The notes under the pieces: generated by a model
The model's input: only the letters and a program-made list of their open reading frames with translations
What the model was told of the DNA's origin: nothing
The model's database searches: none
Assembly: GCA_028280945.1 (NCBI GenBank)
Contig: JANQKV010000013.1
Coordinates: 1 to 64,000, forward strand
DNA from: Opitutaceae bacterium
Lineage (GTDB): Bacteria; Verrucomicrobiota; Verrucomicrobiia; Opitutales; Opitutaceae
Direction of reading: 5' to 3'
Length of the DNA: 64,000 nucleotides
In this document: positions 1-64,000 of the stretch, one piece after another
How positions within the stretch are numbered: the stretch's first letter is position 1
How the letters are laid out: the number at the start of each line of letters is the position of its first letter
Program-made: the position numbers and the translations under genes

Positions 1-1
1 C

Positions 2-313
2 ACTTGGGGGAAATCCCTGTGGCAGGGCAATTGGACCGGCCTGAAGGGCTTTGTCGTGGCCACCGCCGACAGCAATGCCATGGCCAGCCTGTTCGTGAGC
101 CAGGACTTCACCGGCCGTTTCTCGATGTATCTGGTATTTGACTACGGATGGGGTACCTGGGTTTTCGGCGAGGAGCAGACCTACCTTGAAATCGAAGCCA
201 AATACCGTGTCGCCGAGCGCCTTTACCTCTTTGCTCAAGGAAGGGAATTCCGCGGGGTGACGGACTGGGATATCGATCTCGATCTGGTGATGGGGCTTAA
301 GTATCGGTTTTAG
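2..313 (+). CDS. Outer-membrane beta-barrel protein, C-terminal part (5' end outside window)
   Basis: The frame is open from the left edge (frame starting at base 2) to the TAG at 311-313, so this is the last 103 residues of a longer protein. The GTG at 56 is internal, because the sequence upstream (TWGKSLWQGNW) reads on in the same style. The residues alternate between polar and aromatic/aliphatic as in transmembrane beta-strands, and the chain ends in LKYRF, the C-terminal phenylalanine signature recognised by the BAM machinery. The exact family (DUF-type porin or nucleoside-channel-like barrel) cannot be judged from this piece. It is 76 bp upstream of the first sulfatase in the same direction, so it could be the uptake pore of the island, which is inference. 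Confidence 0.65.
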   Translation, partial: TWGKSLWQGNWTGLKGFVVATADSNAMASLFVSQDFTGRFSMYLVFDYGWGTWVFGEEQTYLEIEAKYRVAERLYLFAQGREFRGVTDWDIDLDLVMGLKYRF

Positions 314-389
314 GATGGGGCGCCGCCTGTCGGGGGTTTCGATTTTTGCACCATAAGAAATCACCGGGTGGGGGCGTCTCTTTTTAGTG

Positions 390-1751
390 ATGTCACCGAT
401 ATACCGTTTCTCCCTCCGCCTTTCTTTGTTCTTGGCCGCCGCATGGCCCGCCGGTCTATTCGGCGCGGTCGACCGGCCCAATATCGTCGTGATTCTCACG
501 GATGACCAGGGGTATGCGGACATCAGTTTTAATCCGGAGCACGGCGAAGAGGTGTCGACGCCGCACATGGATGCCTTGGCGTCGGAAGGGGTCTTTTTCA
601 CGCAAGCCTACACCAGCGGCCATGTTTGCTCTCCGACCCGGGCGGGCCTGATGTTGGGCCAATACCAGCAACGTGTCGGGATCTACACCGCGGGGGACGG
701 CGGGGTTGGCTTTGACCCCCGGATGCCCATCTTTCCGGGCATGTTGCCGGATGCCTACCACAGCACAGCCATTGGCAAGTGGCACCTGGGGTTGGATGAG
801 GACTACCCGGAACTGAAATGGCATGCGATGAACCGGGGATTTGACGAAGCCTACAAATTCATGGGCCGCGGCGGGCACGATTACTTTGCCCTAAAAGGGG
901 TCAATGATGACGACTACATGCCGATCTATCGCAACAAACGCCGCCTGCAGGAAGGGGAGTATGAAGGATACCTGACCACCCGCCTGACGGAGGAAGCCGT
1001 GGCGTTTATCCAACGCGAGAAGGACAACCCCTTCTTCCTCTATCTGGCCTACAACGCGGTGCATACACCCGCGCAGGCACCCCAGAAGGATATCGACCAT
1101 TATCGGGCGAAGTATCCGGATCTCACGGAGAGACGGGCGGTCCTCATGGCCATGCTCGATCATCTGGACCGCGGAGTGGGGGCGGTGGTGGACAAGCTCA
1201 AGGCCGAGGGCGTGTGGGACAATACGCTGCTGTTTTTCCTGACCGACAACGGTGGGGCAAGGGCGATGGATGCCGACAACGGCAGCCTGCGCGGGTTCAA
1301 GGGCAGCCTGTATGAAGGCGGCATTCGCACGCCTTGGATCGTCAGTTGGCCGGCCAAGTTCGCCGGTGGGCGCACCATCGATACGCCGGTCATTTCCATC
1401 GACATTCTGCCCACGGTGATGGACGCCCTCGGGGAATCACCGGATCGTGTCTTTGATGGCCGCAGCTTGCTGCCGTTGTTGGCAGAAGGAGCCTCGCACC
1501 ACCACGATGCGATGTTCTGGCACAGTGGCGGGGAAAAGGGCGAATGGGCTGTCCGGCAGGGGAATTGGAAACTGCACGGCGCCCGCGCCATGGAAACCCA
1601 ATTGGTGAACCTCGCGACCGACCCGTCGGAGCGGAAAAACCTGGCCGATCAACATCCCGCCAAACTGCGGACGTTGGCCGGGTTGCACGCGGACTGGCTG
1701 CAGGAGGTGGGGCCGCCGCCGATGCCGGAGCCCAGGCGAAAGAGGAGGTAA
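390..1751 (+). CDS. Secreted S1-family sulfatase (CSPTR type)
   Basis: A 453-residue formylglycine-dependent sulfatase, expected to hydrolyse sulfate esters outside the cytoplasm. Residues 1-26 form a signal peptide (hydrophobic SLFLAAAWPAGLFGA). The metal-binding pair is in ILTDDQ. The maturation motif CSPTR has its cysteine at residue 80, to be converted to formylglycine. GKWHLG near residue 130 gives the active-site Lys and His, NAVHTP the second His, TDNGG the C-terminal metal ligands, and GFKGSLYEGG the late Lys. All expected catalytic positions are present. A GTG lies directly before the ATG at 390; the ATG is preferred. The next sulfatase starts 76 bp downstream in the same direction, so the two probably form one transcript. 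The substrate cannot be read from sequence. Confidence 0.92.
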   Translation: MSPIYRFSLRLSLFLAAAWPAGLFGAVDRPNIVVILTDDQGYADISFNPEHGEEVSTPHMDALASEGVFFTQAYTSGHVCSPTRAGLMLGQYQQRVGIYTAGDGGVGFDPRMPIFPGMLPDAYHSTAIGKWHLGLDEDYPELKWHAMNRGFDEAYKFMGRGGHDYFALKGVNDDDYMPIYRNKRRLQEGEYEGYLTTRLTEEAVAFIQREKDNPFFLYLAYNAVHTPAQAPQKDIDHYRAKYPDLTERRAVLMAMLDHLDRGVGAVVDKLKAEGVWDNTLLFFLTDNGGARAMDADNGSLRGFKGSLYEGGIRTPWIVSWPAKFAGGRTIDTPVISIDILPTVMDALGESPDRVFDGRSLLPLLAEGASHHHDAMFWHSGGEKGEWAVRQGNWKLHGARAMETQLVNLATDPSERKNLADQHPAKLRTLAGLHADWLQEVGPPPMPEPRRKRR

Positions 1752-1827
1752 TCGACCCTGCTCCGGTCCTGGCATGTGAATCCCCGCCTGATCGAGTCCG
1801 GTTGATGCTTTAGTCTTTCCTGCAGTC

Positions 1828-3189
1828 ATGTTGCGATCCCTCTGTCGCCTCTGCCTGACGGCCATGCTGGTCTGCCCTGTGCTCCGGGCCGAGTCGCGTC
1901 CCAACATTGTCATCATCCTTGCCGATGACCTCGGCATTGGTGATGTCTCCTGCTACCGGCTGGGGGCGGATGTGCAGACTCCGTATATCGACCGGATCGC
2001 GGCGGACGGGCTGCGTTTCACGACCATGCGCGCCAATGCGACCGTCTGTTCCCCGACCCGGGCGGCGTTGATGACCGGCCGGGATGCCGACACGGTGGGG
2101 GTGCCGGGATTGATTCGAACCCATGCGGAAAACACCTGGGGTTACCTGGATCCCACCGTGCCGACTCTCGCCAACCTGCTGGGGGAGGCGGGTTATGCCA
2201 CGGCCCTGGTGGGCAAGTGGAACCTCGGCTTGGAAGAGGAGCGGGCTCCGAATGCGCGGGGGTTCGATTTCTTCCACGGATTCCTGGATGACATGATGGA
2301 CAGTTACACAACCCATCTGCGATTCGGACAAAACTATATGCGGCGAAATTTGGAGGTCATCGAACCGGAGGGGCATGCCACCGATTTGTTCACGGACTGG
2401 GCGTGCGATTACATCGTGTCCCGGCAGGGGCGGGAACAGCCCTTCTTCCTTTATCTGCCCTACAACGCGCCCCATTTCCCCATCGAGCCGCCGGAGGTCT
2501 ACTTGCAGCGCGTGGTGGCGCGCCAACCGGATTTGGACGAGAAACGCGCCCTCAATGTGGCCATGGTGGAACATCTCGATGCGTCTGTTGGCCGGGTGAT
2601 GGAGGCCTTGGAGTGGACCGGGCAGGACAAGAACACCTTGGTTTTTTTCACTTCCGACAACGGAGGGGCGCTCAACCATGCGCAAAACAACGATCCGTGG
2701 CGGGATGGGAAACAATCCCACTATGATGGCGGCCTGCGGGTGCCCTTCGCGGCGCGTTGGCCGGCCGTGATCGCAGCGGGAACCCAATCGTGCTACGCGG
2801 GGCAAACCTTTGATATCTTTGCCACAGCAGTGGAGTTGGCCGGGGCCCGTGCGCCGGCCCAGATGGATGCCGTCAGCCTGCTGCCCATTCTGCGCGGCCA
2901 GCCGGACGCCATGCCGCCCGGTGAGCGCGACCTCTACTTCGTGCGTCGCGATGGCGGGGTCCGCAACGGCGGCAAAAGTTATGAAGCTCTGATCCGGGGG
3001 AACTGGAAGCTGATGCAGAATGACCCCTATTCGCCGTTGGAGCTCTACAATCTGCGTGATGACCCGTTCGAACAAAACAACGTCATCCAGCAAGAGCGCG
3101 AGGTGGCTCGCGTGCTGCAGGCGGCCTTGCGTGCCCGGATCCAACGGGGCGGGGCCGTGCCGTGGAATCCACCCGCCACGGCCCACTGA
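1828..3189 (+). CDS. Secreted S1-family sulfatase with His-to-Asn change in the GKWH motif
   Basis: A 453-residue exported sulfatase. The signal peptide (about residues 1-20) is followed by SRPNIVIILADD (metal site), and CSPTR has its formylglycine cysteine at residue 74. NAPHFP, SDNGG and a lysine in DGKQSHYDGG complete the usual active site. The exception is the conserved GKWHLG block, which reads GKWNLG, so the histidine that normally contacts the substrate sulfate is Asn132 while Lys130 is kept. The C-terminal subdomain (VRNGGKSYEALIRGNWKL onward) is normal for the family and the length is normal, so the gene is not decayed. It lies 76 bp behind the previous sulfatase and converges on the next one with a 22-bp gap. 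It could be an active variant with altered specificity or a weakened enzyme. Confidence 0.9.
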   Translation: MLRSLCRLCLTAMLVCPVLRAESRPNIVIILADDLGIGDVSCYRLGADVQTPYIDRIAADGLRFTTMRANATVCSPTRAALMTGRDADTVGVPGLIRTHAENTWGYLDPTVPTLANLLGEAGYATALVGKWNLGLEEERAPNARGFDFFHGFLDDMMDSYTTHLRFGQNYMRRNLEVIEPEGHATDLFTDWACDYIVSRQGREQPFFLYLPYNAPHFPIEPPEVYLQRVVARQPDLDEKRALNVAMVEHLDASVGRVMEALEWTGQDKNTLVFFTSDNGGALNHAQNNDPWRDGKQSHYDGGLRVPFAARWPAVIAAGTQSCYAGQTFDIFATAVELAGARAPAQMDAVSLLPILRGQPDAMPPGERDLYFVRRDGGVRNGGKSYEALIRGNWKLMQNDPYSPLELYNLRDDPFEQNNVIQQEREVARVLQAALRARIQRGGAVPWNPPATAH

Positions 3190-3211
3190 AACCATCAGAT
3201 GGGCGCGTCCG

Positions 3212-4888
3212 TCAACGCCGCTGGCCGGCGTTTATCTCCGTGCCATCAGGCAGGGTGATGGTCTTGCCCGTGACCTTCAGGTCGCGGACCAGCGCCAGTT
3301 GTTCATCGACTTGGCCGGGGGACAGGGTGTTCTCACCGTCGAGGAATTCACCATAGGGCCGGCCGATGTCGTAAATGTTTGCCCACAGCATGCCGCGCAG
3401 ATCTGCCTGCACGGCGGCATATTCAGGGTGGCCGTAGAGATTGATGGTCTCTGCGCTGTCGCTGGACAGATCATAGAGGGCGTCTTCGCTATAGAAGGTG
3501 GGGTTTTGGGCCCCTCGCGTCCCGATGCCCAAGCGATTGAGCGGAGCCAGCAGAACGGGCAGTTGGGCTATCCTGGCGGTCTTGATGCGGGCGACCTGTT
3601 CGACGGGGTAGCGGGTGGCTACATACTTGAAATCCCGGGTGCGCACCGCCCGGCCATACCCCATTTCCACATAGACGTGATCCCGCCAGGACGTGCTGGT
3701 CCCGGTCTGAAAAAGAGGCGTGAGGCTGCGTCCATCCAATTTGTAGCCCGCCGGGAGGTTCACCCCGGCCAACGCGTAGGCGGTGGCCACGACGTCGGTG
3801 CTTTGCACGAGTGCGTTCGAAACGATGCCGCCGGGAATGTGGCCGGGCCAGCGGACCAGGAAAGGCACATTGGCGCCATCCTCGTCAAACAGGGAGCCCT
3901 TTTGCCGGGAGCCGTGATCGGTGGTGAAGATGACCAAGGTGTTTTGGTCGAGGCCGAGTTGCTCAAGTTTGTGGAAAATCGCCCCGACCCCGGCATCGAC
4001 CCAGGAATGGCCGGCATGCCCGCCGGCGGGGTCCAATCCTCGTTTTTCCAATTCCGCGAGGATCTCCCGGCGGGAAAGCATGCCCTCGGGTTGAATCGGG
4101 GCGGGGAGTAAGCCGGCTCCCGATACAAGTTCCCGGCGGATGGAATTCAGCCAAGATTGGTCCGGGCCATGGGTGAGGGTGGTGCAGAAATGAAGATAGA
4201 ACGGTTTGCCCGCCTTGGCTGGTCCCGCGCTGTCTTCGATGAATTCGAGCGCCGCCTCGATGGTCCACTCCAGGTTGTGCTCATCGAACGGGGGATCCAG
4301 GTTGCCGAGATAAATGTTCTTGGCCCAATCAAATCCCCGATCGGTCAGCATCTTCCGATACTGCCTTTCGTTGTAGGCAAAATCCTCGCTCAAGGCTGCG
4401 AGGTCACCGGCGTTCCGATCGATGTAGCGCAGCCCGAGGTCTTCGTAGTCGGATCGTGACCGCAGGCCTTCGATGCCGCTCACATGGTATTTCCCCACGA
4501 ATCCGGTCCGGTATCCTGCCCGGGACAGCAAGGCGCCGATGTTCAGGTTGTCCTCCTCCAGTCCCATGTTGAAGGCGGTGTAGGCCTGATGTCCCGCGGG
4601 GTTCTCGTGGAGAAAGGTATGGGAGGTGGACCGGCTCGCATACCGGCCTGTGAGAAAGGAATAGCGGGACGGCGTGCACACCGTGCTGGTGACAAAGGCA
4701 TGGGTGAAGCGCGCTCCCTCCGCGGCCATGCGGTCGAGGTTAGGGGTCCAGACTTCCCCGCCGTAAGCCCCGATGGCTTCTTTGTCCTGATCGTCCGTCA
4801 GGATCAGGATGATGTTGGGCCGCCCGGCGGCGAAGGTGGGGATTAGGGAACCGGCGGCGAGGACCGCGAGAAGCAGCAGTTTTTTCAT
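3212..4888 (-). CDS. Secreted S1-family sulfatase, long form (CTPSR type)
   Basis: A 558-residue exported sulfatase, about 100 residues longer than its neighbours. The lipophilic signal peptide MKKLLLLAVLAAGSLIPTFA ends near residue 21. TDDQ gives the metal site; CTPSR has the formylglycine cysteine at residue 71. VGKYHVSG keeps the Lys and His. TTLTHGP gives the second His. TTDHG replaces the more usual DNG, and QKGSLFDEDG supplies the late Lys. The additional length sits mainly in the middle and the C-terminal third. It is alone on the minus strand and divergent from the sulfatase at 5,063. Its upstream region carries a 29-bp element (4,915-4,943) also found upstream of the minus-strand sulfatase at 8,107-9,606, suggesting shared control. 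Confidence 0.92.
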   Translation of the reverse strand: MKKLLLLAVLAAGSLIPTFAAGRPNIILILTDDQDKEAIGAYGGEVWTPNLDRMAAEGARFTHAFVTSTVCTPSRYSFLTGRYASRSTSHTFLHENPAGHQAYTAFNMGLEEDNLNIGALLSRAGYRTGFVGKYHVSGIEGLRSRSDYEDLGLRYIDRNAGDLAALSEDFAYNERQYRKMLTDRGFDWAKNIYLGNLDPPFDEHNLEWTIEAALEFIEDSAGPAKAGKPFYLHFCTTLTHGPDQSWLNSIRRELVSGAGLLPAPIQPEGMLSRREILAELEKRGLDPAGGHAGHSWVDAGVGAIFHKLEQLGLDQNTLVIFTTDHGSRQKGSLFDEDGANVPFLVRWPGHIPGGIVSNALVQSTDVVATAYALAGVNLPAGYKLDGRSLTPLFQTGTSTSWRDHVYVEMGYGRAVRTRDFKYVATRYPVEQVARIKTARIAQLPVLLAPLNRLGIGTRGAQNPTFYSEDALYDLSSDSAETINLYGHPEYAAVQADLRGMLWANIYDIGRPYGEFLDGENTLSPGQVDEQLALVRDLKVTGKTITLPDGTEINAGQRR

Positions 4889-4914
4889 GAAGTTGCGATG
4901 GTGGTGTGCTTCTC

Positions 4915-4943
4915 TACTCCCGGATAAGCCGGTAGTTTACGAA
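4915..4943 (-). promoter_or_regulatory. Upstream element shared with the sulfatase at 8,107-9,606
   Basis: On the plus strand it reads TACTCCCG, 12 bases, GTTTACGAA. The same 29-bp layout (TACTCCCG, 11 bases, GTTTAACGAA) occurs at 9,675-9,703. Both lie upstream of minus-strand sulfatase genes, here 26 bp before the start codon. The interior carries a small inverted repeat. It may be a promoter or operator; no factor can be named. Confidence 0.4.
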
Positions 4944-5062
4944 CTCCTCCCGGTTCCTTATCCGGTGGAGCGGATGTGGTTCGGCGGGATGCGTTGATGC
5001 CTTGATGTTCCCACGGGGGGACTTGGCCGTAAGTTTCCGTCAAGTTGGGAGTAGTTGGGGTG

Positions 5063-6550
5063 ATGTTGCGCAGATTGCTTTTTCTTTTCTCCCTGCTGTT
5101 CTTGCCCGCCGTTCTTCAGGGCGGTTCCCACCCCAACATCGTGCTGATCCTGGTGGACGACATGGGCTACGGGGATCTGGGATCCTACAATCCGGATTCC
5201 AAGATTCCGACACCGCATATCGACAGCATCGCCCGTGAAGGCCTGCGCTTCACCAATGCCCATTCCGCGGGGTCACTTTGCCATCCTTCCCGCTATGGGT
5301 TGATGACCGGCCAACTGCCGTTCCGCATCGACTACACCGTTTGGCCGAAGCAGCCCGTGATTGCTCCGGAACGGACCACGGTGGCCTCGCTGCTGAAGGG
5401 CGAGAACTATCGCACGGCGATGGTGGGCAAGTGGCATCTGGGATTTGAAGAACAGGGCTACGACCAGCGGCTGGCCGGTGGGCCGATCGATCGGGGGTTT
5501 GATACCTTCTTGGGCATGCGGGCTTCCACCGACATCCCGCCCTATTTCTACATCGATGGGGATCGGGCCCTCGTGCCGCCGTATAATTCGATTCCCGCCA
5601 ACTACAGCGATGGCTGGACCAAGATTCAGGGTGCCTTTTGGCGGCAGGGCGGAATCGCCCCCAACCTGCAACTCGAGGATGTCTTGCCCCGCTTCACGGA
5701 CGAGGCGGTGGGCGTGATCCGGAACCACGCCCGGCTGGCCGCCGAAGACCCCTTGTTTCTGTATCTGGCCTACCCGGCGCCGCATACCCCGTGGCTGCCG
5801 AGTCCGGAATTTCAGGGCAAAAGCGGAGCTTCCATGTATGGGGATTTTGTGATGATGGTTGACCACATGGTGGGCCGGGTCCTCGCCGCTCTGGACGATG
5901 TCGGGATGACGGAGGAGACCTTGGTGATCTTCAGCTCGGACAATGGCCCGGTCTGGTATCCCGCCGACGTGGAGAAGCATGGCCACGATGCGGTAGCGGG
6001 CCTGAAGGGCATGAAGGGTGACGCTTACGAGGGCGGGCATCGCATGCCGTTCATCGTGCGCTGGCCGGGGCAGGTTGCGCCGGGAGGCAGCACGGATCAG
6101 TTGATCTGTTTTACCGATGTGTTGGCGACCTTGGCCGACATCACCGGGCACACTTTGGAATCCGACGAGGGACCGGACAGCATCAGCTTCCTGCCGGCCC
6201 TGATGGGTTCTCCTCAAGCCGGGGAGACGGCGCGGGATTCGCTCATTTTGGAGTCGGCCCAGGGCTTGTTCTCCGTGCGCTCGGGCAAGTGGAAATACAT
6301 CAATGGAGTCGGCTCCGGTGGGTTCTCCGGCCGGGGCAGTCGCCAGCACTACAACATGGACCCGGGCACGGGGGGATTTGCCGATCAGTCGAAGAAAGAA
6401 ACGGTCGTGGGACAACCCCGGCAACAGCTCTACGATCTCGAGGCGGACCCGGGCGAAACGACCAATCTTATTTTGCAGTATCCTGAAGTGGCCCGGCAAC
6501 TGGAGCTCTCCCTTCAGGAGGCGCTGGCCGAGGGATATTGGAAGTCATAG
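5063..6550 (+). CDS. Secreted S1-family sulfatase (CHPSR type)
   Basis: A 495-residue exported sulfatase. The ATG at 5,063 is preferred over an in-frame TTG at 5,045 because it directly precedes the signal peptide MLRRLLFLFSLLFLPAVLQG and has a GGGAG-like sequence upstream. VDDMGYGD gives the metal site and CHPSR the formylglycine cysteine at residue 73. GKWHLG, YPAPHTPW, SDNGP and GMKGDAYEGG complete the active site. A segment around residues 400-430, rich in Gly and Ser (SGGFSGRGSRQHYN), is an insertion before the C-terminal LYDLEADPGE block. It is divergent from the sulfatase at 3,212-4,888 and followed by a strong hairpin at 6,573-6,600. The substrate is unknown. Confidence 0.92.
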   Translation: MLRRLLFLFSLLFLPAVLQGGSHPNIVLILVDDMGYGDLGSYNPDSKIPTPHIDSIAREGLRFTNAHSAGSLCHPSRYGLMTGQLPFRIDYTVWPKQPVIAPERTTVASLLKGENYRTAMVGKWHLGFEEQGYDQRLAGGPIDRGFDTFLGMRASTDIPPYFYIDGDRALVPPYNSIPANYSDGWTKIQGAFWRQGGIAPNLQLEDVLPRFTDEAVGVIRNHARLAAEDPLFLYLAYPAPHTPWLPSPEFQGKSGASMYGDFVMMVDHMVGRVLAALDDVGMTEETLVIFSSDNGPVWYPADVEKHGHDAVAGLKGMKGDAYEGGHRMPFIVRWPGQVAPGGSTDQLICFTDVLATLADITGHTLESDEGPDSISFLPALMGSPQAGETARDSLILESAQGLFSVRSGKWKYINGVGSGGFSGRGSRQHYNMDPGTGGFADQSKKETVVGQPRQQLYDLEADPGETTNLILQYPEVARQLELSLQEALAEGYWKS

Positions 6551-6572
6551 GTTTTGTTAGGTTAGGGGCGAG

Positions 6573-6600
6573 GCAGGCCCGGATGCATATCCGGGCCTGC
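6573..6600 (+). terminator. Strong GC hairpin after a sulfatase gene
   Basis: A perfect 12-bp stem (GCAGGCCCGGAT / ATCCGGGCCTGC) with a 4-base loop begins 22 bp after the stop codon at 6,550. There is no T-run on the plus strand after it, so it is either a T-poor terminator or an mRNA-stabilising 3' hairpin. Confidence 0.5.
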
Positions 6601-6720
6601 TCTCAAAAAACGAAGGCAACAATTTCAAATGCTTTGGAACTCGCTCCGAGGATCTTTACGATCTCGCGATTGCGGCAACTTCGTGAACCGGTCCGATTGA
6701 TCCCCCCAATTCAAGTCGAG

Positions 6721-8082
6721 ATGAATCCCTTGGTATCCCCCTCCACCCGCCGAAACTTTGTCAGAACCGCCGCTGCCGGGGCGGTCCTCGCCGGGATGAC
6801 CTCGCCCTTCGCTTGGGCGCAGGCGTCCGCCCGACGCAAGCCCAACGTGGTGATCCTGTTCATCGATGATTTGGGTTACGGGGATCTTGCCTGTTTTGGC
6901 AACCCGCGCATCCCGACCCCGCACATCGATTCCCTGGCCGCCCGGGGAGCGAAATGCACGATGTCCTACATCACCAACCCGCCCTGCTCGCCCAGCCGGT
7001 GTTCCCTGCTGACCGGCATGTATGCCCAGCGGTTTGGCAAGTCGGGCATGGCGCGGGGGCTGCCGATTCCGGAGGATCACCCGACCATGGCCGAGTTCAT
7101 GCGCGATGCGGGTTATGTGACCGGACAGGTGGGCAAATGGGATGTGGGTTCCACGGGGCAGGGCCCCCATCAAAGAGGATTCATGGAGGTGGCCCGGAAC
7201 GCCCCGGGCTTGCAATACGACCGGGAGCGTGAGGATGGCAGTCCCGTGTATCTCACGGATCTGGACGGGGACTACATGGCCGAGTTTGTGGAGCGAAACG
7301 CCGACCGGCCTTTTTTTCTCTATTTCTCCCCCTTTGCGGTGCACTCCAAGGTTAAGACCACCCCTCAACACTACCGCGATCGGATTCCCGGCGGCGACGG
7401 CACGGCCTATGAGGGGGCGGTGGTGGCGGTCGATGATGCCGTCGGCAAGTTACTGGCCATGCTCAAGAAGCATGGCATCGAGGATGAAACCCTTATCCTC
7501 TTCACCGGGGACAACGGCGCGAATCGTGCCGAGGGCGGCAGTTCGGCACCTTATCGGGGTGGAAAGGGCGCCGGCACCCAGCAGGAGGGTTGGGTGCATA
7601 CTCCCACCATCGTGACATGGTCGGGGGTGGTTCCGGCCGGAACGGTTTATGAAGGCATGATGGCCACGATCGATTTTTATGCGACCATGGCCGCGGCGGC
7701 GGGGGAGACACTGCCCGCGGCGTGTGACGGGACAAACCTCCTCCCGTTTTTGCGGAGCGAGAGCACCGGTGATGTGCATGAATACCTGTTTTGGCACAAC
7801 GCGGATCCAACCGATGAGCCTCGTCGCAACCTCTATGCCGTGCGCTGGAGGGACTGGCGGATGGTCAGGTATCCGGACGGCTGGCGCTTGTTTGATCTGA
7901 AGCATGATCCGGAGGAATGGCGGGACTTGTCCGCGCTCAATCCCGAGATCGTGGCGAACATGCGGAAGCACTACGATGCGTTCGTGGCCACCCTGCCTCC
8001 CCTCAAACCCGGTGCGGACTACAAGGGAGGAGGGCAAGTGCCCGCGGGCTGGGGATGGCACATCGGTGATGGCACCGGTTGA
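6721..8082 (+). CDS. Tat-exported S1-family sulfatase with His-to-Asp change in the GKWH motif
   Basis: A 453-residue sulfatase. The frame is open upstream to 6,538, but the ATG at 6,721 is chosen because it gives a clean twin-arginine signal (STRRNFVRTAAAGAVLAG), unlike the Sec signals of the neighbouring sulfatases. FIDDLGYGD gives the metal site, and CSPSR has the formylglycine cysteine at residue 89. Lys139 is kept, but the usual GKWHLG reads GKWDVG, putting Asp141 in place of the sulfate-contacting His. FAVHSK, GDNGAN and GGKGAGTQQEGW supply the remaining residues. Tat export implies folding before secretion, so formylglycine formation in the cytoplasm would be required (inference). It follows the 5,063 gene after 170 bp with a hairpin between, so it probably has its own promoter. 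Confidence 0.9.
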   Translation: MNPLVSPSTRRNFVRTAAAGAVLAGMTSPFAWAQASARRKPNVVILFIDDLGYGDLACFGNPRIPTPHIDSLAARGAKCTMSYITNPPCSPSRCSLLTGMYAQRFGKSGMARGLPIPEDHPTMAEFMRDAGYVTGQVGKWDVGSTGQGPHQRGFMEVARNAPGLQYDREREDGSPVYLTDLDGDYMAEFVERNADRPFFLYFSPFAVHSKVKTTPQHYRDRIPGGDGTAYEGAVVAVDDAVGKLLAMLKKHGIEDETLILFTGDNGANRAEGGSSAPYRGGKGAGTQQEGWVHTPTIVTWSGVVPAGTVYEGMMATIDFYATMAAAAGETLPAACDGTNLLPFLRSESTGDVHEYLFWHNADPTDEPRRNLYAVRWRDWRMVRYPDGWRLFDLKHDPEEWRDLSALNPEIVANMRKHYDAFVATLPPLKPGADYKGGGQVPAGWGWHIGDGTG

Positions 8083-8106
8083 TGTCCCGGTCCGCCGCCG
8101 GCAGCG

Positions 8107-9606
8107 TCACTTCTTGACCCAGCGGAAGGTTTCACCCTCCACCACCATCTCCATGTCCTTGCGGGATGTGCCGGGCGGGGCAAATTCCCGGGGGGCGGCG
8201 GCCTGGAGAGTTGCCTTGGCGGCATCATACGCGGGATCAGCGGCCAGGTTGTGCCACTCATGCTCGTCCCGGGCCAAGTCGTAGAGCTCTTCTGATCCGT
8301 CCCGATAGTGGATGTAGCGCCAGTCTCGGTTGATCACCGCGTAGCTGCCCGGGTGATCGTGGGGCAGCAGTACGTTGCGGTTCGTATCAATGGTGGGATC
8401 CTGCAGGACCGGTACCAGGGACTCCCCCTCCAGTCCGGGGTCGACCGGCAGGCCGCAGAGGCGGGCGAGGGTGGGATATATGTCGATAAGCGAGGCGGTG
8501 TAGTCGGTTTTCTGATTCCGCGCGATGCCCGGGCCCGCCCAGAAGAACGGCACGTGGGAGGTGCGCTCCCAGAGGGTGTGTTTGCCCCAGTGGCCCTTCT
8601 GGCCTTGGGCATACCCGTGGTCGCTCCAGAAGACGATGATCGTATTATCGGCGTGGGGGCTTTGTTCGAGGGCATCGAGCACCCGGCCCAGTTGGTGGTC
8701 GGCGTAGGTGATGCAGGCCAGGTAGCCTTGGATCATCTTCTCCACCTCGCCCCATTCGACCAGCTTGTCATGGATGCGTTGCTTGCGTGCGAGGTGGGGC
8801 CGGCGCGCGATCCCGGGGATGTCATCCAGATCGTTTTCCAGATAGGCGGGCAGACGGATGTCCTCGAGCGGATACAGGTCGAAGAATCGCCGGGGGGCAT
8901 AGTTGGGGAAGTGGGGCGCATAGAGGCCCAGCCCGAGGAAGAACGGCCGGTCATGTTCCCGGCTGATTACGTCGATCGCCCATTGCGTGCGGATGGAGTC
9001 CGCCATTTCCGCCTCCCGTTCGTTGGGAATGGGGCCGACTTCCATGAAGGGACGCCCCGACCAATTCTGGGCCATTTGGTTGTATTTGCTGTGCGGATAC
9101 GGGTCGGGCAGGGGCGCGCCGTGCCCCCAACTGTCCATCGGCCAGCCGGTTTCCTTCTGCCGCTGGTTGCGGACATGGAATTCATCCCACCCGCGCGGAT
9201 CGATGCAGCCCTCGGGGTGATGGAAGAGTTTGCCGGTGCCGAAAACCCGGTAGCCGCCCTTTTGAAAGGCGACCTGCAGGGGCTGATATTCCGGATGATC
9301 CACATAATAGATCTCGTTTTCGTAGACGCCGGTGGTGAAGGCATAGCGGCCGGTGAAAATGGCGGAACGCGACGGGGAACAATAGATGCCGGCGGTGTGG
9401 GCGTTGGTGAAGGTGACTCCCTTCATGGCGAGGCGATCCAGATTGGGGGTTCGGGCCATGTTCGAACCCAGCGGGGTGGACCAATCGTTCATGTCGTCGA
9501 CGGCGAAGAATATCACGTTGGGCCGGTCAGCGGCCGCGGTGATGCCGCTGAGCAGGAGCAGCAGAACGAGTTTCAGAACGGGAAGGGGAGAGCAGGGATG
9601 GGTCAT
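8107..9606 (-). CDS. Secreted sulfatase, iduronate-2-sulfatase-like
   Basis: A 499-residue exported sulfatase. The frame is open well upstream, but the ATG at 9,606 directly precedes the signal peptide (VLKLVLLLLLSGITAAA). The N-terminal block VDDMNDW, CSPSR with its cysteine at residue 76, the GTGKLFHH block in place of GKWHLG, LYAPHFP, and WSDHGYAQGQKGHWGK followed by TLWER are the hallmarks of the iduronate-2-sulfatase-like branch of S1. This branch is distinct from the DNG-type sulfatases around it. Substrates in the branch include 2-O-sulfated uronic acids and other sugars, so the name is not a substrate assignment. It converges on the 6,721 gene with a 24-bp gap and is divergent from the GH99-like gene at 9,799. 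Confidence 0.9.
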   Translation of the reverse strand: MTHPCSPLPVLKLVLLLLLSGITAAADRPNVIFFAVDDMNDWSTPLGSNMARTPNLDRLAMKGVTFTNAHTAGIYCSPSRSAIFTGRYAFTTGVYENEIYYVDHPEYQPLQVAFQKGGYRVFGTGKLFHHPEGCIDPRGWDEFHVRNQRQKETGWPMDSWGHGAPLPDPYPHSKYNQMAQNWSGRPFMEVGPIPNEREAEMADSIRTQWAIDVISREHDRPFFLGLGLYAPHFPNYAPRRFFDLYPLEDIRLPAYLENDLDDIPGIARRPHLARKQRIHDKLVEWGEVEKMIQGYLACITYADHQLGRVLDALEQSPHADNTIIVFWSDHGYAQGQKGHWGKHTLWERTSHVPFFWAGPGIARNQKTDYTASLIDIYPTLARLCGLPVDPGLEGESLVPVLQDPTIDTNRNVLLPHDHPGSYAVINRDWRYIHYRDGSEELYDLARDEHEWHNLAADPAYDAAKATLQAAAPREFAPPGTSRKDMEMVVEGETFRWVKK

Positions 9607-9674
9607 TGAAATCCAGCAAAGTGGCGCGGGACGGGGCGGCAGGAATCGCCGCCGGAGCGGACGGACCATGGATT

Positions 9675-9703
9675 TACTCCCGAAAGCCCGGGAGTTTAAC
9701 GAA
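9675..9703 (-). promoter_or_regulatory. Second copy of the sulfatase upstream element
   Basis: On the plus strand it reads TACTCCCG, 11 bases, GTTTAACGAA, matching the element at 4,915-4,943 in outer blocks and total length. The interior forms a perfect inverted repeat (CTCCCG / CGGGAG). It lies 68 bp upstream of the sulfatase start at 9,606 and about 95 bp upstream of the divergent GH99-like gene, so it could serve either. Confidence 0.4.
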
Positions 9704-9798
9704 GAGAATGCCCTGGACGGGGCCGATGGCCGAAAGGCGCCGGGCGGTTGGCCGGATTTCACCGTAATATTCGCCGCCCTGGGGGTGTATTTTCTTGC

Positions 9799-11196
9799 AT
9801 GCGTTTCCCCCGTTTCACTTTTCCCCCAGTCTTCACCTCGCGCTTTCGGCTGCCGTTGGTCGGATTTACCAGCCTGCTGATCCTGCTGAGTGCTTCCTGC
9901 ACCCGTCATTCGCTCAAGCGCAGCGATGATGCGGTTCTGACCGGATACACGGGACCCACCGTCGTCGGCGTGGATACCCGCACGCTGAATGGCAAAATCA
10001 TGACGGGCTACCAAGGGTGGTTTAATGCCGAGGGGGATGGCGCGGGGTTGGGTTGGACCCACTGGGCTCGGAATCGGCTTGAACCCTTTGGCCCCGGCAA
10101 TGTCACCATCGATTTATGGCCGGACATGACAGAGTATGGCCCCGGCGAGCGTTTTACCACCCAGTTTCGGCATGCCGATGGCCGCCAGGCCGAGGTGTTC
10201 AGTTCCTACAACCGGGAAACCGTGCTGCGGCATTTTGAATGGATGCGCGACTACGGCATCGATGGAGCGTTTGTGCAGCGGTTTGCCCAAGGCACGATGA
10301 GGCTGGATATGCGCCACCACAAAAACGTGGTGCTGTCCCATGCCCGGGAAGGAGCCAACCGCACCGGACGGTCCTATGCCGTCATGTATGATCTGAGTGG
10401 GTTGCCCCGGGGAGGCACTGCCGCGGTGAAAACGGATTGGTTGATGCTGCGGGAGCGCATGCGCATCACCCAGGATCCAGCCTACCAACACCATGAAGGC
10501 CGGCCTCTGGTTGCGGTCTGGGGCATTGGGTTTGCCCCCCGGGCCAAGCCCCGGGCCTACACCATGGAGGAGTGTCATGAATTGGTGGCGTTTCTGAAGG
10601 CGAATGGCTGTTCCGTGATGATCGGGTCTCCCACGGGTTGGCGCACGCTGGACCGCGACGCCGCCCCGGACCCGGCGTTGCACGATCTGTTGAAATCGGC
10701 GGATGTGGTGAGCCCCTGGACGGTGGGGCGCTACAAAAACCCGGCCGAGGTGGACGCCCACGCCGAACGCTATTGGAAGCCCGATCTGGCCTGGTGTGAG
10801 CAAAACCAACTCGATTACCTGCCGGTGGTTTTTCCGGGATTCAGCTGGCACCATTTAAAAGGCGCCACCTTGGGGGCGATCCCGCGATTGCGGGGGAAAT
10901 TCCTGTGGCACCAATTGATGACCGCGCAAATGGTGGGAGCCAACATGGTCTACGTGGCGATGTTCGATGAAGTCGACGAGGGAACGGCGATTTTCAAGTG
11001 CACCAATGACTATCCGTCCGGTGATGGGGTGGAATTCCTCACCTACGAGGGCCTGCCCAGCGACTACTACCTGTATCTGACGGGACAGGCGGGGCGCGTT
11101 TTGCGGGGTGAAATTGAGCCCCGCCCGCTGCCGCCGCTTCGGCCCGGCGACGAGGAGCCGGACCCGGCGGTGGTGATGTCGGCTGATTTGCGTTGA
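9799..11196 (+). CDS. GH71/99-like glycosidase, predicted lipoprotein with intact catalytic Glu pair
   Basis: A 465-residue protein with a long N-terminal signal ending in LILLSASC, a likely lipobox with cysteine 34. The ATG at 9,799 is chosen; an upstream in-frame TTG would add a hydrophilic tail before the signal. The body matches the GH71/99-like family: YQGWFNAEGDG and WTHW at the N-terminal end of the barrel, RHFEWMRDYGIDGAFVQRF, VAVWGIGF, VSPWTVGRY, VFPGFSWHH, and MFDEVDEGTAIFK. The last motif carries two glutamates three residues apart (Glu391 and Glu394), as in GH99 endo-alpha-mannosidases/mannanases. Endo-cleavage of an alpha-mannoside is the reasonable guess, given GH92 nearby. A paralogue at 22,448-23,761 has lost both glutamates. 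It is followed after 279 bp by two sulfatases in the same direction. Confidence 0.82.
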   Translation: MRFPRFTFPPVFTSRFRLPLVGFTSLLILLSASCTRHSLKRSDDAVLTGYTGPTVVGVDTRTLNGKIMTGYQGWFNAEGDGAGLGWTHWARNRLEPFGPGNVTIDLWPDMTEYGPGERFTTQFRHADGRQAEVFSSYNRETVLRHFEWMRDYGIDGAFVQRFAQGTMRLDMRHHKNVVLSHAREGANRTGRSYAVMYDLSGLPRGGTAAVKTDWLMLRERMRITQDPAYQHHEGRPLVAVWGIGFAPRAKPRAYTMEECHELVAFLKANGCSVMIGSPTGWRTLDRDAAPDPALHDLLKSADVVSPWTVGRYKNPAEVDAHAERYWKPDLAWCEQNQLDYLPVVFPGFSWHHLKGATLGAIPRLRGKFLWHQLMTAQMVGANMVYVAMFDEVDEGTAIFKCTNDYPSGDGVEFLTYEGLPSDYYLYLTGQAGRVLRGEIEPRPLPPLRPGDEEPDPAVVMSADLR

Positions 11197-11475
11197 GGAG
11201 GTCGCGTTTGCGCCCGGCGGGCGGCATTCGATTCCGCAGTTTTTTCCGTAAATCCGAGGCCGGTTTGGTCGTGATAATGATGGGGCTCCATGCCCTGAAC
11301 CTCTTCCGGAGCGTTGGACCGTCATGCCCGTTATCCTCCCAACTGAAACCCAACCCGAGTACGATGTGCTGATCGGGGCCCATGGCGCCCATGAAAGCGT
11401 GGCCAACACCCCGGATTCCCCGCCCGGCATGCCGCCGCCCGAAGTATTGGAACAGCCAGATTGGGGAGTGGAGCA

Positions 11476-12957
11476 ATGGCCATGAAAACGAGGACAGGGT
11501 CATGGATGGTATTGCTGTGGGGCAGCTTGGTGACGGCCGCCCTCGGACAAACGGAACGTCCCAACGTGCTCTTCATTGTGGTCGATGACCTGAACACCCA
11601 CGTCTCCACCTCGGGATATGCGCCAATTTACACCCCGGCCTTTGATCGCCTTGCGGCCGAGGGCATGACCTTCGACCGGGCTTACTGCCAATACCCCGTG
11701 TGCAACTCTTCCCGCACCTCCTTTTTATACGGCCTGTATCCCCAGTCCACGGGTGTCATCTCGAACCGGGATGATATCGACAAAACGCGGCCGGGTACGG
11801 TTTCGCTGCCGCAGCGATTCAAACAATCCGGCTACTGGACCGCCTCCACCGGCAAGATCTTTCACAACGAATCACTCAACCCGGGGAGCTGGGCTTGGCA
11901 CCAATCGAAGCAGTTCCAGAACGATGAACTGCCGATGGTGACGCCGATTCGAAAGGAGTTTGAAAGGAGGCACGCCGGCCTGTCCCGGTCCGAGTTGCAA
12001 CGGCGTTGGCGGGAGTTTTATCCCCGCATTGCCAATCAGACGAAGGGGCAGAAGCCGGGTTACGGGCCGACAGGCCTGCCTGATGCGGGGCACCGCGATG
12101 GCAAGAACGCCCGGCAGGTCGTATCGTGGCTGGAAGACCGGGAGTTTGGCGACAAGCCCTTCTTCATCGCGATGGGGATGCACAAGCCGCACGGTCCGTT
12201 TTTGGCCCCGCAGGCTTACTTCGACCTCTACCCGCGCGCGGAACTGCAATTTGAACCCGCCGTCAAGGGGTTCTGGGACACGGTTCCCTCATCGGCGATG
12301 ACCAGGCGGTATGTCGGATTCGATTTTGAATTCGAAAGCGAGAATGATGCCCTGCGGCGGGCCTACATACAGGCCTACCATGCCTGCATCTCGTTTGCCG
12401 ATGCTCAGATCGGCAAGGTGCTGGAGGCGCTGCAACACGGCGGATATTGGGACAATACGATTGTCGTCCTGATCTCGGACCACGGTTACCATCTGGGCGA
12501 TCATTTCATGTGGGGAAAGGTGACCTTGTTTGAGATCTGCAACCGGGTGCCCATGATCATTCGCGCGCCGGGAATATCAACCCCGGCCCGCAACAGCGCC
12601 GGGCTGGTGGAACTCGTGGACCTGTTTCCCACGCTGGCCGAGCTCTGTCGGGTGGAGGCTCCGGCCCATTTGCAGGGCAGCAGCCTCGTGCCGATGCTGC
12701 GCGATGCCACTGCTCCGGGCAAGGAGGCGGTTTACACCATCGTGGCGCGCGGGCAGCAGTACGGCAAGGCGGTGCGAACCGCGCGCTGGCGCTACGCCCG
12801 GTGGCCCGACGGCGAGGAACTGTATGACTTGGAGAACGACATTCGCGAACTCCACAACCTGGCCTCCGATGCCGATCACCACGCGACTCTGGTCATGATG
12901 CGCGGGCACCTGGCGCGACTGGATGCCATGGCGGGCAGCGAGGTGGCGAGACGTTGA
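11476..12957 (+). CDS. Secreted sulfatase, iduronate-2-sulfatase-like (CNSSR motif)
   Basis: A 493-residue exported sulfatase of the same branch as the 8,107 gene. ATGs at 11,476 and 11,482 are both possible starts; a GGAGTGGAG sequence precedes them. The signal peptide WMVLLWGSLVTAALG precedes VVDDLNTH (metal site). The maturation motif is CNSSR (cysteine 76), with Ser in place of the usual Pro at the third position; C-x-S-x-R variants are known in this branch. TGKIFHNE, GMHKPHGPF, ISDHGYHLGDHFMWGK and a late LYDLENDIRELHNLA block complete the family pattern. It is followed after 11 bp by another sulfatase, so the two should be co-transcribed and perhaps translationally coupled. Confidence 0.9.
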   Translation: MAMKTRTGSWMVLLWGSLVTAALGQTERPNVLFIVVDDLNTHVSTSGYAPIYTPAFDRLAAEGMTFDRAYCQYPVCNSSRTSFLYGLYPQSTGVISNRDDIDKTRPGTVSLPQRFKQSGYWTASTGKIFHNESLNPGSWAWHQSKQFQNDELPMVTPIRKEFERRHAGLSRSELQRRWREFYPRIANQTKGQKPGYGPTGLPDAGHRDGKNARQVVSWLEDREFGDKPFFIAMGMHKPHGPFLAPQAYFDLYPRAELQFEPAVKGFWDTVPSSAMTRRYVGFDFEFESENDALRRAYIQAYHACISFADAQIGKVLEALQHGGYWDNTIVVLISDHGYHLGDHFMWGKVTLFEICNRVPMIIRAPGISTPARNSAGLVELVDLFPTLAELCRVEAPAHLQGSSLVPMLRDATAPGKEAVYTIVARGQQYGKAVRTARWRYARWPDGEELYDLENDIRELHNLASDADHHATLVMMRGHLARLDAMAGSEVARR

Positions 12958-12968
12958 CTTTAATCCGA

Positions 12969-14447
12969 ATGAAAAAACTACGGTTTCTCCTGATTATGCT
13001 GGGCGGGCTGGTGCCGGCTTCGACCCAAGCGGAGGATGCGCCTGCGACCCGGCCCAATTTGATCTTCATCTACACCGATGACATGCGGTGGGATGCCATG
13101 GGCGTGGTGCAGCACGAAATCGGCCCGACCGGCCGATTCCCCTGGCTGCGCACCCCCCACCTCGACCGCATGGCGGCGGAGGGATTGCGTTTTCGAAATG
13201 GCTTCGTCGCCACCGCGGTTTGTTCACCCAGTCGCGCGGAATTCCTCTCCGGTCGCTATGGCCACTTCAATGGGGTGGCCAGCAACCACATGGAGTTTCC
13301 CGAGGACAGTGTTTCCTTTGGCTCCGAGTTGACCGCGGCGGGTTATGACACCGCGTATGTGGGCAAGTGGCACATGGGCAGGCAAACGGGCAAGCGTCCG
13401 GGGTTTGGCTACTCAGCGAGCTACGTGGGCCAAGGACGCTATGAGGACTGTCCTTTCGAAATCGACGGAGTGCGGGCCGAGACCACGGGATGGATCGACG
13501 ACGTGGCCACGGACTTTGCCATCGAGTTCATCGAGCGGGAGCGGGAGGAGCCCTTTGCTCTGGTGTTGGGATTCAAGTCGCCGCACGTGCCGTTCATTCC
13601 GCCCCCGCGCGCGAAGGACCGCTATGTTGGCGAACGCATTGGCCCCGCTTCCAACTTCCACGATCATGCGCCTTTTCGCAAACCGGAGCCAGGGCCGAAA
13701 GGCCGGCCGATCCAGCCGGGATGGGTGCTGGACTACCTGCGCTGCATCTCCGCCATCGACGACAATGTCGGCCGGGTGATGGCGACGCTGTGGGCCGAGG
13801 GCATCGCCGACAATACGGTTGTGGTCTTTTCCAGTGACAACGGCTACTACATCGGGGAACACGGCCTGGGTGATGAGATCGGCGACAAACGCTCGGCTTA
13901 CGAGGAGGCCATGCGGGTGCCCCTGCTGGTATGGTATCCGCCCATGATCGAGGCGGGTTCTGTTTCCGACGAGATGGCGGTCAACATCGATTTGGCCTCA
14001 ACCTTCCTCGATCTGGCCGGGGTGGAAATTCCAGCCGAATTCCAAGGCCGGAGTTGGGTGCCGGTCATGCAGGATCCCACGGCCCGGCTCCGAGACGTCT
14101 TTTTCTATGAGTATTTTTGGGAGCATAAGTTTTGGGAGACCCCAACGCTGCTGGCCCTGCGCACGCCCACCCACAAGTTGATCAAGTATCCCGGGCATGA
14201 GGAGTGGACGGAGCTGTTTGACCTGGAGACCGATCCCTTCGAGCGAAACAACCTGGCCCACGCCGCGGAGCACCAAGCCCTGCGTCAGCAGATGGAGCAG
14301 GCCTTCCGGGCCGAGCAGGAGGAGGTGGGCTACCATGTGCCCGACTATGCCGAGAAACCGGCGGCGACCGGAGCATTTCAACCCCGGCGCAAGCAGGTCT
14401 ATCCCTGGCAGAAGCGTGAGCGCAACGAGGAGATTTTTGCGAAATAA
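12969..14447 (+). CDS. Secreted S1-family sulfatase (CSPSR type)
   Basis: A 492-residue exported sulfatase. The ATG at 12,969 opens the signal peptide MKKLRFLLIMLGGLVPAST. YTDDMRWD gives the metal site, and CSPSR has the formylglycine cysteine at residue 85. VGKWHMGR, FKSPHVPFIPP, SSDNGYYIGEHG and DKRSAYEEAMRVPL follow. The C-terminal LFDLETDPFERNNL block is typical, with a tail of about 40 residues rich in Pro, Arg and Lys. The sequence style is that of the arylsulfatase/N-acetylglucosamine-6-sulfatase-like branch with GEHG after DNG. The start lies 11 bp after the previous stop, indicating an operon. A decayed oxidoreductase gene follows 44 bp downstream. Confidence 0.91.
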   Translation: MKKLRFLLIMLGGLVPASTQAEDAPATRPNLIFIYTDDMRWDAMGVVQHEIGPTGRFPWLRTPHLDRMAAEGLRFRNGFVATAVCSPSRAEFLSGRYGHFNGVASNHMEFPEDSVSFGSELTAAGYDTAYVGKWHMGRQTGKRPGFGYSASYVGQGRYEDCPFEIDGVRAETTGWIDDVATDFAIEFIEREREEPFALVLGFKSPHVPFIPPPRAKDRYVGERIGPASNFHDHAPFRKPEPGPKGRPIQPGWVLDYLRCISAIDDNVGRVMATLWAEGIADNTVVVFSSDNGYYIGEHGLGDEIGDKRSAYEEAMRVPLLVWYPPMIEAGSVSDEMAVNIDLASTFLDLAGVEIPAEFQGRSWVPVMQDPTARLRDVFFYEYFWEHKFWETPTLLALRTPTHKLIKYPGHEEWTELFDLETDPFERNNLAHAAEHQALRQQMEQAFRAEQEEVGYHVPDYAEKPAATGAFQPRRKQVYPWQKRERNEEIFAK

Positions 14448-14491
14448 TCCTCCGTTGCCATGAATACCCAACGCACCCTCAACGAGCGCCC

Positions 14492-15327
14492 ATGGCGGGT
14501 GACGGATGTGGATCCCTCATGAACGTGTCCCGGATATCCCGGCGGGTTTTTCTCAAGTCAAGCGGAGCCGTCGGCGGTGGGTTGATGTTGGGGTTTCCCT
14601 GGCTGCGAGCCGACTTTGCCGGCGATGGGGCGAAGACCGCGGCTTTTGCCCCGAGTGCCTTCATCAGAATTGCGGAGAGGGAGGGCGTCACGCTGCTCAT
14701 CCCCACTCCGGAGATTGGCCAGGGCATATGCACGGTGCTGGCGGCGGGCATTGCCGAGGAGATGGATCTCGACCTTGATATGGTTTTGATCCGGCAGGGC
14801 ACGATGGACGAAGCCTTCGGCCACCAAACCGCGGGTGACAGCAACAGCGTGCGGCGGCAGTTCAACAACGTCAGGCGGGCCGGGGCGGCCGCGCGCTTGA
14901 TGCTGCTGGGCGCCGCGGCTCGCCATTGGGAGGTATCGACGGATACCTGCCGCACCGCCGACGGGCGCGTGATTCATTCCGGCAACGGGGAGTGGCTCTC
15001 CTTCGAACAGTTGGCCGAAGCCGCGGCCTTCGAACCGGTACCCGTTGCGGTCGCACTGAAATCGCCCGCAGCGTATCGTTACATCGGTCGCTCGATTCTT
15101 AATGTCGACCTGCCGGAGATCGTGACCGGGCGAATCAAATTCGGGTTGGATGCCACGGCGGACAACCTTCACCACGCACACCCTCGTGCGGACTCCGGTT
15201 TGCCGCACCTGGGCAAAAGGTCGCGTTTGCCCAAGGCGCAATTGAGCAGAGTAACTTCCACGATGATTCCCTGATTCGTTTTGATCAGCCGGTGCCGGCG
15301 GAGGTCGAGTTCGTGTCATCCTCGTAA
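14492..15327 (+). pseudogene. Remnant of a Tat-exported xanthine-dehydrogenase-family molybdopterin subunit (isoquinoline 1-oxidoreductase beta-like)
   Basis: Residues from 14,492 to about 15,157 match the N-terminal part of the large molybdopterin-binding subunit of isoquinoline 1-oxidoreductase-type enzymes. A Tat signal (SRRVFLKSSGAVGGG) is followed by TPEIGQG, FGHQTAGDSNSVR, RRAGAAARLML, SFEQLAEAAA, and a block ending VTGRIKFGLDA. After that the frame loses similarity and stops at 15,274. From about 15,211 to the TAA at 15,325, another frame reads GQKVAFAQGAIEQSNFHDD and ends EVEFVSSS, which resembles the NFHD/VEV region near the C-terminus of the same family. Family members are about 740 residues, so roughly 450 residues are missing. 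No small iron-sulfur subunit gene is adjacent. This is an internally deleted, frameshifted gene. Confidence 0.75.
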
Positions 15328-15447
15328 GTTTCCGGAGGCAGGGCGGAGGTGTCCACTATGGCTGTATCCCTGCCATCTGCCATGCTCTCTCAATTGCCCG
15401 GGGAACGCGCGTCAAGGAACCGCCGTTTATGGAGTATCACGGGTAGA

Positions 15448-18102
15448 ATGCTCCAAGTTTCGTTCTTCCCCAAGATGCTTTCCCCGGGTTCCCGCTCCGT
15501 TCGCCAACTGCTTGGCAGCCTCGTGCTGGCGGCCATTACGCCTCTCTGGGGCAAGCCGATGGCTTCGTCGGGTTACGATTATGTCGACATGAAGATTGGC
15601 ACGGGGGTTGAGGGCCACACCATCATTAGCGCCGCCCGGCCGTTTGGCTTGGTCAAACCCGGCCCCGACACCGAGATGCGGCGCAATTTTCTCGGCTCCG
15701 ATTACGTAACGGGATTCAGCCAGCTGCACATGAGCGGAACCGGTGGCAACGCCCAGTCCGGGGCCATCGGCGTGATGCCGACAACGGGAGAGCTGAAGAT
15801 TGACCCCCGGGCCTACCGTTCCCGGTTCTCGCCCACCGCTACCCAAGCGAACTTGGATTCCATCCAATTTGAACTCGAGGATTACGGCATTCATGCCGAG
15901 ATCACCGCTTCGGAACGGGTGGGCTTCTACCGATTCAATTATCCGGCGGGGCAGGAGTCCCGCGTGCTGGTCGACGTGAGCCACGCCTTCAACAAGTTTC
16001 GCGGTGGCGAGATTCGCATTGTGGATGAGATGACGGCGGTGGGCGTCGGCAAATACCGGGGCTACCATGGCTCGCAGTTTGATGTCGCCTTTCAGGTTGA
16101 GTTCGACCGGCCGTTTGTTTCCGCCGGCGTGTGGGAGAAGGATCAAATCATGGCCGGCCAACGGGCCGCGACGATCGAGGGGGATTTTGGCCTGGGTGCC
16201 TATTTCAATTTTGGTCCGGCAACCAAGGAACCGGTGCTGATGAAGGTGGCGGTCTCCTACGTCGACATTGAGGGAGCGGGCCGCAACCTGCGGACGGAGA
16301 TCCCGGACTGGGATTTTGAAAAGGTGAAGGGGCAGGCCCGCGAGGCTTGGACGGAACTCCTGGGCAAGGTCCGAATCCAGGGAGGCACCGAGGAGCAAAA
16401 AACCGCGTTCTACACAGGGCTTTATCACACGATGCTTTCCCCCTCGATCCTGTCGGATGTGGACGGTCGCTATGAAGGGTTCGATGGCGAGGTGCACACC
16501 GCCGACGGCTTTACCTACTACGGCGAATTTTCCCTTTGGGATACCTACCGCACGGTGCATCCGCTTTACACCATTGTGCAGCCCCAGCGGCAGAATGACA
16601 TGGTGCGCTCGCTGTTGAAGATAGCGGAGCAGGGCGGATGGCTGCCGAAGTGGGCTTGGTCCGAGGGCTACACCGGCGGCATGCTGGGAGACCACGCGGT
16701 TTCGGTGATCGTCGACAGTTACGTCAAGGGCATCCGCGACTTCGACGTGGAGGTGGCTTATGCGGCCATCCGCAAGAATGGCTTGGAAAAGATCGACGGC
16801 CTGCCCTGGGGCCGCCGCGGCCTGCACGAATACAAGGCCTTGGGTTTTGCTCCCGAGGATGCCGGTTTGCAGGATTCCCTGGTGGCGGGGGTGCTGGAGT
16901 ATTCGCCCGGCGGACATCCCGCCCGCGACACCTACCCGAAAATCTCCGGTTCGGTTTCGACTACTCTGGAGTTTGCCTACAACGATTTCTGCGTGGCCCA
17001 AATGGCGGAGGCCCTGGGCAAGGAGGAGGATGCGGCCTACTTCCGCAACCGCACCTACAACTACAAGAATGTCTACGATGCCGAGGTTGGGTTCATGCGT
17101 CCGCGCAATGCCGATGGCTCCTGGGCCCTGGTCCCGTTTGTGCCGACCATTCTGGGCGAGCACAGCCAGTTCTACGTGGAGGGCAACGCCTGGACCTATT
17201 CCTGGATGGTGCCCCATGACCCGCAGGGACTCATCAACCTGATGGGGGGCGTTGAAAACTACGTGACCAAGCTGGACGAGGCCTTCGCCGGCTATGAGAC
17301 CAAGGAGTCCTACTATGACCACAGCAACGAGCCGGCCATGCATTATCCCTACATGTATGCTTTCGCCGGCCAGCCCTGGAAAACTCAGGAGCGGGTGCGG
17401 ACGGTGATGGAAACCTACTATGGCGCCGATCATGAGCACGGCCTGCCCGGGGACGATGACGTGGGCACCATGTCGGCTTGGTTTATCCTCAGTTCGATGG
17501 GCTTTTACCCGGTGAATCCCGGGTCCGATGAATACGTCATTGGCAGTCCGCTGTTCGATGAAATCGAGGTGGATCTCGACCGCAATTTCTACGAGCGGGA
17601 CAAGCTGGTGATCACGGCGCGGAACAACGCGCGACAGCACGTGTATGTGCAATCGGTCAGGCTCAACGGCGAAAAGATCAACCGGCCTTGGATCACCCAC
17701 GACGAACTCGTCAACGGCGGCCGCCTGGAGTTTAGCATGGGCAAAAAGCCGAACCGCGAATGGGGCAGCGCGCCTGATGCCGCCCCCTCTTCGATGACCA
17801 AAGGGAAGCCCAGGTTTGTCTATTCCGATCTCACAGCCCCGGCGGAAGCTGCGCCAGGCGAATATGTCACGGTCACGGTAAAGGTGACCAACGAGGGGGC
17901 GCTCGGCACGGCGCACACCAAGCTCTGGCGTCACGAAAAGAGCCGGCACTACCTCCGGGGTCACCTCGTGGGTGAGGACAAGCGCGTCTTGGATCCCGGC
18001 GAGTCAGCCGAATTGGAATTCTCCGTCCCGGTCTACCTCTACAGTTGGCATCGCTTTGAGGTGGGCACCGAAACCGCCACCACGATAGTCGAACGTCCCT
18101 GA
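15448..18102 (+). CDS. Secreted GH92 alpha-mannosidase with C-terminal Ig-like domain
   Basis: An 884-residue exo-acting alpha-mannosidase of family GH92, exported by a Sec signal (SVRQLLGSLVLAAITPLWG). GH92 marks run in order: GTGVEGHTI near the N-terminus, GFSQLHMSGTGG, FSLWDTYRTVHP, PKWAWSEGYTGGMLGDHA, HSNEPAMHYPYMYAF with Glu628 as the likely acid, and GDDDVGTMSAWFILSSMGFYPV with Asp670/671 as base candidates. GH92 enzymes are calcium-dependent and invert configuration. The last 95 residues or so (YSDLTAPAEAAPGEYVTV onward) look like an added Ig-like domain. The start is uncertain: 15,448 and 15,475 both fit the signal peptide, while the best ribosome-binding sequence (GGAGGTG) precedes an in-frame ATG at 15,358. 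DUF1080 follows after 36 bp. Confidence 0.9.
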   Translation: MLQVSFFPKMLSPGSRSVRQLLGSLVLAAITPLWGKPMASSGYDYVDMKIGTGVEGHTIISAARPFGLVKPGPDTEMRRNFLGSDYVTGFSQLHMSGTGGNAQSGAIGVMPTTGELKIDPRAYRSRFSPTATQANLDSIQFELEDYGIHAEITASERVGFYRFNYPAGQESRVLVDVSHAFNKFRGGEIRIVDEMTAVGVGKYRGYHGSQFDVAFQVEFDRPFVSAGVWEKDQIMAGQRAATIEGDFGLGAYFNFGPATKEPVLMKVAVSYVDIEGAGRNLRTEIPDWDFEKVKGQAREAWTELLGKVRIQGGTEEQKTAFYTGLYHTMLSPSILSDVDGRYEGFDGEVHTADGFTYYGEFSLWDTYRTVHPLYTIVQPQRQNDMVRSLLKIAEQGGWLPKWAWSEGYTGGMLGDHAVSVIVDSYVKGIRDFDVEVAYAAIRKNGLEKIDGLPWGRRGLHEYKALGFAPEDAGLQDSLVAGVLEYSPGGHPARDTYPKISGSVSTTLEFAYNDFCVAQMAEALGKEEDAAYFRNRTYNYKNVYDAEVGFMRPRNADGSWALVPFVPTILGEHSQFYVEGNAWTYSWMVPHDPQGLINLMGGVENYVTKLDEAFAGYETKESYYDHSNEPAMHYPYMYAFAGQPWKTQERVRTVMETYYGADHEHGLPGDDDVGTMSAWFILSSMGFYPVNPGSDEYVIGSPLFDEIEVDLDRNFYERDKLVITARNNARQHVYVQSVRLNGEKINRPWITHDELVNGGRLEFSMGKKPNREWGSAPDAAPSSMTKGKPRFVYSDLTAPAEAAPGEYVTVTVKVTNEGALGTAHTKLWRHEKSRHYLRGHLVGEDKRVLDPGESAELEFSVPVYLYSWHRFEVGTETATTIVERP

Positions 18103-18138
18103 CGCCCTTCTCCCCCTTCAACCTTGCCCGCTAACCTC

Positions 18139-18861
18139 ATGAAAAACATCTCCGCACGTTTCCTCCTCGCCGCCCTGCTCGCGACTGCCGCAGTGGGCGC
18201 CGGCTCTTCCCCCAATATCCTGACCGCGGCGGAAAAGGCTGACGGTTGGCGCCTCTTGTATGACGGCCGGACCCTCGCGGGATGGCGTGGTTACATGGGG
18301 TCGGACATCGCCCGGAGCTGGTCTTCGGTCGACGGCGAATTGACCCTCCGAGGAGGCAACGCCAGGGGCAGCCACATCAACATCATCACCGAGGGACAGT
18401 TCAAGGACTTCGATCTTCGGTTCGAGTGGAAGATCGGGGCCGGAGCCAATTCGGGCCTGATGTTCCACGTGCAGGAAGGCCCGAGGATGCCCTATCTGAC
18501 CGGCCCGGAATACCAGATCCTCGACAATGAAGGATTCCGGGATAGCAAAGGAAAACCCGTCGCCCGGCGGGAGTATACCGCTTCGCACTATGCCATCGAG
18601 GAAGCCTTGGTTGATGTGGTCAAACCGATCGGCGAATGGAATGCCAGCCGCATCCTCGTGGTGGGCAATGCGGTTAAGTTCTACCTGAACGGTTCCTTGA
18701 CCGCGGAATACGTGATGCACAGCCCGAAGTGGAAGGAACAGGTGGCCAATTCCAAGTTCGCCAATTGGAAGCCGTTCGGCACGACGACGGAAGGTCACTT
18801 TGCCTTGCAGGACCACGGTCACGGCGTTGCGTTCCGCAACATCAAGGTCAAGGAACTCTAA
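18139..18861 (+). CDS. Secreted DUF1080 protein (3-keto-glycoside hydrolase-like fold)
   Basis: A 240-residue protein. The ATG at 18,139 gives the signal peptide ISARFLLAALLATAAVGAGS. The rest is one DUF1080 jelly-roll domain: WRLLYDGRTLAGWRGY, a VDGELTL strand, DFDLRFEWKIGAGANSGL, GPEYQILDNEG, EWNASRILVVGNAVKFYLNG, and a final FRNIKVKEL. Members of this family have been linked to hydrolysis of 3-keto-glycosides, formed by Gfo/Idh/MocA oxidoreductases. A Tat-exported enzyme of that type lies at 26,703-28,052, so a 3-keto route is possible here but is inference. It sits 36 bp behind GH92 and probably shares its transcript. It converges on the sulfatase at 18,890. Confidence 0.85.
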   Translation: MKNISARFLLAALLATAAVGAGSSPNILTAAEKADGWRLLYDGRTLAGWRGYMGSDIARSWSSVDGELTLRGGNARGSHINIITEGQFKDFDLRFEWKIGAGANSGLMFHVQEGPRMPYLTGPEYQILDNEGFRDSKGKPVARREYTASHYAIEEALVDVVKPIGEWNASRILVVGNAVKFYLNGSLTAEYVMHSPKWKEQVANSKFANWKPFGTTTEGHFALQDHGHGVAFRNIKVKEL

Positions 18862-18889
18862 ACGGATCGGAGTGGCCGGCCGCTTCGAT

Positions 18890-20320
18890 TCAGGGCTGCA
18901 TTTTCTGGATCCAGTAGCCGTATTCCGGCCGGGCCATCCAGGCCTCGAGGAAGGGCGCGTAGATGTCCGTTGTGGTCCAATGAACGGGTTCCGGGTCAGG
19001 CCGGGTCAGCCGCCCCTCCTGATAATCGAGCCCGGCCGCGCTGCGGTCCACCGCGGCGCTCCAGGTTTGGAATTCGCCGATGAGTCGCGCGGCCGTGGCG
19101 GGTTCCTCCTCGATCAGGTTGTGTTGCTCCGCGGGATCCCGGTCCAAGTGGTAGAGTTCGAAGACGCCGTTGGCGTAGTCCTGGCTGATCAATTTGTAGT
19201 CGCCTTCGATCAGGGCGCCCCGGCCGATATGGCGGAAGGGGATGCGGTGTGATCGTTTGAAGGGTCTGCCTGCGAGTAAATCGAACAGGCTGATTCCGTC
19301 CTGCGGGTGGGGGGTGGCCTTCGCGGGAAGGTTCACGATATCAGCCAAGGTGGGGTAGATGTCCATGGTGGCCGCGGGTTCGTTCGTGCTGCGACCGGGA
19401 GCAATGACCGCCGGCCATTCAATGATGGCGGGAACCCGAATGCCGCCTTCGTAGAGGTCACCCTTGAATCCGCGCAGTCCCCGGACGGTCTCCGGACCCA
19501 TGGCTTTGAGCCCTCCGTTGTCGCTGCAGAACCAAATCAACGTATTTTGGGCCACGTCCATTTCGCGTAATCCCTTTCTTAGTGCGCCGATGCTGCGGTC
19601 CATGGCGATGATCTCGCCATACTGGTCCCGTTGCTCTTCCGGGCGGTGCGAGAAGGGAACGGCATCCATTTCCGACGCGGCGAAGGGGCTGTGGGGGGTA
19701 CCGAACCAAAGCACCGCCAAAAAGGGTTGGTTCGGGTCCTCGCGTCCGGCGATGAACCGGAGGGCCTCATTGACGGTGACCTCGGAGGAGTCACCTTGAA
19801 AATCCTCCCATTGCCCCATTCGGCTCATCAGGGGATCGAGATCGAAAAAGTTGGAGGTGGTAAGCCAGTGATCGAAGCCAAAGTGCCCGGGATGATAGGG
19901 ATCGTCTGCCAGCAGAGGCACTCCCGGCCCGCGCAAGGCGTTCAGATGCCATTTGCCGAAGTGGGCGGTGGCGTATCCGGCCTGGCCCAAGGCCTGGGCA
20001 AGGGTGTGCTCCTGGCGTCGCAGGGCGTAACCGTGACTGATGGCGCCGGTGCGATCGTTGGACCGGCCCGTGAGCACGCTGGCGCGGGTGGGAGAGCAGA
20101 CCGGTGCGCCGGCATAAAATCGATCCAAACGCAGGCCGGCCCGCGCCATCGCGTCGAGATGGGGGGTATCCAGATCGGGATGGTTGTAATAACCCACCTG
20201 TCCCCAGCCCAGGTCGTCGGCCATTACCAGGATGATGTTGGGGCGGTCTTCCGCCCGGCTTGGCATTGCCAGTCCCAGCAGGGTCGCCCAGAGGCCTAGA
20301 AGGATGCGGTGGCAGGGCAT
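18890..20320 (-). CDS. Secreted S1-family sulfatase in a sigma-FecR operon
   Basis: A 476-residue exported sulfatase. The signal peptide is LLGLWATLLGLAMPSRA. ADDLGWG gives the metal site, and CSPTR has its formylglycine cysteine at residue 75. FGKWHLN, FGTPHSPF, SDNGGLKAMG and GFKGDLYEGGIRVP complete the active site. The C-terminal block LYHLDRDPAEQHNL is usual. Its special feature is position: it starts 12 bp after the stop of the FecR-domain gene (20,333-21,715), which overlaps the sigma factor gene by 4 bp. The sulfatase is therefore the third gene of a sigma-anti-sigma-enzyme operon and is probably autoregulated by that sigma factor. Confidence 0.92.
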   Translation of the reverse strand: MPCHRILLGLWATLLGLAMPSRAEDRPNIILVMADDLGWGQVGYYNHPDLDTPHLDAMARAGLRLDRFYAGAPVCSPTRASVLTGRSNDRTGAISHGYALRRQEHTLAQALGQAGYATAHFGKWHLNALRGPGVPLLADDPYHPGHFGFDHWLTTSNFFDLDPLMSRMGQWEDFQGDSSEVTVNEALRFIAGREDPNQPFLAVLWFGTPHSPFAASEMDAVPFSHRPEEQRDQYGEIIAMDRSIGALRKGLREMDVAQNTLIWFCSDNGGLKAMGPETVRGLRGFKGDLYEGGIRVPAIIEWPAVIAPGRSTNEPAATMDIYPTLADIVNLPAKATPHPQDGISLFDLLAGRPFKRSHRIPFRHIGRGALIEGDYKLISQDYANGVFELYHLDRDPAEQHNLIEEEPATAARLIGEFQTWSAAVDRSAAGLDYQEGRLTRPDPEPVHWTTTDIYAPFLEAWMARPEYGYWIQKMQP

Positions 20321-20332
20321 GGTTGGCCCGGG

Positions 20333-21715
20333 TCAATCTTGGGCCAAAGCCAGCAAATCATCGCCGATTGAATCCAGGGAACGAATGGCGATGCCATACA
20401 TGGCCCGATTCTCATCGGGCGAGGCCTGGTTGATCGATTCGCCCAGCTCGATGGATTCGTTGCCCCGCAGGTCGGCTCTCCAAACCTTGTGATGGACGTA
20501 GAAATTGCCCTGGGGATCCGGCAGAATATCATGGACCACCTCCACCGGTCTCCACGGGCCGGATACCAAGACCTGGCCGGTATCGGTGAACCTCTCGCCC
20601 AGCCATTCGGGGGTTTCGTAGCGCTCGTCGAACATCACGTAGATCGCGGAGGCTTCCTGCACCTTGAGATTGATCGTGAGTTGCTGGCGTCTGCGGTCCT
20701 TGTGGAAAGTTTGGATAAGATCGGCTCCGAGCAGTTCCGGTGGGAAGGCTTGGCCGGTGGCACGCTTCCAACGCACGTTGCGGAAAGTGGTGTAGACACC
20801 CGCTCCCTCGCGCATGCCGCCATTGATAATGCCGTAGTAGCGCAGGGTGTTGTTGACGCCCAGGTTGTCACTGATCTCGAAGTGGCTGGCACGAGAAAAA
20901 CGGGGAGAGTCGGAGTCGGCTTCGTCCGGCAGGTTGATCGACATCAGCCGGGACTCACGGCCGCTGGAGGCCACCTGCACACCTTCACCTTCGATCAGCA
21001 GGCGGGGGCCGGATTCGTTTTCCGAGGCATGCACCTCAACTTCGCCGGAGAAGACGGCTACTTTCGCTTCAAAGTCTTCGCCTACATCCACCCCGAACTG
21101 CGTGCCCAGATCGACGATTTCCGCGTTGGCGGTCACCACGGTAAAGCCTTTGCCAAAGGGGCCGACGTCGACGTTGAGCCGACCGGAATCGAGATGGAAC
21201 CGGGTATTGCTTTCGAAGCGGCCCTTGGCCGGACCATAAAGGTCGAAGATCACCCCGCGCGGCAGTTCCAGGCGAACCCAACCATCCTTCAGTTCAATGT
21301 GTTCCAGTGACACGGTGTCATCGGAGCCAAGCGTCTGGGCCAACGCCTCAATCTGCGCATTGTTGCTGGCAATAATCCGGGTGGGCACCCCGGTGGCGGC
21401 GGGGGCGGGCAGATTAAACCAAGTGACCAGGCCAATGACCACCGCCGCCGCGGCTGCGAGAGCCCAGTGCGGAAACGGGATGACTTTGGTCGCCGGGCGA
21501 GGCGGGGGAACGGGTGCCTGCAGGATTGATTCCGGGAAAAGCGATTCGGAGTAGCTGGCCGTATCCTCCAGAAACACGCAGGTGTTCATATACTCCAGAA
21601 ACTCGGTCCGGAGCTGCTCGTCCTCGAGCAAGCAGTCTTGCAGACGACGAAAATCATCTGCCGAAATCTGTCCCGAGGCGTAGTCGGAGAGGAGTTTTTG
21701 GAACTCGGCTTTCAT
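20333..21715 (-). CDS. FecR-domain anti-sigma/sensor protein with C-terminal beta-rich domain
   Basis: A 460-residue single-pass membrane protein. Residues 1-75 or so are cytoplasmic (LLSDYASGQISADDFRRL) and would bind the sigma factor. A membrane segment (WALAAAAAVVIGLVTWF) lies near residues 84-100. A FecR domain follows at about 130-250, including LPRGVIFDLYGPAKGRFES, GKGFTVVTANAEIVDLGTQFGVDV and VFSGEVEVH. Residues 260-460 form an unrecognised, probably beta-rich periplasmic domain, and no known carbohydrate-binding signature could be assigned. The start overlaps the sigma stop by 4 bp (ATGA), indicating translational coupling. No TonB-dependent transducer is adjacent, unlike classical FecI-FecR-FecA systems, so the C-terminal domain may sense the ligand itself (inference). 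Confidence 0.85.
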   Translation of the reverse strand: MKAEFQKLLSDYASGQISADDFRRLQDCLLEDEQLRTEFLEYMNTCVFLEDTASYSESLFPESILQAPVPPPRPATKVIPFPHWALAAAAAVVIGLVTWFNLPAPAATGVPTRIIASNNAQIEALAQTLGSDDTVSLEHIELKDGWVRLELPRGVIFDLYGPAKGRFESNTRFHLDSGRLNVDVGPFGKGFTVVTANAEIVDLGTQFGVDVGEDFEAKVAVFSGEVEVHASENESGPRLLIEGEGVQVASSGRESRLMSINLPDEADSDSPRFSRASHFEISDNLGVNNTLRYYGIINGGMREGAGVYTTFRNVRWKRATGQAFPPELLGADLIQTFHKDRRRQQLTINLKVQEASAIYVMFDERYETPEWLGERFTDTGQVLVSGPWRPVEVVHDILPDPQGNFYVHHKVWRADLRGNESIELGESINQASPDENRAMYGIAIRSLDSIGDDLLALAQD

Positions 21716-22335
21716 TGGTAAGCCTCCGTGGCCATCGTTCGTTTAACACACTTGAGCAGCGAGACACGAACGCGGTGCAGCCATTGGTAGAATCCGTTCA
21801 GGGTACTGCCGCGGCGAATGGCGATTTCCTGGGGTTTGTTTCGAGCGGAATAGGCTTCCAGTACCAACTTGCGCCGCTCCTCGGGAATTTTCTGCAAGCA
21901 CGACTCGAGCGCCACCATCTGGCGGTCCAGCTGCGGGAATTGGTCGGCTGATTGATGGGCCAGCTTGTCCAACAGTTCCTCGGAGAACACGTGGCGGTCC
22001 CGGTATTTATCCCGGCGCCAACTCAGCACTTCATAACGGGCCACTACCATGGCCCAACGTTTGAAATGAAGTTCGAGTTCTTCCTTCTCTTCGGTTTCCG
22101 CATCATAAATGGGGTGCTTCCGGAGGAAGATATCGAATTTCTGCCAGAGCACAATCGACGTGTTTTGGCAGATCTCGGAGGCATCGTTCTGGGTCGGGAC
22201 CAGCCGACGAATATACGCCCTCAGCGCAGGTTCGCTGGCCGTGAACAGCCGCAGAAAATCGTCATGGTTCCGCGAATGCATGGACACCAGGGGCGATGGT
22301 TCTGAACTGTCGGAGTTGGCACTCACTATCCCCAT
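21712..22335 (-). CDS. ECF-type RNA polymerase sigma factor
   Basis: A 207-residue sigma-70-family factor with regions 2 and 4 only. Region 2 spans about residues 25-110 (FTASEPALRAYIRRL, ASEICQNTSIVLWQKFD, HFKRWAMVVARYEVLSWRRD). Region 4 is near 140-200 (LQKIPEERRKLVLEAYSARN, then WLHRVRVSLLKCV). The style is that of the planctomycete/verrucomicrobial ECF group that pairs with FecR-like proteins. The annotated ATG has GGAG almost touching it, so an internal ATG at the methionine preceding HSRNHDD is an alternative start. It is the first gene of the operon with the FecR protein (4-bp overlap) and a sulfatase. Confidence 0.88.
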   Translation of the reverse strand: MGIVSANSDSSEPSPLVSMHSRNHDDFLRLFTASEPALRAYIRRLVPTQNDASEICQNTSIVLWQKFDIFLRKHPIYDAETEEKEELELHFKRWAMVVARYEVLSWRRDKYRDRHVFSEELLDKLAHQSADQFPQLDRQMVALESCLQKIPEERRKLVLEAYSARNKPQEIAIRRGSTLNGFYQWLHRVRVSLLKCVKRTMATEAYQ

Positions 22336-22447
22336 ACTCCGGGCAACGGGAATCCTTTAGTTAAAAATTGGCCATGCCGGTGTTTTTTGGTCGAGCCAGC
22401 TTGGAGGAAGGCGTCACCCCTGCGGGTAATCGGGCCGCTGGCTTGGC

Positions 22448-23761
22448 TCAGTCGAGCGAAGAATACTGGGTCGCAAATTCCCGAAAACCCGCTCGGCGGA
22501 CGATTTCGTTTTTGATCAACCTGCCTCCCTCCCCGGTCAATTTCAGGTAGTAGTCGGTCGGGATGTTCTCGTAGCTGATGCCGTGGACGCCTTCGAGGTG
22601 CGGAGTGGTTTTGTCGAATTTCAGGATGGCGGTGCCGTTGTTCATGCCGTCGAACGAGGCCACGTAGACCATTTCACTGCCCAGCCGGCGGGCAGCGGTA
22701 AACTGGGCCCACAGCAGCTTGCCATGTTGGCGGGGCACGATGTTCTGCATCTCCCGGTAGTAGGCTCCCCGGCTGAAACCGGGGAAAATCACCGGCAGGT
22801 GGTCAATGCCGCGAGCGTCGCACCAGGCCTTCTCAGCCTTCCAGATATGTCTGCCGTGAATGCGGGCCTCCTTAGGGCTTTGGTAAACGCCCACGGTCCA
22901 TGGGCTTATGACATCCACTTGGGCCAGCAGGTCGAGCAGGGCAGTGTTGAGCTCGCCGTGTTCATTGCGCTTGCGCCATTCGGAGGAGGTGCCGACCAGC
23001 ACGGCACAGCCTTGTTGTTTTAAAAACGAGATGAGCTTCTCACATTCGGTCAGGGTGTAGTGCCGGTCGGCAAAGCCGACGCCCCATACCGCGACCAAGG
23101 GTTTGCCTTCGTGGTGGAGGTAGGTGGCGTTCTCCGTGATCTTTTTGATCTCCGATAGATGCTTCCAGTCGTCGATCAGGTGTTTGACCTCTCCTGCGCA
23201 CATGCCGTTCAGGTCGTAGGCGACGGCGATGCTCCGACCGGCGGCGGCGGCACCATTTTGGGCATTGGCCAGGACGGTGTTGGTGTGGTGGCGGGAGTTG
23301 GCGGAGAACAGGTCCCGCCCGTAGCGTTTGATGAAGGCGCCGTCGATTTGGTAGTCCCGCATCCATTGGAAATGGCGTTTGACCGTTTCCTTGTGCAGCG
23401 AGCTGTAGATTTCCACCGGGGTGCCGTCGGGCCTCAGCAGGTCGGTGGCGAAGCGTTCATCGGGTGCAAATTCGGACAGGTCGGGGAAAAGTTCGACGGA
23501 GATGTTTTCTTCGGCGAGGGGTTCAGCTGGATTCTTCGTCCAGTGGGCCCAGCCTCGGTTGCCCCCGTCGCCATCAAAGTTATACCAGCCGTTGTAGCCC
23601 ACCATCACCTTTCCTCGCAGGGTTGAGGTATCAACCGAGGAGATGAAGGCATCGGTGGAACCGGCGGCGGGCTTGCCCGGGTCCTGGGCTGGGAGGGAGC
23701 CAGCCAACGCGCCGGAGGCGGCCAGCGGGGCGAGGAGTATTTTGAGAGCAGAGGAAGGCAT
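22448..23761 (-). CDS. GH71/99-like protein lacking the catalytic glutamates (probable pseudoenzyme)
   Basis: A 437-residue exported protein (signal LLAPLAASGALAGSLPAQ) that aligns end to end with the GH99-like lipoprotein at 9,799-11,196. Shared blocks include YNGWYNFDGDG, AHW, HFQWMRDYQIDGAFIKRYG, VAVWGVGF, VISPWTVGVY, VIFPGFSRG and MVYVASFDGMNNGTAIL. In the last block the active paralogue has two Glu three residues apart, and this protein has Gly372 and Asn375. The remaining fold blocks and the reading frame are intact, which argues for retained binding rather than decay. It lies 64 bp behind the FecR/LamG gene, so it is the third gene of a sigma-anti-sigma operon. A glycan-binding or sensing role is plausible, as inference. 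Confidence 0.8.
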   Translation of the reverse strand: MPSSALKILLAPLAASGALAGSLPAQDPGKPAAGSTDAFISSVDTSTLRGKVMVGYNGWYNFDGDGGNRGWAHWTKNPAEPLAEENISVELFPDLSEFAPDERFATDLLRPDGTPVEIYSSLHKETVKRHFQWMRDYQIDGAFIKRYGRDLFSANSRHHTNTVLANAQNGAAAAGRSIAVAYDLNGMCAGEVKHLIDDWKHLSEIKKITENATYLHHEGKPLVAVWGVGFADRHYTLTECEKLISFLKQQGCAVLVGTSSEWRKRNEHGELNTALLDLLAQVDVISPWTVGVYQSPKEARIHGRHIWKAEKAWCDARGIDHLPVIFPGFSRGAYYREMQNIVPRQHGKLLWAQFTAARRLGSEMVYVASFDGMNNGTAILKFDKTTPHLEGVHGISYENIPTDYYLKLTGEGGRLIKNEIVRRAGFREFATQYSSLD

Positions 23762-23825
23762 GGGGCGGGAGGTTTGGGGGCTGACGGGTCAGGGGGGGGA
23801 TGACAACGCAGGGTGGTGGCGGGCG

Positions 23826-25403
23826 TTACTTTTTGTTCCGGCGGTTGGGCGGGGTCGTTTGGTTGAGGGCCGTGATCTCCGCCGGCTCCAGTGGAGCATT
23901 GAGCACGGCAAATTCATCGATGCGCCCGTCCCAGAAACGGGAAGTGCCGGGCGCGGGGCCAGCGGAGTCGGGCCGGAGTTCGGCTCCGATGGCCAGCGAC
24001 TGGGTGGTCAGGGGCATCACCCCGGTGCAGGCGGTCCGGGCCACCCGCTCACCACCCCGATAAAGGGCCAGGAAATCACCATCCGCCACCACGGCCACAT
24101 GGTGCCAGGTTCCCAGCGGCAAGGGGGAGGGGTCGTTAAGGCGCACGACTTGCCCCGACAGGTCCAATACCTCGACGGCCAACCCGCCCTGATCACCGAA
24201 GAGCCCCAAACGGAACTGGCCGGGGCCGGCGGGCGTCTGGGTGTGGGCGATCGTGGCCGAGCGAACCCGGGTATTGGCATAAATCCAGGTAGTGAGCGTG
24301 AGCAGGCCCGATTCAGAGGTCGGGCCTTCGGATACCCAGCCGAAGTTCTTCGATTCAGTCCGCAGAGAAGCGCCAAACCGGCCCGGGACCATGGGCGGCA
24401 GGTCCAGGTCGCCTCGAATGATCCGGCCGTGGCGGGAGTGCGTGGAGCGATCCAACAAGGTCAGCCCGTCTTCCGAAATGGCCATGCGGTAGTAGGCCAC
24501 GGGGTCTTTGAGTTTCACCTTTCGGGAATAGGGTAGGGAGGGCTCGTCGAAGCTGCGCAGGAAACGCTCCTGATCGAGTTCAATGCCGGACAGTGAACCG
24601 GAGGCGGCGTCCACGCGGGTGGCTTGGGCCGTGCCCAGCCGCAGGGGTTCGGTGGTGGCCGCCAGGGATTGAACTTCGACCTCTCCTTCGAAGACGTGAA
24701 TCTCGCTGGTCCGGTCCGCCGAGACATCGACCCCAAAATCGGTGCCGTGGTCGACGATTTGAGCATGGGGGGTTTCGACCGTGAAGCCGACCCCCTCCGG
24801 TGGAACCCGGGCGGCGAGTTTCCCCCGGTGCAGTATCAACCGACCCGCTGATACGATTTGGAAGTGGGCGGGACCTTCCATCATGAGAGAGACGTTTTGG
24901 GCCAAGGTCAGGCCGGCGAAACCGCCGGACAGTTCATACTCGCCGGCCCGCAGGGATTCGCCGGGAGACAGGATGATGGAGGTGTTGGACACCGCCAGAC
25001 TGCCTCCGGCATAGCGGTCGACGATTCCGACGGCTCCCCCCGCGTTCCAACGGGCCTCCCTCAGCAGATTGGGCACAAACAACCCGGCGGTTGTGGCGAC
25101 CAGCATCAGGGAGGCGGCCCATGCGAGCGGTTTCCACCACGAGACCGGCAGGGCCGGGATTCTGGCCTCCCCGCGGGAAGCGGGGGAGGGTTCCGTGGGA
25201 AACGCTTCGCCGCCCAATACCCCGAATTCCCAAGCCAACGACGCCTCCATCCGGCAGTGCTCAAGATAGGTCCGCCGGACGGCGGGATCCGTGGCCAGCA
25301 GATGGGCGAGCTGTGCTTGTTGAGCGGGCGAAGCCCCGCCGTCGATCACCTCTCCGATGAGGAGGTCCGCCTCCTCGGGCGACAGGAGGGCTGTCCTCTT
25401 CAT
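23826..25403 (-). CDS. FecR-domain anti-sigma/sensor protein with LamG lectin-like domain
   Basis: A 525-residue single-pass membrane protein. The ATG at 25,403 is chosen because it overlaps the sigma stop by 4 bp; the longer open frame upstream lies inside the sigma gene. Residues 1-80 are cytoplasmic (LLSPEEADLLIGEVIDGG). A membrane span (PLAWAASLMLVATTAGLFV) lies near 90-110. A FecR domain follows at about 125-270 (LTLAQNVSLMMEGPAHFQIV, GVGFTVETPHAQIVDHGTDFGVDV, IHVFEGEVEVQ). The final 220 residues form a LamG/concanavalin-A-like jelly roll (DPVAYYRM, LTLTTWIYANTRV, LGTWHHVAVVADGDFLALYRGG, FWDGRIDEFAVLNAPLEPAEI). LamG domains bind sugars or proteins, so the outer part may read glycan directly. 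Confidence 0.87.
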   Translation of the reverse strand: MKRTALLSPEEADLLIGEVIDGGASPAQQAQLAHLLATDPAVRRTYLEHCRMEASLAWEFGVLGGEAFPTEPSPASRGEARIPALPVSWWKPLAWAASLMLVATTAGLFVPNLLREARWNAGGAVGIVDRYAGGSLAVSNTSIILSPGESLRAGEYELSGGFAGLTLAQNVSLMMEGPAHFQIVSAGRLILHRGKLAARVPPEGVGFTVETPHAQIVDHGTDFGVDVSADRTSEIHVFEGEVEVQSLAATTEPLRLGTAQATRVDAASGSLSGIELDQERFLRSFDEPSLPYSRKVKLKDPVAYYRMAISEDGLTLLDRSTHSRHGRIIRGDLDLPPMVPGRFGASLRTESKNFGWVSEGPTSESGLLTLTTWIYANTRVRSATIAHTQTPAGPGQFRLGLFGDQGGLAVEVLDLSGQVVRLNDPSPLPLGTWHHVAVVADGDFLALYRGGERVARTACTGVMPLTTQSLAIGAELRPDSAGPAPGTSRFWDGRIDEFAVLNAPLEPAEITALNQTTPPNRRNKK

Positions 25404-25921
25404 GAGATGCCCTCCTGCAGGCGAAATTGAACGCACTTGATCAGATTGGACCGGGCCCGAAACAAAGTCTGCTTGATGGCCGGGGCGGCCGCTCCCAGCT
25501 GCCCGGCCAGTTTCCGGATGGAATACCCCTCGGAGTATCGCCGATGCACGATTTCCCGCTGGCGCTCGGGCAATTTCTCCAAGCACGCCTGCAGGGCGGC
25601 TTGTTGCCGTTCCTGCCAGTCGGTGGCGGCAGATGATTCAGCGGCCAGGTTTTCCAGCAGGTTGTCGTCGAAAACGAATTGCTCCAGTTTGCGCCGGCGG
25701 CGGCGGTGGGTCATCACTTGGAAGTAGGCGATTTTCAGCATCCACGCCGCGAAGTTGGAGCCTGGGCGGAATTGATCGGATTTTTCCCACAGGATCAGGT
25801 TGGTCTCCTGCATCACGTCCTGGGCTTGCTGCCGGTCTCCCAACAGGGACAGGGTGTAGGCATACAACCGACTTTGGTGGCTCGTGATGAGCTGGATGAA
25901 CTCAGCGGATGGGGCAGGCAA
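25400..25921 (-). CDS. ECF-type RNA polymerase sigma factor
   Basis: A 173-residue sigma-70-family factor. Region 2 spans about residues 10-75 (RLYAYTLSLLGDRQQAQDVMQETNLILW, FAAWMLKIAYFQVMTHRRRRR). Region 4 is near 110-165 (LPERQREIVHRRYSEGYSIRKLAGQLG, then IKQTLFRARSNLIKCV). It is clearly diverged from the other sigma factor at 21,712-22,335, so the two modules are not a recent duplication. Its stop overlaps the start of the FecR/LamG gene by 4 bp. The upstream 120 bp carry no gene. Confidence 0.92.
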   Translation of the reverse strand: MPAPSAEFIQLITSHQSRLYAYTLSLLGDRQQAQDVMQETNLILWEKSDQFRPGSNFAAWMLKIAYFQVMTHRRRRRKLEQFVFDDNLLENLAAESSAATDWQERQQAALQACLEKLPERQREIVHRRYSEGYSIRKLAGQLGAAAPAIKQTLFRARSNLIKCVQFRLQEGIS

Positions 25922-26044
25922 GGTCCGGGAGGGGGGTAGGGGTTGTTAGGTAATGTCCCCGGCAACGAAAAGGTAACGCGGTATTTGCAATTTTTTTTGA
26001 CGACGGGATGGGTTCGTCGGACCGCGTCGGGTGAAAGGCCATGA

Positions 26045-26569
26045 TCAGGGCCTGGGGCCTACAAACTCGACGATGTTCTGATCCGGATCGCGCACGAGGA
26101 TCAGATAGACGCCTTCGAATCCGGCTCCTGTGAGATCAACCGGCCCCTTGGCCATGATGGGAATGCGGTTCTCCTCGAGCATCTTCACCGTCGCATTGAT
26201 GTCCTTCACGAAGAGGGTCTGGTAGCTCATCCCATAGGTGGAATCGATAAAGCTTTGATCCTGTTTTTGGGGTGAACCAGGCAGTTGCATCAGTTTGACC
26301 TTGGTATCGTTTTCGGAGCCGGTGGCGGTCATCATCACAACCTGCAGATCCTTGTAGTCGGTTAACCCGGCATCGCCGGCGAGTTTACCGGGCACGCCGA
26401 ATGACGTCAGTTCGACGAGGCCGATTTTTTTATAAAATTCCACCGATTTCTCGATGTCCTCAACCACGATGCCGTAGTCGATGACGCCGGTGGAGAAGTT
26501 GGTTTCGGCTTTACTGCGGGCGAAGGAGGAGAGGCTGAAAAGTGCCAGCAAAGTGAGGAGTGATTTCAT
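26045..26569 (-). CDS. Exported VOC-superfamily (glyoxalase-like) protein
   Basis: A 174-residue protein with a signal peptide (LLTLLALFSLSSFARSKA) and one vicinal-oxygen-chelate domain. The domain has two beta-alpha-beta-beta-beta units: IDYGIVVEDIEKSVEFYKKIG at its start, and YQTLFVKDINATVKMLEENRI followed by VYLILVRDPDQNIVEFVG at its end. VOC proteins bind divalent metal and act as glyoxalases, dioxygenases, epimerases or binding proteins. Export is unusual for the family. It lies 133 bp downstream of the Gfo/Idh/MocA gene in the same direction. The reaction cannot be named. Confidence 0.82.
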   Translation of the reverse strand: MKSLLTLLALFSLSSFARSKAETNFSTGVIDYGIVVEDIEKSVEFYKKIGLVELTSFGVPGKLAGDAGLTDYKDLQVVMMTATGSENDTKVKLMQLPGSPQKQDQSFIDSTYGMSYQTLFVKDINATVKMLEENRIPIMAKGPVDLTGAGFEGVYLILVRDPDQNIVEFVGPRP

Positions 26570-26702
26570 GAGTGGCTGGGTTGGGTTTTGGTGCTTAAGT
26601 TATGGGTGAGCTGAAGATGCGCCCGTGCACCGATTGAAATTGATTCACGGCTCGGCCAAAGGCGCCTCCCTGCGCTAACGTGCTTCCCGCTTCCGCCGGG
26701 AT

Positions 26703-28052
26703 TTACATGAACCCGGGGCGATAGGATTTGGTGAGGTATTGATTGGCCGGTTCGTAGTTGGTGAAACGCACGTTCTCGGCGTCGAAATCGAGGCGTCGAT
26801 TGGCCCGGATGGCGGCGTTGCCGAGCAGCACGGTTTCCGTGAACGGACCGGCGTATTCGAAATTGGAGGAAGGCTGGCGATTTTCGCGGATTGCATTGCA
26901 CCAAGCCAGGTGGTGGTTGCTGGTCTCCACTCGCGGCAGGGTCTTGGGCGGCAGGTTCGGCGCGATCTTGCGCATGTCTGATTCCGGAAAGATGCGTGGA
27001 CTGGCCCCGTAGAGGGAATTCACCATGCTGGCTTCGGAGCCAATGATGAGGGTACCGCTGCCGTCCTGATAGTATTTGCGGCCGTCTTCCCACTCCGCCG
27101 GGAAGGTGGGGGTGAGGCCGCCATCATACCATTTCCAAGTTACGGCGGGCAGGGATCCGCGCGCGGGGAATTTGTAGGTGACGACCGAGCTGGTGGGCGC
27201 ACTGACGCTGGTGTTGTTGGCCGAATAGGCTTCGATGGCGGTGGGAGCAGCCAGGTCCAGCCCCCAGTAGGCGGCGTCCATGATATGGCAGGCCATGTCG
27301 CCGAAAGCGCCGCAGCCAAAATCCCACCAGCCCCGCCAGGCGAACGGCAGGTAGGCCGGATCATAGGCGCGTGTTTCGGCGATACCCAGCCAGAGATCCC
27401 AATCCAAGGTCTTCGGCACGACCGGGATGGCTTTGCTGTGGTTCGGAACCTTGAGTCCCTGAGGCCAGATCGGACGGTTGGTCCAGCTGTGAATCTCGCG
27501 GACCTCGCCGAGCACGCCCGCCTGAATCCACTCCTTGGTCAAGCGGGTGCCCTCATTGCTGTGACCGTGGTTGCCCATCTGGGTAATGACGCCGGCATCG
27601 CGGGCGGCTTCCGTCAGCAGTCGGGCTTCCTCCACGGTGTGAGTCAGGGGCTTCTCGACGTAGATGTGCTTGCCGTGCTTGATTGCCGTCATGGCGATCG
27701 GAAAGTGCATGTGGTCAGGGGTGGTGATCACCACGGCATCAATCTTGTCACCCATGGCGGCGAACATCTCACGATAGTCTCGGAATTTGGGTAGATCGGG
27801 ATACTTGGCGTAGCTTTCCGCGGCGCGGTTCTCATCCACATCGCAAAACGCGACCAGATTCTCATCCACCAGTGCTTCCAAGGCCCGGCGACCGCGTCCC
27901 CCGACCCCGATCATGGCAATGTTCACCCGGTTTGTGGAGGCGATGCCGTCTTTCTTGCCGCGCATGATGGCGGGGAAGGCGCCGGCTGCGGCCGATGCGA
28001 GGGTGGTTTTTTGCAGGAAACTGCGACGAGAGAGGGCATGGTCGTGAGGCAT
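26703..28052 (-). CDS. Tat-exported Gfo/Idh/MocA-family oxidoreductase
   Basis: A 449-residue NAD(P)-dependent sugar-type oxidoreductase. It starts with a twin-arginine signal (LSRRSFLQKTTLASAAAG). The Rossmann motif is VNIAMIGVGGRGRRAL, and the family Lys is in VEKPLTH. A long C-terminal beta domain ends in YLTKSYRPGFM. Tat-exported members of this group are common in Verrucomicrobiota and Planctomycetes and some keep a tightly bound cofactor in the periplasm. Oxidation of a sugar at C3 would fit with the DUF1080 protein of the same island, as inference. It is divergent from the nitroreductase-like gene at 28,285 with a 232-bp shared upstream region. Confidence 0.88.
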   Translation of the reverse strand: MPHDHALSRRSFLQKTTLASAAAGAFPAIMRGKKDGIASTNRVNIAMIGVGGRGRRALEALVDENLVAFCDVDENRAAESYAKYPDLPKFRDYREMFAAMGDKIDAVVITTPDHMHFPIAMTAIKHGKHIYVEKPLTHTVEEARLLTEAARDAGVITQMGNHGHSNEGTRLTKEWIQAGVLGEVREIHSWTNRPIWPQGLKVPNHSKAIPVVPKTLDWDLWLGIAETRAYDPAYLPFAWRGWWDFGCGAFGDMACHIMDAAYWGLDLAAPTAIEAYSANNTSVSAPTSSVVTYKFPARGSLPAVTWKWYDGGLTPTFPAEWEDGRKYYQDGSGTLIIGSEASMVNSLYGASPRIFPESDMRKIAPNLPPKTLPRVETSNHHLAWCNAIRENRQPSSNFEYAGPFTETVLLGNAAIRANRRLDFDAENVRFTNYEPANQYLTKSYRPGFM

Positions 28053-28284
28053 CAGAAGGGGAGTTGATATGAGTTAAATGACTTGGCGGACCCGCGGGGA
28101 GCGAGGGTCCTACATGGGTAACGTATCCCCGGCGGTGAAACTTACGGTGCTGGTGGTGGATGATGGCGGCGCTTTCCCGTAAGATTGTCAGGTGGGCGGC
28201 CGTTTCCTCTTTGTCCGGTTGAGCTCATGAGACAGCCGGAACCTGCTTCCATGTTTTCGAAAACCACTGTTTCAGCCTCTGCGC

Positions 28285-28938
28285 ATGAAAATCCCGATCA
28301 GTGTCCTGGTCTTCCTGTCGTTCAGCCTTGTGGTGAGGGCGGAATCCACTTCTTCCCGGCCGTTCAATCCTCCCAATCTGGATCGTGGCCTTGCTGTGAT
28401 GCAGGCGTTTTTACGGCGAGCTTCGGTCAAGGAGTTCGATTCACGTAAACTCGATTGGCAGGATCTGTCGGACTTGATTTGGGCGGCCTACGGCGTCAAC
28501 CGGCCCGCTGAAGGCAAGCGAACGGCCCCCTCCGCCTACAACGCACAGGACATCGAATTGTATGTGTTCCTCGAAGAGGGTGTGTACTTTTACGAGGCCC
28601 GGGAGCATGTGCTGCATCTGTTCGAGCCCGGTGATCACCGGGACTTGGTGTCCAGAGGCAAAAAAGGACTGAAGGAAGCGCCGGTCTTTCTCGTGCTGGT
28701 ATCCGACGTATCGAAATTCCCTCAAGGCACCGCGGCGAAGAAACTGGAGTGGGGCGCGATCAGCGCGGGAATCGTTTCGCAGAATATCTCGTTGTTTTGT
28801 GCCGGCACCAACATGGTCACCCGGCCACGTGCCGGCATGAACGCGAAATTGATCCGGGAGCTGTTGTTCCTGCAGGATCACCAGATCCTGTTGCTCAACC
28901 ATGGTGTCAGTTACGCCAAGCCCGCGGGAGGGGAGTAA
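28285..28938 (+). CDS. Exported nitroreductase-family (SagB-type) protein
   Basis: A 217-residue protein with a Sec signal (ISVLVFLSFSLVVRAES). The nitroreductase domain shows FLRRASVKEFDSRKL, LSDLIWAAYGVNRP, KRTAPSAYNAQDIELYV, EWGAISAGIVSQNISLFCA and a C-terminal LLNHGVSYAKP. Members bind FMN and reduce nitro or quinone compounds or oxidise peptides (SagB). The Ser-Ala-Asn segment (APSAYNAQ) is the flavin-contacting region. A periplasmic flavoprotein would need cofactor export, so the location is noteworthy. No operon partner is apparent, and the following minus-strand gene is convergent. Confidence 0.85.
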   Translation: MKIPISVLVFLSFSLVVRAESTSSRPFNPPNLDRGLAVMQAFLRRASVKEFDSRKLDWQDLSDLIWAAYGVNRPAEGKRTAPSAYNAQDIELYVFLEEGVYFYEAREHVLHLFEPGDHRDLVSRGKKGLKEAPVFLVLVSDVSKFPQGTAAKKLEWGAISAGIVSQNISLFCAGTNMVTRPRAGMNAKLIRELLFLQDHQILLLNHGVSYAKPAGGE

Positions 28939-29020
28939 GGCGTTCGTTGTTGTTGGTCTGCCCGGTCCCTTTTCCTCCGGCTTGGCCCGTCGGCAGGGCG
29001 GTGCGGATTTCTCCCCTGTT

Positions 29021-29923
29021 TCAGGGGTGGCCCAGATTCACCTGCAGCACCTGATTGGTGCCATGCTGCGGAAATGCGAGCACGCCCAGTTCTTCGGCGA
29101 ATCCGGGATCGGTGGGATGGGAGAGTCCCGAGATCAGAACCCGTACGGCTTTCGTTGAAGCGTTAACCTCAATGAGCTTACCTGCGGCCCAGTCCGTGAT
29201 GTAGTAATGGTCACCGGCCTTGGTGATGCCCTCCAGGTTGCCCAGGGTGGGAACAAGGGTGGTGATTTTTTTGCTCTTCAGGTCGATGCTCAGCAGGTCG
29301 CCCAATTTGGAGGTTGCGAAGGTCGCGCGGTCACTCAGTGGACCCCATGCGGCCACGATCAGCTTGTCCCCGTCCACGAGCAATCCATCCGGAGTTTGCA
29401 ACGCGTCGGTCTCCAACCAAATCTCCGCTTTGCGGGTTTCGGCCGGCAGCCTGTAGATGCGATTACCGAAGAAATCGGACACATACAGATTCCCGGCTGC
29501 ATCCATCGCGATGTCATTGATGAACTCGCCGCCGGGGGTGGGAAAGAAGTCGACGATTTTCCCGGCCGCGATGTCGACTTTGTGCACCCCGTCCCGATCA
29601 CAGACATAGAGGAAATCATCGGTGACAATCATTCCGGATGGAGCATGCATCCCCTCGTGCTTGCCGACCCAGAACGGGTCCAGGATCTTTCCCTTTGCGT
29701 CCGTGCGGCTGACCCAGCCATAACCGTCGCGGTCGAGGGAGATTCCGCCGCCCAGACTGGAAACGAACCAGGTTTGGGAGGGAGCGTGCCACATTGCTTG
29801 ATCAGGAGCGTCGAAGACTTGGTCATCTTCCGCGGAGAGAGGTGCGGTAAACAGGAGGGTGCCGCCCAGGGTCAACAGTCCGGCCATGGCCTTGATTGTT
29901 TTTTTTAACATATTGTCAGTCAT
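29021..29923 (-). CDS. Exported SMP-30/NHL-type beta-propeller protein
   Basis: A 300-residue protein with a signal peptide (AMAGLLTLGGTLLFTAPLSA). ATGs at 29,923 and 29,911 are both possible. The body is a six-bladed-propeller type sequence: APSQTWFVSS, MHAPSGMIVTDDFLYVCDRDGVHKVD, NDIAMDAAGNLYVSDFFGNRIYRL, TPDGLLVDGDKLIVAAWG, NLEGITKAGDHYYITDWAAGKLIEV. This is the SMP-30/gluconolactonase and NHL pattern. The repeated Asn-Asp-Ile and Pro-Asp-Gly-Leu positions could bind calcium. Lactone hydrolysis is possible but not shown. A small CCCCTG/CAGGGG hairpin (29,013-29,027) overlaps the stop codon. Confidence 0.82.
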   Translation of the reverse strand: MTDNMLKKTIKAMAGLLTLGGTLLFTAPLSAEDDQVFDAPDQAMWHAPSQTWFVSSLGGGISLDRDGYGWVSRTDAKGKILDPFWVGKHEGMHAPSGMIVTDDFLYVCDRDGVHKVDIAAGKIVDFFPTPGGEFINDIAMDAAGNLYVSDFFGNRIYRLPAETRKAEIWLETDALQTPDGLLVDGDKLIVAAWGPLSDRATFATSKLGDLLSIDLKSKKITTLVPTLGNLEGITKAGDHYYITDWAAGKLIEVNASTKAVRVLISGLSHPTDPGFAEELGVLAFPQHGTNQVLQVNLGHP

Positions 29924-30502
29924 GTTGATGCGAATAAATTGGGGATAAGGGCATATCGTCCGGCAGGAGTGGGAAGACCGGGAATGTCCCTCGACCTGGT
30001 GGGATACTCCGCGAGCTCCGACTTGCTTACTCCGTAAGTGTGCTTTTTGGACGGAGTTTTGTAGGGCAGCAGGAAGGACCGGACTCCGTGTTCAGGGCGG
30101 TGTGATATTCTGTCGCCAATTCCGGGCATATCCAGTCCGCCTGTCCTGAGCCGAAAAGGGGGTTGCAGGTCAATTGCATGGGTGACCGCCGGCGTGTGCT
30201 CCCTGTATGGGGGCGTGGCGGAAAAGTAGGGGAATTCATAATACAGCCATAAGTTTTCGCTCAATCGGGGCGTCAACCAAGTACCCTTCCCCGTGCTAAG
30301 TGTTAGCGTTACCTACCCCAAAGTCGCTGCCACTGCGTTGGTTCAGCCTCTTTTGACATCCAAACTTTCGATCGCGCCCAAGGCGTCGTCGCGCGGGTTT
30401 TTTAATGTCGATGGAGAGCCGTCCCTGTGCGCTGGACCGACTGCCGATTCCCGGACGCTCTCCCTGCAAGGCGACTTCACCCCCTAACTTAGTTACCCAA
30501 TG
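29924..30502. other. Gene-free region upstream of the large haem/FN3 protein
   Basis: About 580 bp with no credible gene on either strand. Short open frames on the minus strand have no family-like composition. It contains a small inverted repeat (GCTAA / TTAGC at 30,295-30,307) and a TTGACA at 30,353-30,358, without a convincing -10 partner. It presumably holds divergent promoters for the genes at 29,923 and 30,503. Confidence 0.5.
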
Positions 30503-33500
30503 ATGTCCCTTAACTTATTAACTCTTGCCGCGCGTCTCCGCCCGGCTCCAGGCGCCCGGCTTTTGGCGGCTGCTTTTATTGGTTTGAATCTCCTTGTGAT
30601 TTCAAAAACCAGCGCCGTGCAGATGCCCGTCCGGGTGTTTACCACGGATGCGACCCGAATCAGCAAAAGCTTTAATGTGGCGCTTGATTCGAGCAAAATC
30701 GCTGATGTCGAGTACCTTTACCTTCAGGTCCACGGCTTGCGCTACGGGGGTCAGCTCTCGGTCAAAGTAAACAGCGACCCCTATCTTCAAGTTTACAACC
30801 ACACCGTATTGGTGATGGAGCCGGAGTACTCTCAGGGTGGCATCGGTGGCATCAATCATACCATCAGCTTTCTGATCGATCTGTCCAATTCCACGCTGCT
30901 GACGAACAACGTGATCAGGGTGCGTCTCAACGGCACCGATGGGGACAACAACGCCATTCGTGTCCTGGATGCAGACCTTAGAGACGACAATTTGAACAGC
31001 CTGCTGACGGCTGGGGAAGTGCTCCACGCGGATACGGAGTCGGTGACGGGTGCGCAGTGGTCGCCGTATTCGACTAACAATGCGCGTATCAGCAACGGCG
31101 AGAAGTTCTGGGAGGGGGACAGCTCGATATTTGACAAAGACAAGGACGGCAACGGCACCAACGACGCCTACCTTATCAGCGACCCCATCAACGAAACGGT
31201 CATACTCGCTTCTTGTGCGTCATGTCACTTCGACGACGGCGGCGACTTGATCTACTTCAATTATTCCAACGATGCCATCGTTTCCCGGGCGATGTATCAT
31301 GGGGTCTCAGAAAATAATGCGAAGGATATCGTCTCCTACCTGCGAAGTTTGGGTAATCCCAACCCGGGGCGTCCGTGGAATCCGCCTTTTCAGCCCGGAG
31401 CAGGCTTGGATCCAAACAGGCCCGGCCAGGCAGCGGCCAGGGGCGAGGCCTGGATGGCGGGGGCCGGTTTGGGCGCGGTGGTGTCCACCGAGCAGGAAGT
31501 CTTCGATGCGCTCTTCCCCGGTGGGGGCGCCGTGGCCGAAATTGCCCAGGTAATTGACCACGAAAAGGAAAAGACGCCGCTTAGTGTGCGGGAGATTCCC
31601 GTGCGTTTCCAGTTTCCCGACTGGAACGAATGGCTGCCCAAGCACGCTCTGGAGGACCTTTGGTACAATACGAACTATGCTGAGGGCATAACCGGCGGTA
31701 TCGATACACTGTTCGATGCCAAGGATGACTATCGTACGGCGATTGATAACGGCGCCGCCGCGACTCGGGCTTCCAACGGAGAGCTCAATGAGACAGTCGG
31801 CGACTTCTACAAAGCGATCGATAATTGGCTCGATCCCTACCGCCTCCCGGCGAACACGCCCCCCTCAGGCTATAACAACAAGATCAAGCAGGTTTTGAAT
31901 CGCTCGGATAGCCCCGTTTCCGAGCGTGACCAGATCATTTCGGCGGTGGGCCGTTGGCGAGCGGTCAAGATGATGGATGGTGTCCGCGCGAATGGCTTGG
32001 AGACGGTGTTCGACGATACGACGGCCATGGTGAACGCCGGCCACGTAAACTACACCGAGGAGCTGATGAGCATCCCGGGAGACAACAATTTGGCGGGCGT
32101 CTTCGGTTTGGCGGCCCACATCGCATCTGACAACCGCGACCACTTCGTCGGGCAACCGGAGGCGATCGGCAAGATGGAGTCCAACCAGTGGTATACGGTG
32201 CAACTGGTCATGAACACGGGATCCCGCATCCAGGGCAACATGAACACCCCGCTGGATTGGGACTACCAGCTCAACCACCTCATGTCCGCGGCGGACCGTA
32301 CCGGCGAGACGCACGGCATGACGCTGCTGGCCACCTACATCAAGATGATGCAGCAGCGCGACAACGGGGCCGGCGTGAAGCAGAAGGGGTATTCGCAGCG
32401 CACGCTTCATCCCTTCAACTTCTTTTCCGACGACGACCGCGGCCGTGAGATTTTCAAAGGGGTGATGGATCAGATCCGGCCCGGTCTTTGGCGCGACCTT
32501 TTCGAAGAGGTGTGTCACGAGTGGTTCGACGTCGTGACCCAATGGGAGGTCGACGATACCACCTATCTCGAGCGATTGCTCAACCGGAACAACTTCGATC
32601 CGGAAGGCCAGCCACCTCTGCCTTTTGATGTAGATGATGACAGTCTCTTTTTCTGGTCGAACGGCAGCGTGGCCAAAGGCACCTCCAGCGTCACTTGGTT
32701 CTATCGTCTGCTGCCTCTGCTGCATCAGGAGAGAATCGATGAAATGCTGCTCCTGGACTTCGTGGATTATTGTGAAGCCTTGTGGTCGCCTCAGCCAAAT
32801 TACTCTTATGAGAACAAGGATGGAAACACAGTAACGGTTCAGCTGTATACGGATTCGAACGGCAATACTGGCTGGAGAGTCGGTGGAACGACGGATATCC
32901 CGGGTTGGGCCAGTCTCTTCGCGGCCGATTCGCTTTTTTACGAGAGGTTCGAGACCGGCAGCGCTGAGTTTGGCTCCGCAAGCGATCCTGTGACCAGGCA
33001 GATCATTCGGAATACGGACTGGGGTAAAAATTCTGCGGCCGTGCCGAGCAATGGCGGCGGGCGCTTCATTGCCTCGCGAAACATCTTGGCGAATGAAACC
33101 ACCCGCACGCGTAGCACCGCCGATCTCGGCATTGCTTTGCCTTCTGGTGTAGGCGATATAGAAATCGGCGCTCGCGTCGCTTATGAAAGCAACAACTCCA
33201 ATTCGCCGACGTCGGTTCGCTACCGGATGCAGGTCAAGACGAGTGATGGCACCAGCACCAGCAATAACAATAGTGCCTGGATGACGCTTCCTTCAGATCT
33301 CGATGGCGAGGAATTCATCACCTATCGCGACGTGCTAAACGTGAGCGGAGAGACTGAAATCGTGCGGGTGCGTCTGGACTTCGAGAACACGGGAGGAGCC
33401 GGAACAGTATATGTGGATAACGTATACGTTCGCGAAAAACAGGATGCTTCCGTCCTGAGCGAATCCGGCACGCCGCCCGGCACGCCGCAGCTGGCGACCT

Positions 33501-34120
33501 CCTTCAACAGCACCTTCAAGAATATCCGCGCTCGTTTGGTCTGGGGGCCGCACTACACCGCGGATATCGTCGGCTACAACATCCACCGTTGGGAGGAAAA
33601 CCTGGAATCCTTGACGAAGGTCAAAATCAATGAAGGCCCCATCGACATCCCGTTCTACAACGGTACGGCTCTGACCGGAAATTCCAGCCCGGAGTATGAG
33701 CACTTCGACTACACGGTGAAGGAAGGAAAGACCTACGTCTACAAAGTGGTGGGCGTTGATGCGGGTGGTACGGAATCCGCGACCTCTGCCACTGCGACCG
33801 CGCTCACCATCACGGACGAAGACGACCCGACGGCACCCGGCACGCTCTGGCTGGATGACACCCCTGATCCGAACGATGCTACCAAAGGGGACATCCTGTT
33901 GCGCTGGTTCGGCACCCCCACCTGGGATATCGCAGGCTTCGATGTCTACACGAGCACCGATGGGACAACATACACGCTCGCAACCACGCTCCCGAGGACC
34001 TCACTCCAGTGGAACCACGCCGACGTCGATTTCGACGGCACCACCTACTATTATTATGTACAGGCCATCGATATCAATGGCCGTGCTGCTGATTCGGAAG
34101 TCACTCAGATCACGCCGTGA
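30503..34120 (+). CDS. Large secreted protein with one CXXCH haem motif and two FN3-like domains
   Basis: A 1,205-residue protein with an N-terminal signal (LLAAAFIGLNLLVISKTSA). The ATG at 30,503 or the ATG directly before it is the start. Residues 40-160 are a beta-sandwich-like domain. Residues 170-310 hold a single CASCH motif (Cys238, Cys241, His242), followed by GVSENNAKDIVSYLRSLG as in class I cytochromes c. Residues 320-790 are mostly helical and unrecognised. Residues 800-970 are beta-rich (LFYERFETGSAEFG) and resemble a carbohydrate-binding module. Two fibronectin-III-like domains follow at about 1,005-1,105 and 1,115-1,205. It is not in an operon and is closed by a strong terminator. 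The base composition is somewhat richer in A/T than its neighbours. No function can be named; a surface redox protein is possible. Confidence 0.85.
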   Translation: MSLNLLTLAARLRPAPGARLLAAAFIGLNLLVISKTSAVQMPVRVFTTDATRISKSFNVALDSSKIADVEYLYLQVHGLRYGGQLSVKVNSDPYLQVYNHTVLVMEPEYSQGGIGGINHTISFLIDLSNSTLLTNNVIRVRLNGTDGDNNAIRVLDADLRDDNLNSLLTAGEVLHADTESVTGAQWSPYSTNNARISNGEKFWEGDSSIFDKDKDGNGTNDAYLISDPINETVILASCASCHFDDGGDLIYFNYSNDAIVSRAMYHGVSENNAKDIVSYLRSLGNPNPGRPWNPPFQPGAGLDPNRPGQAAARGEAWMAGAGLGAVVSTEQEVFDALFPGGGAVAEIAQVIDHEKEKTPLSVREIPVRFQFPDWNEWLPKHALEDLWYNTNYAEGITGGIDTLFDAKDDYRTAIDNGAAATRASNGELNETVGDFYKAIDNWLDPYRLPANTPPSGYNNKIKQVLNRSDSPVSERDQIISAVGRWRAVKMMDGVRANGLETVFDDTTAMVNAGHVNYTEELMSIPGDNNLAGVFGLAAHIASDNRDHFVGQPEAIGKMESNQWYTVQLVMNTGSRIQGNMNTPLDWDYQLNHLMSAADRTGETHGMTLLATYIKMMQQRDNGAGVKQKGYSQRTLHPFNFFSDDDRGREIFKGVMDQIRPGLWRDLFEEVCHEWFDVVTQWEVDDTTYLERLLNRNNFDPEGQPPLPFDVDDDSLFFWSNGSVAKGTSSVTWFYRLLPLLHQERIDEMLLLDFVDYCEALWSPQPNYSYENKDGNTVTVQLYTDSNGNTGWRVGGTTDIPGWASLFAADSLFYERFETGSAEFGSASDPVTRQIIRNTDWGKNSAAVPSNGGGRFIASRNILANETTRTRSTADLGIALPSGVGDIEIGARVAYESNNSNSPTSVRYRMQVKTSDGTSTSNNNSAWMTLPSDLDGEEFITYRDVLNVSGETEIVRVRLDFENTGGAGTVYVDNVYVREKQDASVLSESGTPPGTPQLATSFNSTFKNIRARLVWGPHYTADIVGYNIHRWEENLESLTKVKINEGPIDIPFYNGTALTGNSSPEYEHFDYTVKEGKTYVYKVVGVDAGGTESATSATATALTITDEDDPTAPGTLWLDDTPDPNDATKGDILLRWFGTPTWDIAGFDVYTSTDGTTYTLATTLPRTSLQWNHADVDFDGTTYYYYVQAIDINGRAADSEVTQITP

Positions 34121-34149
34121 ACGATTGATTTGAGGGAAAGCTGCTTCAG

Positions 34150-34185
34150 TCCCCGGGCGGCGTGGTCTGCCCGGGGATTTTTTTT
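34150..34185 (+). terminator. Rho-independent terminator of the haem/FN3 gene
   Basis: The stem CCCCGGGC / GCCCGGGG (34,151-34,158 and 34,169-34,176) with a 10-base loop is followed by A and eight T residues (34,178-34,185). It starts 30 bp after the stop codon and is the clearest intrinsic terminator in the window. Confidence 0.93.
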
Positions 34186-34307
34186 CAAGCAAGTCTCACC
34201 GCCCGGTCAAAGCACTGGTGAAGGCTGCCCTCTTGTGGGACTTGCCTTGAACGAAGTTGGCCATGAAAGCTGAGCGGCAACGCGGCTGACGCACGGTTGT
34301 TTTTTTA

Positions 34308-34338
34308 ACCGCAGATCACGCAGATTATCGCGGATCTG
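34308..34338. repeat. Degenerate GCAGAT short tandem repeat
   Basis: Three imperfect units follow each other about 10 bases apart: GCAGATCA, GCAGATTA and GCGGATCT. This pattern of ACCGCAGAT-like units is a commonly seen intergenic repeat in bacterial genomes and yields meaningless small open frames. Confidence 0.5.
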
Positions 34339-34368
34339 AGGGGCACGCGGTTGTTACGGAAGCACAGG

Positions 34369-34437
34369 TTGTCGGGCATAAAGCCCGACCCACAAACAGG
34401 TTGCTCCCTCAACGTGGGTCGGGCTTTACGCCGACAA
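34369..34437. repeat. REP-like inverted pair of hairpins
   Basis: The left arm (34,369-34,393) and right arm (34,414-34,437) are inverted copies, differing by a few bases, of a sequence containing GTCGGGC, AT-rich loop, GCCCGAC, then CCAC. Each arm can fold on itself, and the two arms can also pair across a 20-base spacer. This is the layout of REP/BIME elements that are mobilised by REP-associated tyrosine transposases. No such transposase gene is in the window. Confidence 0.75.
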
Positions 34438-34567
34438 TGAGTGACATCACTGCACCGACCGGGTCGCTTCCTCTCCCCCTCCACCTGGTGCAACATCCGA
34501 CTTTCCGCCATCCGCCCGCGTGCCGCCGATAGGGCCAGGCGTGATTGTCTCCGGAGGACCCGCCGAC

Positions 34568-34586
34568 TGTCACGTATTACGTGACA
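34568..34586. promoter_or_regulatory. 19-bp perfect palindrome, operator-like
   Basis: TGTCACGTATTACGTGACA is symmetric about the central base, with 9-bp arms, and lies 90 bp upstream of the membrane-protein gene at 34,677. The length and symmetry suit a dimeric DNA-binding protein. The factor is unknown. Confidence 0.55.
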
Positions 34587-34676
34587 ATGGTTGTAGCCCG
34601 CGGCTTCATTGTTAAATGAAGACAGCCACCCAAAGTCGTGACGACCGGGTGGTAGGGAGTTACATCCAACACCGAT

Positions 34677-35087
34677 ATGGACGATGAATGGTGGATACTG
34701 GGAGTGCGTTTGGCGGGGGTGTTTCATGTGGTGACGTTGATTTTGGCGGTGCGCACTCCGATACCGGCGGACTGGGACGCGGGGTTGGAACGTCTTTCCG
34801 AGATGCATCGAAAATTTGCCATCGCCCAAAACGCTGCGATCGGAGCGGTGATTGCATTTTTCGGAATCGTCTGCGTGGGATTTGCCCCCCAATTGGTGGA
34901 AGGAACCATCCTGGCGCGAATGTGGTGTGCTGCCATCGCCCTGTGGTGGGGAGGTCGTCTTGTCCTGCTGCCCTGGATCGGAGTGAAGTCCGAGTTAAAG
35001 ACCATGTGGTTGCGACTCGGGTTTATCCTTCTGCGGCTGCAGTGTGCCATTTACGCCATCGCGTTTGGTTGGCTGGCTTTGCGTTGA
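34677..35087 (+). CDS. Small integral membrane protein, function unknown
   Basis: A 136-residue protein with about four hydrophobic segments: WWILGVRLAGVFHVVTLILAV, then AAIGAVIAFFGIVCVGFAP, ARMWCAAIALWWGGRLVLLPW and LRLGFILLRLQCAIYAIAFGW. Charged residues lie between them in a consistent inside-outside pattern. No family was recognised. No ribosome-binding sequence is obvious, but the composition is that of a genuine membrane protein. It stands alone; the 19-bp palindrome upstream may control it. Confidence 0.65.
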   Translation: MDDEWWILGVRLAGVFHVVTLILAVRTPIPADWDAGLERLSEMHRKFAIAQNAAIGAVIAFFGIVCVGFAPQLVEGTILARMWCAAIALWWGGRLVLLPWIGVKSELKTMWLRLGFILLRLQCAIYAIAFGWLALR

Positions 35088-35269
35088 TTTCTTCGATCGA
35101 TAACCTGCCAGAACTCAGGTTGCCACGATCTTTGGCTTTTGCGCTCCGACCGCTTCAGGGTCCCTTCCTCGGCGTGCACAACCCGATTGCTTGATGGCAT
35201 GTTTGGGAGTATCTTCCCTCAGTTAAGGCTGAACCGTATTCCAGTCTTTTAGTCCCCCAATCTCGTCTC

Positions 35270-36040
35270 ATGAAATATTCCCCCGAAGAAGCCAAGTCGC
35301 TCAAGGAAAGTTACGATCGCGATGGTTATGTCGCCCTGCGTGGTTTCCTCAACGCCGACGAACTGCAGACGCTCAAAGCCAACCTCCAGCGTTATATCGA
35401 TGAGGTGGCGCCTTCCCTGCCCAAGGAGGACGTCTTCTACGAGACGAAGGACGATCACTCCACGCTGAAGCAGTTGATCCGCATGAGCCAACACGATGCC
35501 TTCTTTGCCGACATGCAAAACCAGGGGGCCTTCCGGGAGGTGGCGGAAATCCTGTTGGGCCGGGCCGTGGCTCCCCAGAACATGCAGTTCTTTAACAAGC
35601 CTGCCAGGGTCGGCCAGCCCACCCCGCCGCATCAGGACGGTTATTACTGGATGATCACGCCCATGGAAGGGTGCACCATGTGGCTCGCCCTCGAGGATGT
35701 GGATGAAGAAAACGGCTGTGTGCGCTACGCGCGGGGTTCGCACCTGAAGGGAACGCGTATTCACTCACGCACTACCACCCTCGGATTTTCGCAAGGCATC
35801 CAGGATTTCCCGACCGAGGACGACCAAGCCACCGAAGCCGTCATGCGCGCCCAGGCCGGTGATCTGCTCGTGCATGATGCCATGACCGTGCACTGGGCGG
35901 ATGGAAACACCTCCGAGACCCGGAGCCGCAATGCGATGGGGCTGATCTACTACTCTGATCGTGCGCAGACCGACGAGGCCGCCCGCGAAGCCTACCAGCA
36001 GGAGCTGCACAAATCCCTCGAGGCGACCGGCAAGATCTGA
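35270..36040 (+). CDS. Phytanoyl-CoA dioxygenase (PhyH)-family Fe(II)/2-oxoglutarate oxygenase
   Basis: A 256-residue cytoplasmic protein. It has the PhyH double-stranded beta-helix signature: YDRDGYVALRGFLNADEL at the start, the iron ligands His and Asp in TPPHQDGYYW, the strand MWLALEDVDEENGCVRYARGSH, and AGDLLVHDAMTVHWADGN with the distal His. The Arg that binds 2-oxoglutarate is likely in the SRNAMG segment. Such enzymes hydroxylate small molecules or lipids; the substrate is unknown. It stands alone between an upstream membrane protein and a convergent permease gene. Confidence 0.88.
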   Translation: MKYSPEEAKSLKESYDRDGYVALRGFLNADELQTLKANLQRYIDEVAPSLPKEDVFYETKDDHSTLKQLIRMSQHDAFFADMQNQGAFREVAEILLGRAVAPQNMQFFNKPARVGQPTPPHQDGYYWMITPMEGCTMWLALEDVDEENGCVRYARGSHLKGTRIHSRTTTLGFSQGIQDFPTEDDQATEAVMRAQAGDLLVHDAMTVHWADGNTSETRSRNAMGLIYYSDRAQTDEAAREAYQQELHKSLEATGKI

Positions 36041-36108
36041 GGGCAGGGACAAGACCAATACTCATGCGGAGCCATGCGGGGTTATGGCGTGGTAGGAAAC
36101 GTGGGGTA

Positions 36109-38766
36109 TCAATCCGTGCGCAGGGCGTGCACGGGGTCGATGCGGGAGGCTTCGCGAGCGGGGAGATAGCCGGCGAAAAGGGAGCATGCGACAACGCTCA
36201 AGCTGGTGATGACATAGGTCATCGGATCGAATGAGCTGACCCCAAAGAGGATCGCATCCATCAGGCGTCCAGCGGCGAGGGCACCGAGCAGGCCCACGCC
36301 CACGCCCCAGACGGTGAGTTGCAGGGTCCGGCTCACGATCTCACGACTGACTCTGCCGCTGGTGGCGCCGAGGGCCATGCGGATGCCGATTTCCTTGCGG
36401 CGCTGAGTCACGGTGTAGGAGATCACACCATAAAGCCCGAGGGCGGCCAACCCGAGTGCCATGCCTGCGAAGCCGGTAACCAGCGATGCCATCAATCGGC
36501 GGGCGGAATTTGCGTGATCGACCAAGGTGCTCATTTCGCGGGCTTGAGTAAGGGGCAGGGTGGGATCGATTTCCTGCAGAGTGGCGCGGACGCTGCGCAT
36601 GAGCGTATTATGTGGCAGGGCGCTGCGAATCATCAGGTCCCAGGACGTTCCGCCCCATGACCGGTTGGTCATATACATCTCGCGGCCCGCGGTGATTTCC
36701 GGCCCGCGGTGACGCACGTCCTCCGCGACTCCGATCACCCTCATGGCATTGCCGTTTTGCCGGACGTAGTTGCCGACGGCGGATTGGTTGGGCCAGAAGC
36801 GTCGTGCCAGGGTTTGGTTGATGATAATCGCCTCGCGGTCGGCGCCGTCCGTGCGGTTGAAGCTGCGACCAGCGATAATCCGTGTCCCCATGGCCTCGAG
36901 CAGGCCGGCAGAGACAAGACGCACGTGCGCCCCGGTGCCGTCACGTCGACTGTCTTCGTCCTCAGGATTATCCAAAGCGGAAATACCCCAGCTGCGGTCC
37001 CGCTCAATGGGTATGCAATCTGTGAATCCCGCTGCCGATACGCCGGGCAGGGCTTCGACCCGGTCAATCATGGTATAAAGGTAGTCTGCGGTATGCTCGT
37101 CGCTGCTGATCAGATCGATCCGGACTGCAGTGAGGTTTTCGGGTTCATATCCGAGCTCAAGCTCGAGCACGTTGTGCAGGCTGCGCATGACCAGCCCGGC
37201 GGTGATCACGAGACCGCAGGCCAGGGCGATTTCTGTCACCACCAGGAAAGAGCGAACCCGCATTATGCCGCGGGAGGCCGTGGCGCCCCGGCCTTCGTCC
37301 TTGAGTGCGGCGAAACCGGGATCGCGTCGGCAACTGAGCCGCCAGGCCGGTGCCAGGCCGCAGCACACGGCGGTGACCGCGCTCAGGAGCAAAGTGAAAC
37401 CCAGACTCGCCGCATCGAGCCGCACACTCTGCAAGAGCGGGATGGCGACGGAAGACTTGGTTGCGAGAAAGTAGATCATGCCCGCTGCCAGTACCGTGCC
37501 CATGAGGGAACCGACGACCACAAGGGTGGCGCTTTCCGTGAACAGTTGGCGGAGGATGCGATTGTTGCCGGCACCCAACGCGGTGCGCAGCGCGAGCTCC
37601 TTGCCGCGGGCGGCACCTCGAGCCAGGAGCAGGCCGCCCAGATTGAACGCCACGATGGCGAGGAGCAGGCCGGCCGCAACGGAGAGGAACAGCAGCGGTT
37701 GGCGCAAACTCCCGGCGATGTGGTCGTGGAGGGCCAGAACGTTGGCACGGGGGTAGTCGCCGAGGGAGGGACGATTGGCGCGAGTGGTTTCCATCGCGAG
37801 CGCGAGATCGGCCCGCGCCTGATCGATCGTGATGCCCGGTTTCATGCGACCCACCAGGGCGAGCGTGTTGCCCCAGGTGCGCCGGTTGTCGTTGACGAGC
37901 GGGGCGTAGCAGTCGATGCGGACCGCCGGGTAAAACGAGGAGGCAAAGGCATCGAGTCGGGGCGCTACCCCGAGAATCTCCACCGGGGTGTTGTTGATGC
38001 GGATCGTCTCGCCGACGATGGAGCGATTTCCTCCGAAGCGGTTTTGCCAAAACTGGTAGCTGAGCACCACGGTGGGTGGACCATTGGGCAGGGCGTCTTC
38101 GGCGGTAAAGAAGCGACCCAGGTAGGGTTGCATCCCCAAGAGGGGAAACATGCCGTGGGAAACCATGATCGAGTTGACGGTTTCAGGAGAGCCGTTGTCC
38201 CGGTTCAGGCGGAAGGTCCGGCGGAGGGAAAACGGCTCGTAGGCTTCAAGATGATCGAGCGTGCGGTTGGATTCCTGCAGGCCTTCGTAGGCATCCACGC
38301 GGTGGGTGACCGCGGAAAGGTTATCGCGGGGAGTTTCCGGAGGTCCGTTGGTGATCCAAACGAATTGTTCCGCCTGCGGGAAGGGCAGGGGGCGCAGCAG
38401 GACGGTGTTGACCAGACTAAAGACGGAGGTGTTGAGACCTACCCCGATGGCGATGATGGCCAGGGCAATGAGCGTAAAACCACGTTCACGTTGGAACAGA
38501 CGCGCGGTGTAACGCAGGTCGAGTCCCAGTTGTTCAAACCATGGCAGACTGCGGGTTTCACGGTGCAGCTCGCGCGTTTGTTCGATGCCACCGAGCTCGA
38601 GCCGGGCCTGTCGACGCGCCTGGGCGGGAGGCATTCCCTCGGCGATATATTGCTCGGTGAGCATGTCCGCATGGTGGGCGAGCTCCTTGTCGAAATCGGC
38701 ATCGAGCTCGGGTTTGTGAAAGGCGGCGCGGAAGCGCGCCAGCAAACGGTCGAGGGCGGGAATCAT
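36109..38766 (-). CDS. ADOP-type (FtsX/MacB-like) orphan ABC permease with N-terminal prefix domain
   Basis: An 885-residue membrane protein with two copies of the MacB-PCD plus FtsX arrangement in one chain, as in the acidobacterial duplicated orphan permeases. The first 90 residues (KPELDADFDKELAHHADML, EGMPPAQARRQARLELGG) are the permease-prefix domain. The membrane segment IALAIIAIGVGLNTSVFSLV follows, then periplasmic domain, three-helix FtsX block (VAAGLLLAIVAFNLGGLLLARGAARGKELALR), and the same again to the C-terminus, ending REASRIDPVHALRTD. The start overlaps the PadR stop by one base (TGATG). No ATPase gene is adjacent. Confidence 0.88.
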   Translation of the reverse strand: MIPALDRLLARFRAAFHKPELDADFDKELAHHADMLTEQYIAEGMPPAQARRQARLELGGIEQTRELHRETRSLPWFEQLGLDLRYTARLFQRERGFTLIALAIIAIGVGLNTSVFSLVNTVLLRPLPFPQAEQFVWITNGPPETPRDNLSAVTHRVDAYEGLQESNRTLDHLEAYEPFSLRRTFRLNRDNGSPETVNSIMVSHGMFPLLGMQPYLGRFFTAEDALPNGPPTVVLSYQFWQNRFGGNRSIVGETIRINNTPVEILGVAPRLDAFASSFYPAVRIDCYAPLVNDNRRTWGNTLALVGRMKPGITIDQARADLALAMETTRANRPSLGDYPRANVLALHDHIAGSLRQPLLFLSVAAGLLLAIVAFNLGGLLLARGAARGKELALRTALGAGNNRILRQLFTESATLVVVGSLMGTVLAAGMIYFLATKSSVAIPLLQSVRLDAASLGFTLLLSAVTAVCCGLAPAWRLSCRRDPGFAALKDEGRGATASRGIMRVRSFLVVTEIALACGLVITAGLVMRSLHNVLELELGYEPENLTAVRIDLISSDEHTADYLYTMIDRVEALPGVSAAGFTDCIPIERDRSWGISALDNPEDEDSRRDGTGAHVRLVSAGLLEAMGTRIIAGRSFNRTDGADREAIIINQTLARRFWPNQSAVGNYVRQNGNAMRVIGVAEDVRHRGPEITAGREMYMTNRSWGGTSWDLMIRSALPHNTLMRSVRATLQEIDPTLPLTQAREMSTLVDHANSARRLMASLVTGFAGMALGLAALGLYGVISYTVTQRRKEIGIRMALGATSGRVSREIVSRTLQLTVWGVGVGLLGALAAGRLMDAILFGVSSFDPMTYVITSLSVVACSLFAGYLPAREASRIDPVHALRTD

Positions 38767-39119
38767 CAGGCGCCTTTGGTGGAGGGAGGAGAGGAAAGGA
38801 AGCGGTCCATGATGTCGGCGACGCGTTGCCAGTTGCGGGCATCGGCTTCGAGGCGTTTGCGGCCGCGGGCAGTGAGCGCGTAGTATTTGGCACGTCGGTT
38901 GTTTTCCGAAGTGCCCCACTCGGCGGAGATCCATTTCCCCTGCAGCAGGCGAACCAGCGAGGCGTAGATCGTGCCCTGATTAAGCAGTATGTCGCCGGAG
39001 CCGACCTGTTCTATGCGGCGGGCGATACCGTAGCCGTGGAGGGGCCCCATGGTTCGGAGGGTTTGCAGCACCATCAGGTCGAGGGTGCCTTGCAGGAGGT
39101 CCAGTTTTTCGGAGGGCAT
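38766..39119 (-). CDS. PadR-family transcriptional regulator
   Basis: A 117-residue winged-helix repressor. The ATG at 39,119 is chosen because the family begins with KLDLLQGTLDLMVLQTL; the upstream open frame adds residues encoded by the operator. The HTH/wing region is GPLHGYGIARRIEQVGSGDILLNQGTIYASLVRLLQ followed by GWISAEWG-like sequence and YYALTARGRKRL. PadR regulators coupled to ADOP permeases are common. The stop overlaps the permease start by one base, so the pair is co-transcribed. Two inverted-repeat sites directly upstream (39,124-39,144 and 39,154-39,174) suggest autoregulation. Confidence 0.92.
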   Translation of the reverse strand: MPSEKLDLLQGTLDLMVLQTLRTMGPLHGYGIARRIEQVGSGDILLNQGTIYASLVRLLQGKWISAEWGTSENNRRAKYYALTARGRKRLEADARNWQRVADIMDRFLSSPPSTKGA

Positions 39120-39123
39120 GGCT

Positions 39124-39144
39124 TTATGTGGGAAGGCCACAGGA
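39124..39144. promoter_or_regulatory. PadR operator-like inverted repeat, imperfect copy
   Basis: TTATGTGG, 5 bases, CCACAGGA; the left half is identical to the perfect site at 39,154-39,174 and the right half keeps CCACA. It begins 5 bp upstream of the PadR start codon, so binding would also block translation initiation region transcription. Confidence 0.6.
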
Positions 39145-39153
39145 AAAAGAGCC

Positions 39154-39174
39154 TTATGTGGGATGTCCACATAA
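39154..39174. promoter_or_regulatory. PadR operator-like inverted repeat, perfect copy
   Basis: TTATGTGG, GATGT, CCACATAA: a perfect 8-bp inverted repeat with a 5-bp spacer. It contains ATGT and ACAT half-sites, like the ATGT-n8-ACAT pattern described for PadR proteins, here with 9 bases between them. Its centre is exactly 30 bp from that of the imperfect copy, about three helical turns, so two dimers would lie on one face of the DNA. Confidence 0.75.
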
Positions 39175-39713
39175 AAAGGTTTGGACCGGAACCGATTGAA
39201 ATCACTTGTCCTCCGGACTCATGCGGAGGCGTGAAGGAACGGAGCCGTATCTTAGCGCAATGAACTCGAAGCTGGCGAAGGTCCGCAAGGGGCATCCGCA
39301 CCAAAGCTTTATTTTTGAACAGACCGTCAGCTTGCTGGGGTTTACAGAAGGAAACGAAGAGAACGAAGTACGGGGCTACTCTCTAGCAGTCTTAATTTAC
39401 ACGGAGGAAACCGAGATCGGAGCGGAGCACGCAAAGATCACTCTCTCTGCTCCCCTCTGCTAGCTCCTGTAAAATTTCTGCAGTGGAGTGGCCTTGCTTG
39501 ACTTTGTTTCCTTTTGTGAGAGCAGCGTCGCTTGGCCTTCCTCATTCGTGATTTCTTGATTTCCGAATTCAAACCAGTCCGCTGTGTCAGCGATCCTTAA
39601 TGGGTTGGCTCCGCGCCTTAGCGTCTTCGCGTGAGATCCAGACAATCCAGTCTCCAGCGTCCAATGTGGGATGCTTTTTGACTTGGGGCAGCTTTCACTC
39701 CCTTGGTTCCTCC
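39175..39713. other. Gene-free region between PadR operator and YdjM-like gene
   Basis: About 540 bp with no credible gene. The open frames have no family-like sequence. Purine-rich fragments such as CACGGAGGAAACCGAGATCG and one copy of the 19-bp dispersed repeat (39,617-39,635) mark it as repeat-derived intergenic DNA. Confidence 0.55.
39617..39635 (+). repeat. Dispersed 19-bp repeat, copy 1
   Basis: CTTAGCGTCTTCGCGTGAG; matches the copies at 40,812-40,830 and 41,532-41,550 with 3 to 5 differences. Confidence 0.5.
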
Positions 39714-40751
39714 GTGGACTCCATCACCCAAGCCGCGCTCGGGACTGCTGTAAGTTATGCCTGTTGGTCAAAGCCGTTGGGGCGCAAGGCCCTGCCGCTG
39801 GGGTTTGCGTTGGGCACGTTGCCGGATCTGGACATCGTGGCCTACCCGTTGCTCGACGAGGTGCAGCGGCTTTACTGGCATCGCGGCGAATCCCACTCGG
39901 TGTGGTTTTTGATTCTCGGTTCCTGGCTGACGGCATGGCTGCTGCGCCGCATGCCTTGGACGCGGAATCTCACCTGGCGCCAAGCGTATGGGGGCGCATT
40001 TGCGATCTATACCACCCATGTGCTCATCGATCTCTTCACGGTCTACGGCACCCAGCTACTCGCGCCGTTCTCGCGATACGGGTTTGGCACGAACAATTTC
40101 TTCATTATCGATCCGCTGTTCACGGTGCCCATTCTGGTGGGCATTCTTGGTGCTCTCGTATGGCCGTCTGAGAAAGTCCGAGTGGGCTTCAACACCGTGG
40201 GCCTTGCCCTCGCAATGGTCTACACGGGCTGGTCGTTTTTCTCGCAGGCGGTGGCCGGCCGGGCGTTTGAACGCGCCCGGGAAGAACAGGGCATCACCGC
40301 GCAACGAATCTTCATGTCGGCCACGGCGTTCAACACGGTTCTCTGGCGCCAGATGGTTGAAACCGACGAGGGTTTTTTAATCGGCTATTGGTCGTGGTTC
40401 GATGCGGAGGATGCGCCGATCAACTTCCGCTTGATTCCTCAGCGCGCCGAGGCGGTGCAGGCGGTCACGGAGGCGCGGTCATTTGCCGTGCTGGAGTGGT
40501 TCTCCCAAGGATGGTGGGCGGTGGTGGAAGCGAAAGACGACAAGGCCATTGTGGTCGATTTGCGCTTTGGTGAGATTCCGTCGGCACCGGGGCAATCGGT
40601 GCAGGAACTCGGCTGGCCGTTTGCGTGGGAGTATGATCTCGCGGCGGGAACGGATGCGCCCCTGCGGCAGGTTGAACGCAAGGTGGCAGACTTCGACGCA
40701 ACCCTGGACCTGCTGTGGCAACGCATTCGTGGCGACGGGCAAGGCTGGTAG
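39714..40751 (+). CDS. YdjM-type inner-membrane protein (putative metal-dependent hydrolase)
   Basis: A 345-residue membrane protein. The GTG at 39,714 is chosen because family members begin with MDSITQAALG, which matches VDSITQAALGTAVSYACW here; the open frame to 39,600 is repeat-derived sequence. Marks are LGTLPDLDI, WHRGESHSVWF and YTTHVLIDLF, with conserved His and Asp residues within four to six membrane segments (FLILGSWLTAWLL, PLFTVPILVGILGALVW, VGLALAMVYTGWSFF). The C-terminal 130 residues are soluble. The YdjM/LexA-binding domain family is described as putative membrane-bound metal-dependent hydrolases; the substrate is unknown. Confidence 0.85.
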   Translation: MDSITQAALGTAVSYACWSKPLGRKALPLGFALGTLPDLDIVAYPLLDEVQRLYWHRGESHSVWFLILGSWLTAWLLRRMPWTRNLTWRQAYGGAFAIYTTHVLIDLFTVYGTQLLAPFSRYGFGTNNFFIIDPLFTVPILVGILGALVWPSEKVRVGFNTVGLALAMVYTGWSFFSQAVAGRAFERAREEQGITAQRIFMSATAFNTVLWRQMVETDEGFLIGYWSWFDAEDAPINFRLIPQRAEAVQAVTEARSFAVLEWFSQGWWAVVEAKDDKAIVVDLRFGEIPSAPGQSVQELGWPFAWEYDLAAGTDAPLRQVERKVADFDATLDLLWQRIRGDGQGW

Positions 40752-40811
40752 TTAACCGGCAGGAAGGGCCAAGCGCAAAGAGGCGAGGGCAGTGCAGGCC
40801 TCGATCTATGT

Positions 40812-40830
40812 CTCTGCGCCTCCGCGTGAG
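40812..40830 (+). repeat. Dispersed 19-bp repeat, copy 2
   Basis: CTCTGCGCCTCCGCGTGAG, in the convergent gap between the YdjM-like gene and the His-rich gene. Confidence 0.5.
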
Positions 40831-40840
40831 CCTATCTCGG

Positions 40841-40874
40841 AAAAAATGCGGTTATGGCGATGGTCGCAACCGCA
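40841..40874 (-). terminator. Rho-independent terminator of the His-rich protein gene
   Basis: TGCGGTT / AACCGCA (40,847-40,853 and 40,868-40,874) with inner pairing GCGA/TCGC. On the minus strand it is followed by six T residues (plus-strand A run 40,841-40,846). It begins 33 bp beyond the stop codon of the minus-strand gene. Confidence 0.8.
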
Positions 40875-40907
40875 CCGGTAGGTGGATAGATTTGCTTTGG
40901 GCGCGGT

Positions 40908-41372
40908 TTATTTATCCATCGCGGCAGCGAGCTTCTTGATCATCGCGATCAGCTCTTCGTGTTCGGCGCTGAGGGACGCGTGCTTGGCGGCCATTTTCTT
41001 GTGAATGGTCATGCGTTCGGCGTGTTCTCTTACCATCTTGTCGTGGTCGCTGTGTTCGCCGGCGGCTTGGTGTTCCGCCATTTCCTTGCCGTGGTGCATG
41101 GCATGATCTTCGTGCGCCCGGATCGCCTCGGCATGCGCCTCCAACCTGGCCTCATGTTGATACAGTTTGGCCTGCGCCTGCGCGAGGGTGGCCAGGGCCT
41201 TCAGGTGCTCAGTTCGCCAAGCACTGTGTTCGACCAGCATCCTGTCGTGCTCCATATGCGCTGCCGCATGCTCCTTTTTCATTTCCTGATGGGATTCAGC
41301 GGCCTGCGCAAAAGCGGTCAGCGCGAATAATGAAACAATGGTGGTGGCGAGGTAAGTATGGATCTTTTTCAT
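40908..41372 (-). CDS. Periplasmic histidine-rich coiled-coil protein with heptad His ladders
   Basis: A 154-residue protein with a signal peptide (TYLATTIVSLFALTAFAQA) and an otherwise all-helical, charged sequence with 20 His. The His fall into three runs at exact 7-residue spacing: residues 28, 35, 42, 49, 56; 73, 80, 87, 94, 101; and 110, 117, 124, 131, 138. Each run would place five His along one face of a helix, and short breaks between runs suggest three helices, perhaps a bundle. His39, 90, 93 and 107 are additional. A metal-binding or metal-buffering role (zinc, copper, nickel) is the natural guess. No metal transporter is adjacent. A good terminator follows. Confidence 0.85.
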   Translation of the reverse strand: MKKIHTYLATTIVSLFALTAFAQAAESHQEMKKEHAAAHMEHDRMLVEHSAWRTEHLKALATLAQAQAKLYQHEARLEAHAEAIRAHEDHAMHHGKEMAEHQAAGEHSDHDKMVREHAERMTIHKKMAAKHASLSAEHEELIAMIKKLAAAMDK

Positions 41373-41531
41373 GGGTATTGTCTTAAAGCCGAAAGACTAA
41401 AATCACTGTAAATGCGGTCAAGAAACCGCGTACGGAGAGAGAGTGAGTTTCAGTGGCAGGGAAACTAAGGGCAAAGACGCGGAGGCACACAAAGAGCAGC
41501 CCTGCGTGGTCAATGATTTCATTCTCCGCGG

Positions 41532-41550
41532 CTTTGCGTCTCCGCGTGAG
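41532..41550 (+). repeat. Dispersed 19-bp repeat, copy 3
   Basis: CTTTGCGTCTCCGCGTGAG, between the His-rich gene and the GH17 gene; a partly inverted version (GCAAAGACGCGGAG) lies about 60 bp to its left at 41,471-41,484. Confidence 0.5.
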
Positions 41551-41588
41551 AGAGTTTCAGTTCGCTGGTTTCACCTTGGCAGGTCCGC

Positions 41589-42605
41589 CTACTTAAGATG
41601 CTCCACGGCCGGCTTGGGCTGGCGTTTGACATCCCACAAGCCCCAGTGCTTTTCGGCGCCGTCGGGGTTGTCAGGGTTGCCTTTCCACGGCTCATCAAAC
41701 GCCTCGAACCAGAAGAGGGTGATGTTGTTCTTCGCGGTCCAGGAAGACAGGTCGGCGTAGTGGCGGGCCTGGGAGGCAAGGCTGGCCAGGTCCCCGAGGT
41801 CGTTGGCCGTGGTGGTCCAGCCTGCCTCCGCGACCGCGATCGGCGTATCGGGGTAGGCGGCCTGCACTTCGCTGAGATTTGCCTCGGTGTAGGCCATCGC
41901 CTTGTCGATGGGATACCCTTCCCAAATTGGATAGGTGTGTACGCCGAGGAAATCCACCTCCCCGCGGAGGCGGTTGGCGAGGTCGACCAAGGCCCGGTAG
42001 TTTTCGGCCGTGGTCACGGGCACATCCACCGCGGCCCGGACTTGTTGTAGATACTTCACCAGCTGTTCGACGGGCACGCCGTGGTCGTTCCAGTCGACCA
42101 GAGTCTCGTTGCCGACATTGATGGCGACCACGATGCCGGCAAACTCCCGGGCCATCGCGATGGCGGAAAGGATTTCCTGTTCATTGCTGGTCCGGTTGGC
42201 CGCCAACTCTTTGGGAGGAATGGGCTCGGTCAGCCAGGCACAGGTCTCGTGGTTGCTCTTCTCGGCATCCAGCCAGGCACCGAGCATGACCTTTACCGGC
42301 AGATTGTGATCGCGAATGACCTCCAGCACGTCGCGGGAGTTGTCGTGGGAATCATAGAGGCGCACGAGGTGGAATCCATGCTCCGTCAGGATCTCCAGGT
42401 CCTCAAGGATCTCGGCCTTGGACGGCAACACCGCGCCATCGCCCCGATCCGGGTGCTGGCCCTCGCGAAAACCGGAGTAGGCCACGGCTTTTTGGGTCCC
42501 GGCCAACAGGTGGTCATCGGGCTGCGGTTGGAAGCCATGTTTCGCCGCGGAAGCAAACGACGCGAAACCGAGGCACAGCGTGGAGAGAACAACGAGGGAG
42601 CGCAT
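41589..42605 (-). CDS. Secreted GH17-family beta-1,3-glucanase-like protein
   Basis: A 338-residue exported protein. The ATG at 42,605 begins the signal peptide SLVVLSTLCLGFASFASA. The TIM barrel shows YSGFREGQHPDRG, LTEHGFHLVRLYDS, VKVMLGAWL, VVAINVGNETLVDWN with the acid Glu, VDFLGVHTYPIWEG, IAVAEAGWTTTAND with the nucleophile Glu, and FWFEAFDEPWKG. This is the bacterial GH17 pattern; family members cleave or remodel beta-1,3-glucans such as laminarin. It is unlinked to other catabolic genes here. Confidence 0.87.
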   Translation of the reverse strand: MRSLVVLSTLCLGFASFASAAKHGFQPQPDDHLLAGTQKAVAYSGFREGQHPDRGDGAVLPSKAEILEDLEILTEHGFHLVRLYDSHDNSRDVLEVIRDHNLPVKVMLGAWLDAEKSNHETCAWLTEPIPPKELAANRTSNEQEILSAIAMAREFAGIVVAINVGNETLVDWNDHGVPVEQLVKYLQQVRAAVDVPVTTAENYRALVDLANRLRGEVDFLGVHTYPIWEGYPIDKAMAYTEANLSEVQAAYPDTPIAVAEAGWTTTANDLGDLASLASQARHYADLSSWTAKNNITLFWFEAFDEPWKGNPDNPDGAEKHWGLWDVKRQPKPAVEHLK

Positions 42606-42718
42606 GAAATTAAGGGGCGATCCCACGGTAGGGCATCCGATCCGTCAGGCAAAATTCACCAGGCAAAAACTGTTGTCGCTCGCTGGTGAGACGGGGGATG
42701 GGGTGCTAGTTTGGGCGC

Positions 42719-43099
42719 ATGGCAGAATCCCATGGGAAATGTGTACTTTTGGTTGGCTTGCGGTCCGACGCCGTGGACTACGCCAAGTGGCCGGAGCTGA
42801 CGGCGGAAAAACTGGAGGCAGGATTTAAGGATGTCGTGACCGATTTAACCCGCGAAGGCTACCGGGCCGTCTGGTGTTTGACCGACCAGGGCAAAACAGC
42901 GGCCGCCCAGGTGGAGGAGGCTTTGATCAAGGAACATCCGGATGTTGTGGTGGTGGGAGCGGGCGTGCGAATCGATCCCGATTTGTTGCTGCTTTTTGAG
43001 ATGCTGATCAACCTGATCCACGAGCACGCTCCCCAAGCGAAGATCGTATTCAATCACATGATTCACGATACCGTCGACGCGGTGCGTCGTTGGAGCTGA
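42719..43099 (+). CDS. Conserved hypothetical Rossmann-like protein
   Basis: A 126-residue soluble protein. It has the VLLVGLRSDAVDYAKWPEL start, EGYRAVWCLTDQGKTAAAQVE, HPDVVVVGAGVRIDPDLLLLFE and HAPQAKIVFNHMIHDTVDAVRRW. This pattern is shared by a widespread small conserved family of unknown function, recognised from memory of its VVIGAGVR block. An alternating beta-alpha arrangement suggests a Rossmann-like fold. It is divergent from the GH17 gene and convergent with the permease at 43,115. Confidence 0.7.
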   Translation: MAESHGKCVLLVGLRSDAVDYAKWPELTAEKLEAGFKDVVTDLTREGYRAVWCLTDQGKTAAAQVEEALIKEHPDVVVVGAGVRIDPDLLLLFEMLINLIHEHAPQAKIVFNHMIHDTVDAVRRWS

Positions 43100-43114
43100 G
43101 TCATCGTTGGCCCC

Positions 43115-45607
43115 TCACTCGTCGCGCAGGGCGACCAACGGATCGATGCGGGCGGCGCGGTGGGCTGGCAGGTAGCTTGCGAACAGGGCGACGGCGAGCA
43201 GCGCGGCGGATACGGCCAAGTAGACAACGGGGTTGGTCGGCTTCACCTCAAAGAGCAGTGACGTCATGGTGTGGCTTAGAAGCAATGCGCTCGTCAGTCC
43301 GATTACCAAGCCGATCCCCGTTTTGATGAATCCCTGTTTGATAATGAGGTTCAGTACTTGTGATCGCGAGGCACCCAGAGCACTGCGGATCCCAATTTCA
43401 CGAGTGCGTTGGGAAACGTCGTAGGCCAGAACGCCGTAAATCCCCAGTGCGGACAGAAACAGGGCCAGACCGGCAAACGCGACCGTCAGCAGCATTACCG
43501 CGCGGCGATTGTCGAATGAAGAACCCACTGCGTCCGCCAAAGCGCCAGCTTCATACAAAGGGATCGACGGATCAATTTCCCGCAGCTTCGTCCGCAGTGC
43601 GCTGATTACATCACCGGTGGGACGTTCGGAGTGCAAAAAAAGCGTCAATCCGCCGGGCCGCCCGGTCTTGAGCAATTGGTAGACGAACGGATTGCCGCTC
43701 TTTTCCTCCACGCCGTTATGGGGCACATTGCGGACTACGCCGATAATGCTGGGCCAATCCGCGATTTCCTCCGGCAGAGCACCGAAGACAAATCTTCCTC
43801 CCACAGCTGACCGCTCTGGAAAATACTTTTGCGCAAAGCTCTGATCCACCACGAATACGTTGCGCTCGGACGCCATGTCGGACTCCTCAAAGAAGCGCCC
43901 TTCGACAAGCTTAAGCCCGAGCGTCTCACGGTAGTCCGGTGTCACCGTCACCCGGTAGGCTCCAGGCTGGGGTGCATCCGGGGGAAGGGTGCTTTCAAAC
44001 AGGGAGAATGCATTGATGGGCACGCCTCCTTGGAAGGGCGTGGCGTAGCCAATCGACGACGAGTTCACTCCTGGGATTTCCTGTAGAGCCTGACGCAGCC
44101 GTTCGCGGAGTGCGACAGCAGCTTCGTCACTGTCGCGATAGGCCGAAGGCAGCGCAATCCGACCGGTGACCACCTGATCCAGCCGGAGCCCCGGATCGAC
44201 CTGGAGCGCCCGCGTAAAACTCTGAATGAGCAATCCTGCTCCCGCGAGCAATACGAGCGCCACCGCCACTTGGGTCACGACCAGAGTGCTGCTTAGCAGC
44301 CGCACCCCGCGGCTGGAGGAGACGCCCCGTGAGCCCCTTGAGATCACGGCGGCCAGATTCGTGCGCAGCACGTGAATTACAGGTATCAGTCCGATAAATA
44401 CGCCCGTCACGACTGCGAGACCGATAGCGAAGCCCATAACCTGCAGATCCAGCGTGGCGGACAGTGACTGAGGCATCATCTCCGCTAGATAGTGATTGGT
44501 GATTCGGAGGGCAGCCCACGCGAGAGCGAGTCCCGATAAAGCGCCGGTAACCGTGAGCAGCAGGCTTTCGACCATGAGTTGGCGGATAATCGCTCCTCGG
44601 CTGGCTCCGAGAGCGGAACGGATGGCCAGTTCGGATTGGCGGGCGTTGGCGCGCACGAGGAGCAGATTGGCGACGTTGACGCAGCCGATAAGGAGCACAA
44701 ACACCACGCCTCCCTGCAGCATGACCAGGGTTGGTCGCACGGGATCGACTCTCTGCTCCTGCAAGCCGCCCACATTCATCGTCATCCCTGAGCGTTCCAC
44801 GAACTGCTGAATTAGAGGCACTGCGCCGGCAACATGGGTTTGCTCCAGGGTTTTAGCCTCGGCGTCGGCCTGGCCGATACTGACCCCGGGCTTGAGTCGG
44901 CCGAACAGGGAAAGATAGACGGCATAGCGACGCTGCGGATTCGCTTGTTCCTCACTCCATGTCATTGGCAGGACGTACTTCACGCGGGCGTCAAAGGCCT
45001 CGAATTGCGGCGGAGCCACACCGATGACGGAATAGGTTTTATCATCAATCCGCACTTCTCGGCCCACTATGGTCGGATCCTCGGCGAAGTCGGACTTCCA
45101 AAACGAGTGGGTCAGCACGATCACGTTGTCCGCACCCTCCGCATTTTGCTCCTTGGTAAAGAAATGACCCAAAAGCGGCTGCACCCGCAGCACCTGAAAG
45201 ATCTCAGCGGTCGCCCTGGCCCCCGGTTGGCGGGTCACTCCAACCTCATCACCCAAAAGCATGTATCCGAATGACCAAAGCCCAAGGGTTTCGTAAGATG
45301 TCGCATTCTTCGAATAGTCGAGGTAGATGGGGACATTGGCCGGCATGTGGTGCAGACCGGCTTTTACCGCCGAGGAATATACCTCCACTATACGATCGGG
45401 TTCATGAAATGGCAGCGGCTTGAGCATCAACGCGTAAACGGTCGAGAATATCGCCGTCGTTGCGCCGATGCACAGGGCGAGGGTGATCAGCGTGATCGCC
45501 GACATGCCCTTGGCTTTGCCCATGAGTCGACAGGCGTGACGAACATCGGTGCTTAAACCGGCGAGAAGGGAACCGAGTGCAGATGGGCGGGTATCGTCGG
45601 ATGTCAT
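43115..45607 (-). CDS. ADOP-type orphan ABC permease (FtsX/MacB-like), second copy
   Basis: An 830-residue membrane protein with duplicated MacB-PCD plus FtsX halves. The N-terminal membrane span (ITLITLALCIGATTAIFSTVYALML) leads into KPLPFHEPDRIVEVY. FtsX helices appear as GGVVFVLLIGCVNVANLLLVRANARQSELAIR, and the C-terminus ends AARIDPLVALRDE. It lacks the 90-residue prefix domain present in the permease at 36,109 and has no adjacent PadR gene or ATPase. ATGs at 45,607 and 45,628 are both possible starts. It is well diverged from the other copy. Confidence 0.87.
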   Translation of the reverse strand: MTSDDTRPSALGSLLAGLSTDVRHACRLMGKAKGMSAITLITLALCIGATTAIFSTVYALMLKPLPFHEPDRIVEVYSSAVKAGLHHMPANVPIYLDYSKNATSYETLGLWSFGYMLLGDEVGVTRQPGARATAEIFQVLRVQPLLGHFFTKEQNAEGADNVIVLTHSFWKSDFAEDPTIVGREVRIDDKTYSVIGVAPPQFEAFDARVKYVLPMTWSEEQANPQRRYAVYLSLFGRLKPGVSIGQADAEAKTLEQTHVAGAVPLIQQFVERSGMTMNVGGLQEQRVDPVRPTLVMLQGGVVFVLLIGCVNVANLLLVRANARQSELAIRSALGASRGAIIRQLMVESLLLTVTGALSGLALAWAALRITNHYLAEMMPQSLSATLDLQVMGFAIGLAVVTGVFIGLIPVIHVLRTNLAAVISRGSRGVSSSRGVRLLSSTLVVTQVAVALVLLAGAGLLIQSFTRALQVDPGLRLDQVVTGRIALPSAYRDSDEAAVALRERLRQALQEIPGVNSSSIGYATPFQGGVPINAFSLFESTLPPDAPQPGAYRVTVTPDYRETLGLKLVEGRFFEESDMASERNVFVVDQSFAQKYFPERSAVGGRFVFGALPEEIADWPSIIGVVRNVPHNGVEEKSGNPFVYQLLKTGRPGGLTLFLHSERPTGDVISALRTKLREIDPSIPLYEAGALADAVGSSFDNRRAVMLLTVAFAGLALFLSALGIYGVLAYDVSQRTREIGIRSALGASRSQVLNLIIKQGFIKTGIGLVIGLTSALLLSHTMTSLLFEVKPTNPVVYLAVSAALLAVALFASYLPAHRAARIDPLVALRDE

Positions 45608-45822
45608 GCCGGGTTGAAGACAGCACAAGTCTGGGAGTTATGCAGTCGAAAAAACCATTTTATTATCATGTAAGATGTTCAAAAAAAGAAACTTGCAAAA
45701 TCAATCATCCTCATCATAGTGAGAGACTGATGGAGGGCGGCGAGATCCGGTTTTCGAAGGTTTTTTGGGCCGGACATTGGAGAGATCTGTCCTTAACGGT
45801 ATTTTGTCCGTAGGTCCCAAGG

Positions 45823-46329
45823 ATGAACCTGACCTTTGAACCAATGACCCGGGAACTTGCGGGGGAAATCGCCGCTTGGCGGTATCCGGCTCCGTATCAG
45901 AGGTATGGTTACACTGATGATGATTCCCGGGAAACTGTCGCCCGCTTCGTTGATCCCCGGTACCGGTTCTTTGCCGGGTTGGAAGGGGGCGACCTGATCG
46001 CGTTTCGGTCGTTCGGCGAGGACGGGCAGGTACGGGGTGGCGACTATGCGGGCGATTTTCTTGATACCGGTGGTGGCCTGCGGCCGGATCTTACCGGTCG
46101 GGGTTTGGGCCCGGCAGTTATCACACAGGGTCTCGCGTTTGGACATGGCCGGTTTGGCACATGCCGATTTCGCGTGACGGTGGCCGACTTCAACCGGCGT
46201 GCGCTCAGAGCCTGCGAGAAAGTCGGTTTTCAGCCGATCCAGCACTTCCGTCGCGAATCAGACGGTGAACCTTTCACGGTGCTGGTCATCGACTTGGGGG
46301 CAGTGGCGCCACCGCGACGAACACGTTGA
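45823..46329 (+). CDS. GNAT-family N-acetyltransferase
   Basis: A 168-residue cytoplasmic protein with the GNAT fold: ELAGEIAAWRYPAPYQRYGY, a beta strand FFAGLEGGDLIAFRSFG, and the acetyl-CoA-binding motif A in LRPDLTGRGLGPAVITQGLAFG. Then come CRFRVTVADFNRRALRACEKVGFQ and a C-terminal strand. The acceptor substrate is unknown. It stands alone and converges on the symporter gene with a 28-bp gap. Confidence 0.9.
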   Translation: MNLTFEPMTRELAGEIAAWRYPAPYQRYGYTDDDSRETVARFVDPRYRFFAGLEGGDLIAFRSFGEDGQVRGGDYAGDFLDTGGGLRPDLTGRGLGPAVITQGLAFGHGRFGTCRFRVTVADFNRRALRACEKVGFQPIQHFRRESDGEPFTVLVIDLGAVAPPRRTR

Positions 46330-46357
46330 CGGTTGCGTGATCGGAGCTGAGCCGCCG

Positions 46358-48019
46358 CTAATTTTTCGTTTCGTCGAGATAGGCCTGCACGGTGGCCTTC
46401 ATTTCTTTGCGCAGGAGCAGGATGCCGAGCAGATTGGGCAGGGTCATCAGCACGATGGCAACCGCGGCCATGTTCCACACCAGCGTGGTGTCGGAAAACG
46501 CGGCGAAGAAGAAGCCGAGCACATAAACGATCCGGTAGTATTTCACTGCGCCTACGCCGAACAGGTAGACCATCGCCCGGTCGCCGTAGTAGCTCCAGGC
46601 GATGGCGGTCGAGAACGCAAAGAGCAGCAGGCCCACGGCAACGATCGTCCGGCCAAATTCCCCAAACAGGCCGCGCGCAAATGCCGCCGAGGTCAGCTCG
46701 GCTGAATGAATCAGAGACCGGCCGGTGATCTGCAGGTTGGGGCGAACGAAACTGCCTTCCCGAACCATCACTTCACCGGTGATCGGATCGCCTTGTGCGG
46801 ATTTGATCAGAACGTCTTCGGCGACAGAACGGGAACTGAGCACCGTCACCGGAGTGTCGGCGGCGAGGCGGCCGGCGGTGAGTTGCAGCGGGCCGGTGTA
46901 GGCGCTCACCGGGGATTCGCCGGTGGCATTGAGGTGATGGAACAGGGCCTGCTGGTTGGCGGGGTCAGAATCGCTCCACGTGCCGGCCACGACTTCGATG
47001 TCGGCGGCCTGGAATTCGTTGGGCAGCTTCTCGGTCCATACGCCGGAAGAAAGGATGACCAGGCCGGTGAGCGTGCAGATGCAGATGGTGTCGATGAACG
47101 GCTCAAGGATGGCGACCATGCCTTCGGAAACGGGCTCGTTGGAGCGGGCGGCGGCGTGGGCGATCGGGGCGGACCCTTGGCCGGCTTCGTTGGAAAACAG
47201 GCCGCGGTTGACCCCGCGATTGAACGCAAAAGCGAAGGACGCGCCAAGGAATCCGCCAACCGCGGCGCTGCCGGTGAAGGCGGTTTCAAACACCATGAGG
47301 AAAGACGGGATCACGTTGTCCCAATGGGTGAGAATCACGCCCAACGCTCCGACGAAATACAGCACGGCCATAAAGGGCACAATGCGGGCGGTGACCGCGG
47401 CGATGCGCTTGATGCCGCCGATAATCACCAGGCCGAGCAGGACGGAGAGGACGGCGCCCGTAATGATGGGTTCAATCCCGAAGGCCGCATCCATGGCCTG
47501 GGCAATGTTGTTGACCTGGGGCAGGTTGCCGGTGCCGAACGAGCTGATGATCGTGGCCACCGCAAAGATGACCGCCAGCCACTTCAGGTTGAGGCCGCGG
47601 TCCATGAAATACATGGGTCCTCCGGCCATGGTGCCATCCAGGGTGCGGACCCGGTATTTGTGCGACAGCGTGACCTCAACAAACTTGGTTGTCATACCGA
47701 AGAAGGCGGTGGCCCACATCCAGAACAGCGCGGCGGGACCACCGAGATAGATGGCAAAGGCGACGCCGCCAATGTTACCGGTGCCAACCGTGCCGGAGAG
47801 GGCGGTGGCGAGGGCTTGGAAGTGGCTGGTATCGCCCGGCATGCCACGCTTGTCCTCCTTGCCGCGAACAATCCGTACAGCGCGGCCGAAGTGGCGAATC
47901 TGGGGGAAACCGAGATACACGGTGAAGAACAGGCCCGTGCCGAGCAGCACGTAGGGAAACCAGAAGGCGCCGCCGAGCAGTCCGTCGAGTTTGAGCAAGA
48001 GGTCGTTGAGAAAGTTCAT
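46358..48019 (-). CDS. AGCS-family sodium:alanine symporter with an extra extracytoplasmic domain
   Basis: A 553-residue membrane protein. AGCS marks are [44 protein letters not shown] with TGNI, the [11 protein letters not shown] segment, [21 protein letters not shown] and [19 protein letters not shown]. It is about 100 residues longer than usual (around 450). The extra length sits between LVILSSGVW and AELTSAAF, about residues 335-440, and is hydrophilic with no membrane segment, so it would be one large loop or domain outside the membrane. Sodium-coupled uptake of alanine, glycine or related amino acids is expected. Confidence 0.92.
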
Positions 48020-48131
48020 GGGGTTGGGGCGAATCGCCTCAGGAGTGTTCGTGCAGAAAGTGTGCCGACAGATCGCGGGTGGCGATTCCGATTATGGCGG
48101 TCACGTGACCGGGCCGGGGAGTCAGGCACGA

Positions 48132-49064
48132 TCAGCCGAGTTGCGGTTTGATCTCGCCGCGGGCGAAGGCGCTGAGTTTGGCGAAGAGGTCACGGAAAAC
48201 CGGATCGCGGCGGAGCTGCACGGCTTCCATGATGTCGGCTCCGTCTGAGTTCGGTTGCCACACACCATCATCACCGAGTCGCGGACGTGGTCCGTGCCGC
48301 ACTTCGACAATCCCCGGGTTGATCAACCAGGCGAACGGTGCGAGGTCCCAGATGGTCTTGGACGAAGCCATCGCGGTCAGATCGGTATTTTCGTAGTCGC
48401 GGAAGATTTGGAAGAGGTAGTCGCCGAGTGGACCTTGACCGGCCACGTAGCGCTCCATTTCCGGCAGGGTGGTTTTCAGGGCTTCGGCCACGAGCGCACA
48501 GGGAAACCAGCCCATCGGCAGCGACGAATCCATGATGAAACGGACGGCGGCCTGGTCGCCGCCGAGATTAAACTCGTGGTTGTGCGGCCAATGCGAGGGA
48601 TGACCACCGAGCCAAAACAGCACCACCCGTTCGGCGAGGTCCGGACGCTGGCGCAGTGCCTCCGCAACATTGGTGATCGCGCCGACGGCGATCACGATCA
48701 ACGGTCTCGAGGCGGTGTGGGATGCGGCCAGCGCGATGAGGTTGTCGACACTGGGGTTGGGCTCCTCGTCGGAGCCGGCGTTGAAGCGTGATTTGGCCCC
48801 GCGGTGCACCTTGTCGCCGGGTTCGATACCCAGCAGGTCGAGCAGCCGGAGGAGCTCCTCGTAGCTGCGTTCCATGCCTTCGCCGAAGGTGGCGGCACGT
48901 TGATTTTGAAAGGGCGCGGCGTGCAGGGCACGGACGCGAAATCGTTCCGGCGAGAGCAACGCCCAGACGACGGCGAATTGATCGTCGATCTCATTAAACG
49001 CGTCCGTATCGATGACGATGTCGAGGCGCAAATCGGTGGCGGCAATCTCGGCGAGGGACTCCAT
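48132..49064 (-). CDS. Inosine-uridine-preferring-type nucleoside hydrolase
   Basis: A 310-residue protein. The ATG at 49,064 is chosen; the open frame upstream adds repeat-region residues. The family signature is IVIDTDAFNEIDDQFAVVWALL, carrying the Asp cluster for calcium. LIVIAVGAITNVAEAL and a FWLGGHPSHWPHNHEFNLGGDQAAVRF segment with the catalytic His/Asn region follow. EFNLGGDQAA is the version of the usual EFN-DP-AA block. It would cleave N-glycosidic bonds of nucleosides in salvage, or of related N-ribosides. It is 112 bp behind the symporter start on the same strand. Confidence 0.9.
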   Translation of the reverse strand: MESLAEIAATDLRLDIVIDTDAFNEIDDQFAVVWALLSPERFRVRALHAAPFQNQRAATFGEGMERSYEELLRLLDLLGIEPGDKVHRGAKSRFNAGSDEEPNPSVDNLIALAASHTASRPLIVIAVGAITNVAEALRQRPDLAERVVLFWLGGHPSHWPHNHEFNLGGDQAAVRFIMDSSLPMGWFPCALVAEALKTTLPEMERYVAGQGPLGDYLFQIFRDYENTDLTAMASSKTIWDLAPFAWLINPGIVEVRHGPRPRLGDDGVWQPNSDGADIMEAVQLRRDPVFRDLFAKLSAFARGEIKPQLG

Positions 49065-49115
49065 GGGGCCACGTTGGATGTCGCGACGCGTGGAGGCAAT
49101 CCACCACTCCAAACG

Positions 49116-49151
49116 AAAACCCGGCCGGAATCACTGCGAGTTCCGGCCGGG
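49116..49151 (-). terminator. Rho-independent terminator of the small envelope protein gene
   Basis: A perfect 11-bp stem CCCGGCCGGAA / TTCCGGCCGGG (49,120-49,130 and 49,141-49,151) with a 10-base loop. On the minus strand it is followed by TTTTCGTTT. It lies 55 bp beyond the stop codon at 49,206. Confidence 0.85.
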
Positions 49152-49205
49152 AGTGAACGACTGGCTTGGCCAGTGAAGAAATGATGCGGGAGACCCCGCT
49201 GAACC

Positions 49206-49448
49206 TCAGGCGGCGAGGGGGTGGGCTTCGGAGATCGCCTTGACGGCGGAGATTGCGGGGGCTGCGGCAGCCGGGACCCGGACCTTGGCTTCATAACCGA
49301 CCTGGTGGCTGTTGTCGTAGTCGAGGGTCAACATGGCGATGATGCTCAAGGCGGTCATGATGCTGAAGGCGCCGACGCCGCTCAGGCCAACGAAGGTGAA
49401 GAAGGGAACCGCGGCGGCGGTGGCGAAGAGGATGAGGGAAGTTTTCAT
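49206..49448 (-). CDS. Small membrane protein, function unknown
   Basis: An 80-residue protein with two closely spaced hydrophobic segments (SLILFATAAAVPFFTFVGL and VGAFSIMTALSIIAMLTLDY) and a charged to Ala/Pro-rich tail (VRVPAAAAPAISAVKAI). A short, credible start (ATG at 49,448) and a good terminator at 49,116-49,151 support it as a real transcription unit. Similar small proteins are familiar from Opitutaceae, but no function is known. Confidence 0.65.
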   Translation of the reverse strand: MKTSLILFATAAAVPFFTFVGLSGVGAFSIMTALSIIAMLTLDYDNSHQVGYEAKVRVPAAAAPAISAVKAISEAHPLAA

Positions 49449-49622
49449 GATGTTTGTTTTTTAAGGTGTGAAACTGATAAGTGGGTTGATGTCGGTATCA
49501 CCCGTGGGTTGTTCGAGAAGTTGCAGAAATCGAAAAAAGATTTTGCCGGCCTCGGAGATGTGGAGCCTCGAAAGAGCAGGAATGGGTTGAGGCTTCGGGG
49601 TTCGGATGCTGGTCTTCACGCC

Positions 49623-50186
49623 ATGAAAAACTCCGTCGCCTGGGCTCTGATTCCGGCGCTGCTTGCCCTCGCAGGATGCAGTGCACCGACGAAGATTTTT
49701 TCTGAATCGGCCGAGGGTTTGGATGTTACGGGTTACCAGACCTTTTACTTTGTGCCCCTGCCTTCGAATCCCGGGCCTGAGGTGAAGCATGCGGAATTGG
49801 TCAAACGGTTGGCTCCGCTCGTCCAAACCCAGGTGCGCGACGTGATGTTGGCCAAAGGGTTTTCCCCGGCCACATCGGCCGAGTCGGCCGACCTCGTCGT
49901 GCTCATGCATGGTGACCTGACGCCGAAATCTACCGTCCTCATTGACCAGAGCTTCCGTCCCAATCCGTTCGCGGAGGCTCCGATTGGGCGGCATACTCCG
50001 GGAGTCGTGCATCGTGATGACTACCACGAAGGTCGACTCATTGTGGAGGTCCACGATGTGGCGGCCGATCGCATGGTCTGGGTTGCTTGGTTGGAACGTC
50101 GGGTCGATAAGGGCGAAACTCTCGATAGCACACGTATCGCCACGAATGTTGGCCGGTTACTGCAAAGGCTTCCCGGCCGGGAGTAA
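49623..50186 (+). CDS. DUF4136-like lipoprotein
   Basis: A 187-residue lipoprotein. The ATG at 49,623 gives a short signal with lipobox (ALIPALLALAGC). The rest follows the DUF4136 pattern: TGYQTFYFVPLP, LAPLVQTQVRDVMLAKGFSPA, DLVVLMHG, and EGRLIVEVHDVAADRMVWVAWLERRV near the end. These lipoproteins are common, of unknown role, and anchored in the outer membrane. The frame continues upstream to 49,221 but only as the antisense of the small membrane protein gene. The stop codon lies in a hairpin loop (50,172-50,196). Confidence 0.85.
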   Translation: MKNSVAWALIPALLALAGCSAPTKIFSESAEGLDVTGYQTFYFVPLPSNPGPEVKHAELVKRLAPLVQTQVRDVMLAKGFSPATSAESADLVVLMHGDLTPKSTVLIDQSFRPNPFAEAPIGRHTPGVVHRDDYHEGRLIVEVHDVAADRMVWVAWLERRVDKGETLDSTRIATNVGRLLQRLPGRE

Positions 50187-50196
50187 ACCGGCCGGG
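50172..50196 (+). terminator. GC hairpin enclosing the stop codon of the DUF4136 gene
   Basis: CCCGGCCGG / CCGGCCGGG with a 7-base loop that contains the TAA stop. No T-run follows. The stem is close in sequence to the terminator at 49,116-49,151, so they may derive from one repeat. It may terminate or stabilise the mRNA. Confidence 0.45.
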
Positions 50197-50267
50197 CTGC
50201 GCAACGAGTTGGTGACACCGGCCGCTCGGCGTTGACGCAGCCGGGGCTTGAGCGGAGACAGGCTGCC

Positions 50268-51083
50268 ATGAGAGTGGCAAACTACGCGGGTATCCTTGGG
50301 GGTATCTTGAGTGCGATTGGATCAGCGGCGGAAATCGCGAGTTGGAGAATTGTCGAAGAGGCGCGATTCGAAGCCTCGGAGGCTCGCCAAGGTGTCGCCG
50401 TCGATGCCGACCATCTCTACGTCATCGGGAACCGTACGATCGGAAAATACGACAAGCGCACGTTTGAGAAGGTGGGCCAATGGACAGATGAGGAGGAGGG
50501 GCCGATTATTCACTTCAACGCGGGTTTTGTTCAGGACGGGGTGTTGGTCGTGGCCCACTCCAACTATCCCGAGGTGCCGATGACGGGATCGGTGGAGTGG
50601 TTCGACGCCCCAAGCCTCACGCCGATTCGCACGCACTCTTTTGGACAATACTTTGGGTCACTCACCTGGGTGTTGCGGCGGGGCGATGCGTGGTTCGCGT
50701 GTTTTGCCCATTACAGCAATCGCGCGGCCGAACCCAGCCGGGACCCAACCTGGACCAATCTCGTGCGCTTCGACGACCAGTGGCGGCGGACGGGCGGGTG
50801 GGTTTTCCCGTCCGCACTCTTCGCTCACATCGGCGGCGACTACACTTTGTCGGGCGGGGCCTTCGGGCCGAAGGGTTACCTTTATGTGACGGGTCACGAT
50901 GACCAGGAGCTTCATGTGCTTCGGTTTCCTGAAATGGGATCAGTCATGGAGTGGGTCGGCACTCTGGAGATTCCCATGGAGGGCCAGGCCTTTGCCTGGG
51001 ACCCAGATGGATCGGGCCGGCTTTACGGGATTATCAAACGCACGCGGGAAGTTGTAGTTACAAGACTGATACAAGATCGCTAA
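50268..51083 (+). CDS. Exported hypothetical protein, propeller-like
   Basis: A 271-residue protein. The ATG at 50,268 gives a short signal-like start (ANYAGILGGILSAIGSAA). The repeats QGVAVDADHLYVIGNRTIGKYDKRTF, WVLRRGDAWFACFAHYSN and GAFGPKGYLYVTGHDDQELHVLRF suggest a small beta-propeller. No family could be named. It lies between the DUF4136 gene and the TonB receptor gene, with the same orientation as both; the gap to the receptor is 171 bp. Confidence 0.7.
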   Translation: MRVANYAGILGGILSAIGSAAEIASWRIVEEARFEASEARQGVAVDADHLYVIGNRTIGKYDKRTFEKVGQWTDEEEGPIIHFNAGFVQDGVLVVAHSNYPEVPMTGSVEWFDAPSLTPIRTHSFGQYFGSLTWVLRRGDAWFACFAHYSNRAAEPSRDPTWTNLVRFDDQWRRTGGWVFPSALFAHIGGDYTLSGGAFGPKGYLYVTGHDDQELHVLRFPEMGSVMEWVGTLEIPMEGQAFAWDPDGSGRLYGIIKRTREVVVTRLIQDR

Positions 51084-51233
51084 CGGATCGTCGATTGATT
51101 GAAATTTCACTGTAACCGGATGGTCATTTATCTGCCAAAAAGGTGTCATCGATGCGGCGAACGAGTGACATGAGTGACGTGTTCGTGACGGGTCGGATCG
51201 AGGTTTGACCGGGCAATAAGGCGAGGCCCAAAC

Positions 51234-51253
51234 GGGAGCTGAACCGAGCTCCC
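51234..51253 (+). promoter_or_regulatory. Hairpin over the ribosome-binding region of the TonB receptor gene
   Basis: GGGAGCT, 6-base loop, AGCTCCC: a perfect 7-bp stem ending one base before the ATG at 51,255. The only Shine-Dalgarno-like sequence (GGGAG) is in the left arm, so folding would mask it. Confidence 0.6.
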
Positions 51254-51254
51254 T

Positions 51255-54083
51255 ATGAAAACTCCTTCTTCATTTCTCGCACGCTCACGACGTGCCTTCG
51301 GTTGCCTTTTGGGCGGCCTGTTTGGGATGGTTTCCATCGCGAATGCTGAGTCCCTTTCCGGACAGGTGCGTGATGCCAACAACAACAGTTTCCTGAACGG
51401 TGCGGTCGTGTCCGTCGAAGGCACCGGCCGCACGACCACAACGGACCGGGAGGGTCGTTACCGCATCCGCGATCTTGTTCCCGGCACCTACGAGGTGCGG
51501 GTGAACTACCTGGGTTACGATGCGGTGACCCAGACCGTCACGATTGCGGACGGATCCAATGCGATGTTAAATTTTGCGGCCGGCGCGGAGGTGTTGGAGA
51601 TGTCCGCCTTTGTTGTGGAGGGCCTGCGCGAAGGCCAGGCGCGGGCGCTGCAACAGAAGATGGCGGCGGTCAATGTGATCGACGTCGTGTCGGCGGACTC
51701 GCTCGGCAAACTGCCCGATGGCAATGCGGCCGAGGCACTCCGCCGCGTGCCGGGTATCTCGGTGCAAATCGACCAGGACGAGGGTCGCTACGTGGTGGTG
51801 CGGGGCATCGACTCCTCGCTCAACAACGTTACGCTCAACGGCTTGAGCATCGGCACACCTTCCGAGCAGGGCAACCGCGGCATCGCCCTCGACTCGGTGC
51901 CGGCGGATTTGATCTCCAGCCTTGAGGTGATCAAGGCGGTCACCCCGGACATGGACGGCAACGCGATTGGCGGTTCGGTCAACATCGTGACCCAGAGCGC
52001 TTTTGATCGTCCCGAGGGATTTGCCATCGGCACGGTGGCCGGTTTCTACGACAGCTTCAGCGAGAAGACCACCCCCAACGGCAGCATCTCCGTCGGCCGG
52101 GTGTTGGATTCCGACGGACGCTGGGGCATCGTCGCGGGCGTCAGTTATTCGCTCAAGGACTTCAAGTCGCAGACGATCAACCAACGTGCCTGGGCCCAGC
52201 GGAATGGCTTTTGGCTGCCGCTTCGCCAGCAGCCCTACGACTACGCCATCGAGCGTGAACGCATCGGAGCCAACGTTGCCCTGCAGTTCCGACCGAACCT
52301 GGATCACGAGCTCGCCCTGCGCATCAACCACAACGAGTTCTCCGACAGCGAGGACCGCCAGAGCAACCGCTACGAATACGCCCGCGGCACCCTCAGCAAC
52401 CAGACTGCCACGAGCGGCGAGTACAGCGGCGGCCGCGCCAATCGCCAGTTCCGCGACTACGAGCAGACCGGCACCATCGACGCCATCTCGCTCGAGGGCA
52501 CCCACCGTTTCGCCAACGACTTCGAGTTGGCCTGGCAGGCCGGCATCAGCGAGGGCGAGCGCGATGTGGGCAAACGCAACGACTGGGAGTTCCGCTCCGG
52601 TGGCAGCGCCTTCCCCAACTCCTATGTGATCGGCCCGGATCTCGTCACCATCACGCCGGACGACCCGGCGGCCTACCACGATCCGAGCAACTATCCGCTC
52701 CGCCGCATCCGATTCCGCACCGATATTGAGCAGGAGGATGTTGGATCGTTCCAGGCGGACCTTGAGAAGGCTTTCTCCTTCGCCGGCCGCGAAAGTCGCT
52801 GGAAAATCGGTGGCAAGTTCGTCACCCGCGACAAGGAGGATGACCGTGAGAACCGGAACTATTCCCCGGACAACGGCGGCTTTACGCTCGGCGAGACCGG
52901 GCTGGCCGGACCGGAAATCGAAAACTACTTCGACGGCTTTCTCCGCTACGGGCCGACGCTCGACGTGCCTGCGATCGAGGCCTTCTTTGCTGCCAACCCG
53001 ACTCTCACTGAGTTCGAGCCCCTCGATTCGTTGGAAGATTCCTTGGCGAGCGACTTCGAGGCTTCGGAAGACGTGCTCGCAGGCTACGCCATGGCCGAGC
53101 TGATGGTTGCCGAAAACATCACCATGCTGGCAGGGGTGCGCGTTGAATATACCGACGCCAACTACGCCGCCAACGAGTTGTTCTTCAACGACGGTGACTT
53201 CGAGGGCGAATTTCGCCGTGTGACGGGAAGCTCCGATTACACCAACGTGCTGCCTGGCCTGCATCTGGTGTGGCGTCCGGAAGCCAACCTCGCCGTGCGG
53301 TTCGCCTGGACCAGCACCATCGGCCGTCCCAACTACGCTGACCTCGCCCCGCGTCGCGAACTTGATGCGGTGGAGGACCCGGTGGGTGAATTTGTGGGCG
53401 GCCTGAGCACGGGTAATCCCGAGCTTGATCCCTTCGAGTCGATGAACTTCGACCTGTCGGTGGAATATTACCTGGCCAACGCCGGCATCGTTTCCGCCGG
53501 GGTGTTCCACAAGGAAATCGATAATCCGATCTACAACCGCAGCATCCTGCAGGAGAACGTGACGATTGACGGTCGCTTCTACCGGCAGTTGTCGGTTTCC
53601 ACCCCGTCCAACGCTGACAAGGGCGAGGTCACAGGGGTGGAGCTCAACTACAGCCAGCCCTTCACTTTTCTGCCCACGCCGTTTGATGGCTTGGGCACGA
53701 GCATGAACTTCACCTTCGTCGATTCGTCCGCGACGTTGTTCACGCGTGATGACGAGCTGCCGTTCTTCGGCCAGGCCGATTCCATTGCCAATGTTTCCCT
53801 CTACTACGAGAAATACGGCTGGGAGGCCCGCGTGGGTTATTCGATGACGGACGATTTCCTCCGCAGTGTGGGTGGCTCCGCCGACACCGACACATTTGTG
53901 CGCAAGCGCAACGTGATCGATGCCAAGGTCAGCTACCGCATCAACGAACGCTATCGCATCTTTGCGGAGTTCCTCAATCTCGACAGCGAGCCCCTGCGTG
54001 AGTTCACCGGCGTGCCGGCGCGGGAGAACGATTTTGAGATCTACGATTGGAAGGCGAAGTTCGGCATCACCTTCAACCTCTGA
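51255..54083 (+). CDS. TonB-dependent outer-membrane receptor with carboxypeptidase-like N-terminal domain
   Basis: A 942-residue receptor. A signal peptide (GCLLGGLFGMVSIANA) is followed by a carboxypeptidase-regulatory-like domain (about residues 32-110: LSGQVRDANNNSFLNGAVV, TTTTDREGRYRIRDLVPGTYEV). Then the plug domain starts: VNVIDVVSADSLGKLPDGNAAEALRRVPGISV, VVRGIDSSLNNVTLNGL, and DGNAIGGSVNIVT. The rest is a 22-strand-type barrel ending WKAKFGITFNL. The substrate is not evident. The phosphatase gene downstream overlaps the stop by one base (TGATG), and a BNR protein follows, so a phosphate-containing ligand is possible. A hairpin masks the ribosome-binding site. Confidence 0.93.
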   Translation: MKTPSSFLARSRRAFGCLLGGLFGMVSIANAESLSGQVRDANNNSFLNGAVVSVEGTGRTTTTDREGRYRIRDLVPGTYEVRVNYLGYDAVTQTVTIADGSNAMLNFAAGAEVLEMSAFVVEGLREGQARALQQKMAAVNVIDVVSADSLGKLPDGNAAEALRRVPGISVQIDQDEGRYVVVRGIDSSLNNVTLNGLSIGTPSEQGNRGIALDSVPADLISSLEVIKAVTPDMDGNAIGGSVNIVTQSAFDRPEGFAIGTVAGFYDSFSEKTTPNGSISVGRVLDSDGRWGIVAGVSYSLKDFKSQTINQRAWAQRNGFWLPLRQQPYDYAIERERIGANVALQFRPNLDHELALRINHNEFSDSEDRQSNRYEYARGTLSNQTATSGEYSGGRANRQFRDYEQTGTIDAISLEGTHRFANDFELAWQAGISEGERDVGKRNDWEFRSGGSAFPNSYVIGPDLVTITPDDPAAYHDPSNYPLRRIRFRTDIEQEDVGSFQADLEKAFSFAGRESRWKIGGKFVTRDKEDDRENRNYSPDNGGFTLGETGLAGPEIENYFDGFLRYGPTLDVPAIEAFFAANPTLTEFEPLDSLEDSLASDFEASEDVLAGYAMAELMVAENITMLAGVRVEYTDANYAANELFFNDGDFEGEFRRVTGSSDYTNVLPGLHLVWRPEANLAVRFAWTSTIGRPNYADLAPRRELDAVEDPVGEFVGGLSTGNPELDPFESMNFDLSVEYYLANAGIVSAGVFHKEIDNPIYNRSILQENVTIDGRFYRQLSVSTPSNADKGEVTGVELNYSQPFTFLPTPFDGLGTSMNFTFVDSSATLFTRDDELPFFGQADSIANVSLYYEKYGWEARVGYSMTDDFLRSVGGSADTDTFVRKRNVIDAKVSYRINERYRIFAEFLNLDSEPLREFTGVPARENDFEIYDWKAKFGITFNL

Positions 54084-55522
54084 TGCCGTTTGCCCCTGCC
54101 TCCGGTCGACGCCTTTGGTTCGTATGCTTGGGGTTGTTCGTCGCGGGTGCCGTCAGCGCCGGCGCCCGCGACGTCCACGGCTACGAACGCATCCTGCAGG
54201 GCCCCATGCTCGGGGCCACCTCGCCGGACAGTCAGCGGGTGTGGGTGCGGGTGAGCCACTCCGCACCGGTCGCCGTGCGCTACGGCACCGACCCGTGGCT
54301 GGAGGCGGCCGATACGAGGGTTACACCCGGCATCACCCCGACCCGGGGCGTCGATTTTGTGGCCAAAATCGATTTGGCCGGGCTGCAACCGGCGACCACT
54401 TACCACTACCGGGTGGAAGTGGCGGGCCGGGTGGACAAATACGTGGCCCAGCTTCCAGCATGGACCTTCACGACACCGCCGCGAACCGGCGTGGCCGCGC
54501 GGTTCCGGGTTGCGTTCGGCTCGTGCCTCCGTCTTCAGACCACGCCAAATGAAAACATCTGGCGGGGCTTGCGGCCGTGGGAGCCGAATGTGTTCCTGTG
54601 GCTGGGGGACAACATCTACGGCGATTCGCGCGATCCCGGGGTGTTGGCGGAGGAGTATCGGCGCCTGCACGATGTGCGTCCGCTCCAGCAATGGTTTCGC
54701 AGCGTGCCGCAACTGGCGATCTGGGACGACCATGACTTCGGCCTGAACAACCACGACCGGACCCACCCGGAGAAGGCGGCGGCCTACATGGTTTTCCAAA
54801 ACTACTGGGCCAATCCGAGCTTCGGCGAACCGGGGAATCCCGGCGTGTATTTCAATTTTAACTACGGTGGAATGGAGTTCTTCCTGCTCGACGTGCGCAT
54901 GCACCGCGATCCCAACGACATTCCAGGTGGGGCGGGCAAGACCCTGCTGGGGGCGCGGCAGCTGGCTTGGTTGAAGGAGGGGCTGCGGCGGAGTGATGCT
55001 CCCTTCAAGGCGCTCGTAAGCGGCAGCGGATGGAACCATGCCAAGGGCGAAAAGGGCGATGCCTGGTCGGCGTTTCGCGAAGAGCGCGATGCCCTGTTCG
55101 ATTTCATCCGCGACGAAAACATCCGTGGCGTTGTGTTGATCTCCGGCGACACCCACATGGGCGAGCTCAACGCCATCCCCTGGTCGGATCGCGGTGGTTA
55201 CGACCTGTATGAATTCATCAGCTCACCGCTGGGCCAGCGGCCCTCGACCAACATGACCCGGCGCTTCCCCGAGGTGCGCCTGCGGCCGGCTTATGGCGGG
55301 TCGTCCAATATCGGGGTGTTGGAGTGCGATACCACGCAAGAGGACCCGCGGTTGCGCTTTGTGCTTATCGATGAAACGGGCCGCCAGGTCTGGGCTCCGT
55401 TGGAGATCCGCCTGAGCGAGCTGCGCAATGGCCAGCGCACGTGGCCGGACAAGATCGATCCCGGCCTCATTGAGGCCCAGATGCGACTGGAGCGAGGGGA
55501 GCCGTATTTCATGGCGGACTAA
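54083..55522 (+). CDS. phoD: PhoD-family alkaline phosphatase/phosphodiesterase
   Basis: A 479-residue exported metallophosphoesterase. The ATG at 54,083 overlaps the TonB receptor stop (TGATG). A signal peptide (LWFVCLGLFVAGAVSAG) is followed by the PhoD N-terminal domain (LQGPMLGATSPDSQRVWVRVS) and the catalytic metallophosphatase domain. Metal-site motifs are VAFGSCLR-like FGSCLRLQ, FLWLGDNIYGDS, IWDDHDFGLNNHD, VSGSGWNHA and VLISGDTHMGEL. PhoD enzymes use calcium and iron to release phosphate from mono- and diesters. Cotranscription with a receptor suggests uptake of the organic product or of phosphate. Confidence 0.92.
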   Translation: MPFAPASGRRLWFVCLGLFVAGAVSAGARDVHGYERILQGPMLGATSPDSQRVWVRVSHSAPVAVRYGTDPWLEAADTRVTPGITPTRGVDFVAKIDLAGLQPATTYHYRVEVAGRVDKYVAQLPAWTFTTPPRTGVAARFRVAFGSCLRLQTTPNENIWRGLRPWEPNVFLWLGDNIYGDSRDPGVLAEEYRRLHDVRPLQQWFRSVPQLAIWDDHDFGLNNHDRTHPEKAAAYMVFQNYWANPSFGEPGNPGVYFNFNYGGMEFFLLDVRMHRDPNDIPGGAGKTLLGARQLAWLKEGLRRSDAPFKALVSGSGWNHAKGEKGDAWSAFREERDALFDFIRDENIRGVVLISGDTHMGELNAIPWSDRGGYDLYEFISSPLGQRPSTNMTRRFPEVRLRPAYGGSSNIGVLECDTTQEDPRLRFVLIDETGRQVWAPLEIRLSELRNGQRTWPDKIDPGLIEAQMRLERGEPYFMAD

Positions 55523-55571
55523 AAACGTGGAGAGGGTTGTGGAAGCCGCCTATGCCGGGTTGAATCTGCGC

Positions 55572-56561
55572 ATGTTCGATCGGATTACGTTTTGCGGTTT
55601 GGGGCTGTTTGCTGGCCTGCTGTCGGCGGCTCCGGATTGGGAACGCATTGAGGTGGAACCGGGAGGCCGAATCGATGCCATTGCTGACTTTGGCAATGGG
55701 GTAATTGTCCTGGGCACGCGCCGACCCAATCCCAGCAACGTCTATCGAAGCGATGACTTCGGGCAGACCTGGACCAAGGTCGCCAATGTTGGCGCGGACG
55801 ACTACATCACATGCGTCGCAGCTGGGTCGGAAGGGGTGGGCTACATCCTGACGGGAGCGAAGGTGCACGTGTGGAAAACCGAGGATGATGGACTGACCTG
55901 GCGCGATTTGGGACAGGTGAACGATGCCGACAGCGGGACCAATTTTGCCGAAGCCTACGGCATGGTAGTGACGGATGCGGGCACTGTCTTGGTTGCCGAT
56001 ACCGATGCGGGCGGCGGCCGGATTACGCGCTCCACCGATGGCGGCGAAACGTGGACGGTGAGCGGGCCGATTTCGCCGCTTGCGATTTACCGTCTCCAGT
56101 TGGTGGGGGATGGCGTGGTCGTGAATGGCTGGGCCGGCCACATGTATAGGAGCACCGACGATGGCCGGACTTGGCGCGATGTGGGCCAGCTCATGGATTC
56201 GTATCTCTACGCGATCGACTACTTGGGGGAAGGCGCCGTGCTGATCGGGACCGAGTCAGGACATGTTTGGCGCAGTGAAGACAATGGCGTGACTTGGTCG
56301 AACCAAGGACACGTGGGTGATTCGGCCGACGACTTTGTCAGCCTCGGGGGCGGCCGGGCGATCTTCACAACCTACCGCAATTCCAAACACCTCCACTATA
56401 CGGCTGACGGTGGGGCGACATGGACAAACTGGGGTGATGTGGGCACTGGCGTGGAAGGCGACTGGTTTGACCATGTGATCGCCACGCACGACGGCGAAAA
56501 CGTCATTGTGGTGGGAGGCACCAACAAGGGTTTTGTGCTGCGTTGGGTGGTGCCGGAGTAG
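55572..56561 (+). CDS. Exported BNR/Asp-box repeat propeller protein
   Basis: A 329-residue protein. The ATG at 55,572 gives a signal peptide (ITFCGLGLFAGLLSAAP). Six Asp boxes (S/T-x-D-x-G-x-T-W) are visible: SDDFGQTW, TEDDGLTW, STDGGETW, STDDGRTW, SEDNGVTW and TADGGATW. The fold is a sialidase/photosystem-II-stability-factor-like propeller. The arginine triad of sialidases was not recognised, so enzyme activity is doubtful. It follows the PhoD gene after 49 bp on the same strand and ends 7 bp before a convergent gene. Confidence 0.82.
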   Translation: MFDRITFCGLGLFAGLLSAAPDWERIEVEPGGRIDAIADFGNGVIVLGTRRPNPSNVYRSDDFGQTWTKVANVGADDYITCVAAGSEGVGYILTGAKVHVWKTEDDGLTWRDLGQVNDADSGTNFAEAYGMVVTDAGTVLVADTDAGGGRITRSTDGGETWTVSGPISPLAIYRLQLVGDGVVVNGWAGHMYRSTDDGRTWRDVGQLMDSYLYAIDYLGEGAVLIGTESGHVWRSEDNGVTWSNQGHVGDSADDFVSLGGGRAIFTTYRNSKHLHYTADGGATWTNWGDVGTGVEGDWFDHVIATHDGENVIVVGGTNKGFVLRWVVPE

Positions 56562-56568
56562 ACCGGCT

Positions 56569-57024
56569 CTACCTGGCGAAATGCTCCGCCAGGGCTCGCA
56601 TCACGTGGTCCCAGGCATTCTCGAAATACGCAATGACGGCCTGCCAGTCCTCGCCTTCACGCCAACCGTAGTGGATGAGTTCAACGCGAGTGCCGTCGCT
56701 CGTATCAGACAGCTCGATACGCACCCATGTCCGCTCATCCCGCAGCGGTCCGAAGGTGGGTGGGGCGTTCCAGGTGAAAGCGAGAAAGCAGTTCGGTTCC
56801 CAACTCTGGATGGTGTTGCCCTCGCCGCCCTGCAGGCCGGGCGGATTGTCCATGAGAAAAAGAATTTCGTAAGGTCCGCCGGGCCGCAGTTCGACACGGG
56901 CGTCGCGACCGAACCACTGGCGGAGCACGGCAGGATCGGTCCAGGCCTGCCAGACTTTCGTCCGCGGCGCGGCCACCGTGGCATTCTTGCGGATGTGATG
57001 CTCGATCAGGGGGCGGTCGGTCAT
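56569..57024 (-). CDS. SRPBCC-domain (AHSA1-like) protein
   Basis: A 151-residue cytoplasmic protein of the START/Bet v1-like superfamily, AHSA1 branch: TVAAPRTKVWQAWTDPAVLRQWFG at the N-terminus, GGPYEILFLMDN, and a C-terminal helix GWREGEDWQAVIAYFENAWDHVM. Members bind hydrophobic ligands or act in stress; none is linked to sulfatases in general. It starts 12 bp after the sulfatase stop on the same strand, so the two are likely co-transcribed. Confidence 0.88.
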   Translation of the reverse strand: MTDRPLIEHHIRKNATVAAPRTKVWQAWTDPAVLRQWFGRDARVELRPGGPYEILFLMDNPPGLQGGEGNTIQSWEPNCFLAFTWNAPPTFGPLRDERTWVRIELSDTSDGTRVELIHYGWREGEDWQAVIAYFENAWDHVMRALAEHFAR

Positions 57025-57036
57025 GGCGGGGAAGGA

Positions 57037-58425
57037 TCAGGGTTGGGCAGCCTCTTGGTTGAACCACTTTGCATGACTTTTGGCAATCGTTTGGAGTCGG
57101 GCTGCCACCTCGGGATGTTGATCGATTACGTTGGTCGACTCCAGGGGATCATTGATCAGATCGAAGAGCGAAAGCTCGATCGAAGCCATGACGGAACGGC
57201 CGGGGCGACCGTCTCGACCGGGCACGGTCACTTTGCGATACTCGTGGGGCACGTGGAGTTTCCATCGGCCGTCAGCCGAGATCACACCCTGGAAGGTGCG
57301 GGCCGTGGAAAAGGGGTAGTAATCATGGGGATTGGTGGCGTTTGGAGCACTGGTCCAGATCGGCCAAATATCAGTTCCGTCGAATTCCCCCGGCGGCGAA
57401 GATACGTCGACGAGGGAGAGTAGTGTGGGGACGATATCAACGGTGTTGAACAGGGTGTTGGAACGTTGGCCGGCTGGAATGGCGGCAGGGTAGCGCACTA
57501 TGAAGGCACTGCGCAGTCCACCGTCGAAACCGGTGCGCTTCGCGCCACGGAAAGGGGTGGTGCCGGCGTGATCTCCGTAGCTTTCCCAAGGTCCGTTGTC
57601 GGAACTGAAAATGACAATGGTGTTTTCCGTGAGGTCGTGCGCTTCGAGGGCGGACATGATCTGACCGACCATCCAATCGAGTTCGAGGATGACATCACCA
57701 TACAGTCCCGCGCCGGACTTGCCCAAAAACTCGTCGCTGCAGAACAACGGCACGTGTGGCATGGAAGGAGCGACGTAGAGCAGGAACGGTTGGTCGTGGT
57801 GTCGATTGATGAAATCGACGGATTGTTCAGCGGACCAACGGGTGAGGTGCTTTTGGTCGTCCGGCGTCATGTCGGCAATCGTGACCTTGCCGTTATCCCA
57901 ATACTGAAGCGGGTGCTTGCCCCAGAATTCCGGATTGCCGGGATGGTGGCGCCACATGTCGTTGGAATACATCAAGCCGGCGTGCTCGTCGAAACTGCGG
58001 GCGAGGGGGCGGGTATCGGGCTGGTCGCCCAAGTGCCACTTGCCGAAGTGGGCGGTGGCATAGCCAAGTGGCTTTAGGAGTTCCGGCAGGATGGGAATGT
58101 CGGGTTCGAGCCCGCGGCCAAACGGTTCATGGGCTCCAAAGACGCGATGCCGCGCGGGGAAGGTTCCGGTCAGGAGGGAGGCCCGGGAGGCCGAGCATAC
58201 GGCTTGGGGCACATAAACATTGTCGAAGCGGGTGCCTTCGCGCGCGAGTCGGTCAACATGCGGGGTTTCATAGGGCGGATCGCCGAACGGCTCAAAGTCG
58301 GACCAACCCGAATCGTCCAAGAAGATGATGACGATGTTGGGCGGGCGCTTGGCGTGAAGTCCATTGGCTGCCACTGCCATGAGAGCAAGCAGCAGCAGGA
58401 GGAGTAAGGGGCGGGGTTTCGACAC
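57037..58425 (-). CDS. Secreted S1-family sulfatase (CSASR motif)
   Basis: A 462-residue exported sulfatase, remote from the main island. Signal peptide LLLLLLLALMAVAANGLHA. LDDSGWSD gives the metal site. The maturation motif is CSASR (cysteine 77), with Ala in place of Pro at the third position; C-x-A-x-R is an allowed variant. FGKWHLGD, PSMPHVPLF, SSDNGPWESYGDH and AKRTGFDGGLRSAF complete the site. GKSGAGLYGDVILELDWMVGQ is typical of arylsulfatase A-like members. It is followed after 12 bp by an SRPBCC gene. Its substrate is unknown and may differ from that of the main island. Confidence 0.91.
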   Translation of the reverse strand: MSKPRPLLLLLLLALMAVAANGLHAKRPPNIVIIFLDDSGWSDFEPFGDPPYETPHVDRLAREGTRFDNVYVPQAVCSASRASLLTGTFPARHRVFGAHEPFGRGLEPDIPILPELLKPLGYATAHFGKWHLGDQPDTRPLARSFDEHAGLMYSNDMWRHHPGNPEFWGKHPLQYWDNGKVTIADMTPDDQKHLTRWSAEQSVDFINRHHDQPFLLYVAPSMPHVPLFCSDEFLGKSGAGLYGDVILELDWMVGQIMSALEAHDLTENTIVIFSSDNGPWESYGDHAGTTPFRGAKRTGFDGGLRSAFIVRYPAAIPAGQRSNTLFNTVDIVPTLLSLVDVSSPPGEFDGTDIWPIWTSAPNATNPHDYYPFSTARTFQGVISADGRWKLHVPHEYRKVTVPGRDGRPGRSVMASIELSLFDLINDPLESTNVIDQHPEVAARLQTIAKSHAKWFNQEAAQP

Positions 58426-58594
58426 GAGATTCAGGCTAGATTGCCGGGCTCAAGCTTCGAGGTGGAAATGCCTGCCGTTGAGTGGGCGTTAAGTGGGTGG
58501 ATGGGAGTTTTTCACAATGAATTTTCAGGAAAATATTCGCCGGCCAACGTGGGTGGAAACTTGAGCGTCGTGTCGGGTCTGCGCACTGTGCGGC

Positions 58595-59968
58595 ATGGCA
58601 CCCCCCGCGAATCCCCCCTCCCTTTCGACTCGTTCATCATTCTGGGCTTGGCGGTGGTTTCGGTGGGAAGTGCGGTTGGTGTTGGCCGCGGCGATTGGGT
58701 TTGCTGTGGTTAACCTGGTGAGGGGCGACCAACGGCATCTTTTGTCGCAGGAGGGCTCCGGCCGGGCGACGGCCTACATTGAGTCACCCAAGATCATCAC
58801 CTTCCAAGGCAAGACCCATATAGGCTGGCTGGACACGCCGACTGATGGATTTCGAGTGCGGGTAAAGACCTATGACCATGCTACCGGCGATTGGTCGGAG
58901 ACGGTTGATCTGGGTGACGCGGCCAGCAACCACGGTGGGCCGGCCCTGACGATCGATGCCGAGGGCTACCTGCACGTGGTGTATTATTCACACCACAACC
59001 CCTTCCGGTATCGCCACACGGTGCGGCCGAATGACACCAGTGAATGGACCGAGTATTTAGAAGTTGGATACAACTTGACCTATCCGGCCCTGGTCTGCGC
59101 GGCGGATGGCACCCTCATCATGACGGCCCGGCGTAGTTATGACGACAAACCGTGGGAATTGGAAATGTGGACCAAGGCGCCGGGGAAGGAATGGGCGTAC
59201 CAGCGATCGATTTTGAAATCGCGCTTCAACGACTACACTCAGTTTGCGGCGTCGCTGGCCTGGAGTCCGGATCACCAAACCTTGCATCTGAGTGCCCGGA
59301 TCTACGAGACCCCGGGTGATGACGCGATGATCTCGATCACCACCGCCGGCTACCTGGCCAGCGACGATGGCGGTGTGACGTGGCGCACCGCGGATGGCGA
59401 AACCGTCGAGGTTCCGGCGACGGCCGAAACCTGGGATTCGTATGCGCGTGGTCGCACGGTGCACAGCCGGGTGCTTGGGGTGGGATCGATGGCCGTGGAC
59501 TCCGAGGGCACGCCTCACCTGGTCTATGTTGCGGAAGTGGGGAAGAGCGCCCATTCCTACTTGGTTCGCCCTACGCAGGAGGGTGGATGGGACCATTTGT
59601 TGCTGAACACGTTTTTACCGTCTGCCTACCGCGATTGGGACCTGTTCATGCACGGCGGAATTTCCATTGGGGAGAATGGCCAGCCAATGATTGTGGGCAC
59701 TGTGATGCAATTGCAGCCCGACACTCATGCCTGGGGAGAAGTGACCACTGAGATTGTCATTTTCCAATCCGAGGACGGTGGAGCAACCTTTCGCAGTCGG
59801 GTGTTGGATGAACCCAATCCTGATTCCCCGCGCTGGATGCCGAACATCGAACGTGCCACGGGCTTCAACGAATTGCCCGATCAACCGACTTTCATCTATA
59901 CCGACGGCGTCCGCGGCGACGGCCTGCAAGATATCCTCAGCAACCACGTCTACTGGATCGCTCCTTAA
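58595..59968 (+). CDS. Exported BNR_4-type seven-bladed-propeller protein
   Basis: A 457-residue protein. Hydrophobic segment VRLVLAAAIGFAVVNLV near residues 26-42 is a signal; the ATG at 58,595 is listed, but a GTG at 58,670 preceded by GGGAA would give a shorter signal. The body has the BNR_4 pattern: AYIESPKIITFQGKTHIGWLD, NHGGPALTIDAEGYLHVVYYSHHNPFRYRHT, YPALVCAADGTLIMTAR, GSMAVDSEGTPHLVYV and an Asp box SEDGGATF. BNR_4 includes polysaccharide lyases and glycosidases, with conserved His in the NH and SHH region. Its stop codon TAA lies in a REP-like inverted repeat. Confidence 0.78.
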   Translation: MAPPANPPSLSTRSSFWAWRWFRWEVRLVLAAAIGFAVVNLVRGDQRHLLSQEGSGRATAYIESPKIITFQGKTHIGWLDTPTDGFRVRVKTYDHATGDWSETVDLGDAASNHGGPALTIDAEGYLHVVYYSHHNPFRYRHTVRPNDTSEWTEYLEVGYNLTYPALVCAADGTLIMTARRSYDDKPWELEMWTKAPGKEWAYQRSILKSRFNDYTQFAASLAWSPDHQTLHLSARIYETPGDDAMISITTAGYLASDDGGVTWRTADGETVEVPATAETWDSYARGRTVHSRVLGVGSMAVDSEGTPHLVYVAEVGKSAHSYLVRPTQEGGWDHLLLNTFLPSAYRDWDLFMHGGISIGENGQPMIVGTVMQLQPDTHAWGEVTTEIVIFQSEDGGATFRSRVLDEPNPDSPRWMPNIERATGFNELPDQPTFIYTDGVRGDGLQDILSNHVYWIAP

Positions 59969-60077
59969 AGGGGGTCAGGCTGTGATATATGAAATTTTTC
60001 AATGAAATAACCCTGAAGCGAGTAATTTGAGTCAATTCGACCCAATTAATTCACTTATCACGGCCTGACCCCTTTAT
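59965..60077. repeat. RAYT/REP-like inverted repeat element
   Basis: The left arm (59,967-59,987) AAAGGGGGTCAGGC plus TGTGATA and the right arm (60,056-60,077), whose complement reads ATAAAGGGGTCAGGC plus CGTGATA, are inverted copies differing by one extra G and one base. About 70 AT-rich bases lie between. The GGGGTCAGGC arm and AT-rich interior resemble non-autonomous elements linked to REP-associated tyrosine transposases. The stop codons of the two convergent genes (59,966-59,968 and 60,074-60,076) lie inside the arms. Confidence 0.65.
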
Positions 60078-61972
60078 TTTGAGACGCCTTTGGCGCGGAG
60101 GTCGGTGGTGTCCCAGGCTTCGTCGACGGAGCGGTCGAGTTGGGTGCGTTCGGAGTCGAAGTGGTCCTCCATTTCGGAGAGGCTGCGACGCACCGTGGAA
60201 ACGAAGGCTTTTTCGTCCTGATGCACGGCGGCGATTTCATGGGCAACTTGGAGATCTCGTCGGGAAAATGCGCGGGCCACACGGTGGGCGCGGTGAGCGC
60301 GGACGCCCAAATACCGCAGAGCAATCTGGCCGAGTTCGATGGCACTGCCGGAATGCTGGTGCACCACTGCGTCGACGCCGTCGTTGATCAACTGAAACTG
60401 ATGCGGCCGGGTCATGGCACGGGCGAGGATCTTGAGATGCGGGAAGTGTTTGCGAACCGTGGTGATGAGTTCGGCGATACGCTCTTCTTCATCGAGCGCG
60501 ATGATGATGAGCCTGGCCTTGGCGGCGCCGGCGGCCTCCAAAAGGTCGTGGCGGTTGGCATCCCCGTAGAAGGCTTGGATGCCCAGCTTGCGCAGGTAGT
60601 CGATATGATCGGAATCGTGATCGATGACGGTCACACCCAAACGCTGTGAACGCAGCATGCGCGCGATAAAGTTTCCGAATCGACCGATGCCGGCCAGAAT
60701 AACGGGGGCGTCCTCGTCCATGGCATCGGGCTCGCGCTCGACCTGTTCCCTGGTGCCGAAGCGGGGCCGGATGATTTTCTCTTCGGCCAACATCACGAGC
60801 GGAGTGAGCGCCATGGTGAGGGCGACCCCGGCGATCAGGATCTGGGCGACGGGATCGGGCAGCACGCCGGTGGCGACTCCAAAGCCCAGCAAAACAAAGG
60901 CGAACTCACTCCCTTGGGCGAGCGACAGGGAGAAGAGCCAGCGTTGATCGAGCGTGAGTTTCCAAATCGTACCGAGACCAAAAAGGATGGCGGCCTTGAC
61001 CACCATCAGTCCGATCACCACTGCAGCCACCACTCCAGGCTGGGAGACGATGAGGGCGAAGTCGATCGAGGCGCCCACCGCGATAAAGAACACCCCGAGC
61101 AACAATCCTTTGAACGGCTCGATGTCGGCCTCCAGTTCGTGGCGATATTCGCTGTCGGCCAGCACCACGCCGGCGAGAAACGTACCCAGCGCCGCGGATA
61201 CGCCGAGCGTGGTCATGAGCAGCGCGATGCCGATGACCAGCACCAGGGCCAAAGCTACGAACGCTTCCCGCACGTGCGTTGCCGCCACCATGCGCAAGAG
61301 GGGCTGCACAATGTAGCGGCCGGCTACGATGATGGCGACCACCGCCCCGAGCACGAGGAGCGTGTTGACCCATCCCGGCTGATGGGCCAGCCAGTTCTGG
61401 AACGCCGAATGCGACTCCCCGTGATCATCCCCGCCACCGCCGGCGGGCGACAGGGTGACGAGCAGCGGCATGACCGCGAGCATCGGGATCACTGCGATGT
61501 CCTGGAACAGCAGCACGGAAAACGCACTGCGGCCGCCGGCAGTTTGGGAAAGCCCCTTTTCCTGCAGGCCCTGCAGCACGATCGCGGTGGATGACAGCGC
61601 CAACGCAAGGCCGATGGCCAATGCCATTTGCCACGCCAATCCGGCCACCAGGGCGATGGCGAACACCACCGCGGCAGTGATCGCGACCTGGCAGCCCCCG
61701 AGTCCCAGAATGGGGTTTCGCAATCGCCAGAGCAGGGCGGGTTTCAACTCCAATCCGATCAGAAACAGCATCATCACCACCCCAAACTCCGCGAAGTGCA
61801 TGACGTCCTCGCCTTCCTCCCCGATCAACTCGAGCCCGAATGGTCCAATGGCCATGCCGGCCACAAGATAACCCAGCACGGCGCTGAGTCCGAAGCGTTT
61901 GGCAATGAAGACAGCAATGACGGCCGCGATCAGGTAAACGAAGGCGGAGACAAACAGATCCTGGTTGGCCAT
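60074..61972 (-). CDS. KefB/KefC-type potassium:proton antiporter with RCK domain
   Basis: A 632-residue protein: about 12 membrane segments (residues 1-380), an RCK_N nucleotide-binding domain (about 410-530, ILAGIGRFGNFIARML, GDANRHDLLEAAGA), and a C-terminal tail. The ATG at 61,972 matches the family start; 62,008 would overlap the upstream gene by 14 bp. Antiporter marks include VLGYLVAGMAIGP, GVVMMLFLIGLELKP and AGVVLADSEYRHELEADIEPFKG. The last residues and stop come from the inverted repeat at 59,965-60,077, so the native C-terminus was probably replaced. A KefF-like gene lies directly upstream. Confidence 0.9.
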   Translation of the reverse strand: MANQDLFVSAFVYLIAAVIAVFIAKRFGLSAVLGYLVAGMAIGPFGLELIGEEGEDVMHFAEFGVVMMLFLIGLELKPALLWRLRNPILGLGGCQVAITAAVVFAIALVAGLAWQMALAIGLALALSSTAIVLQGLQEKGLSQTAGGRSAFSVLLFQDIAVIPMLAVMPLLVTLSPAGGGGDDHGESHSAFQNWLAHQPGWVNTLLVLGAVVAIIVAGRYIVQPLLRMVAATHVREAFVALALVLVIGIALLMTTLGVSAALGTFLAGVVLADSEYRHELEADIEPFKGLLLGVFFIAVGASIDFALIVSQPGVVAAVVIGLMVVKAAILFGLGTIWKLTLDQRWLFSLSLAQGSEFAFVLLGFGVATGVLPDPVAQILIAGVALTMALTPLVMLAEEKIIRPRFGTREQVEREPDAMDEDAPVILAGIGRFGNFIARMLRSQRLGVTVIDHDSDHIDYLRKLGIQAFYGDANRHDLLEAAGAAKARLIIIALDEEERIAELITTVRKHFPHLKILARAMTRPHQFQLINDGVDAVVHQHSGSAIELGQIALRYLGVRAHRAHRVARAFSRRDLQVAHEIAAVHQDEKAFVSTVRRSLSEMEDHFDSERTQLDRSVDEAWDTTDLRAKGVSK

Positions 61973-61994
61973 TGCCAGCGGGGGGAGAAGGAAG

Positions 61995-62531
61995 TCAGGC
62001 GGATACATCGTTAAGCCAGTTGCGGTATCGGGTGGTCCATTCATCGAGCTCATCGACGGTGCAGCTGACGCAGCCGTGCAGGATGATGGGTTCGGCGTAG
62101 TTCATGCCGCACAGACGGGCGGTCTGCTCAAACGGTTTCAGGTAGTCCTTCACGGGGTAGGTGTTGTAACCCCCGGGGCCGTAAGCCTCGGTGGGCCCAC
62201 CCGCAGTGATAACCGACGCGAGGGTTTTGCCGTGCAGGGCGGTGCCCTCGCTGCCGTAGGCCCAGCCGTATTGCAGCACGGTATCGAACCACTCCTTCAT
62301 GATAGCCGGGGTGGAATACCAATAGAACGGATGCTGCAGCACGATGCGTTCGTGGGCCTCGGCCAAGGCCTGTTCCCGGGGCACGTCGATCTGGAAATCG
62401 GGATAGGCTTCGTAGAGGTCGTGCAGCGTCACATGGTCCAAACCCTGGACAGCCGTGAGCAGCGTTCTGTTGACCCGTGATTTTTCCAGAGCCGGGTGCG
62501 CGAAGAGGATGAGCGTGCGGGGAGCAGGCAT
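61995..62531 (-). CDS. KefF/KefG-like NAD(P)H-quinone oxidoreductase (ancillary)
   Basis: A 178-residue flavodoxin-fold protein: TLILFAHPALEKSRVNRTLL, HDLYEAYPDFQIDVPREQ, IVLQHPFYWYSTPAIMKEWFDTVLQYGWAYG and TLASVITAGGPTEAYGPGG. These are the YheR/KefF-type blocks, which bind FMN and activate Kef channels. The ATG at 62,531 gives the usual start PAPRTLILFAHP; a longer frame to 62,576 is less likely. It is 22 bp upstream of the KefC-type gene, an arrangement like E. coli kefFC. Confidence 0.9.
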   Translation of the reverse strand: MPAPRTLILFAHPALEKSRVNRTLLTAVQGLDHVTLHDLYEAYPDFQIDVPREQALAEAHERIVLQHPFYWYSTPAIMKEWFDTVLQYGWAYGSEGTALHGKTLASVITAGGPTEAYGPGGYNTYPVKDYLKPFEQTARLCGMNYAEPIILHGCVSCTVDELDEWTTRYRNWLNDVSA

Positions 62532-62690
62532 AGGCGGTAGGAAAGCAAACGTGGCGGCTTCGGAGCCGGGGATCAAGCGGCGGGCCGGGATGATTTTGGC
62601 TACGCAAACTTACGGATGGAGGCTTTCATGAATTGCACTGCCGGGTTCGGCGCGATTGGGTTGGTGACTCCTTTCGATCACCCGACCCCG

Positions 62691-63812
62691 ATGAGACGGC
62701 TGTTGATTCTTTTAGTGCTGGCGACAACCGCAGTGACAGTGACTGCGGAGAGCCTCATGACTGGAACGATGCAGGGCCGCTGGCCCGAGAAACGCATCAA
62801 TGATTGGTATGCGGACCAACCTTGGCTGGTTGGCGCCAACTACATTCCGCGCACCGCCATCAATCAGATCGAGATGTGGCAGGCGGATTCGTTCAATGCC
62901 GACTTGATCGCCCAGGAATTGGGGTGGGCGCGCGAACTCGGCATGAACACCATGCGGGTGTATCTGCACGATCTGATTTGGGCGGAGGACCCCGACGGGT
63001 TCATCGACCGGATCGATACCTTTCTGACGATCTGCCAGCGCCTGCGCATCCGGCCGATGTTTGTGTTTTTTGACGGCGTATGGGATCCTCATCCCTACCT
63101 TGGACCGCAACGCCCGCCGCGCCGGCACGTGCACAACAGCGGCTGGGTGCAGTCACCGGGCCGGGAAGTTCTTGGTGATCCTGAACGTCATGACGAGCTG
63201 CGGGATTACGTGAAAGGCATCATGCACTACTTCGCCAACGATCGACGGGTGTTGGCGTGGGATCTCTTTAACGAACCGGAAAACAGCAACGCCGGTTCCT
63301 ACCGTGGTCTGGAGCTTGCCAACAAGACCGCCATGGCGCACACCCTGCTGATCAAGGCGTTTCGCTGGGCGCGCGAGGTGAATCCCCGCCAGCCGGTCAC
63401 GGCGGGGATCTGGCGCGACCACGCAGGGTGGTCGGAGCGCACGCCGATCTTCGCGTTCATGCTGGCGAACTCTGATTTCATCACCTTCCACAACTACGCC
63501 GATACCGCCGACTTCACGAAGCAGATCGAAGAAATGAAGGCCGAAATCAACCGACCGCTCGTTTGCACGGAGTATCTGGCGCGGGGCAGCGAGAACACCT
63601 TTGATCCGCATCTCGGCATAATGCGGCGCCATCGCGTGGGGGCCTACAACTGGGGTTTGGTCGACGGGAAAACGCAGACCAAATACCCGTGGGCCTCATG
63701 GCGCGAAGTTTTCACCGCCGAGCCGGAGGTGTGGCATCACGACATCTTCCGTGCGGACGGCACTCCGTATTCGCAAGAAGAAGTGGACTACATCCGGGGG
63801 TTGATACCGTAG
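62691..63812 (+). CDS. Secreted GH5-like glycoside hydrolase
   Basis: A 373-residue exported protein. The ATG at 62,691 starts the signal peptide RRLLILLVLATTAVTVTA. TIM-barrel marks of clan GH-A are WARELGMNTMRVYLHDLIWAEDP, IRPMFVFFDGVWDP, VLAWDLFNEPENSN with the acid Glu, FITFHNYAD, and LVCTEYLARGSENTF with the nucleophile Glu. The glycosidic target is not evident; a beta-glucan, mannan or xylan is typical for the clan. It stands alone on this strand. Confidence 0.85.
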   Translation: MRRLLILLVLATTAVTVTAESLMTGTMQGRWPEKRINDWYADQPWLVGANYIPRTAINQIEMWQADSFNADLIAQELGWARELGMNTMRVYLHDLIWAEDPDGFIDRIDTFLTICQRLRIRPMFVFFDGVWDPHPYLGPQRPPRRHVHNSGWVQSPGREVLGDPERHDELRDYVKGIMHYFANDRRVLAWDLFNEPENSNAGSYRGLELANKTAMAHTLLIKAFRWAREVNPRQPVTAGIWRDHAGWSERTPIFAFMLANSDFITFHNYADTADFTKQIEEMKAEINRPLVCTEYLARGSENTFDPHLGIMRRHRVGAYNWGLVDGKTQTKYPWASWREVFTAEPEVWHHDIFRADGTPYSQEEVDYIRGLIP

Positions 63813-63861
63813 TCGCAGGAGAGGCGGGTGGCGGGATCCACCATGCCGGGGTGCCCCCGGT

Positions 63862-64000
63862 TCACTTTTCCGCGACCATGGGGGCGGCTTGAGCAGGAAC
63901 GGTCTTGCGCCGACGGGGCCAACGTTCCTCAACACCGGTGACTTCACCGTCTTCGTTCACGAGAAACTCGATCGTCATCTCATTGTCTTCGCGCACGAGT
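63862..64000 (-). CDS. C-terminal end of a protein running off the right edge
   Basis: Reading the minus strand from the right edge, an open frame gives 45 residues ending at the TGA complement at 63,862-63,864. The sequence includes MTIEFLVNEDGEVTGVEERW followed by a basic tail PRRRKTVPAQ. The xFxxNxDGxVTGxxx pattern is seen in the C-terminal DUF3471-type domain of beta-lactamase-class C-like serine hydrolases, but 45 residues are too few to be sure. It converges on the GH5-like gene with a 49-bp gap. Confidence 0.55.
   Translation of the reverse strand, partial: LVREDNEMTIEFLVNEDGEVTGVEERWPRRRKTVPAQAAPMVAEK

Follow-up and report, generated by a model that had tools for sequence, protein, structure and literature searches.

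Two neighbouring modules, each consisting of an ECF sigma factor and a FecR-type anti-sigma factor, are encoded in a 64,000-nucleotide contig stretch of an Opitutaceae bacterium (the window). With moderate confidence, they can be regarded as separately evolving, TonB-receptor-independent units inside a sulfated-glycan cluster. Their function is plausibly glycan sensing without a TonB receptor, in which the FecR-type proteins would contribute sugar-binding-type ectodomains and a protein with a non-catalytic GH99 fold would be the probable co-sensor.

Layout of the modules and their sigma factors

The gene order and the domain make-up can be read directly from the sequence:

25968..25978, minus strand: candidate sigma-dependent promoter element CGTTACCTTTT, ~50 bp upstream of SIG1
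25400..25921, minus strand: SIG1 (sigma-1), ECF sigma factor of 173 amino acids with a TTG start; TIGR02989 match, 164.0 bits
23826..25403, minus strand: FEC1 (FecR1), FecR-type anti-sigma factor with a C-terminal LamG domain, identified by domain matches
22448..23761, minus strand: GH99-like protein without both GH99 catalytic glutamates; GH99 match, 31.7 bits
21712..22335, minus strand: SIG2 (sigma-2), ECF sigma factor of 207 amino acids; TIGR02989 match, 143.5 bits
20333..21715, minus strand: FEC2 (FecR2), FecR-type anti-sigma factor with a GH2-type end domain, identified by domain matches
18890..20320, minus strand: sulfatase with an intact CSPTR motif; Pfam match, 176.6 bits

All six genes were found on the minus strand at the positions that a preliminary description had assigned to them. 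Its claim that each sigma factor gene overlaps a FecR gene by 4 bp (ATGA) agrees with the coordinates and with both junctions, SIG1/FEC1 and SIG2/FEC2, and catabolic-type genes indeed follow both FecR genes on the same strand, i.e., the GH99-like gene after 64 bp and the sulfatase gene after 12 bp. The GH99-like gene and SIG2 are separated by 112 bp. The surroundings are catabolic as well, with a GH92 gene, a 3-keto-disaccharide hydrolase, a BT_2158-type dehydrogenase and ten sulfatase-domain matches in the window.

Both sigma factors score above the curated cut-off of TIGR02989 (124.55 bits), the family of the Rhodopirellula/Verrucomicrobium type, and they are the only ones to do so in the host genome, where 32 matches were obtained at E ≤ 0.001. 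In SIG1, Sigma70_r2 and r4_2 are both above cut-off; Pfam region 4 of SIG2 reaches just 17 bits, which is below it. At 29% identity, the two are clearly diverged, as had been proposed. SIG1 is 64% identical to its homologue in genome G127, and SIG2 shows 71, 62, and 58% identity to its homologues in G090, G127, and G128, respectively. The ATGA overlap is the rule in this family, with an overlap of exactly 4 bp between the sigma factor gene and the second gene in 81 of 107 pairs of a census. The most frequent downstream gene is of the PSCyt/PSD1 type (23/92), followed by the TonB-receptor type (16/92); among these 92, a GH99-like gene is found downstream in the studied window only.

An element like CGTTACCTTTT is also present upstream of the SIG1 homologues in G127 and G167 and may function as a promoter. 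Its pattern, CGTTACYTTTT, occurs at six sites genome-wide in mixed contexts, about the number expected by chance according to a hand estimate. With so few sites, the regulon is not readable from this element, and a regulon prediction based on it was rejected. Upstream of SIG2, a CTAAAG element recurs in three genomes; with three sequences as its basis, it was set aside. The counts of the terminator and promoter scans were near or below those in shuffled sequences, except for the terminator-like sites of L265 (11 vs. 5.9, sd 2.9), zero of which lie in the gap between the GH99-like gene and SIG2. These scans were not taken as evidence for a single transcript. The preliminary description had made its units depend on the lack of promoters or terminators between the FecR and the enzyme genes. 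No terminator-like site was found on the minus strand, which agrees with that proposal, but the scan is weak because it detected fewer sites in total than in shuffles.

FecR-type proteins and TonB-dependent receptors

FEC1 and FEC2 both contain a FecR domain (PF04773; 33.3 and 30.6 bits, respectively, at a cut-off of 24). Their layouts are similar: an N-terminus, one hydrophobic segment as judged from hydropathy (residues 93-111 in FEC1 and 84-102 in FEC2), the FecR domain, and a C-terminal domain, which is LamG in FEC1 (365-510) and spans residues of about 300-445 in FEC2. FEC1 is 46% identical to its homologue in G127. The N-termini matched known anti-sigma families below cut-off, i.e., NF047528 for FEC1 (15.8 bits of 200) and NF052375 for FEC2 (26.8 bits of 100), and the N-terminal match to RsiW was insignificant (E 1.7). 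A Pfam scan at E ≤ 0.01 did not detect an RsgI domain in either protein.

The C-terminal domain of FEC2 is otherwise met on GH2 enzymes and resembles the domain that closes GH2-type proteins (one pair of shallow alignments; hhalign probability 96%, E 2.5e-9). As neither a Pfam family nor a direct sequence match in the PDB was found for it, the structural link goes via the GH2-type proteins, whose matching end domain has been solved in 6hpd. FecR1, with its LamG domain, and FecR2, with its GH2-type domain, would carry ectodomains of a sugar-binding type, and they are predicted to bind sugars. The sugar-binding role of the appended GH2 domain is putative, which was counted against the explanation favored here.

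The proposed absence of a TonB-dependent transducer beside both modules holds, since the single Plug-domain match on the contig (51663-51974) is located about 26 kb away. The FecR domains might still imply classical cell-surface signaling, if a transducer encoded elsewhere among the 62 Plug-domain matches of the genome signals to FecR1 or FecR2. However, just two STN signaling domains in the genome are above cut-off, both on other contigs, and FecR length also argues against such a transducer. Four of the eight FecR matches in the host genome have a same-strand Plug match behind them, at a distance of up to about 1.5 kb. The open frames of these receptor-linked FecRs comprise 335-387 residues, as opposed to 406-603 for the other four. 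In the family census, whose rows are not independent, 48 of the 61 FecR proteins that have no TonB receptor downstream are long and 13 of the 16 with one are short (Fisher p 1.7e-5), although three long FecRs do precede a TonB-receptor-type gene. Classical signaling is considered very improbable. The length contrast could offer a rule to tell self-sensing from receptor-driven FecR systems.

The GH99-like protein and conservation of the gene order

The C-terminal part of the GH99-like protein aligns with the GH99 enzymes 4acy, 6zdc, and 4ad1, and its N-terminus looks like a signal peptide by eye. Its match to PF16317 (31.7 bits) is just below the gathering score of 33; a paralogue in the same window (9748-11196), which retains the glutamates, is also below this value (28.8 bits). 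The two catalytic glutamates of GH99 are located in the motif EW[H/G]E (PMC11025385). Residues 370-377 of the sigma-2-linked protein read FDGMNNGT, as compared to FDEVDEGT in the in-window paralogue and FNEWHEGT in known enzymes, and the alignment to GH99 enzymes places Gly and Asn at the positions of the two glutamates. Thus, the earlier reading as a GH99-type enzyme was not supported. The motif could be read in 32 of 46 rows, and both glutamates were present in all 29 other GH99-like proteins, the paralogue included. The proteins lacking them form one clade with a support of 100/100 and a long stem. Of 144 positions invariant in nine glutamate-keeping rows, 86 are kept and 26 are changed in all three proteins of this clade, so the difference exceeds the two glutamates. 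As a DNA pattern, the glutamate-less motif occurs in three of the 252 genomes searched in the family, where SIG2 always follows it directly, and in two of 372 sampled genomes of the order, a sample that overlaps the family; both are among the same three.

A close FEC2 is encoded in only four of the 252 family genomes. The ATGA overlap is present in all four, and three of them have the order GH99-like/SIG2/FEC2, with gaps of 112, 142, and 173 bp between the first two genes, which leaves room for a separate promoter. The exception is G128, where SIG2 and FEC2 are present and no GH99-like match was found in the genome. In the two other genomes with this GH99-like protein, its gene again immediately precedes that of sigma-2. 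G090 yielded no sigma-1/FecR1: a search for the sigma factor in this 91% complete genome gave sigma-2 as the single TIGR02989 match at E ≤ 1e-35. In G127, sigma-1/FecR1 is located about 6 kb off, before another sulfatase gene. Hence, the unit of sigma-1, FecR1, and GH99 that had been proposed was not supported. The conserved second module comprises the glutamate-less GH99-like protein, sigma-2, and FecR2, joined by the sulfatase in two of the four genomes.

The sulfatase contains CSPTR at residue 75, in agreement with C-x-P-x-R, the formylglycine motif of sulfatases, and its best match among solved structures is a kappa-carrageenan sulfatase of S1_16 (9fo1). The pair of FEC2 and sulfatase genes is also found in Pelagicoccus mobilis, with a spacing of 5 bp and a sulfatase identity of 70%. 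Of the proposed FecR-enzyme units, this one is therefore kept, in contrast to the sigma-1/FecR1/GH99 grouping. A general sigma/FecR/sulfatase order, as also suggested, was not borne out: the gene behind FecR encodes a sulfatase in 8 of 85 pairs, as compared to 44 of 391 among the remaining genes in those stretches (odds ratio 0.82, p 0.7), and enrichment was rejected. This result, together with the 120 sulfatase-domain matches of the genome, some of which are fragments of one gene, fits a chance neighbourhood, in which sigma/FecR pairs of a sulfatase-rich genome lie beside sulfatase and GH genes without a functional link. Such a coincidence is unlikely, however, given a FEC2-sulfatase pair kept at 5-12 bp and 70% identity across two genera and a GH99-like/SIG2/FEC2 block common to three genomes.

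Another possibility, held tentatively, is an ordinary regulated catabolic operon, in which the GH99-like protein, as GH195-type mannanases may, works as an enzyme via other residues and digests a glycan together with the sulfatase, while FecR reports the glycan. The catabolic genes nearby are in line with this option. In the available parts of a study on marine Bacteroidota, GH92, two sulfatases, and the GH99-related GH195 degrade sulfated α-mannan, and a GH99-related protein without catalytic machinery is cited for one such locus (Robb 2017, cited in PMC13063451). According to the same parts, GH195, a distant relative of GH99, is an active mannanase (PMC13063451), so loss of the GH99 glutamates need not abolish all activity. 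Against catabolism stand the restriction of the glutamate-less motif to the position upstream of SIG2 and the glutamate-keeping paralogue in the same window, which hint that the GH99-like protein may serve the sensing of a sugar polymer rather than its digestion. It is conceivable, though doubtful, that the protein acts as a dedicated co-sensor that binds glycans in the periplasm. It would then be a pseudo-glycosidase derived from an enzyme of mannan degradation and would cooperate with FecR2 and its GH2-type ectodomain to switch sigma-2 without a TonB-dependent transducer.

Proposed mechanism and known systems

The sensing mechanism that we favor builds on predicted topology, export, sugar binding, signal, cleavage, co-transcription, and regulon. 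Each FecR-type protein would span the membrane once, holding its own sigma factor via the cytoplasmic N-terminus and exposing the FecR domain and the ligand-binding-type C-terminal domain to the periplasm. A glycan fragment would bind the ectodomain of FecR2, the GH99 fold, which would be exported and non-catalytic, or both. FecR2 might then be cleaved or reshaped, and the freed sigma-2 would transcribe its own module and probably further genes of the cluster.

Verrucomicrobia use very many enzymes to digest sulfated glycans. How they recognize glycans seems little studied in the open-licence literature on FecR or anti-sigma factors. No description of such a system in Verrucomicrobia or Planctomycetes was found in that literature on FecR and sigma factors, including the available parts of PMC7406223. 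If the proposal is true, it would define a sensor composed of anti-sigma factors that bear sugar modules of an enzyme type, plus a glycosidase fold that lacks its catalytic residues and is found beside one of them only.

The locus shares an ECF sigma factor and a membrane-bound FecR with the FecI/FecR/FecA system, but it lacks an adjacent FecA-type transducer, and its FecR proteins have extra C-terminal domains. GH99 endo-α-mannosidases/mannanases resemble the GH99-like protein in the C-terminal alignment and differ in the glutamates, replaced here by Gly and Asn, and in the Pfam score, here below cut-off. In Leptospira, LIC_12757/LIC_12756 offer a possible parallel, as they also combine an ECF sigma factor with a FecR-like regulator, with no signaling-extension transducer known; enzyme-type neighbours are not described in the available parts of that article (PMC12155086). 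In RsiV/sigma-V of Bacillus subtilis, the anti-sigma factor itself is the ligand receptor, as proposed here, although its ligand is lysozyme (PMC4183432, available in part). The sigma-I/RsgI systems of Clostridium thermocellum likewise have, according to the accessible sections of both sources, an anti-sigma factor in the membrane that shares an operon with its sigma factor and has a C-terminal sugar-binding or GH-type ectodomain (PMC4711584, PMC6056542). The GH10 domain of RsgI6 has very low activity but retains polysaccharide binding (PMC4711584, same sections). The sigma and anti-sigma families are different ones, and in the locus studied here, the protein of GH type stands on its own.

Arrangement of the two modules in the window and in relatives

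All six genes of the locus are encoded on the minus strand, and their coordinates agree with the preliminary description:

25400-25921, minus strand: sigma-1
23826-25403, minus strand: FecR1
22448-23761, minus strand: GH99-like protein
21712-22335, minus strand: sigma-2
20333-21715, minus strand: FecR2
18890-20320, minus strand: sulfatase

Each sigma gene overlaps its FecR gene by an ATGA, as claimed earlier, and the gaps are 64 bp behind FecR1, 112 bp behind the GH99-like gene and 12 bp behind FecR2. The sigma factors are indeed diverged (29% identity), and they are the only ones in their own genome (32 matches at E<=0.001) to pass the TIGR02989 cut-off. The FecR proteins are 29% identical over 266 aligned columns; both contain a FecR domain (Pfam) and a single hydrophobic segment near residue 90.

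Close relatives of FecR2 (49-55% identity) are found in three of 251 other Opitutaceae genomes (G090, G127 and G128), owned by Opitutaceae MAG M30B9, Pelagicoccus mobilis KCTC 13126 (G127) and one uncultured Verrucomicrobia MAG; four further family genomes contain distant full-length relatives (34-36%). In G090 and P. mobilis, a GH99-like gene lies directly upstream of sigma-2 and FecR2, the same arrangement as in the window. Therefore, the GH99-like gene goes with sigma-2, the proposed sigma-1/FecR1/GH99 unit is not supported, and the best reading of the gene's position behind FecR1 is a boundary where two modules meet. Sigma-1 and FecR1 were not found in G090 (91% complete), where the sole TIGR02989 match at E<=1e-35 is sigma-2; in P. 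mobilis, they are located ~6 kb away, and the gene behind them encodes a different sulfatase (22% identity). The proposed FecR2-sulfatase order is kept in P. mobilis, with a gap of 5 bp and 70% identity to the window sulfatase, but this sulfatase does not lie behind FecR2 in G090, and in G128, sigma-2 and FecR2 occur without a GH99-like gene and have a DUF6797/cytochrome gene behind them.

A CTAAAG element, a candidate part of the sigma-2 promoter, is present in the gap upstream of sigma-2:

Window 22336-22447, minus strand: GH99-like/sigma-2 gap with CTAAAG; also in loci L099 (G090) and L101 (P. mobilis)

A GH99-like protein without the catalytic glutamates

In a profile alignment, FDGMNNGT of the GH99-like protein falls on FNEWHEGT of solved GH99 enzymes, the motif that holds both catalytic glutamates, i.e., E404 and E407 in human MANEA according to PMC11025385. 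The motif was read in 32 of 46 GH99-like rows from 200 of 252 genomes. The three sigma-2-linked proteins have FDG[ML][NH]NGT, and both glutamates are retained in all 29 others, including the paralogue in the window:

9748-11196, plus strand: second GH99-like gene, among sulfatase genes; motif read as FDEVDEGT, both glutamates

As an exact DNA pattern, which would miss other glutamate-less variants, the altered motif occurs in 3 of 252 family genomes and in 2 of 372 sampled genomes of the order, a sample overlapping the family; both are among the same three. A tree of 31 rows, one of which duplicates the window gene, covers 27 of the 29 proteins that keep the glutamates; in it, the glutamate-less proteins group as a single clade (100/100 support) with a long stem. 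Across nine glutamate-keeping rows, 144 alignment positions are invariant; 86 of these are retained and 26 are altered in all three glutamate-less proteins. The fold is probably kept, but the change goes beyond the catalytic pair. Robb reportedly solved, in 2017, the structure of a GH99-related marine protein that lacks the catalytic machinery.

The modules are surrounded by genes for GH92, the second GH99-like protein, a 3-keto-disaccharide hydrolase and a BT_2158-type glycoside dehydrogenase, and the window as a whole contains ten sulfatase-domain matches. In marine Bacteroidota, diatom sulfated alpha-mannan is described as being digested by GH92, sulfatases and GH195 (PMC13063451). Since such a set digests this mannan, a sulfated alpha-mannan is, judged from family names, the first candidate substrate. 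GH195 is an active mannanase distantly related to GH99 (PMC13063451), which calls for caution in reading the glutamate-less proteins.

TIGR02989 sigma factors and their FecR partners in the family

Above the TIGR02989 cut-off, 124 sigma genes are spread over 49 of 200 family genomes. The stretches around all of them were fetched or lay within the window; a simple gene caller recovered 110, and sigma-1 was added by hand, so that at most 111 of the 124 were used. A same-strand second gene follows in 107 of the 111, with a gap of exactly -4 in 81 of these pairs. The 92 downstream genes called comprise, by clustering, 23 of the PSCyt/PSD1 type, 16 of the TonB-receptor type, 8 sulfatases, 6 FAD oxidoreductases, 4 DUF1501 genes and small groups; Pfam labels cover 19 of them (three without a family), one fusion and the two of the window, and all other labels rest on clustering. 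Among these 92, a GH99-like gene is found in the window only. The sigma-FecR-sulfatase order was not borne out as a general pattern: sulfatases are not enriched behind FecR (8 of 85, counting genes >=150 aa, vs. 44 of 391 other called genes in the same stretches).

Behind a TIGR02989 sigma gene, and followed by DUF1501, a FecR-like N-terminus, termed anti-sigma from its position and sequence likeness without a Pfam match, is fused to a PSCyt1-PSCyt2-PSD1 protein, whose domains were checked in L246:

L246:2925-6461, minus strand: FecR-like/PSCyt1-PSCyt2-PSD1 fusion; like cases in loci L256, L258, L254 and L253

Two elements recur in the 200 bp upstream of the census sigma genes, i.e., TTGTCCAAA, followed ~17 bp on (judged by eye) by GGTAAC or GTAATAG, and GTTAACCTTTT. 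TGTCCAA occurs in 17 of 108 upstream stretches and TAACCTTT in 8 of 108, where random stretches drawn from these loci would give 1.1 and 0.2, respectively. Possibly, these elements are autoregulated ECF promoters.

Of 16 FecR proteins with a TonB-receptor-type gene behind them, 13 are short (<=350 aa), the three long ones all coming from one genome (G054), whereas 48 of the 61 without such a gene are long (Fisher p 1.7e-5, with rows from related genomes that are not independent). This comparison leaves out 7 truncated sequences, 5 of <300 aa, 4 fusions and 14 whose downstream gene is unknown. FecR1 contains a LamG domain (Pfam), which a profile grown from FecR1 found in 41 of 107 census second genes. 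A survey of freshwater Verrucomicrobia counts LamG (pfam13385) among carbohydrate-binding modules and reports it near sulfatase genes (PMC5615132). From about residue 300, FecR2 resembles the C-termini of three GH2-type proteins from relatives (hhalign 96%, E 2.5e-9 for one pair); Pfam confirmed GH2 domains in one of the three. This C-terminal region in turn matches the solved GH2 enzyme 6hpd at residues 849-987 (E 1.1e-18), and seven census FecR proteins carry this domain. We infer that the LamG and GH2-type ectodomains bind ligands.

Comparison with known systems

The absence of an adjacent TonB transducer, noted earlier, was confirmed: no Plug domain lies behind FecR1 or FecR2, and the sole Plug match of their contig is 26 kb off. 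Two STN domains score above the cut-off in the genome, none of them on this contig. The genome has 8 FecR and 62 Plug matches, and by position comparison, four FecR genes (contigs C13, C19, C37 and C53) are followed by Plug on the same strand within ~1.5 kb; these pairs are usable internal controls.

In function, the closest counterpart is sigma-I/RsgI: its anti-sigma factors detect polysaccharides through CBM or GH-type ectodomains, and one of these domains is a GH10 with very low activity (PMC4711584). In the case of RsiV, the receptor is the anti-sigma factor itself (PMC4183432). The modules of the window may work like sigma-I/RsgI, although the defining features tested place them outside both that system and FecIRA. 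A GH99 fold that is encoded as a protein of its own, lacks the catalytic glutamates and is linked to a single sigma/FecR pair is new as far as the searches go.
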